Assembly: GCA_913056365.1 (NCBI GenBank)
Contig: CAJXLT010000019.1
Span: forward strand, 1 to 48,862
Reading direction: 5' to 3'
Length of the DNA: 48,862 nucleotides
Source: an uncultured Paenibacillaceae bacterium
GTDB taxonomy: Bacteria > Bacillota > Bacilli > Paenibacillales > K13
The notes under the pieces were generated by a model that was given only the letters and a program-made list of their open reading frames with translations, made no database searches and was not told the origin of the DNA. Shown in pieces: positions 1 through 48,862 of this stretch; within the stretch, counting starts at the first letter, position 1, and each line of letters starts with the position of its first letter. The position numbers and the translations under genes are program-made.

Positions 1-329
1 CGAAAGGATGTATGATCGCAGGCTTTGGCTGATTTGGCGCTATTTTCGAGTGAATGCCTGCACAATTGCATCTTTATTACCGATCCCACTTAATTCCTGC
101 GAATGTGCAGGCTTAGGTGGTGCTGGTGAGGCAATATCTCGAAATTCCTGCGAAAGTGCATCTTTCGAATGCTGAAATGACCGAATCGGGCTACTTGGGC
201 GTCGAAAGGATGTATGATCGCAGGCTTTGGCTGATTTGGCGCTATTTTCGAGTGAATGCCTGCACAATTGCATCTTTATCACCGATCCCACTCAAATTCC
301 TGCGAATGTGCAGGCTTAGGTGGTGCTGG
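1..329. repeat. Tandem copies of a TGC-type palindrome quartet (array A)
   Basis: Bases 1-126 recur at 203-329 with very few differences, so a 202-bp unit is tandemly repeated and probably continues beyond the left edge. Within it are 20-bp units of 8-bp arm, 4-bp centre, 8-bp arm. They start at 5, 55, 94, 145, 207, 257 and 297. Examples are TTCCTGCG-AATG-TGCAGGCT at 94 and TGCCTGCA-CAAT-TGCATCTT at 257. Steps between units at 94, 145, 207 and 257 are 51, 62 and 50 bp, the same rhythm as the clusters near 35.9 kb and 44.4 kb. Successive quartets are about 40 bp apart. The remaining bases to 435 hold no gene I can support. Confidence 0.8.
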
Positions 330-435
330 ACGCGCCGCCGCCAGTAAAGGGAGCAAGTACGCTGCTGCGTGTCCCAGACCTGCGGGCGAAGCACTACGTC
401 TTAATGACTCGAATCGGCTAATGCTGCTGCATGGC

Positions 436-1323
436 TCAATGACCTGGATCAGCTAATGCCGCGGTGTTGATCAATGTCCCGATCTGGCTGATCGTTATTT
501 CGATGCGGTCTCCCGGCTCAAGCGTGAACTGATTCGGCGGGACGATACAAGTGCCGGTGAGCAGGACGGTACCGTCGAACAACACATTGTCTCTGCGCAG
601 GAAGGTAACGAGCTCCTCCAGCTTTCGCTTCAATAGTCCAGTGCTGGCCGACTCATTCACTGCTAGCTCGCCTTGCCGATAGATTCGGCAGGATAGCTCT
701 AAGTCGTAGGGATTCGCAACTGTATCCGCCAGTCGTATGGCAGGCCCGATGGAGCACGATTGGCGCCATACCTTCGCTTGCGGCAGGTAGAGCGGATTCT
801 CACCTTCAATATCGCGGCAGCTCATGTCATTGCCGATCGTATACCCTAAGATCGACCCGTCACGGTCCAGCACCAGGCCAAGCTCTGGCTCCGGCACCTG
901 CCACTGCGAGTCGCTTCGCAAGCAGACTTCCGCAGCCGGACCGACGGTTCGTGCCTGTGTGGACTTGAGAAATAGCTCGGGTCGCTCGGCAGTATAGACC
1001 TTGTCATAGAACGTGGCGGCATCTAGTCTTCCCTCGGTTGCTTCATAATTGCGCGCCTCGCGGCTGCGCTGATAGGTCACCCCGGCGGCCCAGACTTCAG
1101 GCGCTTCTACGGGAACGAGCAACGGCAAATCTGTCCAGTTGACAGACAATGGATGAGCTGAGGCTATTTGGCTCTGCACCCGCTCTAGCGGCGTGCTGTT
1201 CTCTTCGCGCGCACGATAGATTAGCTTCATGAAGCTAGTGTCCTGCAAGGGAAACACTTGATCCTGGTCGGTCACGGCGGCGATTACAGCGGAGGAATCT
1301 TGCAAATAACGAATAATACGCAA
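436..1323 (-). CDS. Fumarylacetoacetate hydrolase (FAH) family protein, sugar-acid dehydratase/hydrolase type
   Basis: The protein has about 295 residues and belongs to the FAH superfamily, whose members cleave or dehydrate 2-keto acids at a Mg2+ site in the cytosol. Visible signatures are the metal-binding acidic cluster in VPEPELGLVL and the segment GNDMSCRDIEGENPLYLPQA. The latter resembles 2-keto-3-deoxy-arabinonate dehydratases and diketo-deoxy-sugar-acid hydrolases, so a role in sugar-acid breakdown is likelier than tyrosine catabolism. The exact substrate is not readable. A TTG start at 1323 is preferred because GGAGTG lies 8 bases before it; a GTG at 1332 is the alternative. An IclR regulator gene lies directly upstream on the same strand, and its promoter shares a paired motif with this one. 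Confidence 0.85.
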   Translation of the reverse strand: MRIIRYLQDSSAVIAAVTDQDQVFPLQDTSFMKLIYRAREENSTPLERVQSQIASAHPLSVNWTDLPLLVPVEAPEVWAAGVTYQRSREARNYEATEGRLDAATFYDKVYTAERPELFLKSTQARTVGPAAEVCLRSDSQWQVPEPELGLVLDRDGSILGYTIGNDMSCRDIEGENPLYLPQAKVWRQSCSIGPAIRLADTVANPYDLELSCRIYRQGELAVNESASTGLLKRKLEELVTFLRRDNVLFDGTVLLTGTCIVPPNQFTLEPGDRIEITISQIGTLINTAALADPGH

Positions 1324-1339
1324 CCTAATCACTCCAATC

Positions 1340-1365
1340 GTTCTATAATATAAAACAAAGTTCTA
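1340..1365. promoter_or_regulatory. Candidate IclR-family operator before the FAH gene
   Basis: GTTCTA occurs at 1340 and 1360, exactly 20 bp apart, each followed by an AT-rich run. The same 20-bp-spaced pair stands before the IclR gene at 2235 and 2255. Two helical turns between identical half-sites in both promoters suggest binding by the neighbouring IclR protein. The function is inferred. Confidence 0.5.
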
Positions 1366-1455
1366 CTATATAGCTGTAATAAAAGTGCGGCAGAGACCGC
1401 ACGTTACAACCCAATGGCATGCAAAGGTTGGTGGTAGGAGTAACGGTAGTATAGT

Positions 1456-2214
1456 TTAGCTCGTATAACCGAGCTGCCGAGAGATGCTTGCAGCAACTTG
1501 CCGAAGCTGCAGCCCAAGCTGGTCCAAAGCTGCTTCATCGACATGCGAGACAGTGGTAGAGATGCTGATTGCAGCTGTGACCTCTCCGGCATGATTCCGA
1601 ATAGGAGCCGCCGCGCAGCGCACACCCGGTTCATTCTCCTCGCGGTCATAGGCAATCCCTTCTTGATGAACTTGCTCTAATGCTTGCAGAAATTGCTCGC
1701 GGGATTGAATCGTATGAGGTGTATGCGAGTTGAAGGGATAGCTTTCCAGCAATCCGAGCAATTGGTCGCTCGGCATGAAGGCCGCCAGAATCTTCCCGCA
1801 AGCGCTGCTGTGAAGCGGGATGCTTCGCCCGATACGCGAGTAGCGGATCGGCGCTTTTGCTCCTTCCACCTTATCAATATATACGCCGTGTGCTCCTTCT
1901 ATGATGACTAGATGTGTAGTTTGTCCAGTATCGTCGGACAGCTGCTGCAGGAACGGTCGAGCTACGGTGCGAATGTCGAACCCTTGTAGCAGCAGCTGTC
2001 CCCGCTCGATTAGCTTGATGCCAAGCCTGTATTGGCCGGTATCTGGATTTTGCTCGATATAGCCATGCAATTGGAGGGTCTTCAGCAAGGAATGCACCGT
2101 GCTCTTATGCAACTGCATCTGGGCGCTAATCTCGGAGATCTTCAATTCTCTCGTCTGTTCATGGAACAGATCCAATATCCTCAGCGCGCGGTCTACGGCT
2201 TGTATGATTGGCAT
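1456..2214 (-). CDS. IclR family transcriptional regulator
   Basis: From the ATG at 2214 the protein has 252 residues, the usual IclR length. The N-terminal winged helix (AVDRALRILDLF, then ISAQMQLHKSTVHSLLKTLQLHGYI) is followed by the effector-binding domain, with typical LHSSACGKILAAF and DREENEPGVRCAAAPI segments. IclR proteins usually control catabolic operons in response to a small aromatic or keto-acid ligand. The FAH gene lies 133 bp downstream on the same strand and carries the same paired GTTCTA motif in its promoter, so it is the likely target together with autoregulation. An ATG at 2229 is an alternative start, but it abuts the AGG that would serve as its ribosome site. Confidence 0.93.
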   Translation of the reverse strand: MPIIQAVDRALRILDLFHEQTRELKISEISAQMQLHKSTVHSLLKTLQLHGYIEQNPDTGQYRLGIKLIERGQLLLQGFDIRTVARPFLQQLSDDTGQTTHLVIIEGAHGVYIDKVEGAKAPIRYSRIGRSIPLHSSACGKILAAFMPSDQLLGLLESYPFNSHTPHTIQSREQFLQALEQVHQEGIAYDREENEPGVRCAAAPIRNHAGEVTAAISISTTVSHVDEAALDQLGLQLRQVAASISRQLGYTS

Positions 2215-2234
2215 ATCGCACGTTACCATCCTGT

Positions 2235-2260
2235 GTTCTATATTATAGTACTGCGTTCTA
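2235..2260. promoter_or_regulatory. Candidate IclR autoregulatory operator
   Basis: GTTCTA at 2235 and again at 2255 (20-bp step) sits just upstream of the IclR start and repeats the arrangement found before the FAH gene. A third GTTCTA lies near 2285. Assignment to IclR is inferred from position and duplication. Confidence 0.5.
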
Positions 2261-2407
2261 TATAATTGTATCAGACGATGAGCCGTTCTAGCAAGATAAA
2301 AGCAAAGAAGATTATGATTCCATAAGGCTGAATCGATGGGCAGTTTTTTGATAGGTGCAATAGATGGGGTACGCTGCATCATTTTATTTGTATATAACAA
2401 ATGTGAT

Positions 2408-2887
2408 TCAGCCCCGGTCCTTGCTTATTTTCTGTCGCAATGAATCAGCCTGTTGGTGTAGGATTTGATTAGATCTTTCCAGATAATCGAGCAAGGTCTC
2501 AAGCTCTTGCGGTGTATATCTCGCATAGAGCTGGTTCATAGCCTCGGCCAACGGTCCGAATACTTCTTTAAGCTGATACAAGTTGGCATAGACGGGTTCA
2601 GCCCATACGATTCGCAGGTCGCCGGGGTCCTTAATGCGCCGCACGTAGCCGGCCTTCTCCAAGCGATTCAGCACACTTGTGATGGCACCGGTAGTCAGGC
2701 CGGTAAGTTCTGCGAGTTGACCGGCGGTGGCCCTCCCGGAACTGAGAATCAGATCCAGGCATTTGTGATCCGTAATGTTCAATCCAAGATAAGCTGCGAC
2801 GGTCTGATGGAACATGATCGTTTGTGTGGATAGACGCTTGGAAGCGTCATTAAGCGATGGGTACAGCTCGGCTGGTTCATGTGCCAT
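2408..2887 (-). CDS. MarR family transcriptional regulator
   Basis: This is a 159-residue winged-helix protein. The recognition region LAELTGLTTGAITSVLNRLE and the wing AGYVRRIKDPGDLR are standard MarR. The ATG at 2887 has GGAGGG 8 bases upstream, better than the in-frame alternative further 5'. It is divergent from the FAD monooxygenase at 3086, and the 198-bp gap holds a perfect 9-1-9 palindrome. MarR proteins commonly repress a divergent redox or efflux gene and release on binding a phenolic ligand. By that rule this protein should control the monooxygenase and multicopper oxidase pair. Confidence 0.93.
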   Translation of the reverse strand: MAHEPAELYPSLNDASKRLSTQTIMFHQTVAAYLGLNITDHKCLDLILSSGRATAGQLAELTGLTTGAITSVLNRLEKAGYVRRIKDPGDLRIVWAEPVYANLYQLKEVFGPLAEAMNQLYARYTPQELETLLDYLERSNQILHQQADSLRQKISKDRG

Positions 2888-3041
2888 GGGAAACGCCCTC
2901 CAATGCATAAGCCCGTGTCCGTAAATTCTATGCGGATTATATCATTTCCATCGAATGGACTGCAAAACCAGACTTAAGTCCAGCGAGATCTTCACGCAAT
3001 TATAGTAGAATGTTCCATAGCTTGGCCAAGGCGCAATCCAA

Positions 3042-3060
3042 TATCTTAATAATTAAGATA
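3042..3060. promoter_or_regulatory. Perfect palindromic operator, probable MarR site
   Basis: TATCTTAAT-A-ATTAAGATA is a perfect 9-1-9 inverted repeat, 25 bases before the monooxygenase ATG and between divergent MarR and monooxygenase genes. Its AT-rich dyad of this length is typical for MarR/DUF24-class binding. It lies close to the expected -10 region, consistent with repression. Confidence 0.75.
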
Positions 3061-3085
3061 AAATGACAAAGGAGCTGACAGAAGC

Positions 3086-4279
3086 ATGGATACAAAGAAA
3101 AAGGCACTGATCATCGGTTGCGGCATAGCAGGACCTGCTGCTGCTATATTCCTCCAGCGAGCGGGGATAGAACCCGTCATCTACGAAGCCATGTCTGCGC
3201 ATGATGACTACACAGGTTTGTTCCTGAATGTTGGAAGGAACGGAATCCGCGTACTTAAGGAGCTTGGAGCAGACGATATCATTCGCAAGGAAGGCATTGA
3301 AATGAACGTGATGCGTTTTTGCAATGGCAAGGGAAAGGCGCTTGGCGAACTGGGCCAATTCACCGGAGAACCCCAAGGCTATACGGTGAAGAGAGGATTG
3401 CTGCAAAGCGTATTACGCAAGAAGGCTGAGAGGCGAAACATCCCCATCCATCTCGGCTGCAAGCTCGTAGATATCCAGATGGCCGACGATAAGGTTACAG
3501 CCTTCTTCGATAATGGGACTTCTGTGGAGGGGGATTTTCTTGTCGGCTGCGATGGGATTCATTCGAAAGTGCGTCAGATGCTCTTGCCGGATGCAGCGAA
3601 GCCTTCCTATACGGGCTTGATCAGCTTCGGCGGCTATGCCGACAATCCCCGCGTTCTGTTGGAATCGGCTGTGCAACAGATGGTGTTTGGGAAGAGGGCG
3701 TTCTTTGGCTACCTTGGCAAGAAGCAAGATGAGATCTTCTGGTTCGGCAACCAATCGTACCCGGGGACACCGACCCGCCATGAGTTAGAGGCAATCCCCC
3801 AAACAGAATGGAGACGTGTCATTACCGGATTGTATCAAGACGACGCCGAACCGGTCATGGACATTATTCGAAGCACGAGAGGGGAAATTGGCATATACCC
3901 GATCTATGACATGCCTACTCAGCCTGCATGGCATAGCGGTTCTGCTGTGATAATCGGCGATGCGATCCACGCGACGTCGCCTAATGCCGGACAGGGAGCG
4001 TCGATGGCACTTGAGGATGCTATGCTATTGGCCAAGTGTGTCAGGGATATCGATCGGATCGAGCAAGCCTTCGTCAAGTTCCAAGCGTTGAGACGTGAAC
4101 GAGTGGACCAAATCGTGCAATATTCCCGTAGTCTAGGGCAGCGCAAACACGCAACGAACCCGATACAGGTCTTTTTTCGCGATCTGATGCTGCCATTCTT
4201 CCTGAAGTCTGCCAACAAGGATGCGCACGGCTGGATGTATGATTATACCATCCATTGGGATGAACGAATTTGTATATGA
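3086..4279 (+). CDS. FAD-dependent class A monooxygenase
   Basis: This 397-residue flavoprotein hydroxylase is of the p-hydroxybenzoate hydroxylase/TetX type. The N-terminal dinucleotide motif GCGIAGPAAAIFL binds FAD, the DG motif appears in DFLVGCDGIHSKVRQML, and the GD motif is GDAIHATSPNAGQGASMALED. These are soluble NAD(P)H-using enzymes that insert oxygen into aromatic or polycyclic substrates; the substrate cannot be told. AAGGAG lies 11 bases before the ATG. The gene is followed after 13 bp by the multicopper oxidase, so the two are almost certainly co-transcribed. Both are probably controlled by the divergent MarR protein through the 3042-3060 palindrome. Confidence 0.93.
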   Translation: MDTKKKALIIGCGIAGPAAAIFLQRAGIEPVIYEAMSAHDDYTGLFLNVGRNGIRVLKELGADDIIRKEGIEMNVMRFCNGKGKALGELGQFTGEPQGYTVKRGLLQSVLRKKAERRNIPIHLGCKLVDIQMADDKVTAFFDNGTSVEGDFLVGCDGIHSKVRQMLLPDAAKPSYTGLISFGGYADNPRVLLESAVQQMVFGKRAFFGYLGKKQDEIFWFGNQSYPGTPTRHELEAIPQTEWRRVITGLYQDDAEPVMDIIRSTRGEIGIYPIYDMPTQPAWHSGSAVIIGDAIHATSPNAGQGASMALEDAMLLAKCVRDIDRIEQAFVKFQALRRERVDQIVQYSRSLGQRKHATNPIQVFFRDLMLPFFLKSANKDAHGWMYDYTIHWDERICI

Positions 4280-4292
4280 GAGGAAGTTTGCA

Positions 4293-6353
4293 ATGCTAGA
4301 AATGTTTCTTGGCTTGGAGTTTTTGCTCGTCCTCTTCTCGGTATGTGCATGGGGAGTGACGGGATTCGCCGCGAATCAACTGAAATATGCGGTACAGCAC
4401 GCGGAACGGCAACGTCGATGGAGGCGCGTCACTCGTCTGGGCGTTTGGATCGGACTCATCCTTGTTGCTCTGTGGATTGTGACAATTCTCTTGTTCTGGA
4501 TGATGTGGGGCTGGTTTTTTGTAATGGATCGCATCCTTGTTATGCTGCCGTTACTGGCAGCAGGATCGCTGCTGGTCTTGGGCTGCGCAGCGCCCCAACT
4601 CTCCAATGTGAAGTATCATGCAGGGGCCTTGGTGACGATTCTGGTCTCTGTACACACGATGCTTGTTGCAACGGTCATGACTTTCTACTTGATCACGGTA
4701 GACGTTCCGGCCATTCCGGAGAAGGAGGAGATCGCCACCTGTCTGGGGCTTCTTGCTGTTGCGGTTGGTTTGCTCTGGCTCTACCATAGAAGGCGCATCC
4801 GGCGCATCCAGTTGCGCCAGCCGAGTGTCGCTGCGCGAATCGTTCGGGGAGCCGGCTTCGTCGGCTTCGTCATCGTGACGGGATTGCTTGTTATGATCGT
4901 GTCGCTGCGGATGAGCATGTTCCCCGACACGATGTCCATGGTCAGTCATCATGCTATCGACTTCGGAGGCGGAGCGGAATTTGAAATGATGGCGGAGCAC
5001 GCCCATAGTCAACACGCAAGTGCAGCGGGCATGGTGAGTGTCGCCGATTTGACAGGACCCCGAGTGGGGGAACCGGATAAACAATTTACGCTCTATGCAG
5101 AGAAGCGGACGATCCGTCTCAGTTCGGGAGAACAGATCGACGCTTGGACGTTCAACGGTCAAGTGCCGGGACCATCGTTGGTTGTTGATGAAGGAGACTT
5201 GGTTGAAGTGTCGCTGGTGAACAGAGATATAGAATCTGGCGTCACGCTGCATTGGCATGGTGTGGACGTGCCGAATGCGGAGGACGGGGTAGCCGGGATG
5301 ACGCAGGATGCCGTGATGCCCGGCGACACGTATACGTATCGATTTATTGTTCAGGAGGCGGGAAGTCATTGGTATCACTCCCATCAGCAATCGTCCATTC
5401 AGGTGCAAAAGGGACTTTACGGTCCCTTCATCATTACGCCAAAGTATGAACAAGCGGACGAGAACGGCCTAGACATGACAACGATGGTTCATGACTGGAG
5501 CGTTTCGGACCACACCTTGATACCTGCACTTGATACTTCAGACACTTTGCAAAACAAAGCTGTGGAGCCAGGCACGCCCGTCAGATTGCGATTGATGAAC
5601 AGCAGCAGTTATACGAAGAGATTTACGTTGAATGGAACGGCTTACCGGATTGCTGCGGTAGACGGGCATGCCATTCATGAACCAAGCGAGTTGACAGACA
5701 GCGTGTTGCGTATAGGGGGAGGAGGTCGCTATGATCTGGTCTTTACCATGCCGGAAGATCCGGTGACACTTGCTCTTCCTGATGACCGTACGGAAGCGGG
5801 AATCGTATTCAGCAAGGACGGGAGGGGAGCGGCGGCTGTACTGGAGCAAGGCAAACCGTTTGAACTGACTGCATACGGAACGCCCCAAGCAGCATTTTTC
5901 CATTCAGGCACCGAGTATGATCGCGAATTTACGATGATTTTGGATCAAACTTATTTCGGGGTTTACAATGGAGAAGCTGGCCAGACGTGGCTCATTAACG
6001 GCGAAGCTTTTCCTAACACGCCTACGCTCATGGTGCGGGAAGGGGATCTCGTGAAGACCACGTTCGTCAATCGAAGCTTCGCCGATCACCCGATGCATTT
6101 GCATGGCCACCATATTCAAGTTTTGAGCAGAAACGGCAAGCCGGTCAGCGGAAGTCCTTTGGTGTTGGACACCTTGCTCGTGCAGCCCGGCGAAATTTAT
6201 GAAGTCGCGTTCGAGGCCAACAACCCGGGGCTGTGGATGGATCATTGCCACAATCTGGACCATGCTTCTATGGGCATGACGTTGCACCTGGCTTACGAGA
6301 ACGTGACGACTCCCTATGCGATGGGTGGCGCCACGGGGAATCATCCGGAGTAA
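4293..6353 (+). CDS. Membrane-anchored multicopper oxidase
   Basis: The 686-residue protein starts at the ATG at 4293 (GAGAGGAAG upstream). Residues 1-210 form about six hydrophobic helices. A His/Met-rich linker follows, then an extracellular cupredoxin laccase fold. Copper ligands are visible: HWHG at about 320-323, HWYHSH at 359-364, HPMHLHGHH in the third domain, and HCHNLDHASMGM from 651 with the type-1 Cys, His and Met. It should oxidise phenolic or metal substrates with reduction of O2 to water outside the membrane. A six-helix membrane domain fused to a laccase is less common than a secreted CotA-type enzyme. It sits 13 bp behind the monooxygenase, and a strong hairpin follows. Confidence 0.93.
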   Translation: MLEMFLGLEFLLVLFSVCAWGVTGFAANQLKYAVQHAERQRRWRRVTRLGVWIGLILVALWIVTILLFWMMWGWFFVMDRILVMLPLLAAGSLLVLGCAAPQLSNVKYHAGALVTILVSVHTMLVATVMTFYLITVDVPAIPEKEEIATCLGLLAVAVGLLWLYHRRRIRRIQLRQPSVAARIVRGAGFVGFVIVTGLLVMIVSLRMSMFPDTMSMVSHHAIDFGGGAEFEMMAEHAHSQHASAAGMVSVADLTGPRVGEPDKQFTLYAEKRTIRLSSGEQIDAWTFNGQVPGPSLVVDEGDLVEVSLVNRDIESGVTLHWHGVDVPNAEDGVAGMTQDAVMPGDTYTYRFIVQEAGSHWYHSHQQSSIQVQKGLYGPFIITPKYEQADENGLDMTTMVHDWSVSDHTLIPALDTSDTLQNKAVEPGTPVRLRLMNSSSYTKRFTLNGTAYRIAAVDGHAIHEPSELTDSVLRIGGGGRYDLVFTMPEDPVTLALPDDRTEAGIVFSKDGRGAAAVLEQGKPFELTAYGTPQAAFFHSGTEYDREFTMILDQTYFGVYNGEAGQTWLINGEAFPNTPTLMVREGDLVKTTFVNRSFADHPMHLHGHHIQVLSRNGKPVSGSPLVLDTLLVQPGEIYEVAFEANNPGLWMDHCHNLDHASMGMTLHLAYENVTTPYAMGGATGNHPE

Positions 6354-6364
6354 TTCTACTCATG

Positions 6365-6410
6365 GCACTGCCTTAGAGCATCAAGAACTCGCAAGGCAGT
6401 GCATGCCTTT
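6365..6410 (+). terminator. Hairpin terminator after the multicopper oxidase
   Basis: GCACTGCCTT at 6365-6374 pairs perfectly with AAGGCAGTGC at 6393-6402, with a 4-base T/C-rich tail. It lies 11 bp past the stop codon and ends the monooxygenase-oxidase operon. Confidence 0.75.
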
Positions 6411-6449
6411 AAGAGTGAGTTTCGAGCATGATAGCTTATTTAGCATGTG

Positions 6450-7313
6450 TTACAGTTCGTTCTGAACGTCATGAACTTGTTGCATGCCACCCCATGCTTC
6501 GAAGTACTGACTTGCTACCTGACGAATTTGTTCTAGTGGTGGAATCGTACCCTGACCTTGTCCTGAATTGGGGAAAATGATATAGATAATGGATTTGGTC
6601 TGTTCGCCACCTTTATAATCTTCCTTGTCTTCTGTAGAATGGGGATTTATTCCTAATTCCCTGGCTAATTCCACTGAACCTTCTCCGATATATTTGCCCG
6701 TATACGCATCAGCAAAAATAGCATAAGCCATTTTGCCATTCAACGTGTTCACCACAACACCCAAATCTCCAATTTTCACGGGTCCCCATTTCGGATCTTT
6801 ATAGTAAGGATGAGGTAGAACAAAATACGGGTATACTTCTGGATTTACATACGCATTCGGATCACAGGGATTGTCAAGCCAATATTTTTTGTCGAACAGA
6901 GATGTTCCTGATGGCCAATATCCCTTGTGCGGTCCTTGTGTTTGTACGGGGCATAGTCGTCCCTGACGATCTTTGGCAATTCCGTGCTGGTTGAAGGGAA
7001 GCTTGGCTTTATTGGGATTGGGGTGATAAGCAGCGGGATCTCCATCCAGATCAATATCCATATCTGCTTTGAATATAACAGCGTCCTTCAGTCGGTAAAT
7101 ACGGGCTCCTTCTCGCCCTCCAATACTTTCGATGTGCTGTAATTGCCTGTGTGAAGCCCGAGATGCAGGATAGTGGTAACTTCGTTGCATGCTTGGATTG
7201 GTTGCAAGAAAGGGGACATGTATATGGCCTAACCTATCATTACGCATGTAGCAGGGATTCCACCGCCAATCATAAGCTTCGGTATAATAGGGTCCGTAGC
7301 CGTAGGGATACAA
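6450..7313 (-). CDS. GH75-like (fungal-type chitosanase) protein
   Basis: The 287-residue protein resembles glycoside hydrolase family 75, endo-chitosanases that cleave beta-1,4-glucosamine polymers. Matching features are ADMDIDLDGDPAAYHP (residues 83-98), YFVLPHPYY, KIGDLGVVVNTLNGKMAYAI, ADAYTGKYIGEGSVELA and the final YIIFPNSGQG. Asp202 and Glu211 fall where the family places its catalytic acids. Family enzymes are normally secreted, yet there is no signal peptide. The first 25 residues are rich in Tyr and Gly instead, a composition also seen in spore-coat proteins. The gene is less GC-rich than its neighbours. Chitosanase activity is likely but the localisation is unclear. Confidence 0.75.
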   Translation of the reverse strand: MYPYGYGPYYTEAYDWRWNPCYMRNDRLGHIHVPFLATNPSMQRSYHYPASRASHRQLQHIESIGGREGARIYRLKDAVIFKADMDIDLDGDPAAYHPNPNKAKLPFNQHGIAKDRQGRLCPVQTQGPHKGYWPSGTSLFDKKYWLDNPCDPNAYVNPEVYPYFVLPHPYYKDPKWGPVKIGDLGVVVNTLNGKMAYAIFADAYTGKYIGEGSVELARELGINPHSTEDKEDYKGGEQTKSIIYIIFPNSGQGQGTIPPLEQIRQVASQYFEAWGGMQQVHDVQNEL

Positions 7314-7475
7314 GGCTGTTCCCTCCTTTATAAAGTAGCAAACTCACTACTGTATATGTGAATAAATTAGGCTTTGTGCTACTACCACCTATTTTTGCTA
7401 TTCTCCAAGGATCACGATCTGTTTAGGACGAAGCACTAGATCAATCATAGTTTGCCAACAGCGAATTACGCCTCC

Positions 7476-10400
7476 TCAGATCATCAAGATGTCGCGAATC
7501 TCTTCTTCGGTTAACGTGGATGAGGCATCCTCGTCGGGAGTCAGCACTTGATCGATCAAGTATTTCTTGCGGCTCTGCAGCTCGATCATCTTCTCTTCCA
7601 TCGTTCCCTGCGTGACGAGCCGGATGATCTGGACGACATTCTTCTGACCGATGCGATGGGCGCGGTCGGCGGCTTGCTGCTCAATGGCCGGGTTCCACCA
7701 CAGATCATAGAGCACGACCGTGTCTGCGCCTGTCAGGTTCAAGCCGGTTCCGCCCGCCTTCAAGGAGATGAGGAACAGCTCCATCTCACCATCGTTGAAT
7801 CGGTTGCACAGCTCGACGCGCTCCCGGGCAGGTGTTGTTCCGTCCAGATAGAAGTAGGGGAGTCCTTGCGCGCTCAATTCCTTGCCAATCAGCTTAAGCA
7901 TCTCCGTGAACTGCGAGAAGATAAGCAAGCGCTTGCGATTGGCCAGGCCTTCCTCGACAATTTCGATCAGCTGCTCCAGCTTGGCGGACCCGGCGTCGTA
8001 TCCTTGTACGAATAGGGCAGGATGACAGCAAATCTGGCGAAGTCGAGTAAGACCGGCTAATATCTTGATCCGGCTCTTCTGATAGCCATCGATGCTCAGA
8101 TGCTTCAAGGTTTCCTGCTGCAGCTTCGCGAGATATGCGGCATATAGCTTCTTCTGCTCCGGGAACAGCTCGGTCGGCTTGATCGACTCTAGCTTGTCTG
8201 GCAGGTCGTACAGCACATCGCGCTTCCACCTGCGCAGCATGAACGGACGAACCCGCTTGGCAACCGCTTGCTTCGTTAAGTTATGGAACGTCTTCCGATC
8301 TTGGAACAATGCCGGGAAGACGACATCGAAGATCGACCATAGCTCCTCGAGTCGGTTCTCGATGGGCGTTCCTGTCAAGGCGAAACGATAATCGGCGGCG
8401 ACTGCTTTGACCGCTTGTGCTGTTTGCGTAGCAGGGTTCTTGAACACTTGCGCTTCATCCAAGATGAGGGAGTGGAATGGCAGCTTGGCATAGAGCTTCA
8501 CATCCCGCAGCAGCAGCGGATAAGAGGTAATGAGGACGTCTGCTTCTGCTAGTTCGTTCACTACCGCAACCCGTTCAGCCCGGCTGCCGTCAGCGATTCG
8601 CACACGAATTTCCGGTGCGAACCGCTGCAATTCACTCCGCCAGTTATAGATGAGCGAGCTTGGGCATAGGACAAGGGTCGGGATGCTTCGCTGCCGAATC
8701 TCCGGCAAGATCGAAGCGAGATAGGCGATGCTCTGCAGTGTCTTGCCAAGACCCATATCATCGGCCAATATGCCGCCGAAGCCGTAATGCGCCAGCGTCT
8801 TCAGCCATTGATAGCCAAGCTTCTGATAATCGCGCAGCACGCCGCCGAGCGAGGCGGGAATAGGGAAGTCGAGATTGTCCGGATGGCGCAAATTGTCCAG
8901 GAGCTGGCGAATCGGCTTGTCGAGCTTCACACCATCGAAGGTGTGGTCCAACAGATGAAGTCCGCGTGCCAGAGGGACGTCGATACGTGATCCGGTAATC
9001 TCCGTGTAGGGAATGCCCGTTTCATTGAGCAATCTCACCATTTCCTGCAATTCGGCGTTGTCGAGTGGCATCAAGGCACCATTCGGCAGCCGGTAATAGG
9101 CGCGCTTCTCCTCTACGGACTTGATGAGGTTCCGGATTTCAGTTTCCGGTATCCATCCCATGTTCAAGCGGAATTCTAACCAGTTGATGCGTTCTGCGGC
9201 AGATACGCGGACACCGACTTTAGGGAGTTCGCCCTTCTTCAGTACGCGGACCTTCACTGCAGTCGTCGCATATATTTTCATGACCTTTTCCAACTGGGGA
9301 ACTACGTTGTACAGGAAGTCGAACTCTGCTTCTTCATCGCTCAGGAAGTACCCGCTTTCCGTCTTGGTGAACGGACTTTGCTCGATCAGATCGAGAATAT
9401 ACTGCTCCTGCTCATGATCGCGGATGATGATACGGTGCGCGCCCTGCTGATGACGGGTGGCTTCTAATGGATTAATGGTGACTTCGTCGTATTGGAATTC
9501 TACGGCAGCCAACAGACGATCCTTGACCCGGTCTAGGTACAGCTTCGCCTGTAGCTTGGTTTGCGTGACACGCTCGGCTATGTCAGGGGCGATCGTCACA
9601 CTGCCCAGCTTCTTGAAGCCAGGAGCAGCCTTCTCTACGAAAGCCTTGAGATGGTCGCGATGGATCGGAATACGGTTCCGCTGCGAATGCGCTGAATCGC
9701 CAACGATGGCTTTTAACTCGGCCAGCTGCTTGCATAGCTTAGCTGACAGCGGGAATAGCTTGCCCTCGAGGAAAGCCATGCTATAAGGCTCCATCATCGT
9801 GATAGCAGCTAATCCATCGATACATAGCTCATAATCATCTGTACCAGCCTCTTGAAAGGCGAAGCGGAGCGGCAGCGGTTGTTCGCTGACGGAGATTTCG
9901 TCATAGTGGTGGTGACCATTGACTAGGGCAACCTTAGGTGCTTGTGTCAACAAGGGGAGCAGTCCGGTCCATGCCTGTGGCGGAATTAACAGCATACGGT
10001 CCCCCTTCAAGCCGGAAGCGTAGGTCGCATAGTGGCGGTCTGCCCCCTGATAGGCAGCGTGATTGTTCGCGATATCGAGTAAGGCGCGCATCACAGCCTC
10101 GTTGGCTTCCGAGAAGGTGTGAAGCTCCGGATCATAGCTGAATTTCGAAGTGAACGCGTAGCTCTCTTCACGAACTAGCTGATTCAGGAAGGACGCGATA
10201 TGCTTGACGATATACAACGCTCGGGGTCCGACCTTAAGCTCTAAGCCGAATAAAGCGGTGCGCTCGTTGATAGCGAGCAGCTTCAGGATGAATACAACTT
10301 CGAGAGGCGTTCTAGTTTCCGACAGCGTCTTGTTATGAATGGGGCGAACGGGTTTGTCATTGAACAGCTCGAGGATTCGCTCAGCGATGGGAAGATCACC

Positions 10401-10745
10401 TGGCTGTTCGGCTGCCTCACTATCGGTGACATGGACAGGAGCCGTTCCATTGCCCGATTGTTGAATGTGATAAAGCGCGACAAGTACCGCGGCAATGTGC
10501 TGGCAATACGTAGGCACGGAGTCTAGCGAAGGACAGTCGCATTGCGCTTCCGGCTTCCCGTCAGAGCGCAGCACAATGGACACCTCATGCTGATCGGAGC
10601 CAGACACTTCGGCAGTATAGGTCTCGGTATGAAAGTCCGATTGCATGAATCGAACTTTATCGGCGCGCGCGAGTCGTTCGCCTGTTTGATAAGCATAGCT
10701 GCCGCACCATTGCTTGATCGATTTTCGTGTTAACGTTACGCTCAA
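7476..10745 (-). CDS. SWIM zinc-finger Snf2/Rad54-family helicase
   Basis: This is a large protein of about 1089 residues. An N-terminal SWIM finger (CDCPSLDSVPTYCQH, CxCx9CxH) precedes a helicase-associated region and a C-terminal SF2 ATPase. The ATPase shows DDMGLGKTLQS (Walker A), ILDEAQ, LTGTPIENRLEELWS, LLIFSQFTEML and QAADRAHRIGQ. Such proteins translocate on double-stranded DNA and remodel DNA-protein complexes; in Bacilli they are linked to repair but their exact role is poorly defined. The TTG at 10745 is preferred as start because AAGAAGG lies 8 bases upstream, whereas the ATG at 10784 has no ribosome site. No helicase partner genes are adjacent, so this is not one of the multi-gene Snf2 defence operons. 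Confidence 0.93.
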   Translation of the reverse strand: MSVTLTRKSIKQWCGSYAYQTGERLARADKVRFMQSDFHTETYTAEVSGSDQHEVSIVLRSDGKPEAQCDCPSLDSVPTYCQHIAAVLVALYHIQQSGNGTAPVHVTDSEAAEQPGDLPIAERILELFNDKPVRPIHNKTLSETRTPLEVVFILKLLAINERTALFGLELKVGPRALYIVKHIASFLNQLVREESYAFTSKFSYDPELHTFSEANEAVMRALLDIANNHAAYQGADRHYATYASGLKGDRMLLIPPQAWTGLLPLLTQAPKVALVNGHHHYDEISVSEQPLPLRFAFQEAGTDDYELCIDGLAAITMMEPYSMAFLEGKLFPLSAKLCKQLAELKAIVGDSAHSQRNRIPIHRDHLKAFVEKAAPGFKKLGSVTIAPDIAERVTQTKLQAKLYLDRVKDRLLAAVEFQYDEVTINPLEATRHQQGAHRIIIRDHEQEQYILDLIEQSPFTKTESGYFLSDEEAEFDFLYNVVPQLEKVMKIYATTAVKVRVLKKGELPKVGVRVSAAERINWLEFRLNMGWIPETEIRNLIKSVEEKRAYYRLPNGALMPLDNAELQEMVRLLNETGIPYTEITGSRIDVPLARGLHLLDHTFDGVKLDKPIRQLLDNLRHPDNLDFPIPASLGGVLRDYQKLGYQWLKTLAHYGFGGILADDMGLGKTLQSIAYLASILPEIRQRSIPTLVLCPSSLIYNWRSELQRFAPEIRVRIADGSRAERVAVVNELAEADVLITSYPLLLRDVKLYAKLPFHSLILDEAQVFKNPATQTAQAVKAVAADYRFALTGTPIENRLEELWSIFDVVFPALFQDRKTFHNLTKQAVAKRVRPFMLRRWKRDVLYDLPDKLESIKPTELFPEQKKLYAAYLAKLQQETLKHLSIDGYQKSRIKILAGLTRLRQICCHPALFVQGYDAGSAKLEQLIEIVEEGLANRKRLLIFSQFTEMLKLIGKELSAQGLPYFYLDGTTPARERVELCNRFNDGEMELFLISLKAGGTGLNLTGADTVVLYDLWWNPAIEQQAADRAHRIGQKNVVQIIRLVTQGTMEEKMIELQSRKKYLIDQVLTPDEDASSTLTEEEIRDILMI

Positions 10746-10943
10746 CGTCGATACCTTCTTTGCACAGAGTTTGGTAAGGATCATTGTAGCACAGTCTTGA
10801 CGAATGTAGGAAAGGGTGGAGGGCTGGAGGAGCAGAGGGCGCGTAAGGGGCAGCGGATAGGTTCAAGTAAGCAACAGTATCCGGGGCGGAAAGAGTAGCG
10901 GTGATGAACGGAAAAAATGACTGGACTAGCCAGTTGAAATTGT

Positions 10944-11302
10944 AACCGTCACTCGAGAGGCTGTCTATTTAATGTGGACAGTTCTAATTTGAGGTTAAAA
11001 TGGCTCGAAATTAGCCTCTCAGATCAACCAAACTTGGGACTATGTTGATTTCGAAAAAACAAATCGATCTGAGGGGCAACTAGCGTACTATTCTGTCTTA
11101 GCAATTAAGTTATGAACAGTTAATAGACAGCCTCACTCGAGTCCGTTAGAGCGAAAAAGTAGGTTTTTTTGATTGACGCCGCTGTCCATTAGTGGCAAAA
11201 AACCGTCGTTTTGACCGATCTATTCAGCGCTTACGGTCATCCGTGACCGTTACATTGTCCAAAGACGCCGCACTCGCCCTGTAACGGTCACCTATGTCCG
11301 TG
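10944..11302. repeat. ACGGWCA palindrome quartet D1, interrupted by a MITE
   Basis: Four 20-bp units occur here. The first is AACCGTCA-CTCG-AGTCCGTT, split by the insertion at 10958-11133 plus its 8-bp duplication. The others start at 11171, 11232 and 11283, for example TACGGTCA-TCCG-TGACCGTT at 11232. Steps are 43 (after removing the insertion), 61 and 51 bp. The flanks from about 10900 to 11400 match those of the uninterrupted copy near 31360-31670, so the mobile unit is longer than the quartet. The 4-base centres CTCG, CCGC, TCCG, CCTA match those of the other copies position by position. Confidence 0.85.
10958..11133. mobile_element. 176-bp MITE with 8-bp target duplication
   Basis: The element begins with AGGCTGTCTATT and ends with its exact reverse complement. 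It is flanked by CACTCGAG at 10950-10957 and 11134-11141. Comparison with the paralogous repeat near 31403, which lacks the insert, shows the empty site. An internal stem pairs 11014-11025 with 11066-11077 (11 of 12). There is no coding capacity, so it must be moved in trans by a transposase giving 8-bp duplications; the family cannot be named from the ends alone. Confidence 0.85.
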
Positions 11303-11535
11303 AAAGTTAGTTCCAATCGGCTCAGTCGGCAGTAGCGTTATCATCAGCAAGGTCGATCGGCAGGTAACAAGCGTCAAGCCTGAGATAAGCACTGATGCAG
11401 ATGAACGGAATGCTGTCCTTTCTCGCAATACATGCAAAACGCACATATCTCCTTATGATAGTTAATCATGATTTACACTATTACCGGTAAAATGTAAATC
11501 GTACTTTGCATAAGTTACACTCCATGTGGATGATA

Positions 11536-11566
11536 CAAAAAAACAGGCTCTTCAGAAAGAACCTGT
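11536..11566 (-). terminator. Terminator of the small XRE gene
   Basis: On the minus strand a 10-bp stem (one mismatch) with a 4-base loop at 11543-11566 is followed by seven Ts, starting two bases after the stop codon of the small XRE gene. Confidence 0.75.
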
Positions 11567-11568
11567 CC

Positions 11569-11736
11569 TTATGTATATGTAGGGTCAATATCATAATTGC
11601 TTGTAACCTCATTATGACATTTACTTTGTACGTATGATTGAAAACCGCACATTTCCCCTAACAAGTCTTGGGACAAGCCCTTAGATTTACGATAATCTCG
11701 AATTCTTGCACCGACTAACTTTCGGATATTTGGCAA
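11569..11736 (-). pseudogene. Truncated XRE-type helix-turn-helix regulator (55 aa)
   Basis: A TTG start at 11736 follows AGAGGTG by 6 bases and opens a 55-residue frame. It begins PNIRKLVGARIRDYRKSKG and continues LSQDLLGEMCGFQSYV. This is the first half of a Cro/C1 helix-turn-helix as in SinR-like regulators. The second half of the fold is replaced by unrelated sequence before the stop, so DNA binding is probably lost. It has its own terminator and an AT-rich composition unlike its surroundings, which suggests a remnant of imported DNA. It could still be a functional micro-protein, hence moderate confidence in the pseudogene label. Confidence 0.55.
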
Positions 11737-12073
11737 TGTAAACACCTCTTAGTTCAGTGTAGACAATGCGGAGATTGACATCAAGCTTGATCACAGATAT
11801 GATTTCGATTAGGAGAAGGAAGAAGGGTGGAGTCCTATTTTGCCAGCATACTTGTAATGGTTAAGGAACCGAATAGCATATTTCTCACGACTAGCTGATC
11901 AAACACGGGAGAAGTGTGCCTATTATAACCATTACAGGGAACGCAGGTAATTATAGTTGATACTATTCCATGCGGAGTGCTTATAGGGGTGCTCCGTATT
12001 TTATTTGTGGAAAATCGTTCTCCGCATCAATCAGATTTCTGCGTTCCTCTGAAATATTAGAGGAGCGAACCGA
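11737..12073. other. Intergenic stretch without a gene
   Basis: No coding region is supported here. A small hairpin (CGGAG at 11973-11977 with CTCCG at 11992-11996, then TATTTTATTT) could end a transcript. The ribosome site GAGGAG of the following DUF1062 gene is at its right end. Confidence 0.5.
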
Positions 12074-12646
12074 ATGAGTTCTATCATAGCATGTGAAATT
12101 GTAGCCCTAGAGACACCGAAAGTTATACGCGATTGCCCAAAATGCAATAAGAACACGTCGTTTTATTGCAGCGATAAGTTTAGAGTCAATGCACAGCAGA
12201 AACATATCGACATCTGGCTCATCTATAAATGTGTGCAATGCGACAGCACATGGAATTGCCCCATCCTGTCTCGAGTACGTGTGCATACCATCAACGACGA
12301 ACTGCTTCATGCCTTCACGAACAACGACCGCGAGACCGCTTGGTCCTATGCCTTCCAGATCGATAGATTGAGGAAGATTTGCAGCAGCGTTGATACGAAT
12401 ATAAAGTACAAGATGGTAAGTGGACCGATTAACTTGGCACACGGGGATGTAACAATTCGGATATCCTCACCACTCAAGTTTGATCTCAGATTAGATAAGT
12501 TGTTGACAGTGTTACTCGGGATATCTAGATCAAGACTATATCGAATGGCTGAGTGTGGTGGAATTGAAACAAAGCCGCAAGGTAGCATCAAGCAAAAAAT
12601 AAAGGGTGAATTGGAAGTCCTAGTCAAAGCCGGCATAGATATGTGA
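12074..12646 (+). CDS. DUF1062 domain-containing protein
   Basis: The 190-residue protein matches the DUF1062 pattern: IRDCPKCNKNTSFYCSDKFRVNAQ, then IDIWLIYKCVQCDSTWNCPI. Two CxxC pairs thus form a probable zinc ribbon at about residues 21-60. The C-terminal part (FDLRLDKLLTVLLGISRSRLYRM) resembles an S4-like RNA-binding helix pair. The biochemical role of the family is not established; zinc-ribbon plus S4 suggests nucleic-acid binding. The ATG at 12074 has GAGGAG 8 bases upstream. The gene stands alone and is followed by a long hairpin. Confidence 0.8.
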   Translation: MSSIIACEIVALETPKVIRDCPKCNKNTSFYCSDKFRVNAQQKHIDIWLIYKCVQCDSTWNCPILSRVRVHTINDELLHAFTNNDRETAWSYAFQIDRLRKICSSVDTNIKYKMVSGPINLAHGDVTIRISSPLKFDLRLDKLLTVLLGISRSRLYRMAECGGIETKPQGSIKQKIKGELEVLVKAGIDM

Positions 12647-12668
12647 TTTAGCTCAGCCCGAACAATAA

Positions 12669-12706
12669 GAACCCCTGTCCAAGCATATTGACTTGGCAGG
12701 GGTTCT
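12669..12706 (+). terminator. Hairpin terminator after the DUF1062 gene
   Basis: AGAACCCCTG at 12669 pairs perfectly with CAGGGGTTCT ending at 12706, and an inner CCAAG/CTTGG extends the stem to about 15 bp with one bulge. There is little U-tract. It lies 23 bp past the stop codon. Confidence 0.65.
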
Positions 12707-12777
12707 CTGAATAGACGACTTCCTGTAGTACGTTGTTGCATATGATATAATGAGCATATAAATGCGTTTTAAAAGAG

Positions 12778-12928
12778 ATGAGCCAAGCAGCTGAAAGCAG
12801 CCTAGACTTTTGGAACAATGATATTGATGATGAGATGTGGAATGATGCATAGTCAGGGAGATATTGTGCTGATTCCTATCCCTTTTAGTGACTTGACCTC
12901 GGAAAAGAAAAGGCCAGTTTTGATTTGA
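12778..12928 (+). pseudogene. Toxin-antitoxin relic (MazE-like tail plus MazF/PemK-like head)
   Basis: Frame 12778-12852 encodes 24 residues ending SLDFWNNDIDDEMWNDA, the typical acidic C-terminus of antitoxins paired with MazF/PemK toxins; the DNA-binding N-terminus is missing. Frame 12842-12928 overlaps it and starts MMHSQGDIVLIPIPFSDLTS, the first strand and loop of a MazF/PemK RNase, then stops after KKRPVLI. The overlap of antitoxin end and toxin start is the normal operon arrangement. A TATAAT lies at 12746-12751. Both parts are truncated, so this is a dead locus, bounded on the right by the palindrome quartet. Confidence 0.6.
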
Positions 12929-12973
12929 AGCAGGTGGATGGCTGGTTTGCTGTTAATGAACACGAATGACGAT

Positions 12974-13149
12974 TTGTACGATTTGTCATATAAAATCAGC
13001 ACCGCATGGCGCATACCGACCACTTTTATACGAACCATCATACAAAATTGGCGTATCTCCATATGGATCTGCCCAATTTGTATGATGTTTCGTACAATTC
13101 CTGCACATTGGGGTTTGCTGAGCGCATAGTTGTACGATATATCGTACAA
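12974..13149. repeat. TTGTACGA palindrome quartet E with exact 52-bp period
   Basis: Four 20-bp units start at 12974, 13026, 13078 and 13130, each step exactly 52 bp. They fit TTGTAYGA-N4-TCRTACAA. The last, TTGTACGATATATCGTACAA, is a perfect palindrome. Unit 3 is the reverse complement of unit 2 at 18 of 20 positions, and the spacer between them is itself palindromic around CCATATGG, so the whole block is a large inverted repeat. Two more units of this type lie at 31668 and 31719. No gene overlaps; short frames across it are artefacts of the repeats. Confidence 0.85.
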
Positions 13150-13200
13150 GTGTAGGTGTGCGGGTCACAACAGCTCAAGACTTTGGAACCGGGAGCAAGC

Positions 13201-14157
13201 CTATTGCGGCTCGCTGCCTCCGGTCAGTGCGTCTATGACGAAATCTAATTGCAGCTCCAAGGAGATCGGATCATTGAACCAGAACGACTGCGCATCGTAT
13301 TCGAATACACGGTTATTTTGTACCGCGGGTATGTTCTTCCATGCTTCAGTCTCCATGAAGGAGTTCGCAGGCGCAGAAGCATCGATGCCGACGAACAGAT
13401 AATCCCCGGCGTATTGCGGGATGACTTCAGCGGAAATCGCCTTATAACCGGGTCCGAAGGCGTCCTCTACGATTTTGTCCGGCGCCTGCAACCCGAATGC
13501 TTGATACATGATCTCTGTGCCACGGCCATGATCGTTCCCGTATACAAAAATATCTTTCCCGAACGGTTCGATAACCGATACGGTTGCATCTTCCCCGATT
13601 GCTGCGATGACTTCCACAGCTGCTTCTCCTGTCTTCTCGTTCCATTCTTCGACCCAGGCTCTGGCTTCTTGTTCTTTTCCGAGCATCTTGCCAATTTCAA
13701 TATGCTGTTGCAAGTAATCGGTAGTTCCATATGTAAACGATACGGTTGGGGCAATCTCCTCATATTTGCTGATGTTCTGATCCGAAGTGAGCGCCAGGAT
13801 TAAGTCGGGCTCCAATTCCAACAGCTTCTCGATAGAACCCTCGGTCACGACTTCTACACCGTCCAGCATTCCTTCGAATGCTTTGTTTCCTTGCACCCAT
13901 TCACTGACGGCTACAGGTTTAATGCCTAACTGCAACACGTTTCCTACATAAATATGTGCTAACACAGCGACTCTCTCGGGATTAGCGGGAAGTTCGACAT
14001 CGCCGTTTTCAGAAGCATATATTCTTGTATCTGCACTAGTGTCTGCGGAGCCTTCCGACTCTGATTGTGGTGAATTGGCTTGGTTGGTACTGCCGCATGC
14101 CGCCAGCAAGCTCATGAGCATAACGGCAAGTAGGGCTAGGGATAACGGTTTTTTCAT
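13201..14157 (-). CDS. Iron-siderophore ABC transporter substrate-binding lipoprotein
   Basis: This 318-residue lipoprotein has signal MKKPLSLALLAVMLMSLLAAC with the lipobox LAAC. It is of the FecB/FeuA type: an N-terminal lobe (VELPANPERVAVLAHIYVGNVLQLGIKPVAVSEW), the ELEPDLILALTSDQNISKYEEIAPTVSF pattern, and a C-terminal lobe after a long helix. It should bind a ferric siderophore outside the membrane. GAGGAG lies 8 bases before the ATG, and a perfect Fur box lies 34-48 bases upstream of it. No permease or ATPase gene is adjacent, so it must share components encoded elsewhere. It is a paralogue of the gene at 27107. Confidence 0.93.
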   Translation of the reverse strand: MKKPLSLALLAVMLMSLLAACGSTNQANSPQSESEGSADTSADTRIYASENGDVELPANPERVAVLAHIYVGNVLQLGIKPVAVSEWVQGNKAFEGMLDGVEVVTEGSIEKLLELEPDLILALTSDQNISKYEEIAPTVSFTYGTTDYLQQHIEIGKMLGKEQEARAWVEEWNEKTGEAAVEVIAAIGEDATVSVIEPFGKDIFVYGNDHGRGTEIMYQAFGLQAPDKIVEDAFGPGYKAISAEVIPQYAGDYLFVGIDASAPANSFMETEAWKNIPAVQNNRVFEYDAQSFWFNDPISLELQLDFVIDALTGGSEPQ

Positions 14158-14190
14158 TGTGGCAACTCCTCGGTGATAGGATTTAATAAT

Positions 14191-14205
14191 TGATAATGAT
14201 TATCA
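14191..14205. promoter_or_regulatory. Fur box
   Basis: TGATAAT-G-ATTATCA is a perfect 7-1-7 inverted repeat matching the Gram-positive Fur site, 34 bases before the start of the siderophore-binding lipoprotein. The identical 15-mer recurs before the paralogue at 28066. Confidence 0.9.
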
Positions 14206-14335
14206 ACGTCAATCAACATTGTATTCGGGCTACAGTTGTTTGTCAATAGCTATGGCATTGATCGAACGATAGAACCTATAGTTTAATGGAAGGATAGATG
14301 GATGCAACACGAATAACCGAATGGAGGTTAACTGC

Positions 14336-16315
14336 ATGAGAATGGGTGTGGATTATTATCCAGAGCATTGGGATCGTTCGATGTGGGAGGACGATGCGAG
14401 GCTGATGCGGGACACGGGGATTAGCTTAATCCGTGTGGCGGAATTTGCATGGTCGAGACTGGAACCGACAGAAGGGCAGTATGACTTTGCATGGTTGGAT
14501 GATGCGATCAGCATATTCGCAAATCATGGCATTCAGGTGGTCATCGGCACACCGTCCTGCACACCGCCGAATTGGTTAGTGGAGAAGCATCCCGACGTGT
14601 TGCCGATTGACGCATTGCTGCATCCGAAGCACTCCGGGGTGCGGGGACACCGTTGTTACAACAGTCCTTCGATGAGACAGTACACGGCGAAGATCGTCGA
14701 ACGAATGGCTGCTCATTATGCCGATCATCCGGCAGTGATCGGTTGGCAGACGGACAATGAATTCGGTCTGCATGAGTGCCATTGTGACCATTGCAATGTC
14801 CGATTCCGGGAGTGGTTGAAGGATAAATACGGCTCGGTCGAGGCGATCAATGAGGCTTGGGGAACGGTAGTATGGAGCGGGGAATACAGCAGCTGGTCAC
14901 AAATCACTACCCCATTGGGTGGCACGAAGCATCAGAATCCTTCATTCGTGCTGGACTATACACGCTTCGAGACTGATTCCGTGGTCGAATTCCAGCAGTT
15001 GCAAATCGACATCCTGCGAAAGCTGTGTCCGAACCACTTCGTCACGCATAACATCTGGAGCTACCCGATGCCGTTAGATTACTACAAGCTCTGCGAGAAC
15101 CTGGACTTTGCCTCGCTGGACTATTATCCAAGCACCGATCCGGAGAAGGCTGATTCCAACGGGTACAGCGGGGCATTGACCTTGGATCTGACTCGAGGGG
15201 TCAAGCGGCGGAACTTCTGGATCATGGAGACGATCAGCGGACCGCCGGGCTGCTGGTTCCCGATGTGGCGGACGCCTCACCCGGGATTTATCCGGGCATT
15301 CGGCTGGCAGAGCATCGCACGCGGTGCAGATACGCTCGTGCACTTTCGGTGGAGAAGCGCACCGACAGGAGCGGAGCAGTTCTGGCACGGGTTGATTGAC
15401 CACAGCAACGTACCCGGCAGGCGATTCGAGGAATACCGTCAGTTATGCGGCGAAGTGGAGAAGCTTGCTCCTTTACTGGATGGGACGGAGGTGCAGGGCG
15501 AAGTGGCTATCCTGCATTCCCATGAGCAATACAGTGCATTTCGGATTCAGCCGCAAGTGGAAGGGATGGATTACTTCGATAATCTGAAGTCGATTCACCG
15601 CGCCTTCACGAAGCTTGGCATCATGACGGATGTGCTGGATGAAGCAGCCGACTTGAGCGGCTACAAGTTGATTATAGCGCCTTCACTGTTCCTGCTTGAC
15701 CCAGAGCTCGTGTCCCGCTTGGAGGAATACGTGCGAAACGGGGCAACGCTCATCTTGACGCCCCGCACAGGTGTGAAGAACCGGAACAATGTGTGTTGGA
15801 TACAGCCGTTGCCCGGACCGCTCTCCGAGGCGGCGGGGGTCACTGTGGCGGAGTATGATCCGATCGGGAAGGATACGCACACTTTGCGTTGGAAGGATGG
15901 CAAGACGTATTCCTGCAGCCAATGGTGCGATATTCTGGAACCCCAGGGCGCCGATGCGTTGGCTTGGTATGAGGACGATTTCTACGCGGGGCAACCTGCC
16001 GTGACGGGTCATGCTGTCGGTCAAGGCAATGTGTATTATGTGGGGACGGTTCCCGAAGAAGCTTTCTACTTGGACTTCTTCCGCGATATTGCAGAGCAAT
16101 TGGACCTGGTTCGGTTCTCAGGATTGCCGGAAGGGGTCCAACACGCTGTACGTACGAAGGGAACGAGTCGTTATCTCTTCCTGCTGAACCTGACGCGCAA
16201 GCAACAGACCGTTCCGCTGGATCGTGTCTGCCAGAGCCTTCTGGATGGACAATCCATCGGACCATCCTTGAACATGGCACCTTATGCGGTCGAGATTGTG
16301 GAGTTATCACGGTAA
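14336..16315 (+). CDS. GH42 beta-galactosidase
   Basis: This 659-residue intracellular glycosidase removes terminal beta-galactose. The start MRMGVDYYPEHW and the WQTDNEFGLHECHC segment are family hallmarks. The predicted acid/base is Glu142 (in TDNEFG) and the nucleophile Glu298 (in FWIMETISGPPGCW). Cys107, Cys148, Cys150 and Cys153 form the zinc site present in many GH42 enzymes. The C-terminal part is the trimerisation and beta domain. The ATG at 14336 is preferred because GGAGG lies before it; an upstream in-frame ATG overlaps that ribosome site. No sugar transporter or regulator is adjacent. There is no signal peptide. Confidence 0.95.
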   Translation: MRMGVDYYPEHWDRSMWEDDARLMRDTGISLIRVAEFAWSRLEPTEGQYDFAWLDDAISIFANHGIQVVIGTPSCTPPNWLVEKHPDVLPIDALLHPKHSGVRGHRCYNSPSMRQYTAKIVERMAAHYADHPAVIGWQTDNEFGLHECHCDHCNVRFREWLKDKYGSVEAINEAWGTVVWSGEYSSWSQITTPLGGTKHQNPSFVLDYTRFETDSVVEFQQLQIDILRKLCPNHFVTHNIWSYPMPLDYYKLCENLDFASLDYYPSTDPEKADSNGYSGALTLDLTRGVKRRNFWIMETISGPPGCWFPMWRTPHPGFIRAFGWQSIARGADTLVHFRWRSAPTGAEQFWHGLIDHSNVPGRRFEEYRQLCGEVEKLAPLLDGTEVQGEVAILHSHEQYSAFRIQPQVEGMDYFDNLKSIHRAFTKLGIMTDVLDEAADLSGYKLIIAPSLFLLDPELVSRLEEYVRNGATLILTPRTGVKNRNNVCWIQPLPGPLSEAAGVTVAEYDPIGKDTHTLRWKDGKTYSCSQWCDILEPQGADALAWYEDDFYAGQPAVTGHAVGQGNVYYVGTVPEEAFYLDFFRDIAEQLDLVRFSGLPEGVQHAVRTKGTSRYLFLLNLTRKQQTVPLDRVCQSLLDGQSIGPSLNMAPYAVEIVELSR

Positions 16316-16339
16316 GTCTGACTCGTGTGGAATGACGCA

Positions 16340-16951
16340 TCAACGAGATGGAGAAGACGAGCTGGCTTGCTGCTTGGGTACTATCGTTCTTCTCCACACG
16401 ATGGTGACAATCAAGAAGCAGCAGGCTGCACTCGCTACTAATGGAAACAGCATGGTCGTCACCGAATAATGCTCCAATGCGAATACCGCTACAATATTTC
16501 GTATGAAGAACAACACGAAGAACGTCACATTTTCCTCATAGGGATGATAGTAAGCTTTTCTAATGGAAGGTCCGAAGCCTAGCACTTCGACTGCCGTTAA
16601 GATAATAACCGCCCATAGAGGGTCAGAAGTTAGCATCCATACGGGTAGAGAGGAAGTCGCTATAATCAGGAAGGCCCAGTCCATTCGAGTGATCGTGATG
16701 GTCTTCCTGTGCCGAAGCGACAGCACAACGACGACCATCGTAATCAAGCCGGATATGCCTATTGGCCAGGCCCCTACTCCGCCATCATCCTGCAATTGCG
16801 CGATACATACAGTCAATGTGACGAATCCCCATATCATCCACGAGAAGTAGTGGGGTTTGATTTCATTGCGCAGTAGCAACCTGATATAGGGGACGAAGGC
16901 AGCGAACGTAAGCAGGATCGCTAGAATGGCCATTCCTTCTTTGTAGTACAT
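16340..16951 (-). CDS. Integral membrane protein, unknown function
   Basis: The protein has about 203 residues and six to seven hydrophobic helices. Segments such as TFAAFVPYIRLLLRNEIKPHYFSWMIWGFVT and EVLGFGPSIRKAYYHPYEE recur twice in related form, giving the impression of an internal duplication like PQ-loop or SWEET-type membrane proteins. I recognise it only as a conserved hypothetical membrane family. The ATG at 16951 has AAGGGGTG upstream; a GTG at 16969 lies before that ribosome site. It is convergent with the beta-galactosidase, with only 24 bp between them, and divergent from the pseudouridine synthase. Confidence 0.7.
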   Translation of the reverse strand: MYYKEGMAILAILLTFAAFVPYIRLLLRNEIKPHYFSWMIWGFVTLTVCIAQLQDDGGVGAWPIGISGLITMVVVVLSLRHRKTITITRMDWAFLIIATSSLPVWMLTSDPLWAVIILTAVEVLGFGPSIRKAYYHPYEENVTFFVLFFIRNIVAVFALEHYSVTTMLFPLVASAACCFLIVTIVWRRTIVPKQQASSSSPSR

Positions 16952-17061
16952 GGAGACACCCCTTTTCACGATAGTAAGCGAATGACAGTTTGTGATTCAC
17001 CCATAAAGTCAAGTATATTTAGTATGACATAAGACAACCTTCTGATTAAGGATGTGTCAGC

Positions 17062-17769
17062 ATGCGTATTAATAAGTATTTAAGTGAATCAGGAAAAGTA
17101 TCTAGACGAGGTGCCGATAAATTAATTATCGATGGGAGAGTAACTATTAATGGTAAACGTGTACCTATAGGCAGTCAAGTTGAACCTGGGGATGACGTTC
17201 GATTAGATGGAAATCCAATCCGAGTAGCCAAAAACAATGTCTATATTGCCTTAAATAAACCTGTAGGTATTACCAGCACAACAGAAAGAAGAGTAAAAGG
17301 GAATATTGTTGATTTGGTCAACCATCCATTAAGAATATTTCATATTGGGCGTTTGGATAAAGATTCAGAGGGTTTAATACTCCTTACGAACGATGGCGAC
17401 ATAGTTAACAAAATTCTACGTTCTGAAAATAAGCATGAAAAGGAATATATCGTGTCAGTAGACAAGCCAATTACCCCTGAATTCTTGAGGAATATGTCAC
17501 GGGGAGTCAAAATATTAGGGACACAAACCCTTCCTTGTAAAACCGTTCAATTATCGAAATTCGATTTTAAAATCACCTTGACACAGGGACTAAATCGCCA
17601 AATTCGTCGCATGTGCGCTCAATTTGGATACAACATTCACCGATTGCAAAGAACCCGAATCATGAATATTCATTTAGGTACACTTCCTTCTGGACAATGG
17701 AGAGATTTATCGAAGAAAGAACGAACGCAATTATTTAGAGAATTAAACTATAAGCCAAAAGAATGGTAA
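17062..17769 (+). CDS. rluF: RluF/RsuA-family rRNA pseudouridine synthase
   Basis: The 235-residue enzyme isomerises a uridine in rRNA. An S4 RNA-binding domain ([20 protein letters not shown] to about residue 48) precedes the catalytic domain, where Asp99 lies in [40 protein letters not shown] is the usual C-terminal motif. The [10 protein letters not shown] segment and overall length fit RluF (23S U2604 in E. coli), although RsuA/RluB relatives cannot be fully excluded. The gene is strikingly AT-rich (near 38% GC by eye) compared with its neighbours, which points to horizontal acquisition. It appears monocistronic. Confidence 0.88.
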
Positions 17770-18016
17770 AACTCTCTTTTTTGTGTGAATGTGTAAGATC
17801 CCCCTGCGAACACCGACATTTACCGCTAGGAAATCGACGATAGCTGTCATATAATTAGAGTTGCGTATTTTCTTCGACATACAATCGTGATACACTAGTA
17901 GTATTTGATAGAGGGACGGTTCGTTCGTGGCAAGAATAAGCCCTTACTTGTTGTGGTGCCTGTGCAGAGTATATGCTAGGTTTCTTCACAAATATTAAAA
18001 TACAGAGGCGGTATAC

Positions 18017-19534
18017 ATGAGTAACAGACAAGCTAGAACAGACGTTATCTTGATTGGTGCCGGAATTATGAGCGCAACCTTGGGCTCATTGCTGAAAGAA
18101 TTGATGCCGGATTGGGAGATTACTGTGTTCGAGAGGCGCGCGCATGCAGGCGAGGAGAGCTCCAACGAATGGAACAACGCGGGTACGGGGCATTCTTCCC
18201 TGTGCGAGTTGAACTACACATCTCCGAAGCCGGACGGTTCAATTGATATAAGCAAGGCAGTCAAAGTGAATGAAGAGTTTCAAGTGTCAAGGCAATTCTG
18301 GTCGTACTTGGTGAACAGCGGTTTGATTCAGAATCCGCAGGACTTTATCTCGGCAGTGCCGCATATGAGCTTCGTGCAAGGGGAACAGGACGTCGCTTTC
18401 CTGAACAAGCGCTTCAAGGCATTGTCTGGACATTCGCTATTCGACGGGATGGAATATTCTGATGATCCGGACAAGCTGAAGGAATGGATGCCGCTCATGA
18501 TGCAGGACCGGAATGTGTCGAAGCCGATTGCGGCTACACGCATCGAGTCGGGCACGGATGTGAACTTCGGCGCATTGACGCGCATGCTGTTCGCCCACTT
18601 GCAGAGTCAGAATGTGGACATTCAATACAATCGACAAGTCGATAATCTGTCGCGAACGAGCGATGGCGGATGGGAATTGAAGGTGCGCAATGTTGAGAGC
18701 GGCACCGTCGAGCGCCATACAGCGAAGTTCGTATTTATCGGCGGAGGCGGAGGCAGCTTGCACCTGCTTCAGAAATCCGGCATTCCAGAAGGCAGAGGCA
18801 TCGGGGGCTTCCCGGTCAGCGGTCTGTTCATGGTATGCCAGAATCCGGAGATTGTATCCCAGCATAGAGCTAAGGTATACGGCAAGGCACCGGTTGGCGC
18901 TCCGCCAATGTCTGTGCCGCATCTGGATACGAGAGTGATCGACGGGAAGGAATCGCTTCTGTTCGGTCCGTTCGCCGGCTTCTCGCCGAAGTTCTTGAAG
19001 TATGGTTCCCTCATGGACCTGTTTACATCCATCAAGTCGCATAATCTTGTGACGATGCTGGCGGCCGGCGCGAAGAACGTTCCATTGACCACGTACTTGA
19101 TTAAGGAAGTGCTGTTGTCGAAGGAGAAGCGTGTGGAGGCTCTACGGGAATTCATCCCGCAAGCCAAGAGCGAGGATTGGGATATGCTCGTTGCCGGTCA
19201 GCGCGTACAGGTGATTAAGGATACAGCCGCAGGCAGAGGAACACTGCAATTTGGGACGGAAGTGATTAGTGCTGCCGACGGTTCGATCGCTGCCTTGCTT
19301 GGCGCTTCGCCAGGGGCGTCTACCGCTGTTTCAGTTATGCTCGAAGTGATCGGACGCTGCTTCCCAGAACAGCTGGAAGCTTGGCAGCCGAAGCTGAAGG
19401 AGATGATCCCTTCTTACGGGGAATCGCTGAAGGACGATGCGAAGCTGATCCGAGACATTCAAGCTTCTACCGCACAGACGTTAGGATTAGAGGATTGCCA
19501 GCAAGAACCAGCACGAGTGTTACAGGAAGCATAG
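18017..19534 (+). CDS. mqo: Malate:quinone oxidoreductase
   Basis: The 505-residue FAD-dependent membrane-associated enzyme oxidises malate to oxaloacetate and passes electrons to quinone. The FAD motif [21 protein letters not shown] is followed by [23 protein letters not shown], which is diagnostic for Mqo. [21 protein letters not shown] and the C-terminal [18 protein letters not shown] complete the family pattern. GAGGCGG precedes the ATG at 18017. It is monocistronic with a strong terminator that overlaps its stop codon. Its presence points to a respiratory TCA variant using quinone-linked malate oxidation. Confidence 0.97.
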
Positions 19535-19568
19535 ATGCCCGATTCGGCGCATGTATGCTTCTTTTTTT
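19526..19568 (+). terminator. mqo: Rho-independent terminator of mqo
   Basis: GAAGCATA and ATGC pair with GCAT and TATGCTTC around a short loop, followed by seven Ts. The stem begins inside the last codons of mqo. Confidence 0.9.
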
Positions 19569-19667
19569 GGCAATCAACATTCAACAATCATGCAATGTTC
19601 TCACAAGTGTATGCCTGTAGCTGAGTTGTGAAATTATGCTACAATAGGGGCTAAGGGGGGATTTCAA

Positions 19668-19919
19668 GTGCAATGGGAAGAAGTGCGAAAATTGTATCCA
19701 AATCAATGGGTTCAACTCGAAGCATTAACATCGCGCATGAAGGATGACAAGAAAGTTATCGAAGAAGTTGCTGTGATCCGCTCTATAAAAACCGATCATG
19801 AAGCGACGAAGTCATTATTAAGAAATAATGGAAACACCTTCGTCTTTCATACATCAAAACCTCAAATTGAAATGAACATCGTTAAAAAACCGTCTTATCG
19901 AGGATACAAGACTTTATGA
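19668..19919 (+). CDS. Small hypothetical protein coupled to a retropepsin-like protease
   Basis: This 83-residue soluble protein has a GTG start preceded by a run of six Gs. I do not recognise a named family; it begins QWEEVRKLYPNQWVQLEAL and is rich in Lys and Ile. Its stop overlaps the start of the retropepsin-like gene as ATGA, so the two are translationally coupled and likely act together. The pair is AT-rich compared with mqo upstream. It might be a partner, substrate or adaptor of the protease. Confidence 0.75.
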   Translation: MQWEEVRKLYPNQWVQLEALTSRMKDDKKVIEEVAVIRSIKTDHEATKSLLRNNGNTFVFHTSKPQIEMNIVKKPSYRGYKTL

Positions 19920-20296
19920 ATTTGCAATATACAAATGGTCTCTTACATGCAGAAATGAAATTGACCTATCAAGGAATAACAGCTGCGGTTAATCATGTCA
20001 TTGTGGATACTGGTGCAGCTAGGACACTCTTATCTGCTGATGCTGTGTTTGATTTGGGGATTTATGCAACTCCTTCGGATGAGTTGACAGTCATGAGCGG
20101 AATCGGTGGAGATGATTTTGCCTTTAGAAAAGTGATTGATGGCGTATCCTTTGGAACATATGATGTAAAAAATGTGTCCATAGATTTTGGTCATCTTGAC
20201 GATGGTTTTGGAATCAATGGGATTATTGGGTTGGATATTTTAGTTCGAGGTAAATTTGTAATTGATTTGGAAGAGATGAGTATTCTACAAAAGTAA
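19916..20296 (+). CDS. Retropepsin-like aspartic protease
   Basis: The 126-residue protein carries the clan AA aspartic protease signature HVIVDTGAARTLLSADAV (catalytic Asp in DTGA) and the later hydrophobic-Gly segment GINGIIGLDIL. Such single-domain enzymes act as homodimers, each subunit giving one Asp. No signal peptide or membrane segment is present, so action in the cytosol is expected. It overlaps the preceding small gene by ATGA. Substrate unknown. In bacteria these proteins are rarely characterised. Confidence 0.82.
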   Translation: MNLQYTNGLLHAEMKLTYQGITAAVNHVIVDTGAARTLLSADAVFDLGIYATPSDELTVMSGIGGDDFAFRKVIDGVSFGTYDVKNVSIDFGHLDDGFGINGIIGLDILVRGKFVIDLEEMSILQK

Positions 20297-20341
20297 TTGT
20301 ATGTTTTATTTCGATGTTATGGAACCATTAGTAGGAAGGAC

Positions 20342-20605
20342 ATGAACAGTATGAATCGATCTAATCCTGTTATCGTCATCGGGGCTGGACAAGCAGGTAT
20401 CGTGATGGGTTATTATCTCAAGCGTGCCGGCATAGAGCATCTGATTGTCGGCAAGGAGAAGCGGATTGGAGTACTGGGTATGTATTTCCTTGGCTTGCCT
20501 TGGCAATACAATCGGGGCTCAGCTCTACTGGGCGGAGTAGCGGCGGATGCGGAATATGTGTTGCGCCACATCGTAAGCGATTCGTCTGCTTCCTCCCTCA
20601 AGTAA
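20342..20605 (+). pseudogene. Internally deleted flavin-containing monooxygenase
   Basis: The first 50 or so residues are the N-terminal FAD-binding strand of a CzcO/YhdE-type monooxygenase (PVIVIGAGQAGIVMGYYLKRAG). The sequence then jumps directly to the C-terminal motif of the same family (GMYFLGLPWQYNRGSALLGG, followed by VAADAEYVLRHI). About 250 residues between the two, including the NADPH site, are missing although the reading frame is intact. It cannot bind both cofactors and is almost certainly inactive. It ends 19 bp before the convergent large hydrolase gene. Confidence 0.8.
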
Positions 20606-20624
20606 GCCCCCATCAAATTCAGAT

Positions 20625-23282
20625 TCAGCTTGGTTGCCCCACCGCATACGTCACCGAATGGTCTATCCACGCACCATCATGCCAGATCGCGGTATTCTCC
20701 TGCAGGAGCGGATTCGTGTCGTAAGTTTTCCATAGCTCCAGCAACGCCTCGCCAGCGCTATCACTATTGTAAGCGATCACGCCGATGAGCTGCTGCCCGT
20801 CCTGGCGCACAGTGACCAGCGCGAATTCACCGGCATATCCTGTGCCGTCAAGCTCCGCATGTGCTTCATCTGCGACCAGGTGTAGTCGTCGAAGCGCTTC
20901 CTGCTGGGGTTCACGGATGTGTCTCAGGTCGATAAGGTACAGGAGCGACTCAGCAGAGCGTTGCGCTTGATCTATCTGATGCGCGTAGCATGAACGGTAT
21001 TCGTAGTGGATATACCGATCGCTGATCGGATGCTGCAGCAGGAAGGATAGCCGAAGATGGAACGCACGGCGGGGATCACCCTGCGGCGATGGCTTGACGA
21101 TTAACGGATCTTGGACGTACAGCTTGCGTATGCCTAGCTGGCTAGAGTCTTCCACGATTGCCGTCAAGCGTGCTGTGAACGATTCCTTGTCTATCGCTTC
21201 CACATGCGAATCCATGAAGCGGCCATCCTCATGTAGTGTCATCTTCACACTAGCACAGTCGCTGTCGAGCCTGATATCATGAACGGAATGATGCACCGTG
21301 AGACGAATCCAATCGCGGCAGCCGCTCTCCTGTCTCCCCACTAACAAAGTAAGCTCTCGTATGTTCACAGTTGCGACACGCAGTTCGCCGGGTCCTGTCC
21401 ATTCCGCTTGAACCGTTCCAGTTCTCTGCTTGCGGTCGTACAGCTGGATGCCCTCCACCCAATGGGACTTATTGCAGGCGGGGTCCAGCACCGTATAGTT
21501 CACGGAAGCTGGGTATAAGGCTAAGGAATGCCCCATCAAGCTTCGAAGCAACAATTTACTGTTAAGAAAATCATTCACCTCGTTGTGCATGTAACCTTGA
21601 ATCATGTATGTCTTAGACTTAGGCAGGCGTGACAGCGTATAGCGCATGCGAATACTGTTATAGAACCAGTTCTGCACACTGCTGATCCCATACACAGCCG
21701 CATGCTGTATGTTCTCTACGTGCGTGAACTCTGGGTAATCCGAACCGTGGTGAGGATCGCCGGTAATCGGTGCAAGCGCAGCGAACAGATGGGGAACTAG
21801 CATGGCGATACGGAACAGCTTCACAGAACCGTAGCAAAACCCGATCCCATACACCCGTTCGCGATCCGCATTCAGATGCGCCAAGACACCACGAATCGTG
21901 CGCATTGTCTGTAAGTCATCTACATCGTTCCGTCTGCCAATGCCAGGGATGCCTACGAGAATGGCATTGTCGACAGAAGCCCAAGCTGTCCAAGGCAGCT
22001 TAACAGGGATATGCCGGGCTTGCGGGTCATGGAAGAAGAACACGACGGGATAGCTTTCATTCGGATTATAGTGATCCGGCAACTGGATCGTACAAGCAGC
22101 TTGTCCACTGCTCGTTGACTTCGACTGCACATAGAAGTACTTGCGGGGGAAGACCTCATGCGGTCGTAGTGGTTGATCACCGGCTGCCCGGTGCAGATGC
22201 CGTTCCGCGTCGTACAATAGGCTAAGCATGTCCTCTTGGCAGCCGCGATGCACATATTGCTTCACCTGCCTCAACATGCTCGGAATACTCGCTGCGAACT
22301 GCACAGATCGTCGTATATCTGAGGAGCAATCCCTTCGTATCATGATCTTCTCTTCAATGTGGCTTGCGATATCTGCCAGTTCGCCGCACGTGAGATACAA
22401 GCTGCCAACAGACCGCTCATTATGTGTGGACGCCACTTGAAGCAACAGCACACCGGCAGGCTGCTCACTGGGCAGAGAGAGCGTAACGACCTCCCCGGAC
22501 AATGCTCCCGCTTGTGTGACTACTTGGCCTGTACTGTCTCGAACGAGCACGGTGACGGCTTCCGAATTGCTTGCCAACTTGCCCATATCCAGAGGCTGAA
22601 CCAGAACACGGACGGCTTCACCTGCCGGGACCTCACTGCGGTCAGGCACTAAGCAGTAAGCATCCTGCAAATAAGTGAGAAAGCCAGCATCGAAGAACTG
22701 ATCCTTGCCAGTATGCAGCAAGTGCTCGACAGGATGAAGGTGAACAATAAACTCGGTGAACGTCAACGGGAAAGGGTGGAACAGCGGACACTCTACGAGC
22801 ACCGTATTGACCCCTTCGCGCAGCTTGTATAGGAAGTGTGTACTATTGAACACAGCATGATCAGGCCCAGACAGTACGAGCTCGCCATTGATCCAGATGC
22901 GGATAGGGGACGGGAAGTAAGGCAGCACATGGATCACGACATCTGTGTCAGCGGATACATATACGCCCGTACATGCATACACATATTTGTCCGGCTCAGA
23001 TGTGAACAAGGGGAAGATCCGATTCGGTTCTTGGTACCGATGCACCATATCAGAGATATGAAAGCGCCAATTCGCTTCCTTCACATCATCCGGCAGCTGA
23101 TTGTATTCCCAAGGAAGCAAGATACGACCGTCCAGCTCTACAAGCGGTTCGTCGAAGGGGGAGGCAAGCTGGCCATGCACACTCTTGATTAACCAGCGAT
23201 TCAACGGGTTCGGAACATCCCCGCAGACAACGGCCGGATATAAGGACCTTGTCAGTGTATCTTCGAGCTTCTTCCATTCCAT
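20625..23282 (-). CDS. Large multidomain alpha/beta-hydrolase with Cys at the nucleophile position
   Basis: The 885-residue cytosolic protein has no signal peptide. Residues 1-190 look like a beta-sandwich (VYVSADTDVVIHVLPYFPSP, IRIWINGELV) as in GH2/PA14-type accessory domains. Residues 200-300 form a second beta domain. From about 395 an alpha/beta-hydrolase core follows: YPVVFFFHDPQ (oxyanion strand), then RVYGIGFCYGSVKLFRIA, where the usual GxSxG serine is Cys483. FAALAPITGDPHHGSDYPEF and GYMHNEVND continue the fold. The C-terminal 300 residues are unassigned. Related families include PHB-depolymerase-like esterases and S9 peptidases; dienelactone hydrolases use a Cys nucleophile. GGAGGAGG precedes the ATG. 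Confidence 0.75.
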   Translation of the reverse strand: MEWKKLEDTLTRSLYPAVVCGDVPNPLNRWLIKSVHGQLASPFDEPLVELDGRILLPWEYNQLPDDVKEANWRFHISDMVHRYQEPNRIFPLFTSEPDKYVYACTGVYVSADTDVVIHVLPYFPSPIRIWINGELVLSGPDHAVFNSTHFLYKLREGVNTVLVECPLFHPFPLTFTEFIVHLHPVEHLLHTGKDQFFDAGFLTYLQDAYCLVPDRSEVPAGEAVRVLVQPLDMGKLASNSEAVTVLVRDSTGQVVTQAGALSGEVVTLSLPSEQPAGVLLLQVASTHNERSVGSLYLTCGELADIASHIEEKIMIRRDCSSDIRRSVQFAASIPSMLRQVKQYVHRGCQEDMLSLLYDAERHLHRAAGDQPLRPHEVFPRKYFYVQSKSTSSGQAACTIQLPDHYNPNESYPVVFFFHDPQARHIPVKLPWTAWASVDNAILVGIPGIGRRNDVDDLQTMRTIRGVLAHLNADRERVYGIGFCYGSVKLFRIAMLVPHLFAALAPITGDPHHGSDYPEFTHVENIQHAAVYGISSVQNWFYNSIRMRYTLSRLPKSKTYMIQGYMHNEVNDFLNSKLLLRSLMGHSLALYPASVNYTVLDPACNKSHWVEGIQLYDRKQRTGTVQAEWTGPGELRVATVNIRELTLLVGRQESGCRDWIRLTVHHSVHDIRLDSDCASVKMTLHEDGRFMDSHVEAIDKESFTARLTAIVEDSSQLGIRKLYVQDPLIVKPSPQGDPRRAFHLRLSFLLQHPISDRYIHYEYRSCYAHQIDQAQRSAESLLYLIDLRHIREPQQEALRRLHLVADEAHAELDGTGYAGEFALVTVRQDGQQLIGVIAYNSDSAGEALLELWKTYDTNPLLQENTAIWHDGAWIDHSVTYAVGQPS

Positions 23283-23501
23283 AATTGTGATCTCCTCCTC
23301 CCATCAAGCGTAGCGAACTTGTACACCGTCTACTAGTCCCTATGTGTCACGAATCATTCGCCAATCGGACAGAAATGAAGACAACGAATAGGACTTTGGC
23401 AAGGCATAATTGCCCGCTTGTCCGAACAGCAGAAACTGACATTCATATTTTATAGGTATACAGCCACAATACCTTCGAATCAACTTATGTGGAGGGAACT
23501 T

Positions 23502-24341
23502 ATGAAACAACCTAGAACAATGATCTTCTTGCTAGTTGGCAGCATGATCTTATTAACCAGCTGTTCAGGCGGACAAGACTCATCTATGGGGTCAGAAATG
23601 ATCGAGCAGATGGCCAAGAGCGATCAGGTGCAGCAGCAGTTCTCCGAAGGCCGCAAGGATATCGTGATGCACAATGACGAGCCGGCTCGGCACATCCTGC
23701 ACAATACCATCATGGAGCAGAAGGCCATTCTGAAGGATAAGCAGTTAAAGGAAGAATTGATGTCCTTCAACATGGAACTGACGGCCGACATGCAGCGTGA
23801 TGCTGAGCGGAACAGTCAGATGGTTCAGCAAGGCTTGAAATCCAGACAACAAGCGATCCAAGACGATGAGAAGCTTCGCACGAAGATGTTGAAGCAAGCT
23901 GTAGCAGAACAGAAGATGGTCATGCAGCACCCGGAGACAAGCAAGCCCGTGAAGCAACTGACGATGGACATGAATCGGGCGTTAGCGGCAGATCCAACAT
24001 ATCGCGTTCAGTTGCTCAAGCAATCGATTGCAATGTCCGAAGCCATTGCCAAGAACCCGACATTGCGGTCAGAGATGGCCGATGCTATGCTCCTGCAGAT
24101 GAAGGACCCCAAGATTCAGAATGAAATGAAGAAAATGATTGAACTCGCCGTTAAGCAAGCGATGGCCAAGATGCAACAGCAAATGATGCAGCAAATGAAA
24201 CAGATGCAACAGCCAAGTGCGCCCAAGGAACCGCCAAGCAATCAGCCGCCCGCGCAGCCTGCACAGCCTTCGCCAGTTACTCCCGGCACGGAGGCTCCAC
24301 TGCCTGAGAGCGCGGATAATACTCGCCCGCCCGATGCTTGA
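23502..24341 (+). CDS. gerD: GerD-like spore germination lipoprotein
   Basis: This 279-residue lipoprotein has lipobox LLTSC with Cys21. GGAGGG lies 5 bases before the ATG at 23502. The mature part is highly charged, helical and Gln/Met-rich, with repeated blocks such as QLTMDMNRALAADPTYRVQLLKQ and NPTLRSEMADAMLLQMKDP. These resemble GerD, the inner-membrane lipoprotein that clusters nutrient germinant receptors in spores. It is longer than the B. subtilis protein and ends in a Pro-rich tail. A Met/Gln run (MQQQMMQQMKQMQQ) suggests a coiled coil. It is monocistronic, with a terminator 30 bp downstream. Confidence 0.7.
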   Translation: MKQPRTMIFLLVGSMILLTSCSGGQDSSMGSEMIEQMAKSDQVQQQFSEGRKDIVMHNDEPARHILHNTIMEQKAILKDKQLKEELMSFNMELTADMQRDAERNSQMVQQGLKSRQQAIQDDEKLRTKMLKQAVAEQKMVMQHPETSKPVKQLTMDMNRALAADPTYRVQLLKQSIAMSEAIAKNPTLRSEMADAMLLQMKDPKIQNEMKKMIELAVKQAMAKMQQQMMQQMKQMQQPSAPKEPPSNQPPAQPAQPSPVTPGTEAPLPESADNTRPPDA

Positions 24342-24370
24342 TTATGAGATCACAATCGACAAAGAACGAC

Positions 24371-24400
24371 AACGACGCTTCTTGCAGAAGTGTCGTTTTT
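24371..24400 (+). terminator. Rho-independent terminator of the GerD-like gene
   Basis: AACGACGCTTC pairs with GAAGTGTCGTT (one mismatch) around TTGCA and is followed by a T run. Confidence 0.85.
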
Positions 24401-24428
24401 GAGTTTGGGTTGACAACAAAATGACATA

Positions 24429-24749
24429 TTGCATATTTTCCGGTGGGACGAATTCGGCTATCTTGGAAGCTTTCTGTACCAGTTCGTTGTGTATATGATG
24501 GTTGTGTCCTTCTTCCATTTCTTATTCTCGGGTGTTCGAGCTGTGGCAGGCTGGTTGATTTGGGCACTCTTAGTTGCTGCGATTCCCTTGTCGCTCTCCT
24601 TCTCTGTATCCAGAGGGTACACGGGCGAACTGTTCCACCATCTGTTGTTTAATTCATCGCTTGTGCAGGGTCTGTTCTGGAATCTACTACTGACGCTCCT
24701 CTTCCTGTTCGGCGGGTGGATGTTCACGAGAAGGAGGAAGGTACTGTGA
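24429..24749 (+). CDS. Small membrane protein, unknown
   Basis: The frame encodes 106 residues with three hydrophobic helices (FLYQFVVYMMVVSFFHFLF, WLIWALLVAAIPLSLSF, GLFWNLLLTLLFLFGGW) and a basic C-terminus RRRKVL. No family is recognised. The start is uncertain: the TTG at 24429 lies between a TTGACA at 24410 and a TATTTT at 24434 that look like a promoter, so translation may begin at a later codon, or the 5' end may be lost. No good ribosome site is visible. A terminator-like hairpin follows at 24790. Confidence 0.5.
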   Translation: MHIFRWDEFGYLGSFLYQFVVYMMVVSFFHFLFSGVRAVAGWLIWALLVAAIPLSLSFSVSRGYTGELFHHLLFNSSLVQGLFWNLLLTLLFLFGGWMFTRRRKVL

Positions 24750-24789
24750 ATCGACACTTGTCCCAAGTACTGACATAATGATGAGAATC

Positions 24790-24820
24790 CAGCGACCTGA
24801 TAGGGTCGCTGTTTCGTTGT
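24790..24820 (+). terminator. Hairpin terminator
   Basis: CAGCGACC pairs perfectly with GGTCGCTG around a 6-base loop, followed by a T-rich tail, 41 bp after the small membrane protein gene. Confidence 0.65.
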
Positions 24821-24974
24821 GTGCTACACGTCATTCTCTCGACTTAACAGCTAATTCACTAGGCTATTGGTGGGTGCAACTCAGGGTTGCGCTGCGCTGC
24901 AACGAAAGTTATCTTTACTATAAGCTCCTTGCATCACCATAATGGAGACAGATCACAGAAAGGTTGTTGCTGCA

Positions 24975-25424
24975 ATGGTATTCGGAGAGAAACTGAAGAA
25001 CGAGCGGAAGCAGAGAGGCTGGTCGCAGGAGGAACTGGCGGAGAAGCTGTATGTCAGCAGACAGTCGGTATCCAAGTGGGAGAACGGTCAGAACTACCCG
25101 AGCATCGAAATCATTATCAAGGTCAGTGATCTGTTTGGTGTAACGATGGATGAATTGCTAAGGAGTGATGAGGAATTGACTAAGAAAGTAATTGAAGCTA
25201 GTAAGCAGCTGGCGTATCCGAGGTTGAAGTTTGCGTTCGATGTAGTATTTACCATTGGTCTTGTGCTTCTCTTATTTAAGATTGCAGCTATCCTTCTCAA
25301 CAAGTTTACATCGCTGGAGATCCCGTTGTACGGAGGTTCCTTCCTCTGGAACTTCGGTCCGCTCATTCTGATGATCGGCGCGGGGATTGGTTCTGGTATT
25401 GTGAAGGAGAAGTATAAGGAGTAG
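24975..25424 (+). CDS. XRE family regulator with C-terminal membrane helices
   Basis: The protein has about 149 residues. FGEKLKNERKQRGWSQEELAEKLYVSRQSVSKWENG is a textbook Cro/C1 helix-turn-helix. It is followed by PSIEIIIKVSDLFGVTMDELL and then two hydrophobic segments (FDVVFTIGLVLLLFKIAAILL and FGPLILMIGAGIGSGIV). This combination, a DNA-binding head tethered to the membrane, is common in Firmicutes and may sense envelope state. The start at 24975 gives the usual MVFGEKLK beginning; an upstream ATG at 24942 is possible. It stands alone; the gene downstream is convergent. Confidence 0.88.
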   Translation: MVFGEKLKNERKQRGWSQEELAEKLYVSRQSVSKWENGQNYPSIEIIIKVSDLFGVTMDELLRSDEELTKKVIEASKQLAYPRLKFAFDVVFTIGLVLLLFKIAAILLNKFTSLEIPLYGGSFLWNFGPLILMIGAGIGSGIVKEKYKE

Positions 25425-25481
25425 ACAGATTGAAGGCATAGCCTATTCAAGCAGGCAGCCAGCGGGTGTGCTCGGGAGTAG

Positions 25482-26195
25482 TTAGTCCTTCCGGCTCACA
25501 TATTTCTTATAGTTCTTCACATGCGGAATGGTCCTGGCATGATGGCTCAAGAGTCGGTTGTCGCTGACGACCCAAGTGTGCTGTTTGGAAGCTGTCCTGC
25601 GAATAGCGGCGAAGTCGTATTTCGTCCCAGCATAAATCTTGAACCCCTTCGCCGCACATGTCGAACAGAACTTGACGCATTCCCCTCTATTTCGGTCAGG
25701 AAATGCAACTTGCTGGAACACATACCGCTTGCCGAACAAGGTAGCGCCTTGCACAAGGGAAACCTTCTTCTGTTCTTGCTTGCCGTATCGAAGCAGCAGC
25801 ACCTGCTTCCCCTGAAGGTACATGTAGTGTGCGCGCTTGCCGACAATATCGCTCTTGGTTGCTTGCAAGGTTCGCATACTGTTAGTTAGATAACGGGGAG
25901 CATAGTAATCATCATCGTCGAATTTAGCAATGTAAGGGTAGCGCGCCTTGGTTACACCGTAATTCAAACAGCGGCCAAGCGATATGTGCTCAGGCAAGCG
26001 ATAGACTCGCACGTTCGGGTATCGTTCTGCTTGTGCCCTATACTTCTTCCTATTCATCTGATTGTTGTTAAGAACGATAATCAGCTCTTTGTTCGGATAA
26101 CGTTGTCTGTCATAATTGTCTAGCAACTGCTTCATGAATGGTGGACGGTTGGTGCATGTGATTATGGAAATACCGTGATATAACGACATATTCAT
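25482..26195 (-). CDS. Glycosyltransferase family 2-like protein (paralogue with altered ED motif)
   Basis: This 237-residue GT-A fold protein starts at the ATG at 26195 behind GGAGG, overlapping the stop of the upstream paralogue as ATGA. Sequence ISIITCTNRPPFMKQLLDNYDRQ gives the nucleotide-binding strand and KFDDDDYYAPRYL the metal-binding DxD. Where the paralogue has VGEDD, this protein reads RGECVKFCSTC, so the acidic ED catalytic-base position is Cys. It may therefore be inactive or use another residue. The pair probably decorates a surface or spore glycan, as related tandem genes do in Bacilli; the acceptor is unknown. Confidence 0.85.
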   Translation of the reverse strand: MNMSLYHGISIITCTNRPPFMKQLLDNYDRQRYPNKELIIVLNNNQMNRKKYRAQAERYPNVRVYRLPEHISLGRCLNYGVTKARYPYIAKFDDDDYYAPRYLTNSMRTLQATKSDIVGKRAHYMYLQGKQVLLLRYGKQEQKKVSLVQGATLFGKRYVFQQVAFPDRNRGECVKFCSTCAAKGFKIYAGTKYDFAAIRRTASKQHTWVVSDNRLLSHHARTIPHVKNYKKYVSRKD

Positions 26196-26926
26196 CGACC
26201 GCCTCCAGGCTTGCGTCGCACATACGATCTGACATCCCGCACGTTCGGAATACGCTTGTGATAAGCCAGCAGCTTCTGGTCGCTGATGATCCATGTATGC
26301 TGATAGGAGTTCCTTCTTCGAATGGCAAGGAAATTATATTTCCCTGCGGAATAGATTCGGTAGCCTTGTTTCTTGCCTCGCAGGCAGAATATATCGTCTT
26401 CTCCAACGTTTTGGTTGGGAAATTGGACCTTGCCGAACACCTTGCGTCTGAACACTAGCGTGGCTCCCGGCAGCTTCGAGACGTACTTGTGCTGATCATT
26501 CGGAAAGCGTAGGAGAAGTGCTTTGGACCCTTGCAGATACATATAGTGCGCACGTTTGCCGATAATATCAGCTTTCGATCGGCGGAAGGATTGCAGGCAT
26601 TCTGTCAAGTAGTACGGGGAGTAATAATCATCGTCATCGAATTTGGCGATATACGGATGCACCGATTTCCTTACAGCATAGTTCAAACAGGCGCCGAGCG
26701 TATACGTGCGGGGTAGCCGGTAAATCCGCACATTGCCTAGCTTGTTGGCCCATTGCTGATAGCGGGACATGGACATGTTCTGATGATTGACAATAATAAT
26801 GAGCTCCTTCTTGGTGTGGCGCTGTCTGAGATAATTGCGGAACAAATTGCGAATATAGGTGGGGCGATTGGTACATGTAATGACGGAAATCCCATGCTGT
26901 CTGCGTGATTGTGCTGCCAACTCCAA
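26192..26926 (-). CDS. Glycosyltransferase family 2-like protein
   Basis: This 244-residue cytosolic GT-A glycosyltransferase is the first gene of a two-gene operon. HGISVITCTNRPTYIRNLF is the donor-binding strand, KFDDDDYYSPYYL holds the DxD, and PNQNVGEDDIFCLRG holds the ED catalytic-base motif, so it appears competent. A TTG start at 26926 is supported by GAGGGG just upstream. It is about half identical to the downstream copy, with which it overlaps by 4 bp, showing tandem duplication. Sugar donor and acceptor are not readable. Confidence 0.88.
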   Translation of the reverse strand: MELAAQSRRQHGISVITCTNRPTYIRNLFRNYLRQRHTKKELIIIVNHQNMSMSRYQQWANKLGNVRIYRLPRTYTLGACLNYAVRKSVHPYIAKFDDDDYYSPYYLTECLQSFRRSKADIIGKRAHYMYLQGSKALLLRFPNDQHKYVSKLPGATLVFRRKVFGKVQFPNQNVGEDDIFCLRGKKQGYRIYSAGKYNFLAIRRRNSYQHTWIISDQKLLAYHKRIPNVRDVRSYVRRKPGGGR

Positions 26927-27040
26927 TCAGCCCCTCGTCTGAAGATGTACTGATAATAAAGTATGAGTGCGGATGACAGAGGTAACGGCATATATACGGG
27001 TGAATCACAACGGAACGCAATGGTCCTGTTCCCCAATAGC

Positions 27041-27087
27041 AAAAAACTCACGCTACATACAGCGATTGACCGCCGTAGTATCGTGAG
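27041..27087 (-). terminator. Terminator of the second siderophore-binding gene
   Basis: On the minus strand CTCACG, 20 bp past the stop codon at 27107, pairs with CGTGAG and is followed by six Ts; GTA/TAC extend the stem inward. Confidence 0.75.
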
Positions 27088-27106
27088 CTTTCCATAGATT
27101 AGACTA

Positions 27107-28027
27107 TTACTCCTCGCCCAAGAACCCTTGCTCGAAGATGTCTAGCAAGTACTCGATCGTGATCGGATCGCTGTAGGTTGAAGCTTCCGTATCAATCTCG
27201 ATCACTTGATCGTTCTGCACGGCAGGGATGTTGTGCCACGTCTCGGATTCGAAGAAGCTGTTGCTGTTCGCTGTACTTCTGCTCAACACGATATAGTCAC
27301 CCGCATACTCCGACACGATCTCTTGTGATAATGCGTAGTAGCCAGGTCCCAGCGCATCCTGCTTAACCTTCTCCGGCATTGGCAGATCCATCGCTTGGAA
27401 TAAGATCTCCGTGCCGCGCGCCCAATTGTTGCCGAATACGTAGATGTTCTTCGCATCAGCCTCCAACACAGATACAGTCGTATCCTCGCCGATCTTCGCC
27501 TTGATTTCCGCGCCGAGTGCTTCCGCACGCTGCGTGAAGTCGTCAATCCAAGCTTGCGTTTCCGCTTCTTGATTGAGCAGCTTGCCGATTTCCAGCTGTT
27601 GGTCTAGATAGTCCAGCTTGCCCCACGTATACACAATCGTCGGTGCGATCTCCTCAAGCTTATCGAGATTGTTCATATGACTTCCGGCAATAATCAGGTC
27701 GGGCTGCAGCTCGATGATCTTCTCCAGATCTTCCTCGGAGACGATCTCCACACCCTCGAGCTTATCTGTGAAGAGCGGGTTATTGTAGGTCCATTCGTCG
27801 ACCCCGACTAGTGCTCCGTCTAGCGAAATGATGTTCGGCCCATTCGTCAAGCCGACGATTCGCTGCGGATTGGCAGGAACTTCGACCGGACCGTTCTCAG
27901 CTTGATACGTTCTAGTGCCCCCATCCTCTTGAGAGGAAGGACCCTGCTCATTGTCCGCAGCTTGATTCCCACAAGCGCTGACGAGGAAGACGGACAATAA
28001 TGTGAGTAAGATGAGTAGTTTCTTCAT
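27107..28027 (-). CDS. Iron-siderophore ABC transporter substrate-binding lipoprotein (paralogue)
   Basis: The 306-residue lipoprotein begins MKKLLILLTLLSVFLVSACG with lipobox VSAC. It aligns throughout with the protein at 13201, for example TTVSVLEADAKNIYVFGNN against TVSVIEPFGKDIFVYGND, and DALGPGYYALSQEI against DAFGPGYKAISAEV. It should bind a ferric siderophore in the wall zone. AAGGAG lies 9 bases before the ATG, and an identical perfect Fur box stands 39 bases upstream. No permease or ATPase lies nearby. The two binding proteins probably feed one shared importer with different ligands. Confidence 0.93.
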   Translation of the reverse strand: MKKLLILLTLLSVFLVSACGNQAADNEQGPSSQEDGGTRTYQAENGPVEVPANPQRIVGLTNGPNIISLDGALVGVDEWTYNNPLFTDKLEGVEIVSEEDLEKIIELQPDLIIAGSHMNNLDKLEEIAPTIVYTWGKLDYLDQQLEIGKLLNQEAETQAWIDDFTQRAEALGAEIKAKIGEDTTVSVLEADAKNIYVFGNNWARGTEILFQAMDLPMPEKVKQDALGPGYYALSQEIVSEYAGDYIVLSRSTANSNSFFESETWHNIPAVQNDQVIEIDTEASTYSDPITIEYLLDIFEQGFLGEE

Positions 28028-28065
28028 GTGTAATTGCTCCTTCTGCTAGTAAATGAATTATGATG

Positions 28066-28080
28066 ATAATGATTATCAAT
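28066..28080. promoter_or_regulatory. Fur box
   Basis: TGATAATGATTATCA is identical to the box at 14191 and precedes the second siderophore-binding gene. Confidence 0.9.
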
Positions 28081-28430
28081 GTCACAAAGTATAATATACG
28101 GTTTCCGAAGCCGCTTGTCAATGCAGAAAGGGGAAGAATATTAGCACTATCCTCGTGTGCGTTTGTACCCAATTCTGTTGAGGAGACGGGTCTACCGGAT
28201 GAATCTATTGATTATATTATCTGAGTCCAATCGTTCCAGTGGTTCGACCGTAACCATAAAGACGGGAACGTGCCTCTGAAATAGGGAGATGTATTTTTCT
28301 GGTTTATTTAGTGAGGAGTTTTAAGGGAATTGATAAGTATATCATAAAAAAATTCAAAAAATCAGTCTATTCATGTCGAAAATTAAGTAATACAATTATT
28401 ATTGTAAAAATTATGAAAGGAAGTGCTGTA
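28081..28430. other. Intergenic stretch without a gene
   Basis: This is divergent promoter space between the siderophore-binding gene and the FN3 protein gene. It becomes very AT-rich toward the right. I see no further gene; AAGGAAGTG near 28417 is the ribosome site of the FN3 gene. Confidence 0.5.
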
Positions 28431-29426
28431 ATGAAAAAAGTAAGTTTGGGAATTTGTTTAATTGCATTAGTGATGTTTTTTGGATTAGTAGGTTCACCAT
28501 CCTATGCGTCCACAGAGGGTTTACTGACAAATAAGCAGATGGAGACAGGAAATTTTAGTGGATATGACTTTGTTCCTAGTGGAGAAGTAACAACTGATGT
28601 TACGGATGGGGACGACAATACTTTTTATCATTACTATACTTATGGTACTGGAAATTACGCTCTTACTTATACTTTTTCTAATGAAACTACCATATCTGCT
28701 TATAAGTTACTTGGGGGTAAAAATATAATAATAAGGTTCATGGATTCAGCAGGTCAAGAAATAAGCCGTGTTTACCCTCCGGTCAATGACGGTACTATTA
28801 CAACGATCACTCCAGTTGAGGATGTAAAGGAAGTCAATGTATACACAAGTACTTCATTATATGAAATGGATTTATTTGAGGTAAATTTGTATAATGATTC
28901 GCAAACTGCAGTTCCCGAACATCCTACATCATTAAACGCAACTGTTGAAGATACAAGTGTTTTACTATCTTGGGACTCCGTTAATGGAGCTGACACCTAT
29001 ACTGTTAAAAGATCTGAGATATCTGGAGGTCCTTATACTACTGTTTCAGAATCAGTTTATGGTACGAGTTATGAAGATAGTGTAGGATTAATAAATGGAA
29101 AGACATATTATTACGTTGTTGTTGCAGTGAACGATTCAGGCGAAAGCGAAAATTCAAATGAAGCAACTGCTACAATTCTAGTTACAGAAACCACTAGAGC
29201 ATTACTAGTTGTAACAATGGAAAACGGAATAGAAAAAGAGTATGATCTAACAATTGGAGAGGTTCAAAACTTCATCTCGTGGTACGAAGGTAACTCTAGT
29301 GAATCTGGAACTGCGTTATATACGATCACCAAAGATTACAATCATGGACCATTTTTGAGTCGTAAAGACTATCTTGTTTTTGATAAAATAGTGATGTTTG
29401 AGGTTAACGAATATATTTCGCAGTAA
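28431..29426 (+). CDS. Secreted protein with a fibronectin type III domain
   Basis: The 331-residue protein starts at the ATG at 28431. A signal peptide (KKVSLGICLIALVMFFGLVG, cleavage after SYA) is followed by a beta-rich domain of about 150 residues (FSGYDFVPSGEVTTDVTDGD). Next comes an FN3 module (VPEHPTSLNATVEDTSVLLS to NSNEATATI) and a 75-residue C-terminal domain (EYDLTIGEVQNFISWYEG, SRKDYLVFDKIVMFEVNEY). I have seen that last domain at the ends of other Paenibacillus secreted proteins. Function unknown; surface adhesion or carbohydrate binding is possible. GC is very low (below 40% by eye), unlike the neighbours, which suggests transfer. Confidence 0.82.
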   Translation: MKKVSLGICLIALVMFFGLVGSPSYASTEGLLTNKQMETGNFSGYDFVPSGEVTTDVTDGDDNTFYHYYTYGTGNYALTYTFSNETTISAYKLLGGKNIIIRFMDSAGQEISRVYPPVNDGTITTITPVEDVKEVNVYTSTSLYEMDLFEVNLYNDSQTAVPEHPTSLNATVEDTSVLLSWDSVNGADTYTVKRSEISGGPYTTVSESVYGTSYEDSVGLINGKTYYYVVVAVNDSGESENSNEATATILVTETTRALLVVTMENGIEKEYDLTIGEVQNFISWYEGNSSESGTALYTITKDYNHGPFLSRKDYLVFDKIVMFEVNEYISQ

Positions 29427-29453
29427 TAACTGTTGAATTTAGAACAAATGAGA

Positions 29454-29482
29454 AAAAGAGCTGCTATACGCGGCTCTTTTTT
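29454..29482 (+). terminator. Rho-independent terminator
   Basis: AAAAGAGC pairs perfectly with GCTCTTTT and is followed by Ts, 27 bp after the FN3 gene. The rest of the gap to 29699 holds nothing I can identify. Confidence 0.85.
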
Positions 29483-29699
29483 CGATACTTCACGAATGAA
29501 CAGTGACTAGCTAGCTTTGATAGTCTACTGATAATGTTTTGTTACAATCCTTAGCCGAAGCCAATGTGACAATCATTAGATCGAATTTGATGATTAGATG
29601 GAAAACAATTCGTTAATGAGAAGTAAACGAATCATCAGGATAGACACATGTGCTTCTACACATGGTCCATTTCTCGTGTTCAGATACATCCGTACGCCG

Positions 29700-31178
29700 T
29701 TATTCCAGCAGCAGCTTCACCGCTTGATCGGTCTGCTTCAGCCGATCCACAATCTCATTGTTCTTGGCGAGCAGTGTCTCTACCGTTGCCGATAGCTCCT
29801 GCAACGTAGCGCTTGCTTGCTCGTTGACGGCTACAAGTCCTTGCGTCTCGCTCTCGATATTCTCCGAGGATTGGCGCAAGCTCTGTACGAATTCATCGAA
29901 GTCTCTGACGGAGTCCGTCAGCTGGCCAATGGCTGATTCGATATCCGAGAAGACGTTGCGGGTTTCCTTAGTCAGCTGTGAGCTGTCATCCATCTTCTGG
30001 GCGACTTCGCCCATCATGGCGCCGGTTTCCCCTGCTTGCTGCTCCATAGCTGTCAAGTGTGTGGAGATCTGTTCCGCAGATCGGCCTGCGGACTCCGCTA
30101 ATTTGCGAATTTCACTCGCCACAACAGCGAAGCCTTGCCCGCTCTCTCCCGCTCGGGCTGCTTCGATGCTGGCATTCAGGGAGAGCAAATTAGTCTGCGT
30201 GGCAATTTCCTGAATGGCGCTGCTGAAGTCGGCAACCTCACGAATCGTAGTGTTTAAGCCTTCAATATTGGCGGCCATCTGTGCAATACTGGATTGAAAA
30301 TCGGTAATCGTGCCATATAGACCGTCGATTTTCTCTCCACCTTCGACCGAATGCGCATTGGACTTATCCGCTTTTTCCAATAGCGATTGGAAGGAAGTCG
30401 TCATGCGCTGAATCATGAGGTTCGTGGACTGAACCGCTTCGGTGATTGTGACAGAAGACTGCGCCTGATCACTTGCTCCGGTGGCGATTTCCCGGAACGA
30501 CGTGTTCATCTGTTCGAATGATTGCCCGTTCTCATCCCCGGCCTTGCTGATCGCCTCCATATTGTCCGAGATGACGGATACCCCGGATAGGAGCTTGCTC
30601 CGTTGGTCTTCCTGCATCGAAGCCAGACGCTCAGCTTCGGTAGCCGACGTGGCGATTTCCTTGAATAAGTAACTGGAGCCGCGCACTAGGAAGAATAGCA
30701 TCATAGATACCAAGACGAAGTAGATAATAGGGGTCATCATAGAATCGCCTGTTGCCGCTAACTTATCCCCAACCTTCATCGAAAGCCAGACTAACTCTAA
30801 GATGCCGTATACGACGCCGAGGAGGAAGGGCCCGAGCCGCATATAGATCACAGCAAGTGCCAGCATATAGTAGATGGCGAAGTAACTGCTAAGGTTCGGT
30901 GCGTCGAACGCAGTAATCATCGTACTACCGAATGCGCATGTAATCGCTATGTATGGGATGGCAGTGGTCCATCTGCGCGTATAATGGAGAAATCCGAGAA
31001 TCGCGATAGTTGCTACTTGTCCCAATAGTGTGATGATGCTGGATATTGTGAAGCCTTGTCCGGCTGATAAACCGACGATAGCCAGCACAGTAAGCAACGA
31101 CACCGCGACGATCGCTTTGAATACTAGGCCGTTCTTGCGATGTAAGTCATTCAACATAATTTTGTCCATTGCGTTCAT
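29700..31178 (-). CDS. Methyl-accepting chemotaxis protein
   Basis: The protein has about 492 residues from the ATG at 31178 (GGGGATG upstream). Six hydrophobic helices (residues about 20-185) form a membrane sensor without a large extracellular domain. The cytoplasmic MCP signalling coil follows, with the hairpin tip [20 protein letters not shown], then [20 protein letters not shown]. It signals to CheA/CheW. The absence of a periplasmic ligand domain suggests sensing through the membrane bundle, for example energy state or a membrane-soluble ligand. It is monocistronic. Confidence 0.93.
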
Positions 31179-31402
31179 TGAAGCATCCCCTTTTTTCCAT
31201 TGATGTTGTCGCACTGATGTTAGATTGTTATGTAGCATATAATTCACCATGATTCGACAAATTCCTGCTTGCTGCGTCCATTTCGTCATACACGAGCAGC
31301 CAATTTCATTATCGGATAGTAACTGATGCCCCTAAGATGCCAGTTCACTCGTTGCAGTGGTGGGGAACGGAAAGCAAGACTGGATCAGCAAGTTGAAACT
31401 GT

Positions 31403-31583
31403 GACGGTCACTCGTGTCCATTAGAGCGGAAAAAATACGTATTTTGATTTTTAACGGTCGCCGATGACCGCTAGCGGCACAAAATCGTCGTTTTGACCAG
31501 TCCATTCAGCGCTTACGGTCATCCGTGACCGTTACATTGGCAAACACGCCTCATACGCCTTGTAACGGTCACCTATGTCCGTT
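31403..31583. repeat. ACGGWCA palindrome quartet D2 (uninterrupted)
   Basis: 20-bp units start at 31403, 31453, 31514 and 31564 (steps 50, 61, 50). They read GACGGTCA-CTCG-TGTCCATT, AACGGTCG-CCGA-TGACCGCT, TACGGTCA-TCCG-TGACCGTT and AACGGTCA-CCTA-TGTCCGTT. Unit 3 reverse-complemented matches unit 2 at about 16 of 20. Homology with D1 extends from about 31360 to 31670, outside the units. The rest of the gap 31179-31878 holds only the small repeat at 31668. Confidence 0.85.
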
Positions 31584-31667
31584 GAAGTTACTTCCAATCA
31601 TCATAGCAGCAGCGTTATCATCAGCATGGATGATCGACAGTTACCAAGCATCCAGCCGGGGCTAAGT

Positions 31668-31738
31668 AGTAACGAAAAATCGTTTAAAACGGGCGACATG
31701 ACCTATGTTGGACTGATTTTGTATGACATATCGTACTA
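31668..31738. repeat. Two further 8-4-8 palindromes, 51 bp apart
   Basis: AGTAACGA-AAAA-TCGTTTAA at 31668 and TTGTATGA-CATA-TCGTACTA at 31719 have the same geometry as the quartet at 12974, and the second closely matches its arms. This looks like half of such a quartet. Confidence 0.55.
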
Positions 31739-31878
31739 ACGGAGCAGGTAACTTTCGATGACAATGTGCAGACAGCTTCATGTTCCAGTATCGGGGCAAT
31801 AGGTCCGTGCCACAATGAAAAAAGGCTAGCACCGAACCCGCATGGAGTTACCGCCTAACCTCTGTGATGCCAATTGTG

Positions 31879-32265
31879 TTATTTTCGTCTGAGATAGGTA
31901 ATGATGATTGCAGTCACGCACAGCATACCGATTACGATGTAGAAGGATGAATCCAAATGGTAGTAGTGCTGTGTGGTATATTCATGTTTGTTTTGCAACA
32001 GCATGGTCTGTTCTGTTTGTTCCCTGTCTGCGTCTTTTCGCGTGAGATATTTGTAATATTCTTCATACGTTATCCGTTCATCACCATTCACATCGGCTTT
32101 CACTCTATCTATCTCATTGGTGAATATGTGCCAGTAATCATCGTCATTCCTTGCACGATCTAATGCCTCTCTTTGGATATCATTCCGTGCAGCTAAGCCA
32201 CTGTTCTCTGGAAGGGGAGAGCTCGTATTTTCCATGATTGCTTCTGTATTCCCTGTTTCCATCAT
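31879..32265 (-). CDS. EF-hand protein with C-terminal membrane anchor
   Basis: The 128-residue protein is mostly hydrophilic. It contains one canonical EF-hand loop, DVNGDERITYEEY (Asp, Asn, Asp, Thr and Glu at coordinating positions 1, 3, 5, 9, 12), preceded by the helix YWHIFTNEIDRVKA. It ends in a single hydrophobic helix (FYIVIGMLCVTAIIITYL) with a short basic tail. This arrangement suggests a tail-anchored calcium-binding protein with its bulk on the cytoplasmic side. No named family is recognised. The gene stands alone. Confidence 0.72.
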   Translation of the reverse strand: MMETGNTEAIMENTSSPLPENSGLAARNDIQREALDRARNDDDYWHIFTNEIDRVKADVNGDERITYEEYYKYLTRKDADREQTEQTMLLQNKHEYTTQHYYHLDSSFYIVIGMLCVTAIIITYLRRK

Positions 32266-32553
32266 AACCTCCTCATGTTCTATCTGTTATTAATACGCTA
32301 ACCTGTTTGCACCCCGATGAAGCTTTCGCAAAGCTATATCCGAAACTATACCCAGAATGGGCGAACTAGCTAGCTAAGATCGCAGTCGAACCAGCCTCTT
32401 AAGTTGTCCTATATGTAATGGCATCTAAGTTGTAAAGAAATGGTGCACGAGAAAGAAGTGTGGAGCTCCATGATGTAGGGACTGTAACGATGCTACAGCC
32501 TAATGAATGATGCGCAGGAATCGTAGAAGAAGTCTTGCTCATTGCGTACAGCT

Positions 32554-32584
32554 GGGAAGCCAGCCGTTAGACGTCAGGCTTCCC
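32554..32584 (-). terminator. Hairpin at the end of the alditol-oxidase-like gene
   Basis: GGGAAGCC at 32554 pairs perfectly with GGCTTCCC at 32577 and overlaps the stop codon on the minus strand. There is no clear U-tract, so termination is only likely. The remaining bases 32266-32553 hold no feature I can support. Confidence 0.5.
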
Positions 32585-33836
32585 GAATATAGTCGCGGAC
32601 GAAGGTGTTGGCGAACGTCCCTTGCGGATCATAACGGTGCACGAGCTGCCGGAAGTCTGGCAATTTGACATATAGCGGCTGCAGCTTATTAGCAGGCATG
32701 GTGAACAGCTTGCCCCAGTGCGGACGAGCGTGGAATGGCGCAAGTGCAGCTTCGATCCGGGGCAGGACGGTGCGAACCGCGTCCCAATCCGCCTTCCATG
32801 TGAAGTGGATGGCGACCATATGCTGCTGATAACAAGGGCTCATCCACAGCTCGTCTGCGGCAATCGTGCGAATCTCACTGATGTGCAGGAGCGGCGCGAT
32901 ATGCGCGCGGATACGGCTCACAGCGGACAATGCCGCATAGGCGTGCTCGCGTGGGATGAAGTATTCGCTCTGCAGCTCATCGCCTGCGCTTGGCTGGAAT
33001 TCGAAGCGGAAGTGTGGCAGCCGGTCATGCCAAGCGCCCTGCACACCCATCTGGGGACTGCAAGGCTCCGCATCCATACCCGGTACCGGATGGACGTCTG
33101 TCTGTGCCAGTGCAGCTCCCCAGCGTGACGCCTCCGCCTCAGGGCTGTCAGCCTCGGACAGCCGTTGCTTCAGCCAAGCTTGATTGAAGACGGGCTCCTG
33201 CCAATCTGTGAACAAGCTGACACTATAGGCGCTGGAGAAGATCGCATCGAAGCTCGCTTCAAGCTGCGCGAGCGGCAGCTGCTCGTACACATGCTGGCGC
33301 ATCTGGAAGGCAGGTACCAGATCAAGGGTGAGCTTCGTTATGACACCGAGCGCACCTAGTCCAACGACCGCACCGGCGAAGTCCTCGTCCTCGTCTCGGG
33401 TGAGTGTCACACTGTCACCGTCGGCCTTCACGATGTCCAATGCGGCGACGCATGTAGCGAGATTGCCATTGTGATCACCCGAACCGTGCGTAGCTGTTGC
33501 GCAAGCGCCTGCGATCGTAATGTGCGGCAGTGAGGCTAGATTGTGAAGGGCATAGCCCGCTTGATGCAAATACTGGCACAGCTCCCCGTAGCGAATACCG
33601 CCTTCAACGGTCACGCGGTGATTCGTGCGATCCAACGCAATGACGCGATTCAGCTTCTCCAGCGAGATATGGCTGCCGCGGCAATCGGCGATCGTGTTGA
33701 AGGAGTGGCGGCTGCCCAGTGTCTTGATCTGCTCGCTGCGCGCTACCCATTCTTGGACCTGTTCGACTTGCTCCGGCACAAGACACTCTCTGGCTTGGTA
33801 ACGCAGATTGCCCGCCCAGTTGCGATCCTTGGTCAT
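32574..33836 (-). CDS. FAD-linked alditol/aldonolactone oxidase-like protein
   Basis: This 420-residue enzyme is of the VAO family. It opens NWAGNLRYQA, has the FAD-binding RSEQIKTLGSRHSFNTIAD, then GGIRYGELCQYLHQAGYALHNLASLPHITIAGACATATHGSG. It closes with the D-arabinono-lactone oxidase C-terminal pattern HWGKLF...LRDYDPQGTF-like (here PHWGKLFTMPAN and LVHRYDPQGTFANTFVRD). The His in GSRHS is where alditol oxidases attach FAD covalently. It should oxidise polyols or aldonolactones with O2, giving H2O2. It follows fhuF by 32 bp and has its own GAGGTG ribosome site, so it is likely co-transcribed with that iron-regulated gene. Confidence 0.9.
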   Translation of the reverse strand: MTKDRNWAGNLRYQARECLVPEQVEQVQEWVARSEQIKTLGSRHSFNTIADCRGSHISLEKLNRVIALDRTNHRVTVEGGIRYGELCQYLHQAGYALHNLASLPHITIAGACATATHGSGDHNGNLATCVAALDIVKADGDSVTLTRDEDEDFAGAVVGLGALGVITKLTLDLVPAFQMRQHVYEQLPLAQLEASFDAIFSSAYSVSLFTDWQEPVFNQAWLKQRLSEADSPEAEASRWGAALAQTDVHPVPGMDAEPCSPQMGVQGAWHDRLPHFRFEFQPSAGDELQSEYFIPREHAYAALSAVSRIRAHIAPLLHISEIRTIAADELWMSPCYQQHMVAIHFTWKADWDAVRTVLPRIEAALAPFHARPHWGKLFTMPANKLQPLYVKLPDFRQLVHRYDPQGTFANTFVRDYIREA

Positions 33837-33868
33837 CAGGAGGTCACCTCAATCGTTTCGGTTATTTT

Positions 33869-34636
33869 CTATGATTGTATGACAGAAGGCGCTTTCGGAC
33901 AAGTGCTGCAGTAGGAACCGCTTGCCATGTAGGTGAGGCAGCAGGTTTGTCTGATGCGGATCATCTTTTCTCCTATTGGCTGCTTCTCTGTATGGAATTT
34001 CGCGAATGGATGCTGCTGCCCGCTGCCGAATAGGCTACGGTCTGCTTGATACAACACATATTTGAAATCTTCGCTCGCTCTTGCACGCACCTCCTGCGGG
34101 AAGTCCGCTTCCATGTGTACCTCGTATAACCAGAACAGATACACAGCCGTATTCTCCCACAGCACTTGCTTGGAGATCGATGCCGTCTCCGAGAGCACTT
34201 GCCACAGCGGCTCTAGATGGTTGGCGAATACCGATTGAATGAGCGTGTCTCGCAGCTCGCTTCGTTCCTCGGCAGATTCTGGCTGTAAGACGGTGTCCGG
34301 CAAGCCAAGTCTGGGCAGCCAATGCTCCTCGGAATCCGAAGGCGCCAGCCCCATCTGTTCCTGCTGCAGCTGCAACGCCTTGTTCCACACAGAGAAGCTA
34401 TAGAACACGGGCACCGTCATCAAGTAGCCGTATCGCTTCGAGAAGATCGATGCTGCTGTACGAAGATCGGGAGCACCCAATCGGTCCTGCAGCTGGCTCA
34501 GGAAGGGCTTAAGTGTAAGAGGGTCGAGCAATTGCGCGGCAGTAAGAGACAAGGGGGATTCTTCAAGAGGACCGAACCATACGCGATAGTCGGCTAACCT
34601 AGTTCGTTCATTCGTTGTCAATGGATGAATCTGCAT
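33869..34636 (-). CDS. fhuF: FhuF-like ferric siderophore reductase
   Basis: This 255-residue cytosolic protein carries the C-terminal [2Fe-2S] motif of FhuF, RQTCCLTYMASGSYCSTCP (CC-x9-C-x2-C), and the family segment IFSKRYGYLMTVPVFYSFSVWN. FhuF proteins reduce ferric iron in imported hydroxamate siderophores. The ATG at 34636 has AGGTGA just upstream; a GTG at 34645 overlaps that ribosome site. Two Fur-like sites lie about 90-125 bases upstream. It heads a probable two-gene unit with the alditol-oxidase-like gene. No siderophore permease lies nearby, matching the two orphan binding proteins in this window. Confidence 0.88.
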   Translation of the reverse strand: MQIHPLTTNERTRLADYRVWFGPLEESPLSLTAAQLLDPLTLKPFLSQLQDRLGAPDLRTAASIFSKRYGYLMTVPVFYSFSVWNKALQLQQEQMGLAPSDSEEHWLPRLGLPDTVLQPESAEERSELRDTLIQSVFANHLEPLWQVLSETASISKQVLWENTAVYLFWLYEVHMEADFPQEVRARASEDFKYVLYQADRSLFGSGQQHPFAKFHTEKQPIGEKMIRIRQTCCLTYMASGSYCSTCPKAPSVIQS

Positions 34637-34726
34637 TCTGCTCACCTGCTTGTATCGGCCTGCACGGCTGTCACCGAACGGCCGGAATCGTCAGTACATT
34701 GTGCTTTGTATTTAAGATAACTGAAT

Positions 34727-34762
34727 TGAGAATCGTTGTCAAAAAAATGAGAATCACTCTCA
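34727..34762. promoter_or_regulatory. Tandem Fur-like boxes
   Basis: TGAGAAT-C-ACTCTCA at 34748-34762 matches the 7-1-7 Fur pattern with one mismatch; TGAGAATCGTTGTCA at 34727-34741 is a weaker copy. They lie in the divergent region between fhuF and the LysR gene. Confidence 0.7.
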
Positions 34763-34916
34763 CTGCTTGTCCTGTAAGCTTTTTGAATGGGTTATAGCAG
34801 GTACTTGGTGCAATAGCGTGTAGATGGCGAAGGGGTGCAACGGTAAGGAGGATGGATTGTCGAAGTCTGGACAATTCGATATACTGCAAGCAATAAGACA
34901 GGCGAGGAGACGGATC

Positions 34917-35801
34917 ATGAATCTGAAAAGACTGGAAACGTTCATCCATGTGGCGGACCATCATCACTTCTCTGAAGCAGCGGAGCGGCTGGAGCTGACC
35001 CAGTCTGCGGTGAGCCGACAGATCAAGACGCTCGAGCAGGAGCTGGGCTTGCAGCTGTTCAACCGCAATACGTCCCAGGTGGAATTAACCTCGGCCGGAC
35101 GAGTTGTATACAAGAAGGCTTTGGAGCTAGTAGAGCATGGGGAGCGCTTCCGGCAAGAGTGCCGCCAGCTACAGGACGGTCTGTCCGGACTGCTGCGTAT
35201 TGGCGCGAGCACAATCCCGGCGTTATATATGCTGCCGCGTGCAGCGCAAGCCTTCCGCCAGAAGTATCCGCAGATCGAGCTGTCCATCAGCATGGACGAT
35301 TCGGCGTCCATCCTGCAGCAGCTGGAGGAACACCGTATTGACGTAGCGTTCATTGGCGACAGTCCCCAAGGCGCAGCCTTCGTTACGCAGACTGTGGCAG
35401 AGGATCGACTGGCGCTCATTGGCTGTAATTCTGCTCAGCAGGTGTCAGAGCTGGCAGACATCGTATCGGAGCCGTTCGTCATGCGGGAGAAGGGGTCGGG
35501 CACGCGAGCGGCGATGAACCGGGTGCTGCGCAGCCACGGATTCGACCCCGAGCAGCTGCACACGGTCGCAGAAGTGAACACGACGGAATCGGTGCTGGCG
35601 ATGGTGGAAGCGGGGATAGGTCTCTCCTTCGTCTCTTGCTGGGCGATCGGCAACGGGTCGCGCCAGCAAGTGCATAAGCTGCTCGAACTGCCGACGGACC
35701 GCTGCTTCTCCATCGTCACGCTGGCGTCGCGGCAGCACGATGTGCTCGTCCGGTCCTTCGCGACCGAGACCGTTAGCGCGCTTGGCGACCGCCAGCCGTG
35801 A
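34917..35801 (+). CDS. LysR family transcriptional regulator
   Basis: The 294-residue protein starts MNLKRLETFIHVADHHHFSE (ATG at 34917, GAGGAGA upstream). A winged helix (AAERLELTQSAVSRQIKTLE, then QELGLQLFNRN) is followed by the two-lobed effector domain, with FVMREKGSGTRAAMNRVL and TTESVLAMVEAGIGLSFVS. The effector part resembles CysL/CbbR-type members. It is divergent from fhuF, with the Fur-like sites between them, and convergent with the PhnD-type transporter operon downstream. Its targets are not evident; either neighbour is possible. Confidence 0.93.
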   Translation: MNLKRLETFIHVADHHHFSEAAERLELTQSAVSRQIKTLEQELGLQLFNRNTSQVELTSAGRVVYKKALELVEHGERFRQECRQLQDGLSGLLRIGASTIPALYMLPRAAQAFRQKYPQIELSISMDDSASILQQLEEHRIDVAFIGDSPQGAAFVTQTVAEDRLALIGCNSAQQVSELADIVSEPFVMREKGSGTRAAMNRVLRSHGFDPEQLHTVAEVNTTESVLAMVEAGIGLSFVSCWAIGNGSRQQVHKLLELPTDRCFSIVTLASRQHDVLVRSFATETVSALGDRQP

Positions 35802-35897
35802 CTGGGGAGCGAGCGAAAGCGGAGTGTGTTGGCAGCGGATACGCATGAAGTTGTGCATGCAAGCCGTCAGCGAAGAGTATAGGCGACATCTGACACA

Positions 35898-36079
35898 AAA
35901 CTGCGAATATGCAGGAATCCCTCGCGCAAGGAGCCGCAACTGGGGAATGCCTGCGAATATGCAGGTTCTATTAAAGAAAAGCCCTCAATCGATGATTTCA
36001 GCATCAAAAGGATGTAAATACGCAGCAATCTCGGGTCCTCTTCCCGATTTCACTATGCAAGCCTGCACATTTGCAGCAA
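35898..36079. repeat. TGC-type palindrome quartet B
   Basis: Units start at 35898, 35948, 36009 and 36060 (steps 50, 61, 51): AAACTGCG-AATA-TGCAGGAA, TGCCTGCG-AATA-TGCAGGTT, AGGATGTA-AATA-CGCAGCAA and AGCCTGCA-CATT-TGCAGCAA. Unit 4 is close to the reverse complement of unit 1 of array A. It occupies the convergent gap between the LysR gene and the transporter operon; nothing else is seen in 35802-36134. Confidence 0.85.
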
Positions 36080-36134
36080 TGCCGAGGCTTCTCTATTCCA
36101 CTAGCCTGATGGAGATGGGCCAGCTTCCTATTCG

Positions 36135-37004
36135 TTATTGCATCCACCTGCGCAGTCCCGCGGAGATGAGGTCAACAGCGAAGACGAGCATCAGGTAGCA
36201 CAGCAGGTAGAGTGTCACATCGGTATAGTGGAACCAGCTCATGCTAAGCTTGAACTCGTGACCGAGACCGCCTGCACCGACGAACCCGACGACGATCGTC
36301 GTGCGGATGATGACCTCCCAGCGGTACAGGATATATGTCAGGAATCGCGGCAGCACAGCAGGGATGATGCCGTAGATAAGAATCTGTGCCTTGGAGGCGC
36401 CAGATGAAGCCAGATTACGGATCGGGCGCATGTCCAGATCTTCGACGACCTCCGCACATAGCTTGCCGAGAATGCCGAAGTTGTGCAGTGCTAGCGCTAT
36501 CGCGCCTGGCAGCAGTCCGGGCTTGAAGAAGAAGATAATCATCATCGCCCAGATGAGCTCGGGAACGGAGCGGGAGATGACATACATCGCTCGTACGAGA
36601 CCATACACGATCCGATTCCAAGCTCTTAGCAAGGCAGACTCGGTGCCGCCTGCAACTACTCGGGAAGCAGGGATGACCGTTAGCAGCATGCCGAGCGTGG
36701 CGAAGCCGATGGCCATCAAGCTCATCTGAAGCGTCTGATAAGTGAGCGCCAAGGCGCGCTTCCAGCTCTCGATATCGAGGAAAGCAGGGTGATCCACGCC
36801 AACTCCTGCCAAGCCGCTGAGAAACTGGACAGCATAGCGCACGTTCTTCGCAGAGAACAGCTCGGCGAGATTCGCCTGTTCCCCGATGAAGAGATAGATC
36901 CACGAAGCTATAATCAGCAGGAAAGCCATGTACACAGACACGCGGACAATGCCGAATCGCCGATGGGGCTTGCGGACAGATGTAGCAGACGGTATATGTT
37001 GCAT
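36135..37004 (-). CDS. phnE: PhnE-type ABC transporter permease (second)
   Basis: The 289-residue inner-membrane permease has about six helices. The EAA-like loop GILGKLCAEVVEDLDMRPIRNL, with SGASKAQILIYGIIPAVLPRF, contacts the ATPase, and FVGAGGLGHEF is the usual permease end. The start at 37004 overlaps the stop of the preceding permease gene (TAATG). It is the last gene of a four-gene operon for a PhnD-type binding protein, ATPase and two permeases. Such systems import phosphonate, phosphite or, by some annotations, selenate. Confidence 0.92.
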   Translation of the reverse strand: MQHIPSATSVRKPHRRFGIVRVSVYMAFLLIIASWIYLFIGEQANLAELFSAKNVRYAVQFLSGLAGVGVDHPAFLDIESWKRALALTYQTLQMSLMAIGFATLGMLLTVIPASRVVAGGTESALLRAWNRIVYGLVRAMYVISRSVPELIWAMMIIFFFKPGLLPGAIALALHNFGILGKLCAEVVEDLDMRPIRNLASSGASKAQILIYGIIPAVLPRFLTYILYRWEVIIRTTIVVGFVGAGGLGHEFKLSMSWFHYTDVTLYLLCYLMLVFAVDLISAGLRRWMQ

Positions 37005-37798
37005 TAGGCCACCAACCTTTTGCGCAGCAGCTGGCTCCACATATCGACCAGTACGACAAGAGCGATGAGGAACAAGAGGAAGGTCCACACCTGGTCATAC
37101 CGCAAATCCTGTAGCGAGAGCTGAATCTGGAAGCCCAATCCGCCCAGTCCGATGAAGCTCATAATGGCCGAGGAGCGAATCGCACACTCGAAGCGGTACA
37201 TCAAGTAACTGAGCATGTCCGCCATAGCAATCGGCACATAACCATAGCATAGTAGCTGCAATCGTGAGGCGCCCGCAGCCCGCAATGCCGTAATCGGTTC
37301 TTCAGGCACATCCTGCAGCATATCGGCGAAGATACGTCCAAGAATGCCCCCGTATGGAATCGCAATCGCGAATATACCGGCGAAGGGCGAGAGGCCGATC
37401 GCGGCAACGAACAGCCAAGCCCAGACGAGCTCATGAATGGCCCGCATGAAGCCAAGCGCACCGCGAAATCCAATCACCTGCACATTTCGTGCGGTGCGGG
37501 TAGAGGCCAATACGCCCGAAGCCAGCACGCCGAATACAAGCGCGATCACAATCGCCAGCGACATACCGGCTACAGCGTATGCCAACGTCGTCCAGGCAGC
37601 CGACAGCGCTAAGCGAAGGATTGCCGGCGACCAATCAGGCTGCAGCAGTCCTTGCATCATCTGACCAAGCGCCGCCTGCCCGCCGGGATGGAACAGATCG
37701 GGTCCCCACTGCACCGAGAACAAGCTCCAGATGAACACAGCCGACAGCAGCACCGTTAATATATTTTTCTTGTGAAAGTCGAGCAGCTTGCTACTCAT
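37004..37798 (-). CDS. phnE: PhnE-type ABC transporter permease (first)
   Basis: The 264-residue membrane permease begins with a hydrophobic helix (ILTVLLSAVFIWSLFS). The cytoplasmic coupling loop is GGILGRIFADMLQDVPEEPI, then TALRAAGASRLQLLCYGYVP, and the end is FIGLGGLGFQIQLSL. Its ATG overlaps the stop of the ATPase gene (ATGA), and its own stop overlaps the second permease. The two permeases are distinct paralogues and should form a heterodimer. Confidence 0.92.
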   Translation of the reverse strand: MSSKLLDFHKKNILTVLLSAVFIWSLFSVQWGPDLFHPGGQAALGQMMQGLLQPDWSPAILRLALSAAWTTLAYAVAGMSLAIVIALVFGVLASGVLASTRTARNVQVIGFRGALGFMRAIHELVWAWLFVAAIGLSPFAGIFAIAIPYGGILGRIFADMLQDVPEEPITALRAAGASRLQLLCYGYVPIAMADMLSYLMYRFECAIRSSAIMSFIGLGGLGFQIQLSLQDLRYDQVWTFLLFLIALVVLVDMWSQLLRKRLVA

Positions 37799-38562
37799 CG
37801 TTCGTCCATCCCGTGTCCCGCGGTCAATTGATACAGGTCTGTAATATGGTCCTCCGTCACATCTGCGGTAGGCAGATCGAAGAACACCCGACCTTCCTTG
37901 ATCGCAATGATGCGCTGGAAGAATTGGCGGGCCAAGTGAACGGAATGGAGACTCGAAACCAGCGTCAGCTGTTCCTCTTGCACGAGCCGAACGAGCATAG
38001 CGAGCACGTCCTCCGCACGCGCCGGGTCCAGCGAAGCCACCGGCTCATCCGCCAGAATCGCTTGCGGCTGCTGCACGAGCAGGCGAGCTAGCGCCACCCG
38101 CTGCTGTTCCCCTCCTGACAGATGGGAAGTCTTGTCGTACAGCTTATCGGACAGCCCGACCCGATTCAAGGCATCTGCTGCGATGTGCTTGTCCTGCGGG
38201 AATAAGAAGGAAAGCAGGGATTTGCCGAATCCCCATTCGTGCAGCCGTCCAGCCAATACGTTATGCAGGACGGGCAAGGAGCCGACCAGATCGAACTGCT
38301 GGCGGATGATGCCGACGGCCTTCGCCAGATGCTTGCCGGAAGCATAGCTGGACGCAGGCTTGCCCGCGATGTGCAGCAATCCAGCATCCGGTTCGATCGT
38401 CCCAGCCAGTATATTCAAGCAGGTCGTCTTGCCAGCTCCGCTCGGTCCGATCAGAGCGACGAGCTCGCCTCGACTAATATGCAGGTTCAGAGGATGCAGC
38501 GTATAGGCAGACCCGTAGCTTTTGCTAACTTGCTTCATTGCGAACATGGCTGTATCAGACAT
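37795..38562 (-). CDS. phnC: PhnC-type ABC transporter ATP-binding protein
   Basis: The 255-residue ATPase has Walker A GPSGAGKTT, the signature LSGGEQQRVALARLL, Walker B AILADEPVASLDP and the switch His in SSLHSVHLA. The length and the LVGSLPVLHNVLAGRL region match PhnC. AGGTGA precedes the ATG. It lies 40 bp after the binding protein gene and overlaps the permease by 4 bp. It powers the importer encoded by this operon. Confidence 0.93.
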   Translation of the reverse strand: MSDTAMFAMKQVSKSYGSAYTLHPLNLHISRGELVALIGPSGAGKTTCLNILAGTIEPDAGLLHIAGKPASSYASGKHLAKAVGIIRQQFDLVGSLPVLHNVLAGRLHEWGFGKSLLSFLFPQDKHIAADALNRVGLSDKLYDKTSHLSGGEQQRVALARLLVQQPQAILADEPVASLDPARAEDVLAMLVRLVQEEQLTLVSSLHSVHLARQFFQRIIAIKEGRVFFDLPTADVTEDHITDLYQLTAGHGMDER

Positions 38563-38601
38563 GGTGTGTCACCTACCATCTATCGATCCTAACGTTCAGG
38601 G

Positions 38602-39519
38602 TTATTGGATAATGCCTAGCTGTCTGGCAACATCCTCGATTTGGCCGTAATTGTCATTGTTCGTCCCCACGAACTGCTCAGTCTGGAATGCTTCCATTAA
38701 TTCCGGATGATCCGTGACATTCATCGCCAGCAATGCCGCCTTGACACTGTCCTTCGTTCCGTCGCCATAGACAGCATCGACATCGTTAATCGTCCAATTG
38801 TAATCATAGTAGGCCGGTGTCGTGTCGATCACCTTCACCTTACTTGGATCGATCGCCCCTTCCTCCACACGGCTTTCCCAGACTACCGCGTTCAAGGCGC
38901 CCGCCTGATATGCGCCAGACTCGACGAGCTGCCAGGTCTTATCATGCGAGCCGCTGTAATTCGGTGTGCCACTGAAGTCCTGCTCCGGCGTTACCCCTGC
39001 TTGCGAGAGGAAGTAGCGAGGCATCAAGTGCCCGGACGTCGAGCTTTCGCTGCCGAACGTGAAGCTAAGCCCGGCCAACTCCTGCAGATTGTCCGCATCG
39101 ATCTCCGCCTGAGCGATGAACACAGAGTGGAATTCCCCATCCGCTGGCCGCATCGCAATCGCCTCAGAACCAGGCGTCATGCTTCGCGCCTGCACACCCG
39201 TCAATCCGCCGAACCAAGCGAGCTGGATATCACCGCGCTGGAAAGCTGTGACGAGTGCCGCATAATCCTGTGTCGCAACATATTCCACATTCAGACCTGT
39301 CTGCTCGCTCACATATTCAGCCACGCCGCCGAATCGTCTCGTCAGCACAGCGACATCCTGATCGGGAATACCGCCGATCTTGAACACCGGCTTGTCTTCT
39401 GCGCCATCCGCCGTCGACCCTTCCTCCGCACGATTCGTACCGCCACATCCCGCCAGTAATGTCACGAGCAATGTAATCGCTGCAAGCAGCAGCACATATT
39501 GTCTTGATTTGTTGAACAT
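38602..39519 (-). CDS. phnD: PhnD-family phosphonate/oxyanion-binding lipoprotein
   Basis: The 305-residue lipoprotein has lipobox LLAGC. KIGGIPDQDVAVLTRRFGGV, the strand YVATQDYAALVTAFQRGDIQ, then LAWFGGLTGVQARSM, and the region TFGSESSTSGHLMPRYFL are characteristic of the PhnD/PtxB group. The GIPDQD and WFGGLTGVQAR wording is closest to members annotated as putative selenate-binding proteins. No C-P lyase, phosphite dehydrogenase or selenium gene lies here, so the ligand remains open. The ATG at 39519 is chosen because the run of Gs before it is the ribosome site. It is the first gene of the operon. Confidence 0.88.
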   Translation of the reverse strand: MFNKSRQYVLLLAAITLLVTLLAGCGGTNRAEEGSTADGAEDKPVFKIGGIPDQDVAVLTRRFGGVAEYVSEQTGLNVEYVATQDYAALVTAFQRGDIQLAWFGGLTGVQARSMTPGSEAIAMRPADGEFHSVFIAQAEIDADNLQELAGLSFTFGSESSTSGHLMPRYFLSQAGVTPEQDFSGTPNYSGSHDKTWQLVESGAYQAGALNAVVWESRVEEGAIDPSKVKVIDTTPAYYDYNWTINDVDAVYGDGTKDSVKAALLAMNVTDHPELMEAFQTEQFVGTNNDNYGQIEDVARQLGIIQ

Positions 39520-39660
39520 TCGTTGGACCCCCTGCACAAGTTATCTATATAGGTTGAACGCATAACGAAGCTGGACGCTGCTTGGCGCTCGTCCCCTGCT
39601 GAACGCCCTTGCCGATGGCTGCCACCTGATTCCAAACTGTAACTGCTGTAACTGTAACGT

Positions 39661-39842
39661 AACGGACATGGATGACCGCTATAGGTCGTATCGAGCGCTT
39701 TTGCCATAGTAACGGACACGGATGACCGTAAGCGTTGAATATACCAGTCAACACAGTCGTTTTCGGCTTCTATTGGACATCGGCGACCGTTACAAATCGA
39801 AAACACACTATTCTTTCACTCTTACGGACACGAGCGTCCGTT
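39661..39842. repeat. ACGGWCA palindrome quartet D3, inverted
   Basis: Units start at 39661, 39711, 39772 and 39823 (steps 50, 61, 51). Reverse-complemented, they match D2 unit by unit, including the centres CTCG, CCGA and TCCG for units 1 to 3. It lies in the 657-bp gap between the binding-protein gene and the HxlR gene. The rest of that gap (39843-40176) is AT-rich divergent promoter space without a gene. Confidence 0.85.
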
Positions 39843-40176
39843 ACATCCCTATCGATGGGTCCAGTCTTCTATCTGTTCGCGATCACGGTCCTATCTGAGA
39901 CTCTTGATCGTCGGTACACATCAACATATATCGAGCAGACACACAACGTATCGTTCAACCTATATAGTAGTTATGATTTTTTCTCAACAACATAAGAACA
40001 AAAGTTCATCAACTAATGTAGCACCAAATGAAGAGAAAGTAAATTGCAACGGAGCTGCAAGCTCCACCTATGGACATGTAGAGAAGATGCGGGGAAGTCG
40101 TTCTCTCCTGAAACCTTGTATGCAAGTAGCAACCGCGGAACGTATGCCAGTATAATGTAGGAAAAAGGGGGCGGCT

Positions 40177-40551
40177 ATGATGAACGAAGGGAGACGGTAC
40201 AACACACCCGTGGAAGCGACACTTGAGGTCATCGGCGGGAAGTGGAAGCCGGTCATCTTATTTCACTTGATGTTCGGGAAGAAGCGCAATGGCGAGTTTC
40301 TTCGTCTCATTCCTGCGATTACCCAGAAGGTGTTGACACAGCAGCTGATGGAGTTAGTGGAGGACGGTGTCATTACGCGCATCTCCTATAACCAGATTCC
40401 GCCGAAGGTGGAATACGAGTTGACGACATATGGATGGAGCCTGAAGGAGCTCCTTCAGGTTATGTGTAAATGGGGGGACACGCACATTGCGCGGGTGTAT
40501 GGGGATGAAGCAGAAGTAAGCCACGGATCGACGCAGCACACAGAAGGATGA
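40177..40551 (+). CDS. HxlR family transcriptional regulator
   Basis: This 124-residue winged-helix protein is of the HxlR/DUF24 type: TLEVIGGKWKPVILFHLMFGKKRNGEFLRLIP, ITQKVLTQQLMELVEDGVITR, then PPKVEYELTTYGWSLKELL. It lacks the conserved N-terminal Cys used by redox-sensing members such as HypR, so a ligand rather than thiol signal is likely. AAGGGGG precedes the ATG. It is convergent with the PRISE-type reductase gene, a common neighbourhood for HxlR regulators and the oxidoreductase they control. Confidence 0.93.
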   Translation: MMNEGRRYNTPVEATLEVIGGKWKPVILFHLMFGKKRNGEFLRLIPAITQKVLTQQLMELVEDGVITRISYNQIPPKVEYELTTYGWSLKELLQVMCKWGDTHIARVYGDEAEVSHGSTQHTEG

Positions 40552-40593
40552 GCAAGAAACCGGTTAGAATCTTTCATCCATCCGGCTTCTTGC
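40552..40593. terminator. Bidirectional hairpin between HxlR and reductase genes
   Basis: GCAAGAAACCGG at 40552 pairs with CCGGCTTCTTGC ending at 40593 (one mismatch) between two convergent stop codons. There is no strong U-tract. Confidence 0.6.
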
Positions 40594-40603
40594 GCGATCA
40601 CGC

Positions 40604-41674
40604 TTATGGAATGAACTTGCGCTTGCGGTAGTCATCGAAGATGTCGATGAACATCTGCGCGGTATCGACATACGTATGAAAGCCCAATCGTCGTGCCTTG
40701 GAGCCGTCCGCGAACAGATCGTAATCCCAGCCAAACACAGCATCTCCGAACTTCCATGAAGATACATCCCGATAGCTATTGGGAATGAGGGCATACTTGC
40801 GAACCATATCATGCCAGAGCGGCTCCTTGTCAGCCATAATGACATCGAGCGACATGGGTAGCGGAGGAGCGGAATCGAGCTCGAAATACGCGGCGATCTT
40901 CGGCCACATTTCGTTCCATCTGAACAGATCACCGTTCGTAATGTTGAAGGCTTGGTTGGCACAGCGCTCCTCTGTCGCCGCCCATACAGCAGCGCGGGCA
41001 AGCAGCCCTGCATCGGTCATTTCCAACAAGCTGTCATAAGCGCCGGGCTTGCCGGGGAAGCGGAGCGGAAGACCAAGCTCCTTGGACATGGAAGCATAGA
41101 TGGCGATGACCATAGCCAGATTCATAGGGGTGCCGACCGCGAAGCCGCATACGACGGACGGGCGCAGCGCTGACCAAGTCCACTTGCTGTTCACTTGCCG
41201 TTGCACGAGAAATTCCTGCTGATCGACATTGAACTCAGGCGGCATATGAGGCGCGTCGCTTTCCTTAGCAGGTGTTTTGAATGGGCCAAGGTGGGCGCCG
41301 TACACTTTGTAGCCCTGCATGAGACTAATATGCTGTAAGTTGGGAGCAGCCGGTTCGATCGCATTCACAACATGAACGAGCATGGCCAAGTTAGGAGCAA
41401 CCAGCTCAGCCCAAGTCGGTCGATCCTGGTAAGCCGCATAGAAGATATGGGTCACCTCAGTGAGTCCGCCCAGTTTGTTCTGCGTATCTGCTTCGTTCAG
41501 CAAGTCCACAGCGATGTAGCGAACACGGTCGCTGTCTGCCCCTCCGTGGCGCGATAGACCTACGACGTTCCAGTCGGGCTGGTCGGTCAAGTATTCAATC
41601 AGATTACGTCCGATGATGCCATTCGCGCCAACGACAAGGGCGGTTTTGTTCGCGGGATGTGTCGTGCTTGTCAT
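40604..41674 (-). CDS. PRISE-type NAD(P)-dependent short-chain reductase
   Basis: This 356-residue extended SDR has a Rossmann start KTALVVGANGIIGRNLIEYL. HISLMQGYKVYGAHLGPFKTPAKESD and PPEFNVDQQEFLVQRQ are typical of the progesterone 5-beta-reductase/iridoid synthase-like (PRISE) group, which reduces activated C=C bonds of enones. The usual YxxxK of SDRs is displaced, as in that family. The physiological substrate in bacteria is generally unknown, with detoxification of enones the usual guess. It is convergent with the HxlR gene and divergent from the exporter at 41936. Confidence 0.88.
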   Translation of the reverse strand: MTSTTHPANKTALVVGANGIIGRNLIEYLTDQPDWNVVGLSRHGGADSDRVRYIAVDLLNEADTQNKLGGLTEVTHIFYAAYQDRPTWAELVAPNLAMLVHVVNAIEPAAPNLQHISLMQGYKVYGAHLGPFKTPAKESDAPHMPPEFNVDQQEFLVQRQVNSKWTWSALRPSVVCGFAVGTPMNLAMVIAIYASMSKELGLPLRFPGKPGAYDSLLEMTDAGLLARAAVWAATEERCANQAFNITNGDLFRWNEMWPKIAAYFELDSAPPLPMSLDVIMADKEPLWHDMVRKYALIPNSYRDVSSWKFGDAVFGWDYDLFADGSKARRLGFHTYVDTAQMFIDIFDDYRKRKFIP

Positions 41675-41935
41675 CGTACAGCCTCCTTAGGAATGAAGTT
41701 CTGTAAGTATTGTGCAACGGATGGCGAGTTGGTGGAAAGTACGCACTTTGATCTCCTATAGGTACTTGTAAGTAACAATTGGCTTATTCCGGTGCATCGC
41801 ACGCGCGCAAGTAACAGAAACTTGTAGCAGCGATAGGTTTACAGGTTGTGTACAGCATGCAATAATAAGTCCTATGTGCGTACAAGCTCAGACCTTATGA
41901 ACAACTCACACACCAATGAAGAAGGTTTTTGCCCT

Positions 41936-43015
41936 ATGATCCATATAATGAAAAAAAATAAATTCGTCGGCGGCCGCATCCTCAAGACAGGTATCGCGGT
42001 ACTGCTGACGTCCTTGATTTGTTACTGGTTGAACTGGCCAGCGATGTTCGCCGTCATCACTGCCATCGTGACGATTGAACCGACAGCCAAGGATTCGATC
42101 AAGAAGGCATTCGTTCGATTTCCGGCGTCTGCTATCGGCACGGCATATGCCGTGCTGTTCGTGTTTTGCTTCGGGGACAGTCCGTTAAGCTACACGTTCG
42201 TAGCATTAGGGACGATCTACACTTGCCACAAGCTAGGTCTGCACGCAGGCATATTGGTCGCGACGTTGACCGGCGTGGCGATGATATCGACCGTACACCA
42301 CGAATACTTCTCCTCCTTCTTCGTGCGGCTCGGTACGACCAGCATCGGCTTGATTGTGTCCTCCCTCGTTAATTTCCTAGTCATTCGTCCTGATTACTCG
42401 AGCGAGATCGGAGCGAAGACTCGGCAGCTAGTGCAGGATGTAGGGCAGTTCATCGAGCAGAGAGGGATGGAAATCGCACACCAGCAGCCGCTCCACAAGG
42501 GTACGCGGGCTACCTTCGCTACGCTGGAGAAGCATCTGGAGCAGATCGATATGCTGTGCAGCTATCAGAAGAAAGAATGGTCGTACCATCGCTCAAGCCG
42601 AGCAGGGGTTCGGGCGTTCCACTATGCGCATAAGAAAATCACGGTTTTGCATCAGCTTGTGTACCATCTCGGTAATCTGAAGGCCTTCCCGGTCTTGCAA
42701 TCTCCGCTAGACGATGAGAAGCAGCGAATTCTCTGTGACACCGCTTGCTACATGAAGCGATTCATTCATGGCGAGAACTGTGAGCAGCCGGACTTCGACC
42801 GGCCTTTCGGAGAGGAACTGCTCCACCAGCTCAGACAAGCACAGGAGGAACAGCGTGCGGACCAGTCGGCGTATAGCCACTTGCTCTCACAGGAGACGTC
42901 GTTATTCTATGAGCTTATCTCCATTCTTGATTTGCTGGAGGAGTTGAAGCACATTAAGCAGCTGGAGCAGCGCCACAGTCATAGTGGTGATGAGGAGCAG
43001 TCCGCAGCGGATTAG
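41936..43015 (+). CDS. Aromatic acid exporter (ArAE/FUSC-like) family protein
   Basis: The protein has about 359 residues. The first 150 residues are five to six hydrophobic helices (RILKTGIAVLLTSLICYWL, WPAMFAVITAIVTIEPTAKDSI, GIAVLL-type repeats). A 200-residue cytoplasmic helical domain (RQLVQDVGQFIEQRGME, LEELKHIKQLEQRHS) follows. The KKAFVRFPASAIGTAYAV segment matches the ArAE_1 group, related to proteins that export aromatic carboxylates. The start at 41936 or 12 bases later is preferred over upstream ATGs that lie in hydrophilic sequence without a ribosome site. Substrate inferred only from the family. Confidence 0.82.
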   Translation: MIHIMKKNKFVGGRILKTGIAVLLTSLICYWLNWPAMFAVITAIVTIEPTAKDSIKKAFVRFPASAIGTAYAVLFVFCFGDSPLSYTFVALGTIYTCHKLGLHAGILVATLTGVAMISTVHHEYFSSFFVRLGTTSIGLIVSSLVNFLVIRPDYSSEIGAKTRQLVQDVGQFIEQRGMEIAHQQPLHKGTRATFATLEKHLEQIDMLCSYQKKEWSYHRSSRAGVRAFHYAHKKITVLHQLVYHLGNLKAFPVLQSPLDDEKQRILCDTACYMKRFIHGENCEQPDFDRPFGEELLHQLRQAQEEQRADQSAYSHLLSQETSLFYELISILDLLEELKHIKQLEQRHSHSGDEEQSAAD

Positions 43016-43112
43016 ACGATAGCGAGGCGGGGGTTGCAGCTTGCCTGCTGCAAGATTATTTCCAAGGAAATAAAGCGTAGACTAGACGAAGGAAGACGGA
43101 GAGGAGACGATC

Positions 43113-44240
43113 ATGAAGATGAACGAGAACTTGAGGGAATATGCACTGCCAGAGATCGAGCACTTGCAGGTACACGGGCGTACGACCGGACGACTGTCAC
43201 CGCTTGTACTGTTCTGGACAGGTAGCGGTATAGAGTTGAAGGTCACTGGCTCGGAGCTGTGGATAGAAGTCGAAGTCGATTATGAGCACTACGAGCCTTG
43301 GGTCAGCATCCTGGTCAACGGCGCTGCCGTTAGCAGGCAGATGCTCAGCGCAGGTCGATACTGGCTGTGCGTATTTCGCGGCATGAGCGTGGCTGCGACC
43401 AAGCAAATTCGCGTCGTCCGCGACGTGCAGGCGATGAGTGCTGATCCATCTTGCTCGCTGCAAATTCACGCGGTGAAGTGCGATGGTCAGTTCCAGCCAG
43501 TAGAGGAGAAGCCGTACAAGATAGAGTTTATTGGCGACAGCATTACGTCAGGCGAAGGAGCCATCGGCGCGAAGGAAGAGCTAGATTGGACTCCGATGTT
43601 ATTCAGCGCGGTTCATAACTATGCAGCGCTGACAGCGGAAGCGCTCCATGCCGAATGCCGCATTCTCTCGCAGAGCGGCTGGGGCGTGCTGACGAGCTGG
43701 GACAACAATCCGCATGGGAATTTGCCAGACTACTACGAGCAAGTGTGCGGACTGTTGACAGGAGAGAAAAATCAGAAGTTGGGCGCCTTCGATGCCCATG
43801 ACTTCACTTCGTGGCAGCCGGAAGTCCTAGTCGTCAATCTGGGCACCAATGATGGCGGTGCATTCCATTCGCCGCCTTGGCAAGACCCCGCAACGGGGGA
43901 GACGCACAAGCAGCGGCTGCTTGATGACGGGAGCTATCATGAAGAAGACCTGCAAGCATTCGAGGATGCGGTCGTGCAGTTTCTTCGCAAGCTCAGAATG
44001 TGCAACCCGCAAGCTCGCATCGTATGGGCTTACGGCATGCTCGGTATTCCGATGATGCCAGCCATTCACCGTGCAGTCGATACCTACATCCAGCAGACAG
44101 GGGACCGGAGCGTCTCCGTCTTCCAACTGCCGGACACGACAGAAGAGACGATCGGCGCACGCACCCATCCCGGACGGTTGGCGCACGAGCGGGCAGCCCA
44201 TGATCTATCGAACTATATTCGGAAGCTGCTCGAAGAGTAG
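43113..44240 (+). CDS. SGNH/GDSL hydrolase, CE2-like acetyl esterase
   Basis: The 375-residue protein has a beta-sandwich N-terminal domain (residues 1-130) and an SGNH hydrolase domain. EFIGDSITSGEGA holds the nucleophile Ser, VVNLGTNDGG the block III Asn, and THPGRLAHERAA the catalytic His. A jelly roll followed by SGNH is the layout of carbohydrate esterase family 2, deacetylases of xylan and other glycans. No signal peptide is present, so it would act on imported oligosaccharides. GAGGAG precedes the ATG at 43113. Confidence 0.88.
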   Translation: MKMNENLREYALPEIEHLQVHGRTTGRLSPLVLFWTGSGIELKVTGSELWIEVEVDYEHYEPWVSILVNGAAVSRQMLSAGRYWLCVFRGMSVAATKQIRVVRDVQAMSADPSCSLQIHAVKCDGQFQPVEEKPYKIEFIGDSITSGEGAIGAKEELDWTPMLFSAVHNYAALTAEALHAECRILSQSGWGVLTSWDNNPHGNLPDYYEQVCGLLTGEKNQKLGAFDAHDFTSWQPEVLVVNLGTNDGGAFHSPPWQDPATGETHKQRLLDDGSYHEEDLQAFEDAVVQFLRKLRMCNPQARIVWAYGMLGIPMMPAIHRAVDTYIQQTGDRSVSVFQLPDTTEETIGARTHPGRLAHERAAHDLSNYIRKLLEE

Positions 44241-44267
44241 TCGGTTTTGCGGCTGCACGCTCAGTCT

Positions 44268-44536
44268 TGTCGCTCGAATGAGGCGCGACGGATGAATTCG
44301 GTTCTACAGCGGACGTTCAGTTTTGTCGCTCGAATGAGCCGACACGGATGAATGGCTGCGATTGTGCAGGCTTTGCCGCCTTGAATTAGGGGAATACTCG
44401 GATTTGCTGCGAATCTACATGTTTCCCTTTTCGAAATCGCCGGTATGACCACCTTGTCCTGCGAAATCCTGCACAATCGTCGGCATTTATATAAACAGCA
44501 CGGTTTCAGTGCGTAATTCCTGCACTTTCGCATCTT
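44268..44536. repeat. TGC-type palindrome quartet C plus a two-unit tandem repeat
   Basis: Quartet units start at 44353, 44404, 44466 and 44517 (steps 51, 62, 51), for example TGGCTGCG-ATTG-TGCAGGCT and TTCCTGCA-CTTT-CGCATCTT. To the left, TGTCGCTC-GAAT-GAG with GC-rich right arms occurs at 44268 and 44324 (56 bp apart) in nearly identical 40-bp context. No gene is supported in 44241-44856. Confidence 0.8.
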
Positions 44537-44696
44537 TCACCTACTGGGTATCCTACTTGTAAGAAGGACAGCCGAACCGTTACGGCGTATGTGCATGTAC
44601 AGAACGAATCCACTAATCATTCGTAGATTTGCTGCTAGGAAGCGCACCTTTCGCCGCTGAAAAAAACATGCTCGACACACTCGACACACGTATCAA

Positions 44697-44732
44697 AAAA
44701 AGCCTTTGGACGATGAAATCCAGAGGCTTTTT
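44697..44732. terminator. Strong bidirectional terminator
   Basis: AAAAAGCCTTTGGA pairs with TCCAGAGGCTTTTT (one mismatch) around an 8-base loop, with As before and Ts after. Confidence 0.85.
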
Positions 44733-44856
44733 GTATGGTTTTTTTTACCGAGACCTTATTCAACATCATACCATTCGACGAAGAAACAGTCTAGTATTTC
44801 AGGGAGTATGACACTATAGTGGGGATGCCGGCAATAAGAAGAAGGAGTGGTTTCTC

Positions 44857-45831
44857 GTGGTAATGGATGGTCATCTTGAACAGACTGATCTGCAAGAATA
44901 CGTCAAGGTGGTGTTGGGTTCTGGTTACGAAGTGAAGCGTGTATCCAGACTGCATGGCGGTGCGCAAAAAGTGGTTTACAAGATAAACTGCACGAACGGA
45001 TTTACTTGTATGCTGTACGTCTGGGATCTCTCTCAGAACTACTTCGAAGCGGATATTTTGCATGAGCATGAAGGGCTGCATGCGCAATTGTATGGCAGCG
45101 AGCCGTTCAAGCGCTCTTATGAAGAGATGAGAAGGCTTGGGATTCGCACGCCAATTTTGTATGGTTTGAACCAGGAAAGGACCAAGTACTCGTATGACTA
45201 TGCGTTGGTAGAGTATGTGGATGGGTATCCGACCGAAGCGTACATGAAGCATCCGGATACACGCGTACAGGATAAAGTGTTTCAACGATTAGGAGAGGTG
45301 CTCTATCGCATGCATGGTCAAGACAGGAAGGCTTTTGGATTGCCAGGAATCGACGGGGAATCAGAGAACGAATGTCATCTCCTTCTAGTGGACAATGCCA
45401 AAGTTCAGCTGTCGTATGTCATTGAACACCACGAGATGATACGGAAGGTTCACAACAAGCTACTGGAGCTGTTGATGGAGATGGCAGCGAACATCCAACT
45501 ACGGCGTCGATACGGATGGATTCATGGGGAGCTTGGTCCAGATCACGTCTTGGTCAATAAGGCACTGGAGCCTATCTTGATCGATATTGAAGGGGCACAG
45601 TACTTTGATATCGAGCATGAGCACAGCTTCCTGCAGCTCCGATTCGGGGAGCATTACCGTTACTTGACCACGGACCGACTTGATCCGGTTCGTATGCAGT
45701 TTTATTGGTTCCATCATCATATTTCACTAACATCGGGCGGTTTGAAGCTGCTGCACAGGGGATTTCCGGACCGATCGTTCGCCCAACAGTTGACGGCTTA
45801 TCATGCGAATCGGCTGCTGCAATTCGTGTAG
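44857..45831 (+). CDS. APH-fold phosphotransferase with HGE catalytic motif
   Basis: The 324-residue kinase-like protein has the aminoglycoside phosphotransferase fold. It has LHGGAQKVVYKINCTNG (nucleotide-binding loop), ALVEYVDGYPTEAYMKH (hinge), GWIHGELGPDHVLVNKAL (catalytic loop) and PILIDIEGAQYFDIEHEHSFL (metal-binding Asp). The usual HGDxxxxN is HGELGPDHVLVN, a variant I recall as conserved in a subgroup of uncharacterised members. Substrate unknown; resistance is not implied. A GTG start at 44857 has AGGAG 9 bases upstream; the ATG at 44863 is possible. Confidence 0.85.
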   Translation: MVMDGHLEQTDLQEYVKVVLGSGYEVKRVSRLHGGAQKVVYKINCTNGFTCMLYVWDLSQNYFEADILHEHEGLHAQLYGSEPFKRSYEEMRRLGIRTPILYGLNQERTKYSYDYALVEYVDGYPTEAYMKHPDTRVQDKVFQRLGEVLYRMHGQDRKAFGLPGIDGESENECHLLLVDNAKVQLSYVIEHHEMIRKVHNKLLELLMEMAANIQLRRRYGWIHGELGPDHVLVNKALEPILIDIEGAQYFDIEHEHSFLQLRFGEHYRYLTTDRLDPVRMQFYWFHHHISLTSGGLKLLHRGFPDRSFAQQLTAYHANRLLQFV

Positions 45832-45961
45832 AGGTAAGCTGAAGGCAGATGTTGTCTTGTAGCGTATGTTGGTAATACCGAGTTTCTCGCAACGATCAGA
45901 CTTTATTGTCGCCATTGCGAACCATAACCCTTCCGTTCGACCGCGAACTTAATAAGGATAC

Positions 45962-46014
45962 CTGAGAAAGCCTAAGGCTGAATGAGTGGATCATTCGCCC
46001 TAGCTCTCTCTCAG
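45962..46014. terminator. Large hairpin between convergent genes
   Basis: CTGAGA at 45962 pairs with TCTCAG ending at 46014, and GAATGA/TCATTC forms the inner stem, with partial pairing between. It lies between the phosphotransferase and SRPBCC stop codons. Confidence 0.6.
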
Positions 46015-46029
46015 TAATCGATTTATCGT

Positions 46030-46470
46030 CTACTTTTGGTCGAGCAAGTGCTTCGTCAATGTGTCGAATGCCCCAGACCAGCCGTCGTAGAAGTATTGAT
46101 CGCCTGAATGGCCGGCTACTCCGCGCAGGTGGAAGATCATTTCGGTGCGGTTGCCAAGTTCGTTGAGAGTTAGGGTAGCGACAGGAGAGTGGGGATCGTC
46201 AGGGTGACCCCAGGTGAAGACAAGTCGTTCCATAGGTACAACTTCAAGGAACTTCCCTCCAGTCGGATATTCTTCGCCTGACTTGTTGTTGACCATAGTG
46301 TATTGATAGCGCTCACCTTCGCGGGCATTAAAGGTGATTGATTCTAACGGAGTGGAAGGTAACCAGGCAGCAAGCTCCTGTTCCTCGGTCCAAGCTCTCC
46401 ATACTATCTCGCGACGGGCATTCAGCGTACGGGTGATCGTAAATTCCGGTACAGATGTGGAATGGTTCAT
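46030..46470 (-). CDS. SRPBCC (AHSA1-like) domain protein
   Basis: This 146-residue single-domain protein is of the START-like/AHSA1 type: TITRTLNARREIVWRAWTEEQELAAWLPS, a central beta-sheet, and FYDGWSGAFDTLTKHLLDQK as the C-terminal helix. These proteins bind hydrophobic ligands in a central cavity; the function of stand-alone bacterial copies is unknown. The ATG at 46470 lies 2 bp after the ArsR stop, with its GGAGG inside the ArsR gene, so the two are translated together. This ArsR plus SRPBCC pair is widespread. Confidence 0.92.
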   Translation of the reverse strand: MNHSTSVPEFTITRTLNARREIVWRAWTEEQELAAWLPSTPLESITFNAREGERYQYTMVNNKSGEEYPTGGKFLEVVPMERLVFTWGHPDDPHSPVATLTLNELGNRTEMIFHLRGVAGHSGDQYFYDGWSGAFDTLTKHLLDQK

Positions 46471-46472
46471 AA

Positions 46473-46805
46473 TTAGTGGTCCTCCTTTGTGTTCATGGTA
46501 TTGAGGTGTTCTTCCAGTTCGTCGAAGCGCTGATTCCATTCGCGCCGATGTTTCTCGACCCAAGCGGATGCCTCATCGAGTGGCTCGGTGCGCATTGTCA
46601 AGGTGCGCCACTGTGCACTTGTTGTGCGTTCAACGAACCCAGCTCGCTCCAGTACTTTGAGATGCTGAGAAATCGCGGGTGCGCTAATCTCGAAGGACTT
46701 GGCTATCGCCCCGACTGTAGCGGTCCCTTGTGACAGTCTGGACAGAATGCTTCGTCGTGTCGGATCAGCAAGAGCAGAGAAGATAAGACTGAGTGAATCC
46801 TTCAC
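46473..46805 (-). CDS. ArsR family transcriptional regulator
   Basis: The 110-residue winged-helix repressor runs FSALADPTRRSILSRLSQGTAT, then SAPAISQHLKVLERAGFVERTT. The metal-binding ELCVCDL motif of ArsR proper is absent, so it belongs to the ligand- or partner-responsive group found with SRPBCC proteins. The start is a GTG at 46805 with AAGGAGG about 13 bases upstream, an unusually long spacing. It heads the two-gene operon. Confidence 0.9.
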   Translation of the reverse strand: MKDSLSLIFSALADPTRRSILSRLSQGTATVGAIAKSFEISAPAISQHLKVLERAGFVERTTSAQWRTLTMRTEPLDEASAWVEKHRREWNQRFDELEEHLNTMNTKEDH

Positions 46806-47280
46806 ATTTAATTCACAACCTCCTTAATTAATGATTTTATTAAATATAAACCGCAATGTGTGATCATGTCAAATTTCATTTGTACGAGTCCAGAAAAGGG
46901 ATAGGGGCTGGCGCGATGTTCAGGTTGTCCACTGCTAGCATGATTAGTTCCGTTTTGATCGGCCTGCATGAAATATATATACGTTAAGAAATGTGACATG
47001 AATGAAAATGGTTTCGAATTTTGTTGATAGTCAATGCCAGAAAATGAATTAAAAACCGAATAATATTATGAAAAAACCTAACAATGTTCGGTTTTGTCGC
47101 AATACACCAACAATATTCCGTGCTATCGACAAAAAAATTTGTCTTGGACAGCGGTAGCTCATGCAAATTCGGCTCATTTTCATGTAATATAAAGTAACAT
47201 GGTAATGCGAAATGAAAGATTATATATAAAAAATCCCGCTCATATGCCATGTGAATGTCAGGAGTAAGGAGCCGAATCCT
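46806..47280. other. AT-rich divergent intergenic region with inverted repeats
   Basis: No gene is supported. Two inverted repeats precede the NarK-like gene: AAAACCGAA at 47052 with TTCGGTTTT ending at 47095, and GACAAA-AAAA-TTTGTC at 47129-47144. The region is much more AT-rich than its neighbours. TAAGGAG near 47266 is the ribosome site of the transporter. Confidence 0.5.
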
Positions 47281-48495
47281 ATGCAGACCAAAGAACCGCA
47301 ACGTGCGCTGTGGCTGTCGACGATGGCCATGGCTGCATCCTTTGTTATCTGGAATGTGTTTTCACCGATTGCCGGACATGTGCAGGAGCTCTATCAGCTC
47401 AGTACAGTACAAATCAGCATTCTTATAGCTACCCCTGTGCTGATGGGCTCTCTTATGCGTATCCCGATGGGGATCTTCACAGACCGTTACGGAGGACGGC
47501 GGATGTTCCTTGGCACGATGCTGTTCCTCCTTGTACCCTTGCTCATAGTAGGCAGTGTGCAGTCGTACAGTATGCTGTTGGTGTGTGCGCTCCTGCTCGG
47601 AATGGCCGGGAGTACGTTTGCTATCTCGCTGACTTACGTGTCTCGTTGGTTTCCGGCGGAGAAGCAAGGGCTTGTTCTCGGGATCGCTGGACTTGGCAAT
47701 CTGGGCGTGGCGGGAGCAAGTGTGGGCGTGCCGTTGCTGCTTCGAACGTTCAATTATACTTTCGTTTACTATAGCCTCGCGCTCATGATTGGCGTTATGG
47801 CGTTGGTGTTCTGGTTTGGGACGAAGGACTATCCAGCACCTGGTTCAGGCAAGACGTGGAAGCAGGCGATGGAGGTATTGAAATATAGGACGACATTATA
47901 TTTGTCCCTCTTCTATTTTCTGACCTTTGGCGGATTCGTGACCTTCAGCTTGTATTTACCTACCTTCTTGAAGGAGTTGTTCGGTCTCAACCTGACCGAT
48001 GCTGGATTTCTGACTGGCGGCTTCGTCTTGCTGGCTACCTTGATTCGGCCGGTTGGCGGCTACTTGGCCGATCGTTTCGGCTCGCGTCGTGTATTGACTG
48101 CGGTGTTCATCGGTATTGCCTTGACGGCATCACTGCTGGCGGTTAGCTTGTATGATCTGGCATGGTTCTGTGTGGGTTGTCTGCTGGCTTCGTTGCTGCT
48201 CGGGATCGGGAATGGCGGTGTGTTCCAGATGGTGCCGGAGGTGGCTTCCGGCAATACAGGAGCTGTGACTGGAATAGTTGGCGCAGCAGGCGGCATCGGC
48301 GGGTTCTTCCCACCAATTGTGCTCGGCGTTCTTCAAGATGCCTATGGTTCGTATGTCTTCGGCTTCATACTCATGCTGGCTGTTGCGGTGGTGTGCCTGT
48401 GGTTGAATTGGAGTATCCGACCGCGGAACCATCAATCTGACGCAAGAGAGGGCATGACCGTTTCGAAGAAGCAGTTCGCGAATCGTGCCGGATGA
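47281..48495 (+). CDS. narK: NarK-like nitrate/nitrite transporter (MFS)
   Basis: This 404-residue, 12-helix major facilitator protein has the two NNP-family signatures. They are GIAGLGNLGVAGASVGVPLL in the fifth helix and GNGGVFQMVPEVASGNTGAV, then TGIVGAAGGIGGFFPP, near helices 10-11. IPMGIFTDRYGGRRM is the loop 2-3 motif. NNP proteins import nitrate or exchange it for nitrite. No nitrate or nitrite reductase gene is in the window, so the assignment rests on family signatures. TAAGGAG lies 9 bases before the ATG at 47281. Confidence 0.88.
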   Translation: MQTKEPQRALWLSTMAMAASFVIWNVFSPIAGHVQELYQLSTVQISILIATPVLMGSLMRIPMGIFTDRYGGRRMFLGTMLFLLVPLLIVGSVQSYSMLLVCALLLGMAGSTFAISLTYVSRWFPAEKQGLVLGIAGLGNLGVAGASVGVPLLLRTFNYTFVYYSLALMIGVMALVFWFGTKDYPAPGSGKTWKQAMEVLKYRTTLYLSLFYFLTFGGFVTFSLYLPTFLKELFGLNLTDAGFLTGGFVLLATLIRPVGGYLADRFGSRRVLTAVFIGIALTASLLAVSLYDLAWFCVGCLLASLLLGIGNGGVFQMVPEVASGNTGAVTGIVGAAGGIGGFFPPIVLGVLQDAYGSYVFGFILMLAVAVVCLWLNWSIRPRNHQSDAREGMTVSKKQFANRAG

Positions 48496-48642
48496 GGGCG
48501 GACTGCAGGCTCGCGTAATGCGTACCGAATGAACGTAGATTGAAGTGCTTCGGGTCAAGTCTCGTTATGTAGCATCCTGCGGTGAATAGCACTGATGGTG
48601 ACGAGTGAATAGCCATTGTTCCGTATGGCTGCCGACATAGAG

Positions 48643-48774
48643 GGAATAAGAGGACTTATTTCGTCGTCATCCGGATGTCGGGAGGGAATAGCGGAATAAT
48701 GTGGTCTTACTGGCATATTCGACAGCTTGTGTAGCTGCTGGTGCCTGCACTAAATCCGCTTTTTCCCTCTATTC
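48643..48774. repeat. GGAATAAG-type palindromic units (partial element F)
   Basis: GGAATAAG-AGGA-CTTATTTC at 48643 is a good 8-4-8 palindrome. A related unit starts at 48693 (50 bp) and an inverted, degenerate one at about 48755 (62 bp). The spacing matches the other quartets but a fourth unit is not evident. No gene is seen in 48496-48862. Confidence 0.45.
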
Positions 48775-48862
48775 GCGCCTCTATCGATGACGTAAAATAG
48801 TTTGTGTAAATCGGTAAAAAGTGTATTCACAAATAGAAGAAGGTAGGGTACTCTCGGAATTG

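Follow-up and report, generated by a model that had tools for sequence, protein, structure and literature searches.

Based on the evidence brought together in this study, the short element found at the centre of a palindrome in the window (the whole stretch of 48,862 nucleotides analysed, from an uncultured Paenibacillaceae bacterium) is likely a MITE that was mobilised in trans by an IS1182-like DDE transposase reading symmetric half-sites in double-stranded DNA. Each of two transposase subunits would bind one half of a double-stranded target that is symmetric, 21-22 bp long and of the form TA-N6-(5 or 6 bp)-N6-TA, its half-sites resembling TARCGGNC, and the pair would join the element ends to the two strands at points 5-6 bp apart across the dyad. 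Repair of the gaps would then duplicate the central 5-6 bp and leave one half of the palindrome on each side. Because another repeat carries four palindromes per copy, the half-site is abundant in the element's own genome, and the MITE would thus come to lie nested in an array of that repeat.

The window element and its own genome

Bacterial MITEs are short, non-coding elements with inverted ends and a target duplication, whose source IS lies elsewhere. In the window, a stretch of 176 bp is bounded by perfect 12-bp inverted repeats (AGGCTGTCTATT / AATAGACAGCCT), no ORF of at least 90 aa in the ORF list runs across the element (178 bp with its outer bases), and the flanking duplication is perfect over 6 (or 8) bp. 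Its ends are common with those of an autonomous element, GAGGCTGTCGATTAACTGTT...CACAATGAATCGACAGCCTC flanking a transposase in Cohnella thermotolerans. The features of the site and of the related arrays in the window are as follows.

10957..11134, no strand assigned: MITE (10958-11133 in the first reading), probable extent from the 12-bp inverted ends and the constancy of the outer G
10951..10956, + strand: left target duplication, probably ACTCGA, an exact repeat, 5-6 bp in most relatives (8-bp reading CACTCGAG, 10950-10957)
11135..11140, + strand: right target duplication, probably ACTCGA, an exact repeat (8-bp reading CACTCGAG, 11134-11141)
10943..10950, + strand: left palindrome arm TAACCGTC in unit 1 of the array, a unit uninterrupted in 15 other aligned arrays
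11141..11148, + strand: right palindrome arm GTCCGTTA, from the empty-site reconstruction
10897..11389, + strand: array element hosting the MITE (length includes the MITE), from repeat families D4, D8, D9 and D10, unit scan and alignment
10943-11148 (split by the MITE), ~11172-11192 (decayed), 11232-11251 and 11283-11302, + strand: palindromes of the host array, from the unit scan
31356..31673, + strand: paralogous array without the MITE, units at 31403, 31453, 31514 and 31564, right end CTAAGTAGTAAC at 31662-31673
39661..39845, - strand: third array of the window, in opposite orientation and uninterrupted, from repeat families I1, I2 and I4 and alignment

Exact matches to CACTCGAG number two in the window, one on each side of the 176-bp element. 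Excision of the element together with one repeat gives the empty site TAACCGTC-ACTCGA-GTCCGTTA, where the repeat symmetrically straddles the dyad of an 8-4-8 palindrome, and the window copy retains both palindrome halves, one on each side. The earlier note's central claim, a MITE inserted exactly at the centre of a palindromic unit, is borne out by the inverted ends, the symmetric repeat and the exact dyad position, and most relatives are placed likewise. The same holds for the paralogue proposed as the empty site: its unit at 31403 (GACGGTCACTCGTGTCCATT) is uninterrupted, and its flanks align to the window site in blocks at 80-86%. No insertion in unit 1 was found in the 15 other arrays aligned (two from the window and 13 picked from palindrome matches in the genome). 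The claimed 8-bp duplication stands as an observed perfect repeat but probably overstates the duplicated target by one base at either side. From the window copy by itself, 6 and 8 bp are indistinguishable. Since, of 93 distinct exact ends (window element and relatives), 91 have G just outside AGGCTGTC, the outer G and C are probably part of the element, which would then have GAGGCTGTC...GACAGCCTC as its natural ends and cover 178 bp (10957-11134), with ACTCGA, 6 bp, as the probable duplication.

The exact window element is present as a single copy in its own genome, and no relative of the whole element was found in 59 other genomes searched. Its kin in the own genome is a 248-bp form with common ends, represented by two copies and a left-end remnant.

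C15:18275-18522 and C3:147171-147418: 248-bp relative with nearly identical ends, adjoining half of a palindrome unit
C5:210534: lone left end, adjoining half of the same kind of palindrome

A search of the own genome with the ends (AGGCTGTCTATT, at most one mismatch) returned 40 matches, whereas the reversed control returned 14. Of the 40, thirty and some more were inspected by sequence, the last ten in part; among those inspected, only the window element, both 248-bp copies and a single left end adjoin a palindrome half, and the rest look like chance. Palindromes of the host-array type are found 83 times in this genome of 4.65 Mb at 0-1 mismatch, and three times with the reversed pattern; this count, together with the own-genome relatives adjoining half-units, makes a chance position on the dyad unlikely. 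At C15 the 248-bp copy is flanked on the left by DNA that stops in the unit 1 loop (ACTCGT) and on the right by DNA that begins in the unit 3 loop (ATCCGT), so the stretch separating these two palindromes has gone. Such a gap would arise if two copies inserted and then recombined with each other; alternatively, a single event may have bridged two palindromes. The right side of the C3 copy is displaced too, and both complete 248-bp copies of the own genome are without a duplication of 5 bp. At C1:260955-261120 a decayed relative (88% over 166 of 249 bases) begins GAGCCCGACGATTAG after CTGTATTTTGTACGAT, a flank outside the host palindrome family that has TA at the expected distance on the left.

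Relatives across the order and their transposase

Elements with such ends extend well beyond the source genome. Of 392 genomes in the order, 23 contain the end pattern AGGCTGTCKATTNNNTGTG; the reversed control gave none among the matches listed. From a part of the pattern matches, 93 two-ended copies in 24 genomes, the own one included, were examined (64 in a first sample, 29 in a second), the short elements of relatives being 74-577 bp long. One-ended loci were left out of the counts, for instance 11 of 40 in the second sample; those dropped for having one recognisable end also include L035, L064, L065, L068, L072, L103, L105, L121, L122, L134, L136, L137, L142, L147, L158 and others. Of the 93 copies, 77 are flanked by a 5-7 bp duplication with no more than one mismatch (exact in 58), its length being 5 bp in 55, 6 bp in 21 and 7 bp in one. 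The other 16 copies show no 5-bp duplication, and TA is kept on both sides in nine of them, on one side in six and on neither in one. The check proposed earlier, a search for further copies on palindromes, was thus answered by relatives: the exact 176-bp element is single, but related copies lie mostly on the dyads of symmetric sites.

In nine full-length elements, 1.9-2.2 kb long, related ends enclose a transposase gene. These elements are flanked by duplications of 5-7 bp (eight exact, one with one mismatch), their ends having been chosen by eye from candidates with the flanks in view.

G345, Cohnella thermotolerans DSM 17683 (Paenibacillaceae): 2005-bp element, 571-aa transposase, duplication AGTTT
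L154, L155, L156, L159-L162 and L164: eight other full elements in seven other genomes, related ends, transposase gene of L154 interrupted

The target of the Cohnella thermotolerans element reads TAACGGCC-AGTTT-GTCCGTAA, and L158 is a further full-length candidate of which the left end alone is resolved. For nine of nine transposases scored (L158 included, the interrupted L154 omitted), the NCBIfam model IS1182 (NF033551) is the best one, at 203.5-244.7 bits; since all nine lie below the 270-bit equivalog cut-off, we call these partners "IS1182-like". The Pfam models DUF772, DDE_Tnp_1 and DDE_Tnp_1_6 score above cut-off in all four transposases tested. D389 and E514 (numbering of the first sequence) are invariant in all nine, the first D not being aligned in every one. 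A contig scan for the partner element gave two loci, both from Cohnella thermotolerans. Plasmid records matching the transposase numbered 1047; identity was below 60% in all of them, none reached 80% coverage of the query, and among the matches listed 8 of 15 are annotated as IS1182 family. No sequence of a solved structure matched the transposase up to E = 1.

The full insertion sequence with such ends that the earlier note asked for therefore exists ninefold in relatives, but searches of the own genome (99.31% complete, 34 contigs) yielded none, and returned neither a DUF772 match nor any protein close to the Cohnella one. The one congener searched has four DUF772 matches, one of them within a related full element. 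The source transposase would accordingly have been lost from the own genome, or an assembly gap may account for its absence. Because the own genome yielded no such transposase, it is the likeness of the ends (~12-20 terminal bases) that points to mobilisation in trans.

Two longer candidates for a full insertion sequence were rejected. L104 spans 2395 bp between ends, its ORFs resemble host genes, and separate MITEs fit the locus. L093 (1817 bp; 2075-3893, G064:C8) is an IS3-type element flanked by inverted copies of the first ~226 bp of a 282-bp MITE, and we read it as a passenger, not as a source. This composite sits in a palindrome with a 6-bp duplication (one mismatch) and may move as a unit. 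At another place, in G071, two MITE copies in different positions (L145 and L149) have similar flanking half-sites in opposite orientation, so that the element may have carried its flanks along, or else a duplication of the locus took place.

How the target is recognised

To compare targets, sites with look-alike outer flanks were removed, which left 66 of 77 sites from 24 genomes. Complementarity across the dyad over eight positions is 55% at these sites and falls to 18-31% once the centre is displaced by 1-8 bases. The firmest feature of the target is TA at positions 7-8 outside the duplication, present on the left in 50, on the right in 53 and on both sides in 41 of the 66. With a 5- or 6-bp duplication allowed, TA lies at the expected distance on the left of 74 and on the right of 77 of all 93 copies, compared with control means of 7.6 and 7.9. 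Base counts in the first sample give the consensus TARCGGAC-N5/6-GTCCGYTA. The targets thus share TA-N6-(5/6)-N6-TA with roughly mirror-image arms, and the comparison shows the inner arms to be loosely specified: 0-1 of the six inner positions are complementary in 14 of the 66 sites, and the full element L156, from the same genus as the window genome, has a hardly symmetric target (one of eight pairs). Copies in non-palindromic targets, named earlier as what would speak against the claim, do occur where a strict palindrome is meant, but the weaker symmetric TA...TA site is mostly kept. An initial filter had merged sites differing at no more than 5 of 24 target bases and kept 46 of 51 in the first sample and 13 of 26 in the second. 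With it, inner-arm pairing in the first sample was 132 of 276 (103.6 shuffled), and the 13 sites of the second showed no excess at the inner six positions (23 of 78, compared with 23.5); just seven of these 13 had TA on both sides, and the peak at the centre was weaker, 42% against 14-37% when slid. This filter leans against the symmetry claim because it discards consensus-like sites, and it was replaced by the comparison of outer flanks.

Recognition of an extruded hairpin or cruciform with cleavage in its loop, which corresponds to pathway c in the model of Wan et al. 2017, would also yield symmetric targets with the duplication inside the loop, and IS1272, of the IS1182 family, is reported in the accessible parts of the sources to target stem-loops with little or no consensus in primary sequence. 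We consider this unlikely here. A hairpin demands that the two arms of one site fit each other, but within genomes they pair no better than arms exchanged between sites: 105 of 258 inner pairs, compared with 103.3 (sd 6.6) after right arms were swapped, in a test of a few sites per genome (43 sites in six genomes with at least three sites each; G223, where the swap changes nothing, omitted). Single genomes scatter both ways (25 vs 20.8 in G087, 16 vs 19.0 in G360). The 14 of 66 sites with at most one inner pair speak against the hairpin as well, and so does TA at a fixed position far above control, for which a purely structural rule has no need. Between genomes the arms do co-vary, as a hairpin would have it: one site per genome gives 53 of 102 pairs in 17 genomes against 37.4 shuffled, with one shuffle in 2000 as high, and the eight full elements, which overlap the 17, give 26 of 48 against 15.8 (3 of 2000 shuffles). 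Half-site reading is favoured over the hairpin because the arms co-vary between genomes but not within one, and lineages seem to have their own mirror-symmetric half-site; the co-variation between genomes could alternatively stem from which palindromic repeats happen to be available in each genome. Of the earlier suggestion that the transposase targets hairpins or palindromes, the second part is supported by symmetric sites in most relatives and the first is disfavoured by the pairing counts. The many natural insertions with preserved palindrome separate target structure from target sequence and point to half-site reading; if this is true, target choice could differ predictably between transposases.

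Duplications of 8 bp are characteristic of other families (IS1595, ISL3, IS66 and the like), and the perfect 8-bp repeat of CACTCGAG, along with 8-bp duplications at two copies of the host repeat itself, might assign the window element to one of these instead of to an IS1182-like source. This is highly improbable in view of the near constancy of the outer G/C (91 of 93 ends), the variable inner duplication of mostly 5-6 bp and the IS1182-like proteins between such ends. That the element has no preference, and that palindromic repeats, present in many copies, are merely safe and abundant landing places where insertions survive, is hardly credible given a dyad position exact to the base, pairing that falls to background on a slide of one base and full elements that keep the symmetry in genomes with differing arms.

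Nesting, known systems and neighbouring repeats

The repeat that hosts the MITE is itself mobile-looking. It consists of four palindromes, spaced 50, 61 and 50 bases in the paralogue, and some copies are bounded by GTTACTACTTAG...CTAAGTAGTAAC. Two copies have perfect 8-bp duplications, CTCTATCT (L033) and CTTAATGG (L240), and the array element at L033 contains a 248-bp MITE.

Window 31356-31673, L033 568-1174 and L240 152-616: second MITE-like family, the four-palindrome repeat, from its ends and 8-bp duplications

Because the palindromes belong to a second repeat, which has inverted ends and 8-bp duplications of its own, the nesting is real: the second mobile-looking element supplies targets, and IS1182-like MITEs enter them. 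The nested spread of two element types proposed earlier is supported in this form, and it suggests a route by which nests of palindromic repeats and small mobile elements arise in such genomes. A wider reading, which we hold tentatively and rate somewhat short of probable, is that an IS1182-like subgroup and its MITEs use a symmetric 21-22 bp target, particular to the lineage and read as a pair of double-stranded half-sites (TA plus six bases), and that the elements seed new targets for each other in a self-propagating nest. Mutual seeding is suggested because some mobile elements carry half-sites or palindromes, namely the array element of the own genome and the 282-bp MITE of G064, in whose interior half-sites of the TAACGGAC type were seen by eye.

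Compared with bacterial MITEs in general, the dyad-centred target and the nesting in a target-carrying repeat are the features of the present elements. Palindrome targeting as such is already known in the IS1182 family. According to the accessible parts of the sources, IS1272 enters inverted repeats, replaces or deletes the stem-loop and leaves no duplication (PMC5678879, PMC4923244), and palindrome targets of some IS1182 members are credited to a review by Siguier et al. quoted in both. The present elements resemble IS1272 and TnSha1 of staphylococci in their DDE transposase, for which IS1182 is the best model, and in insertion at inverted repeats. They differ, as far as IS1272 can be compared by its description there, in that the palindrome is kept and split, with a central duplication of 5-6 bp and a TA half-site motif. 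Replacement of the stem-loop in the manner of IS1272 is not what we find, with 77 of 93 copies duplicated and both halves kept at the window copy. Selective insertion into a repeated extragenic palindrome is likewise described, in the part of PMC1525189 available, for IS1397, ISKpn1, IS621, ISPpu9/10 and ISRm22, which target REP or palindromic units and belong to the families IS3, IS110, IS4, IS256 and IS5; these are full ISs of other families in REP, whereas here MITEs enter palindromes in the order of Cohnella. The same source, in that part, proposes that transposases may recognise palindromes in the way regulators recognise their own. Our literature search, which covered mainly freely accessible papers, gave no 5-6 bp duplication at palindrome centres for IS1182-type elements and no MITEs of such kind in Paenibacillus. 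As far as the literature searched shows, what is new is a palindrome that survives the insertion with 5-6 bp duplicated at its centre, together with the half-site motif containing TA, the MITEs and the findings that speak against the need for a hairpin.

Other repeats accompany these elements. An array of another palindromic family (TTTGTACGAT..ATCGTACAAA) occupies window 12972-13153, and this family also makes up the inner part of the 248-bp MITE, which seems to have captured it. At L059 / L247 (G000:C1 ~1123850-1124110) a palindrome array lies between stretches like the 248-bp MITE, with a decayed right end ...CACAATGAATTGACA and a left part identified by eye; this is possibly the opposite nesting, an array inside a MITE. 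A further repeat family with CCTGCG...GCAGG units is found at window 1-330, 35946-36080 and 44351-44538, its stretches 1-93 and 203-295 being 98% identical. The palindrome TGATAATGATTATCA is common to window 14191-14228 and 28064-28101, the first of which lies upstream of the gene at 13201-14157 (minus strand); we take the palindrome to resemble a Fur box, and the gene product is presumably an iron-siderophore binding protein.
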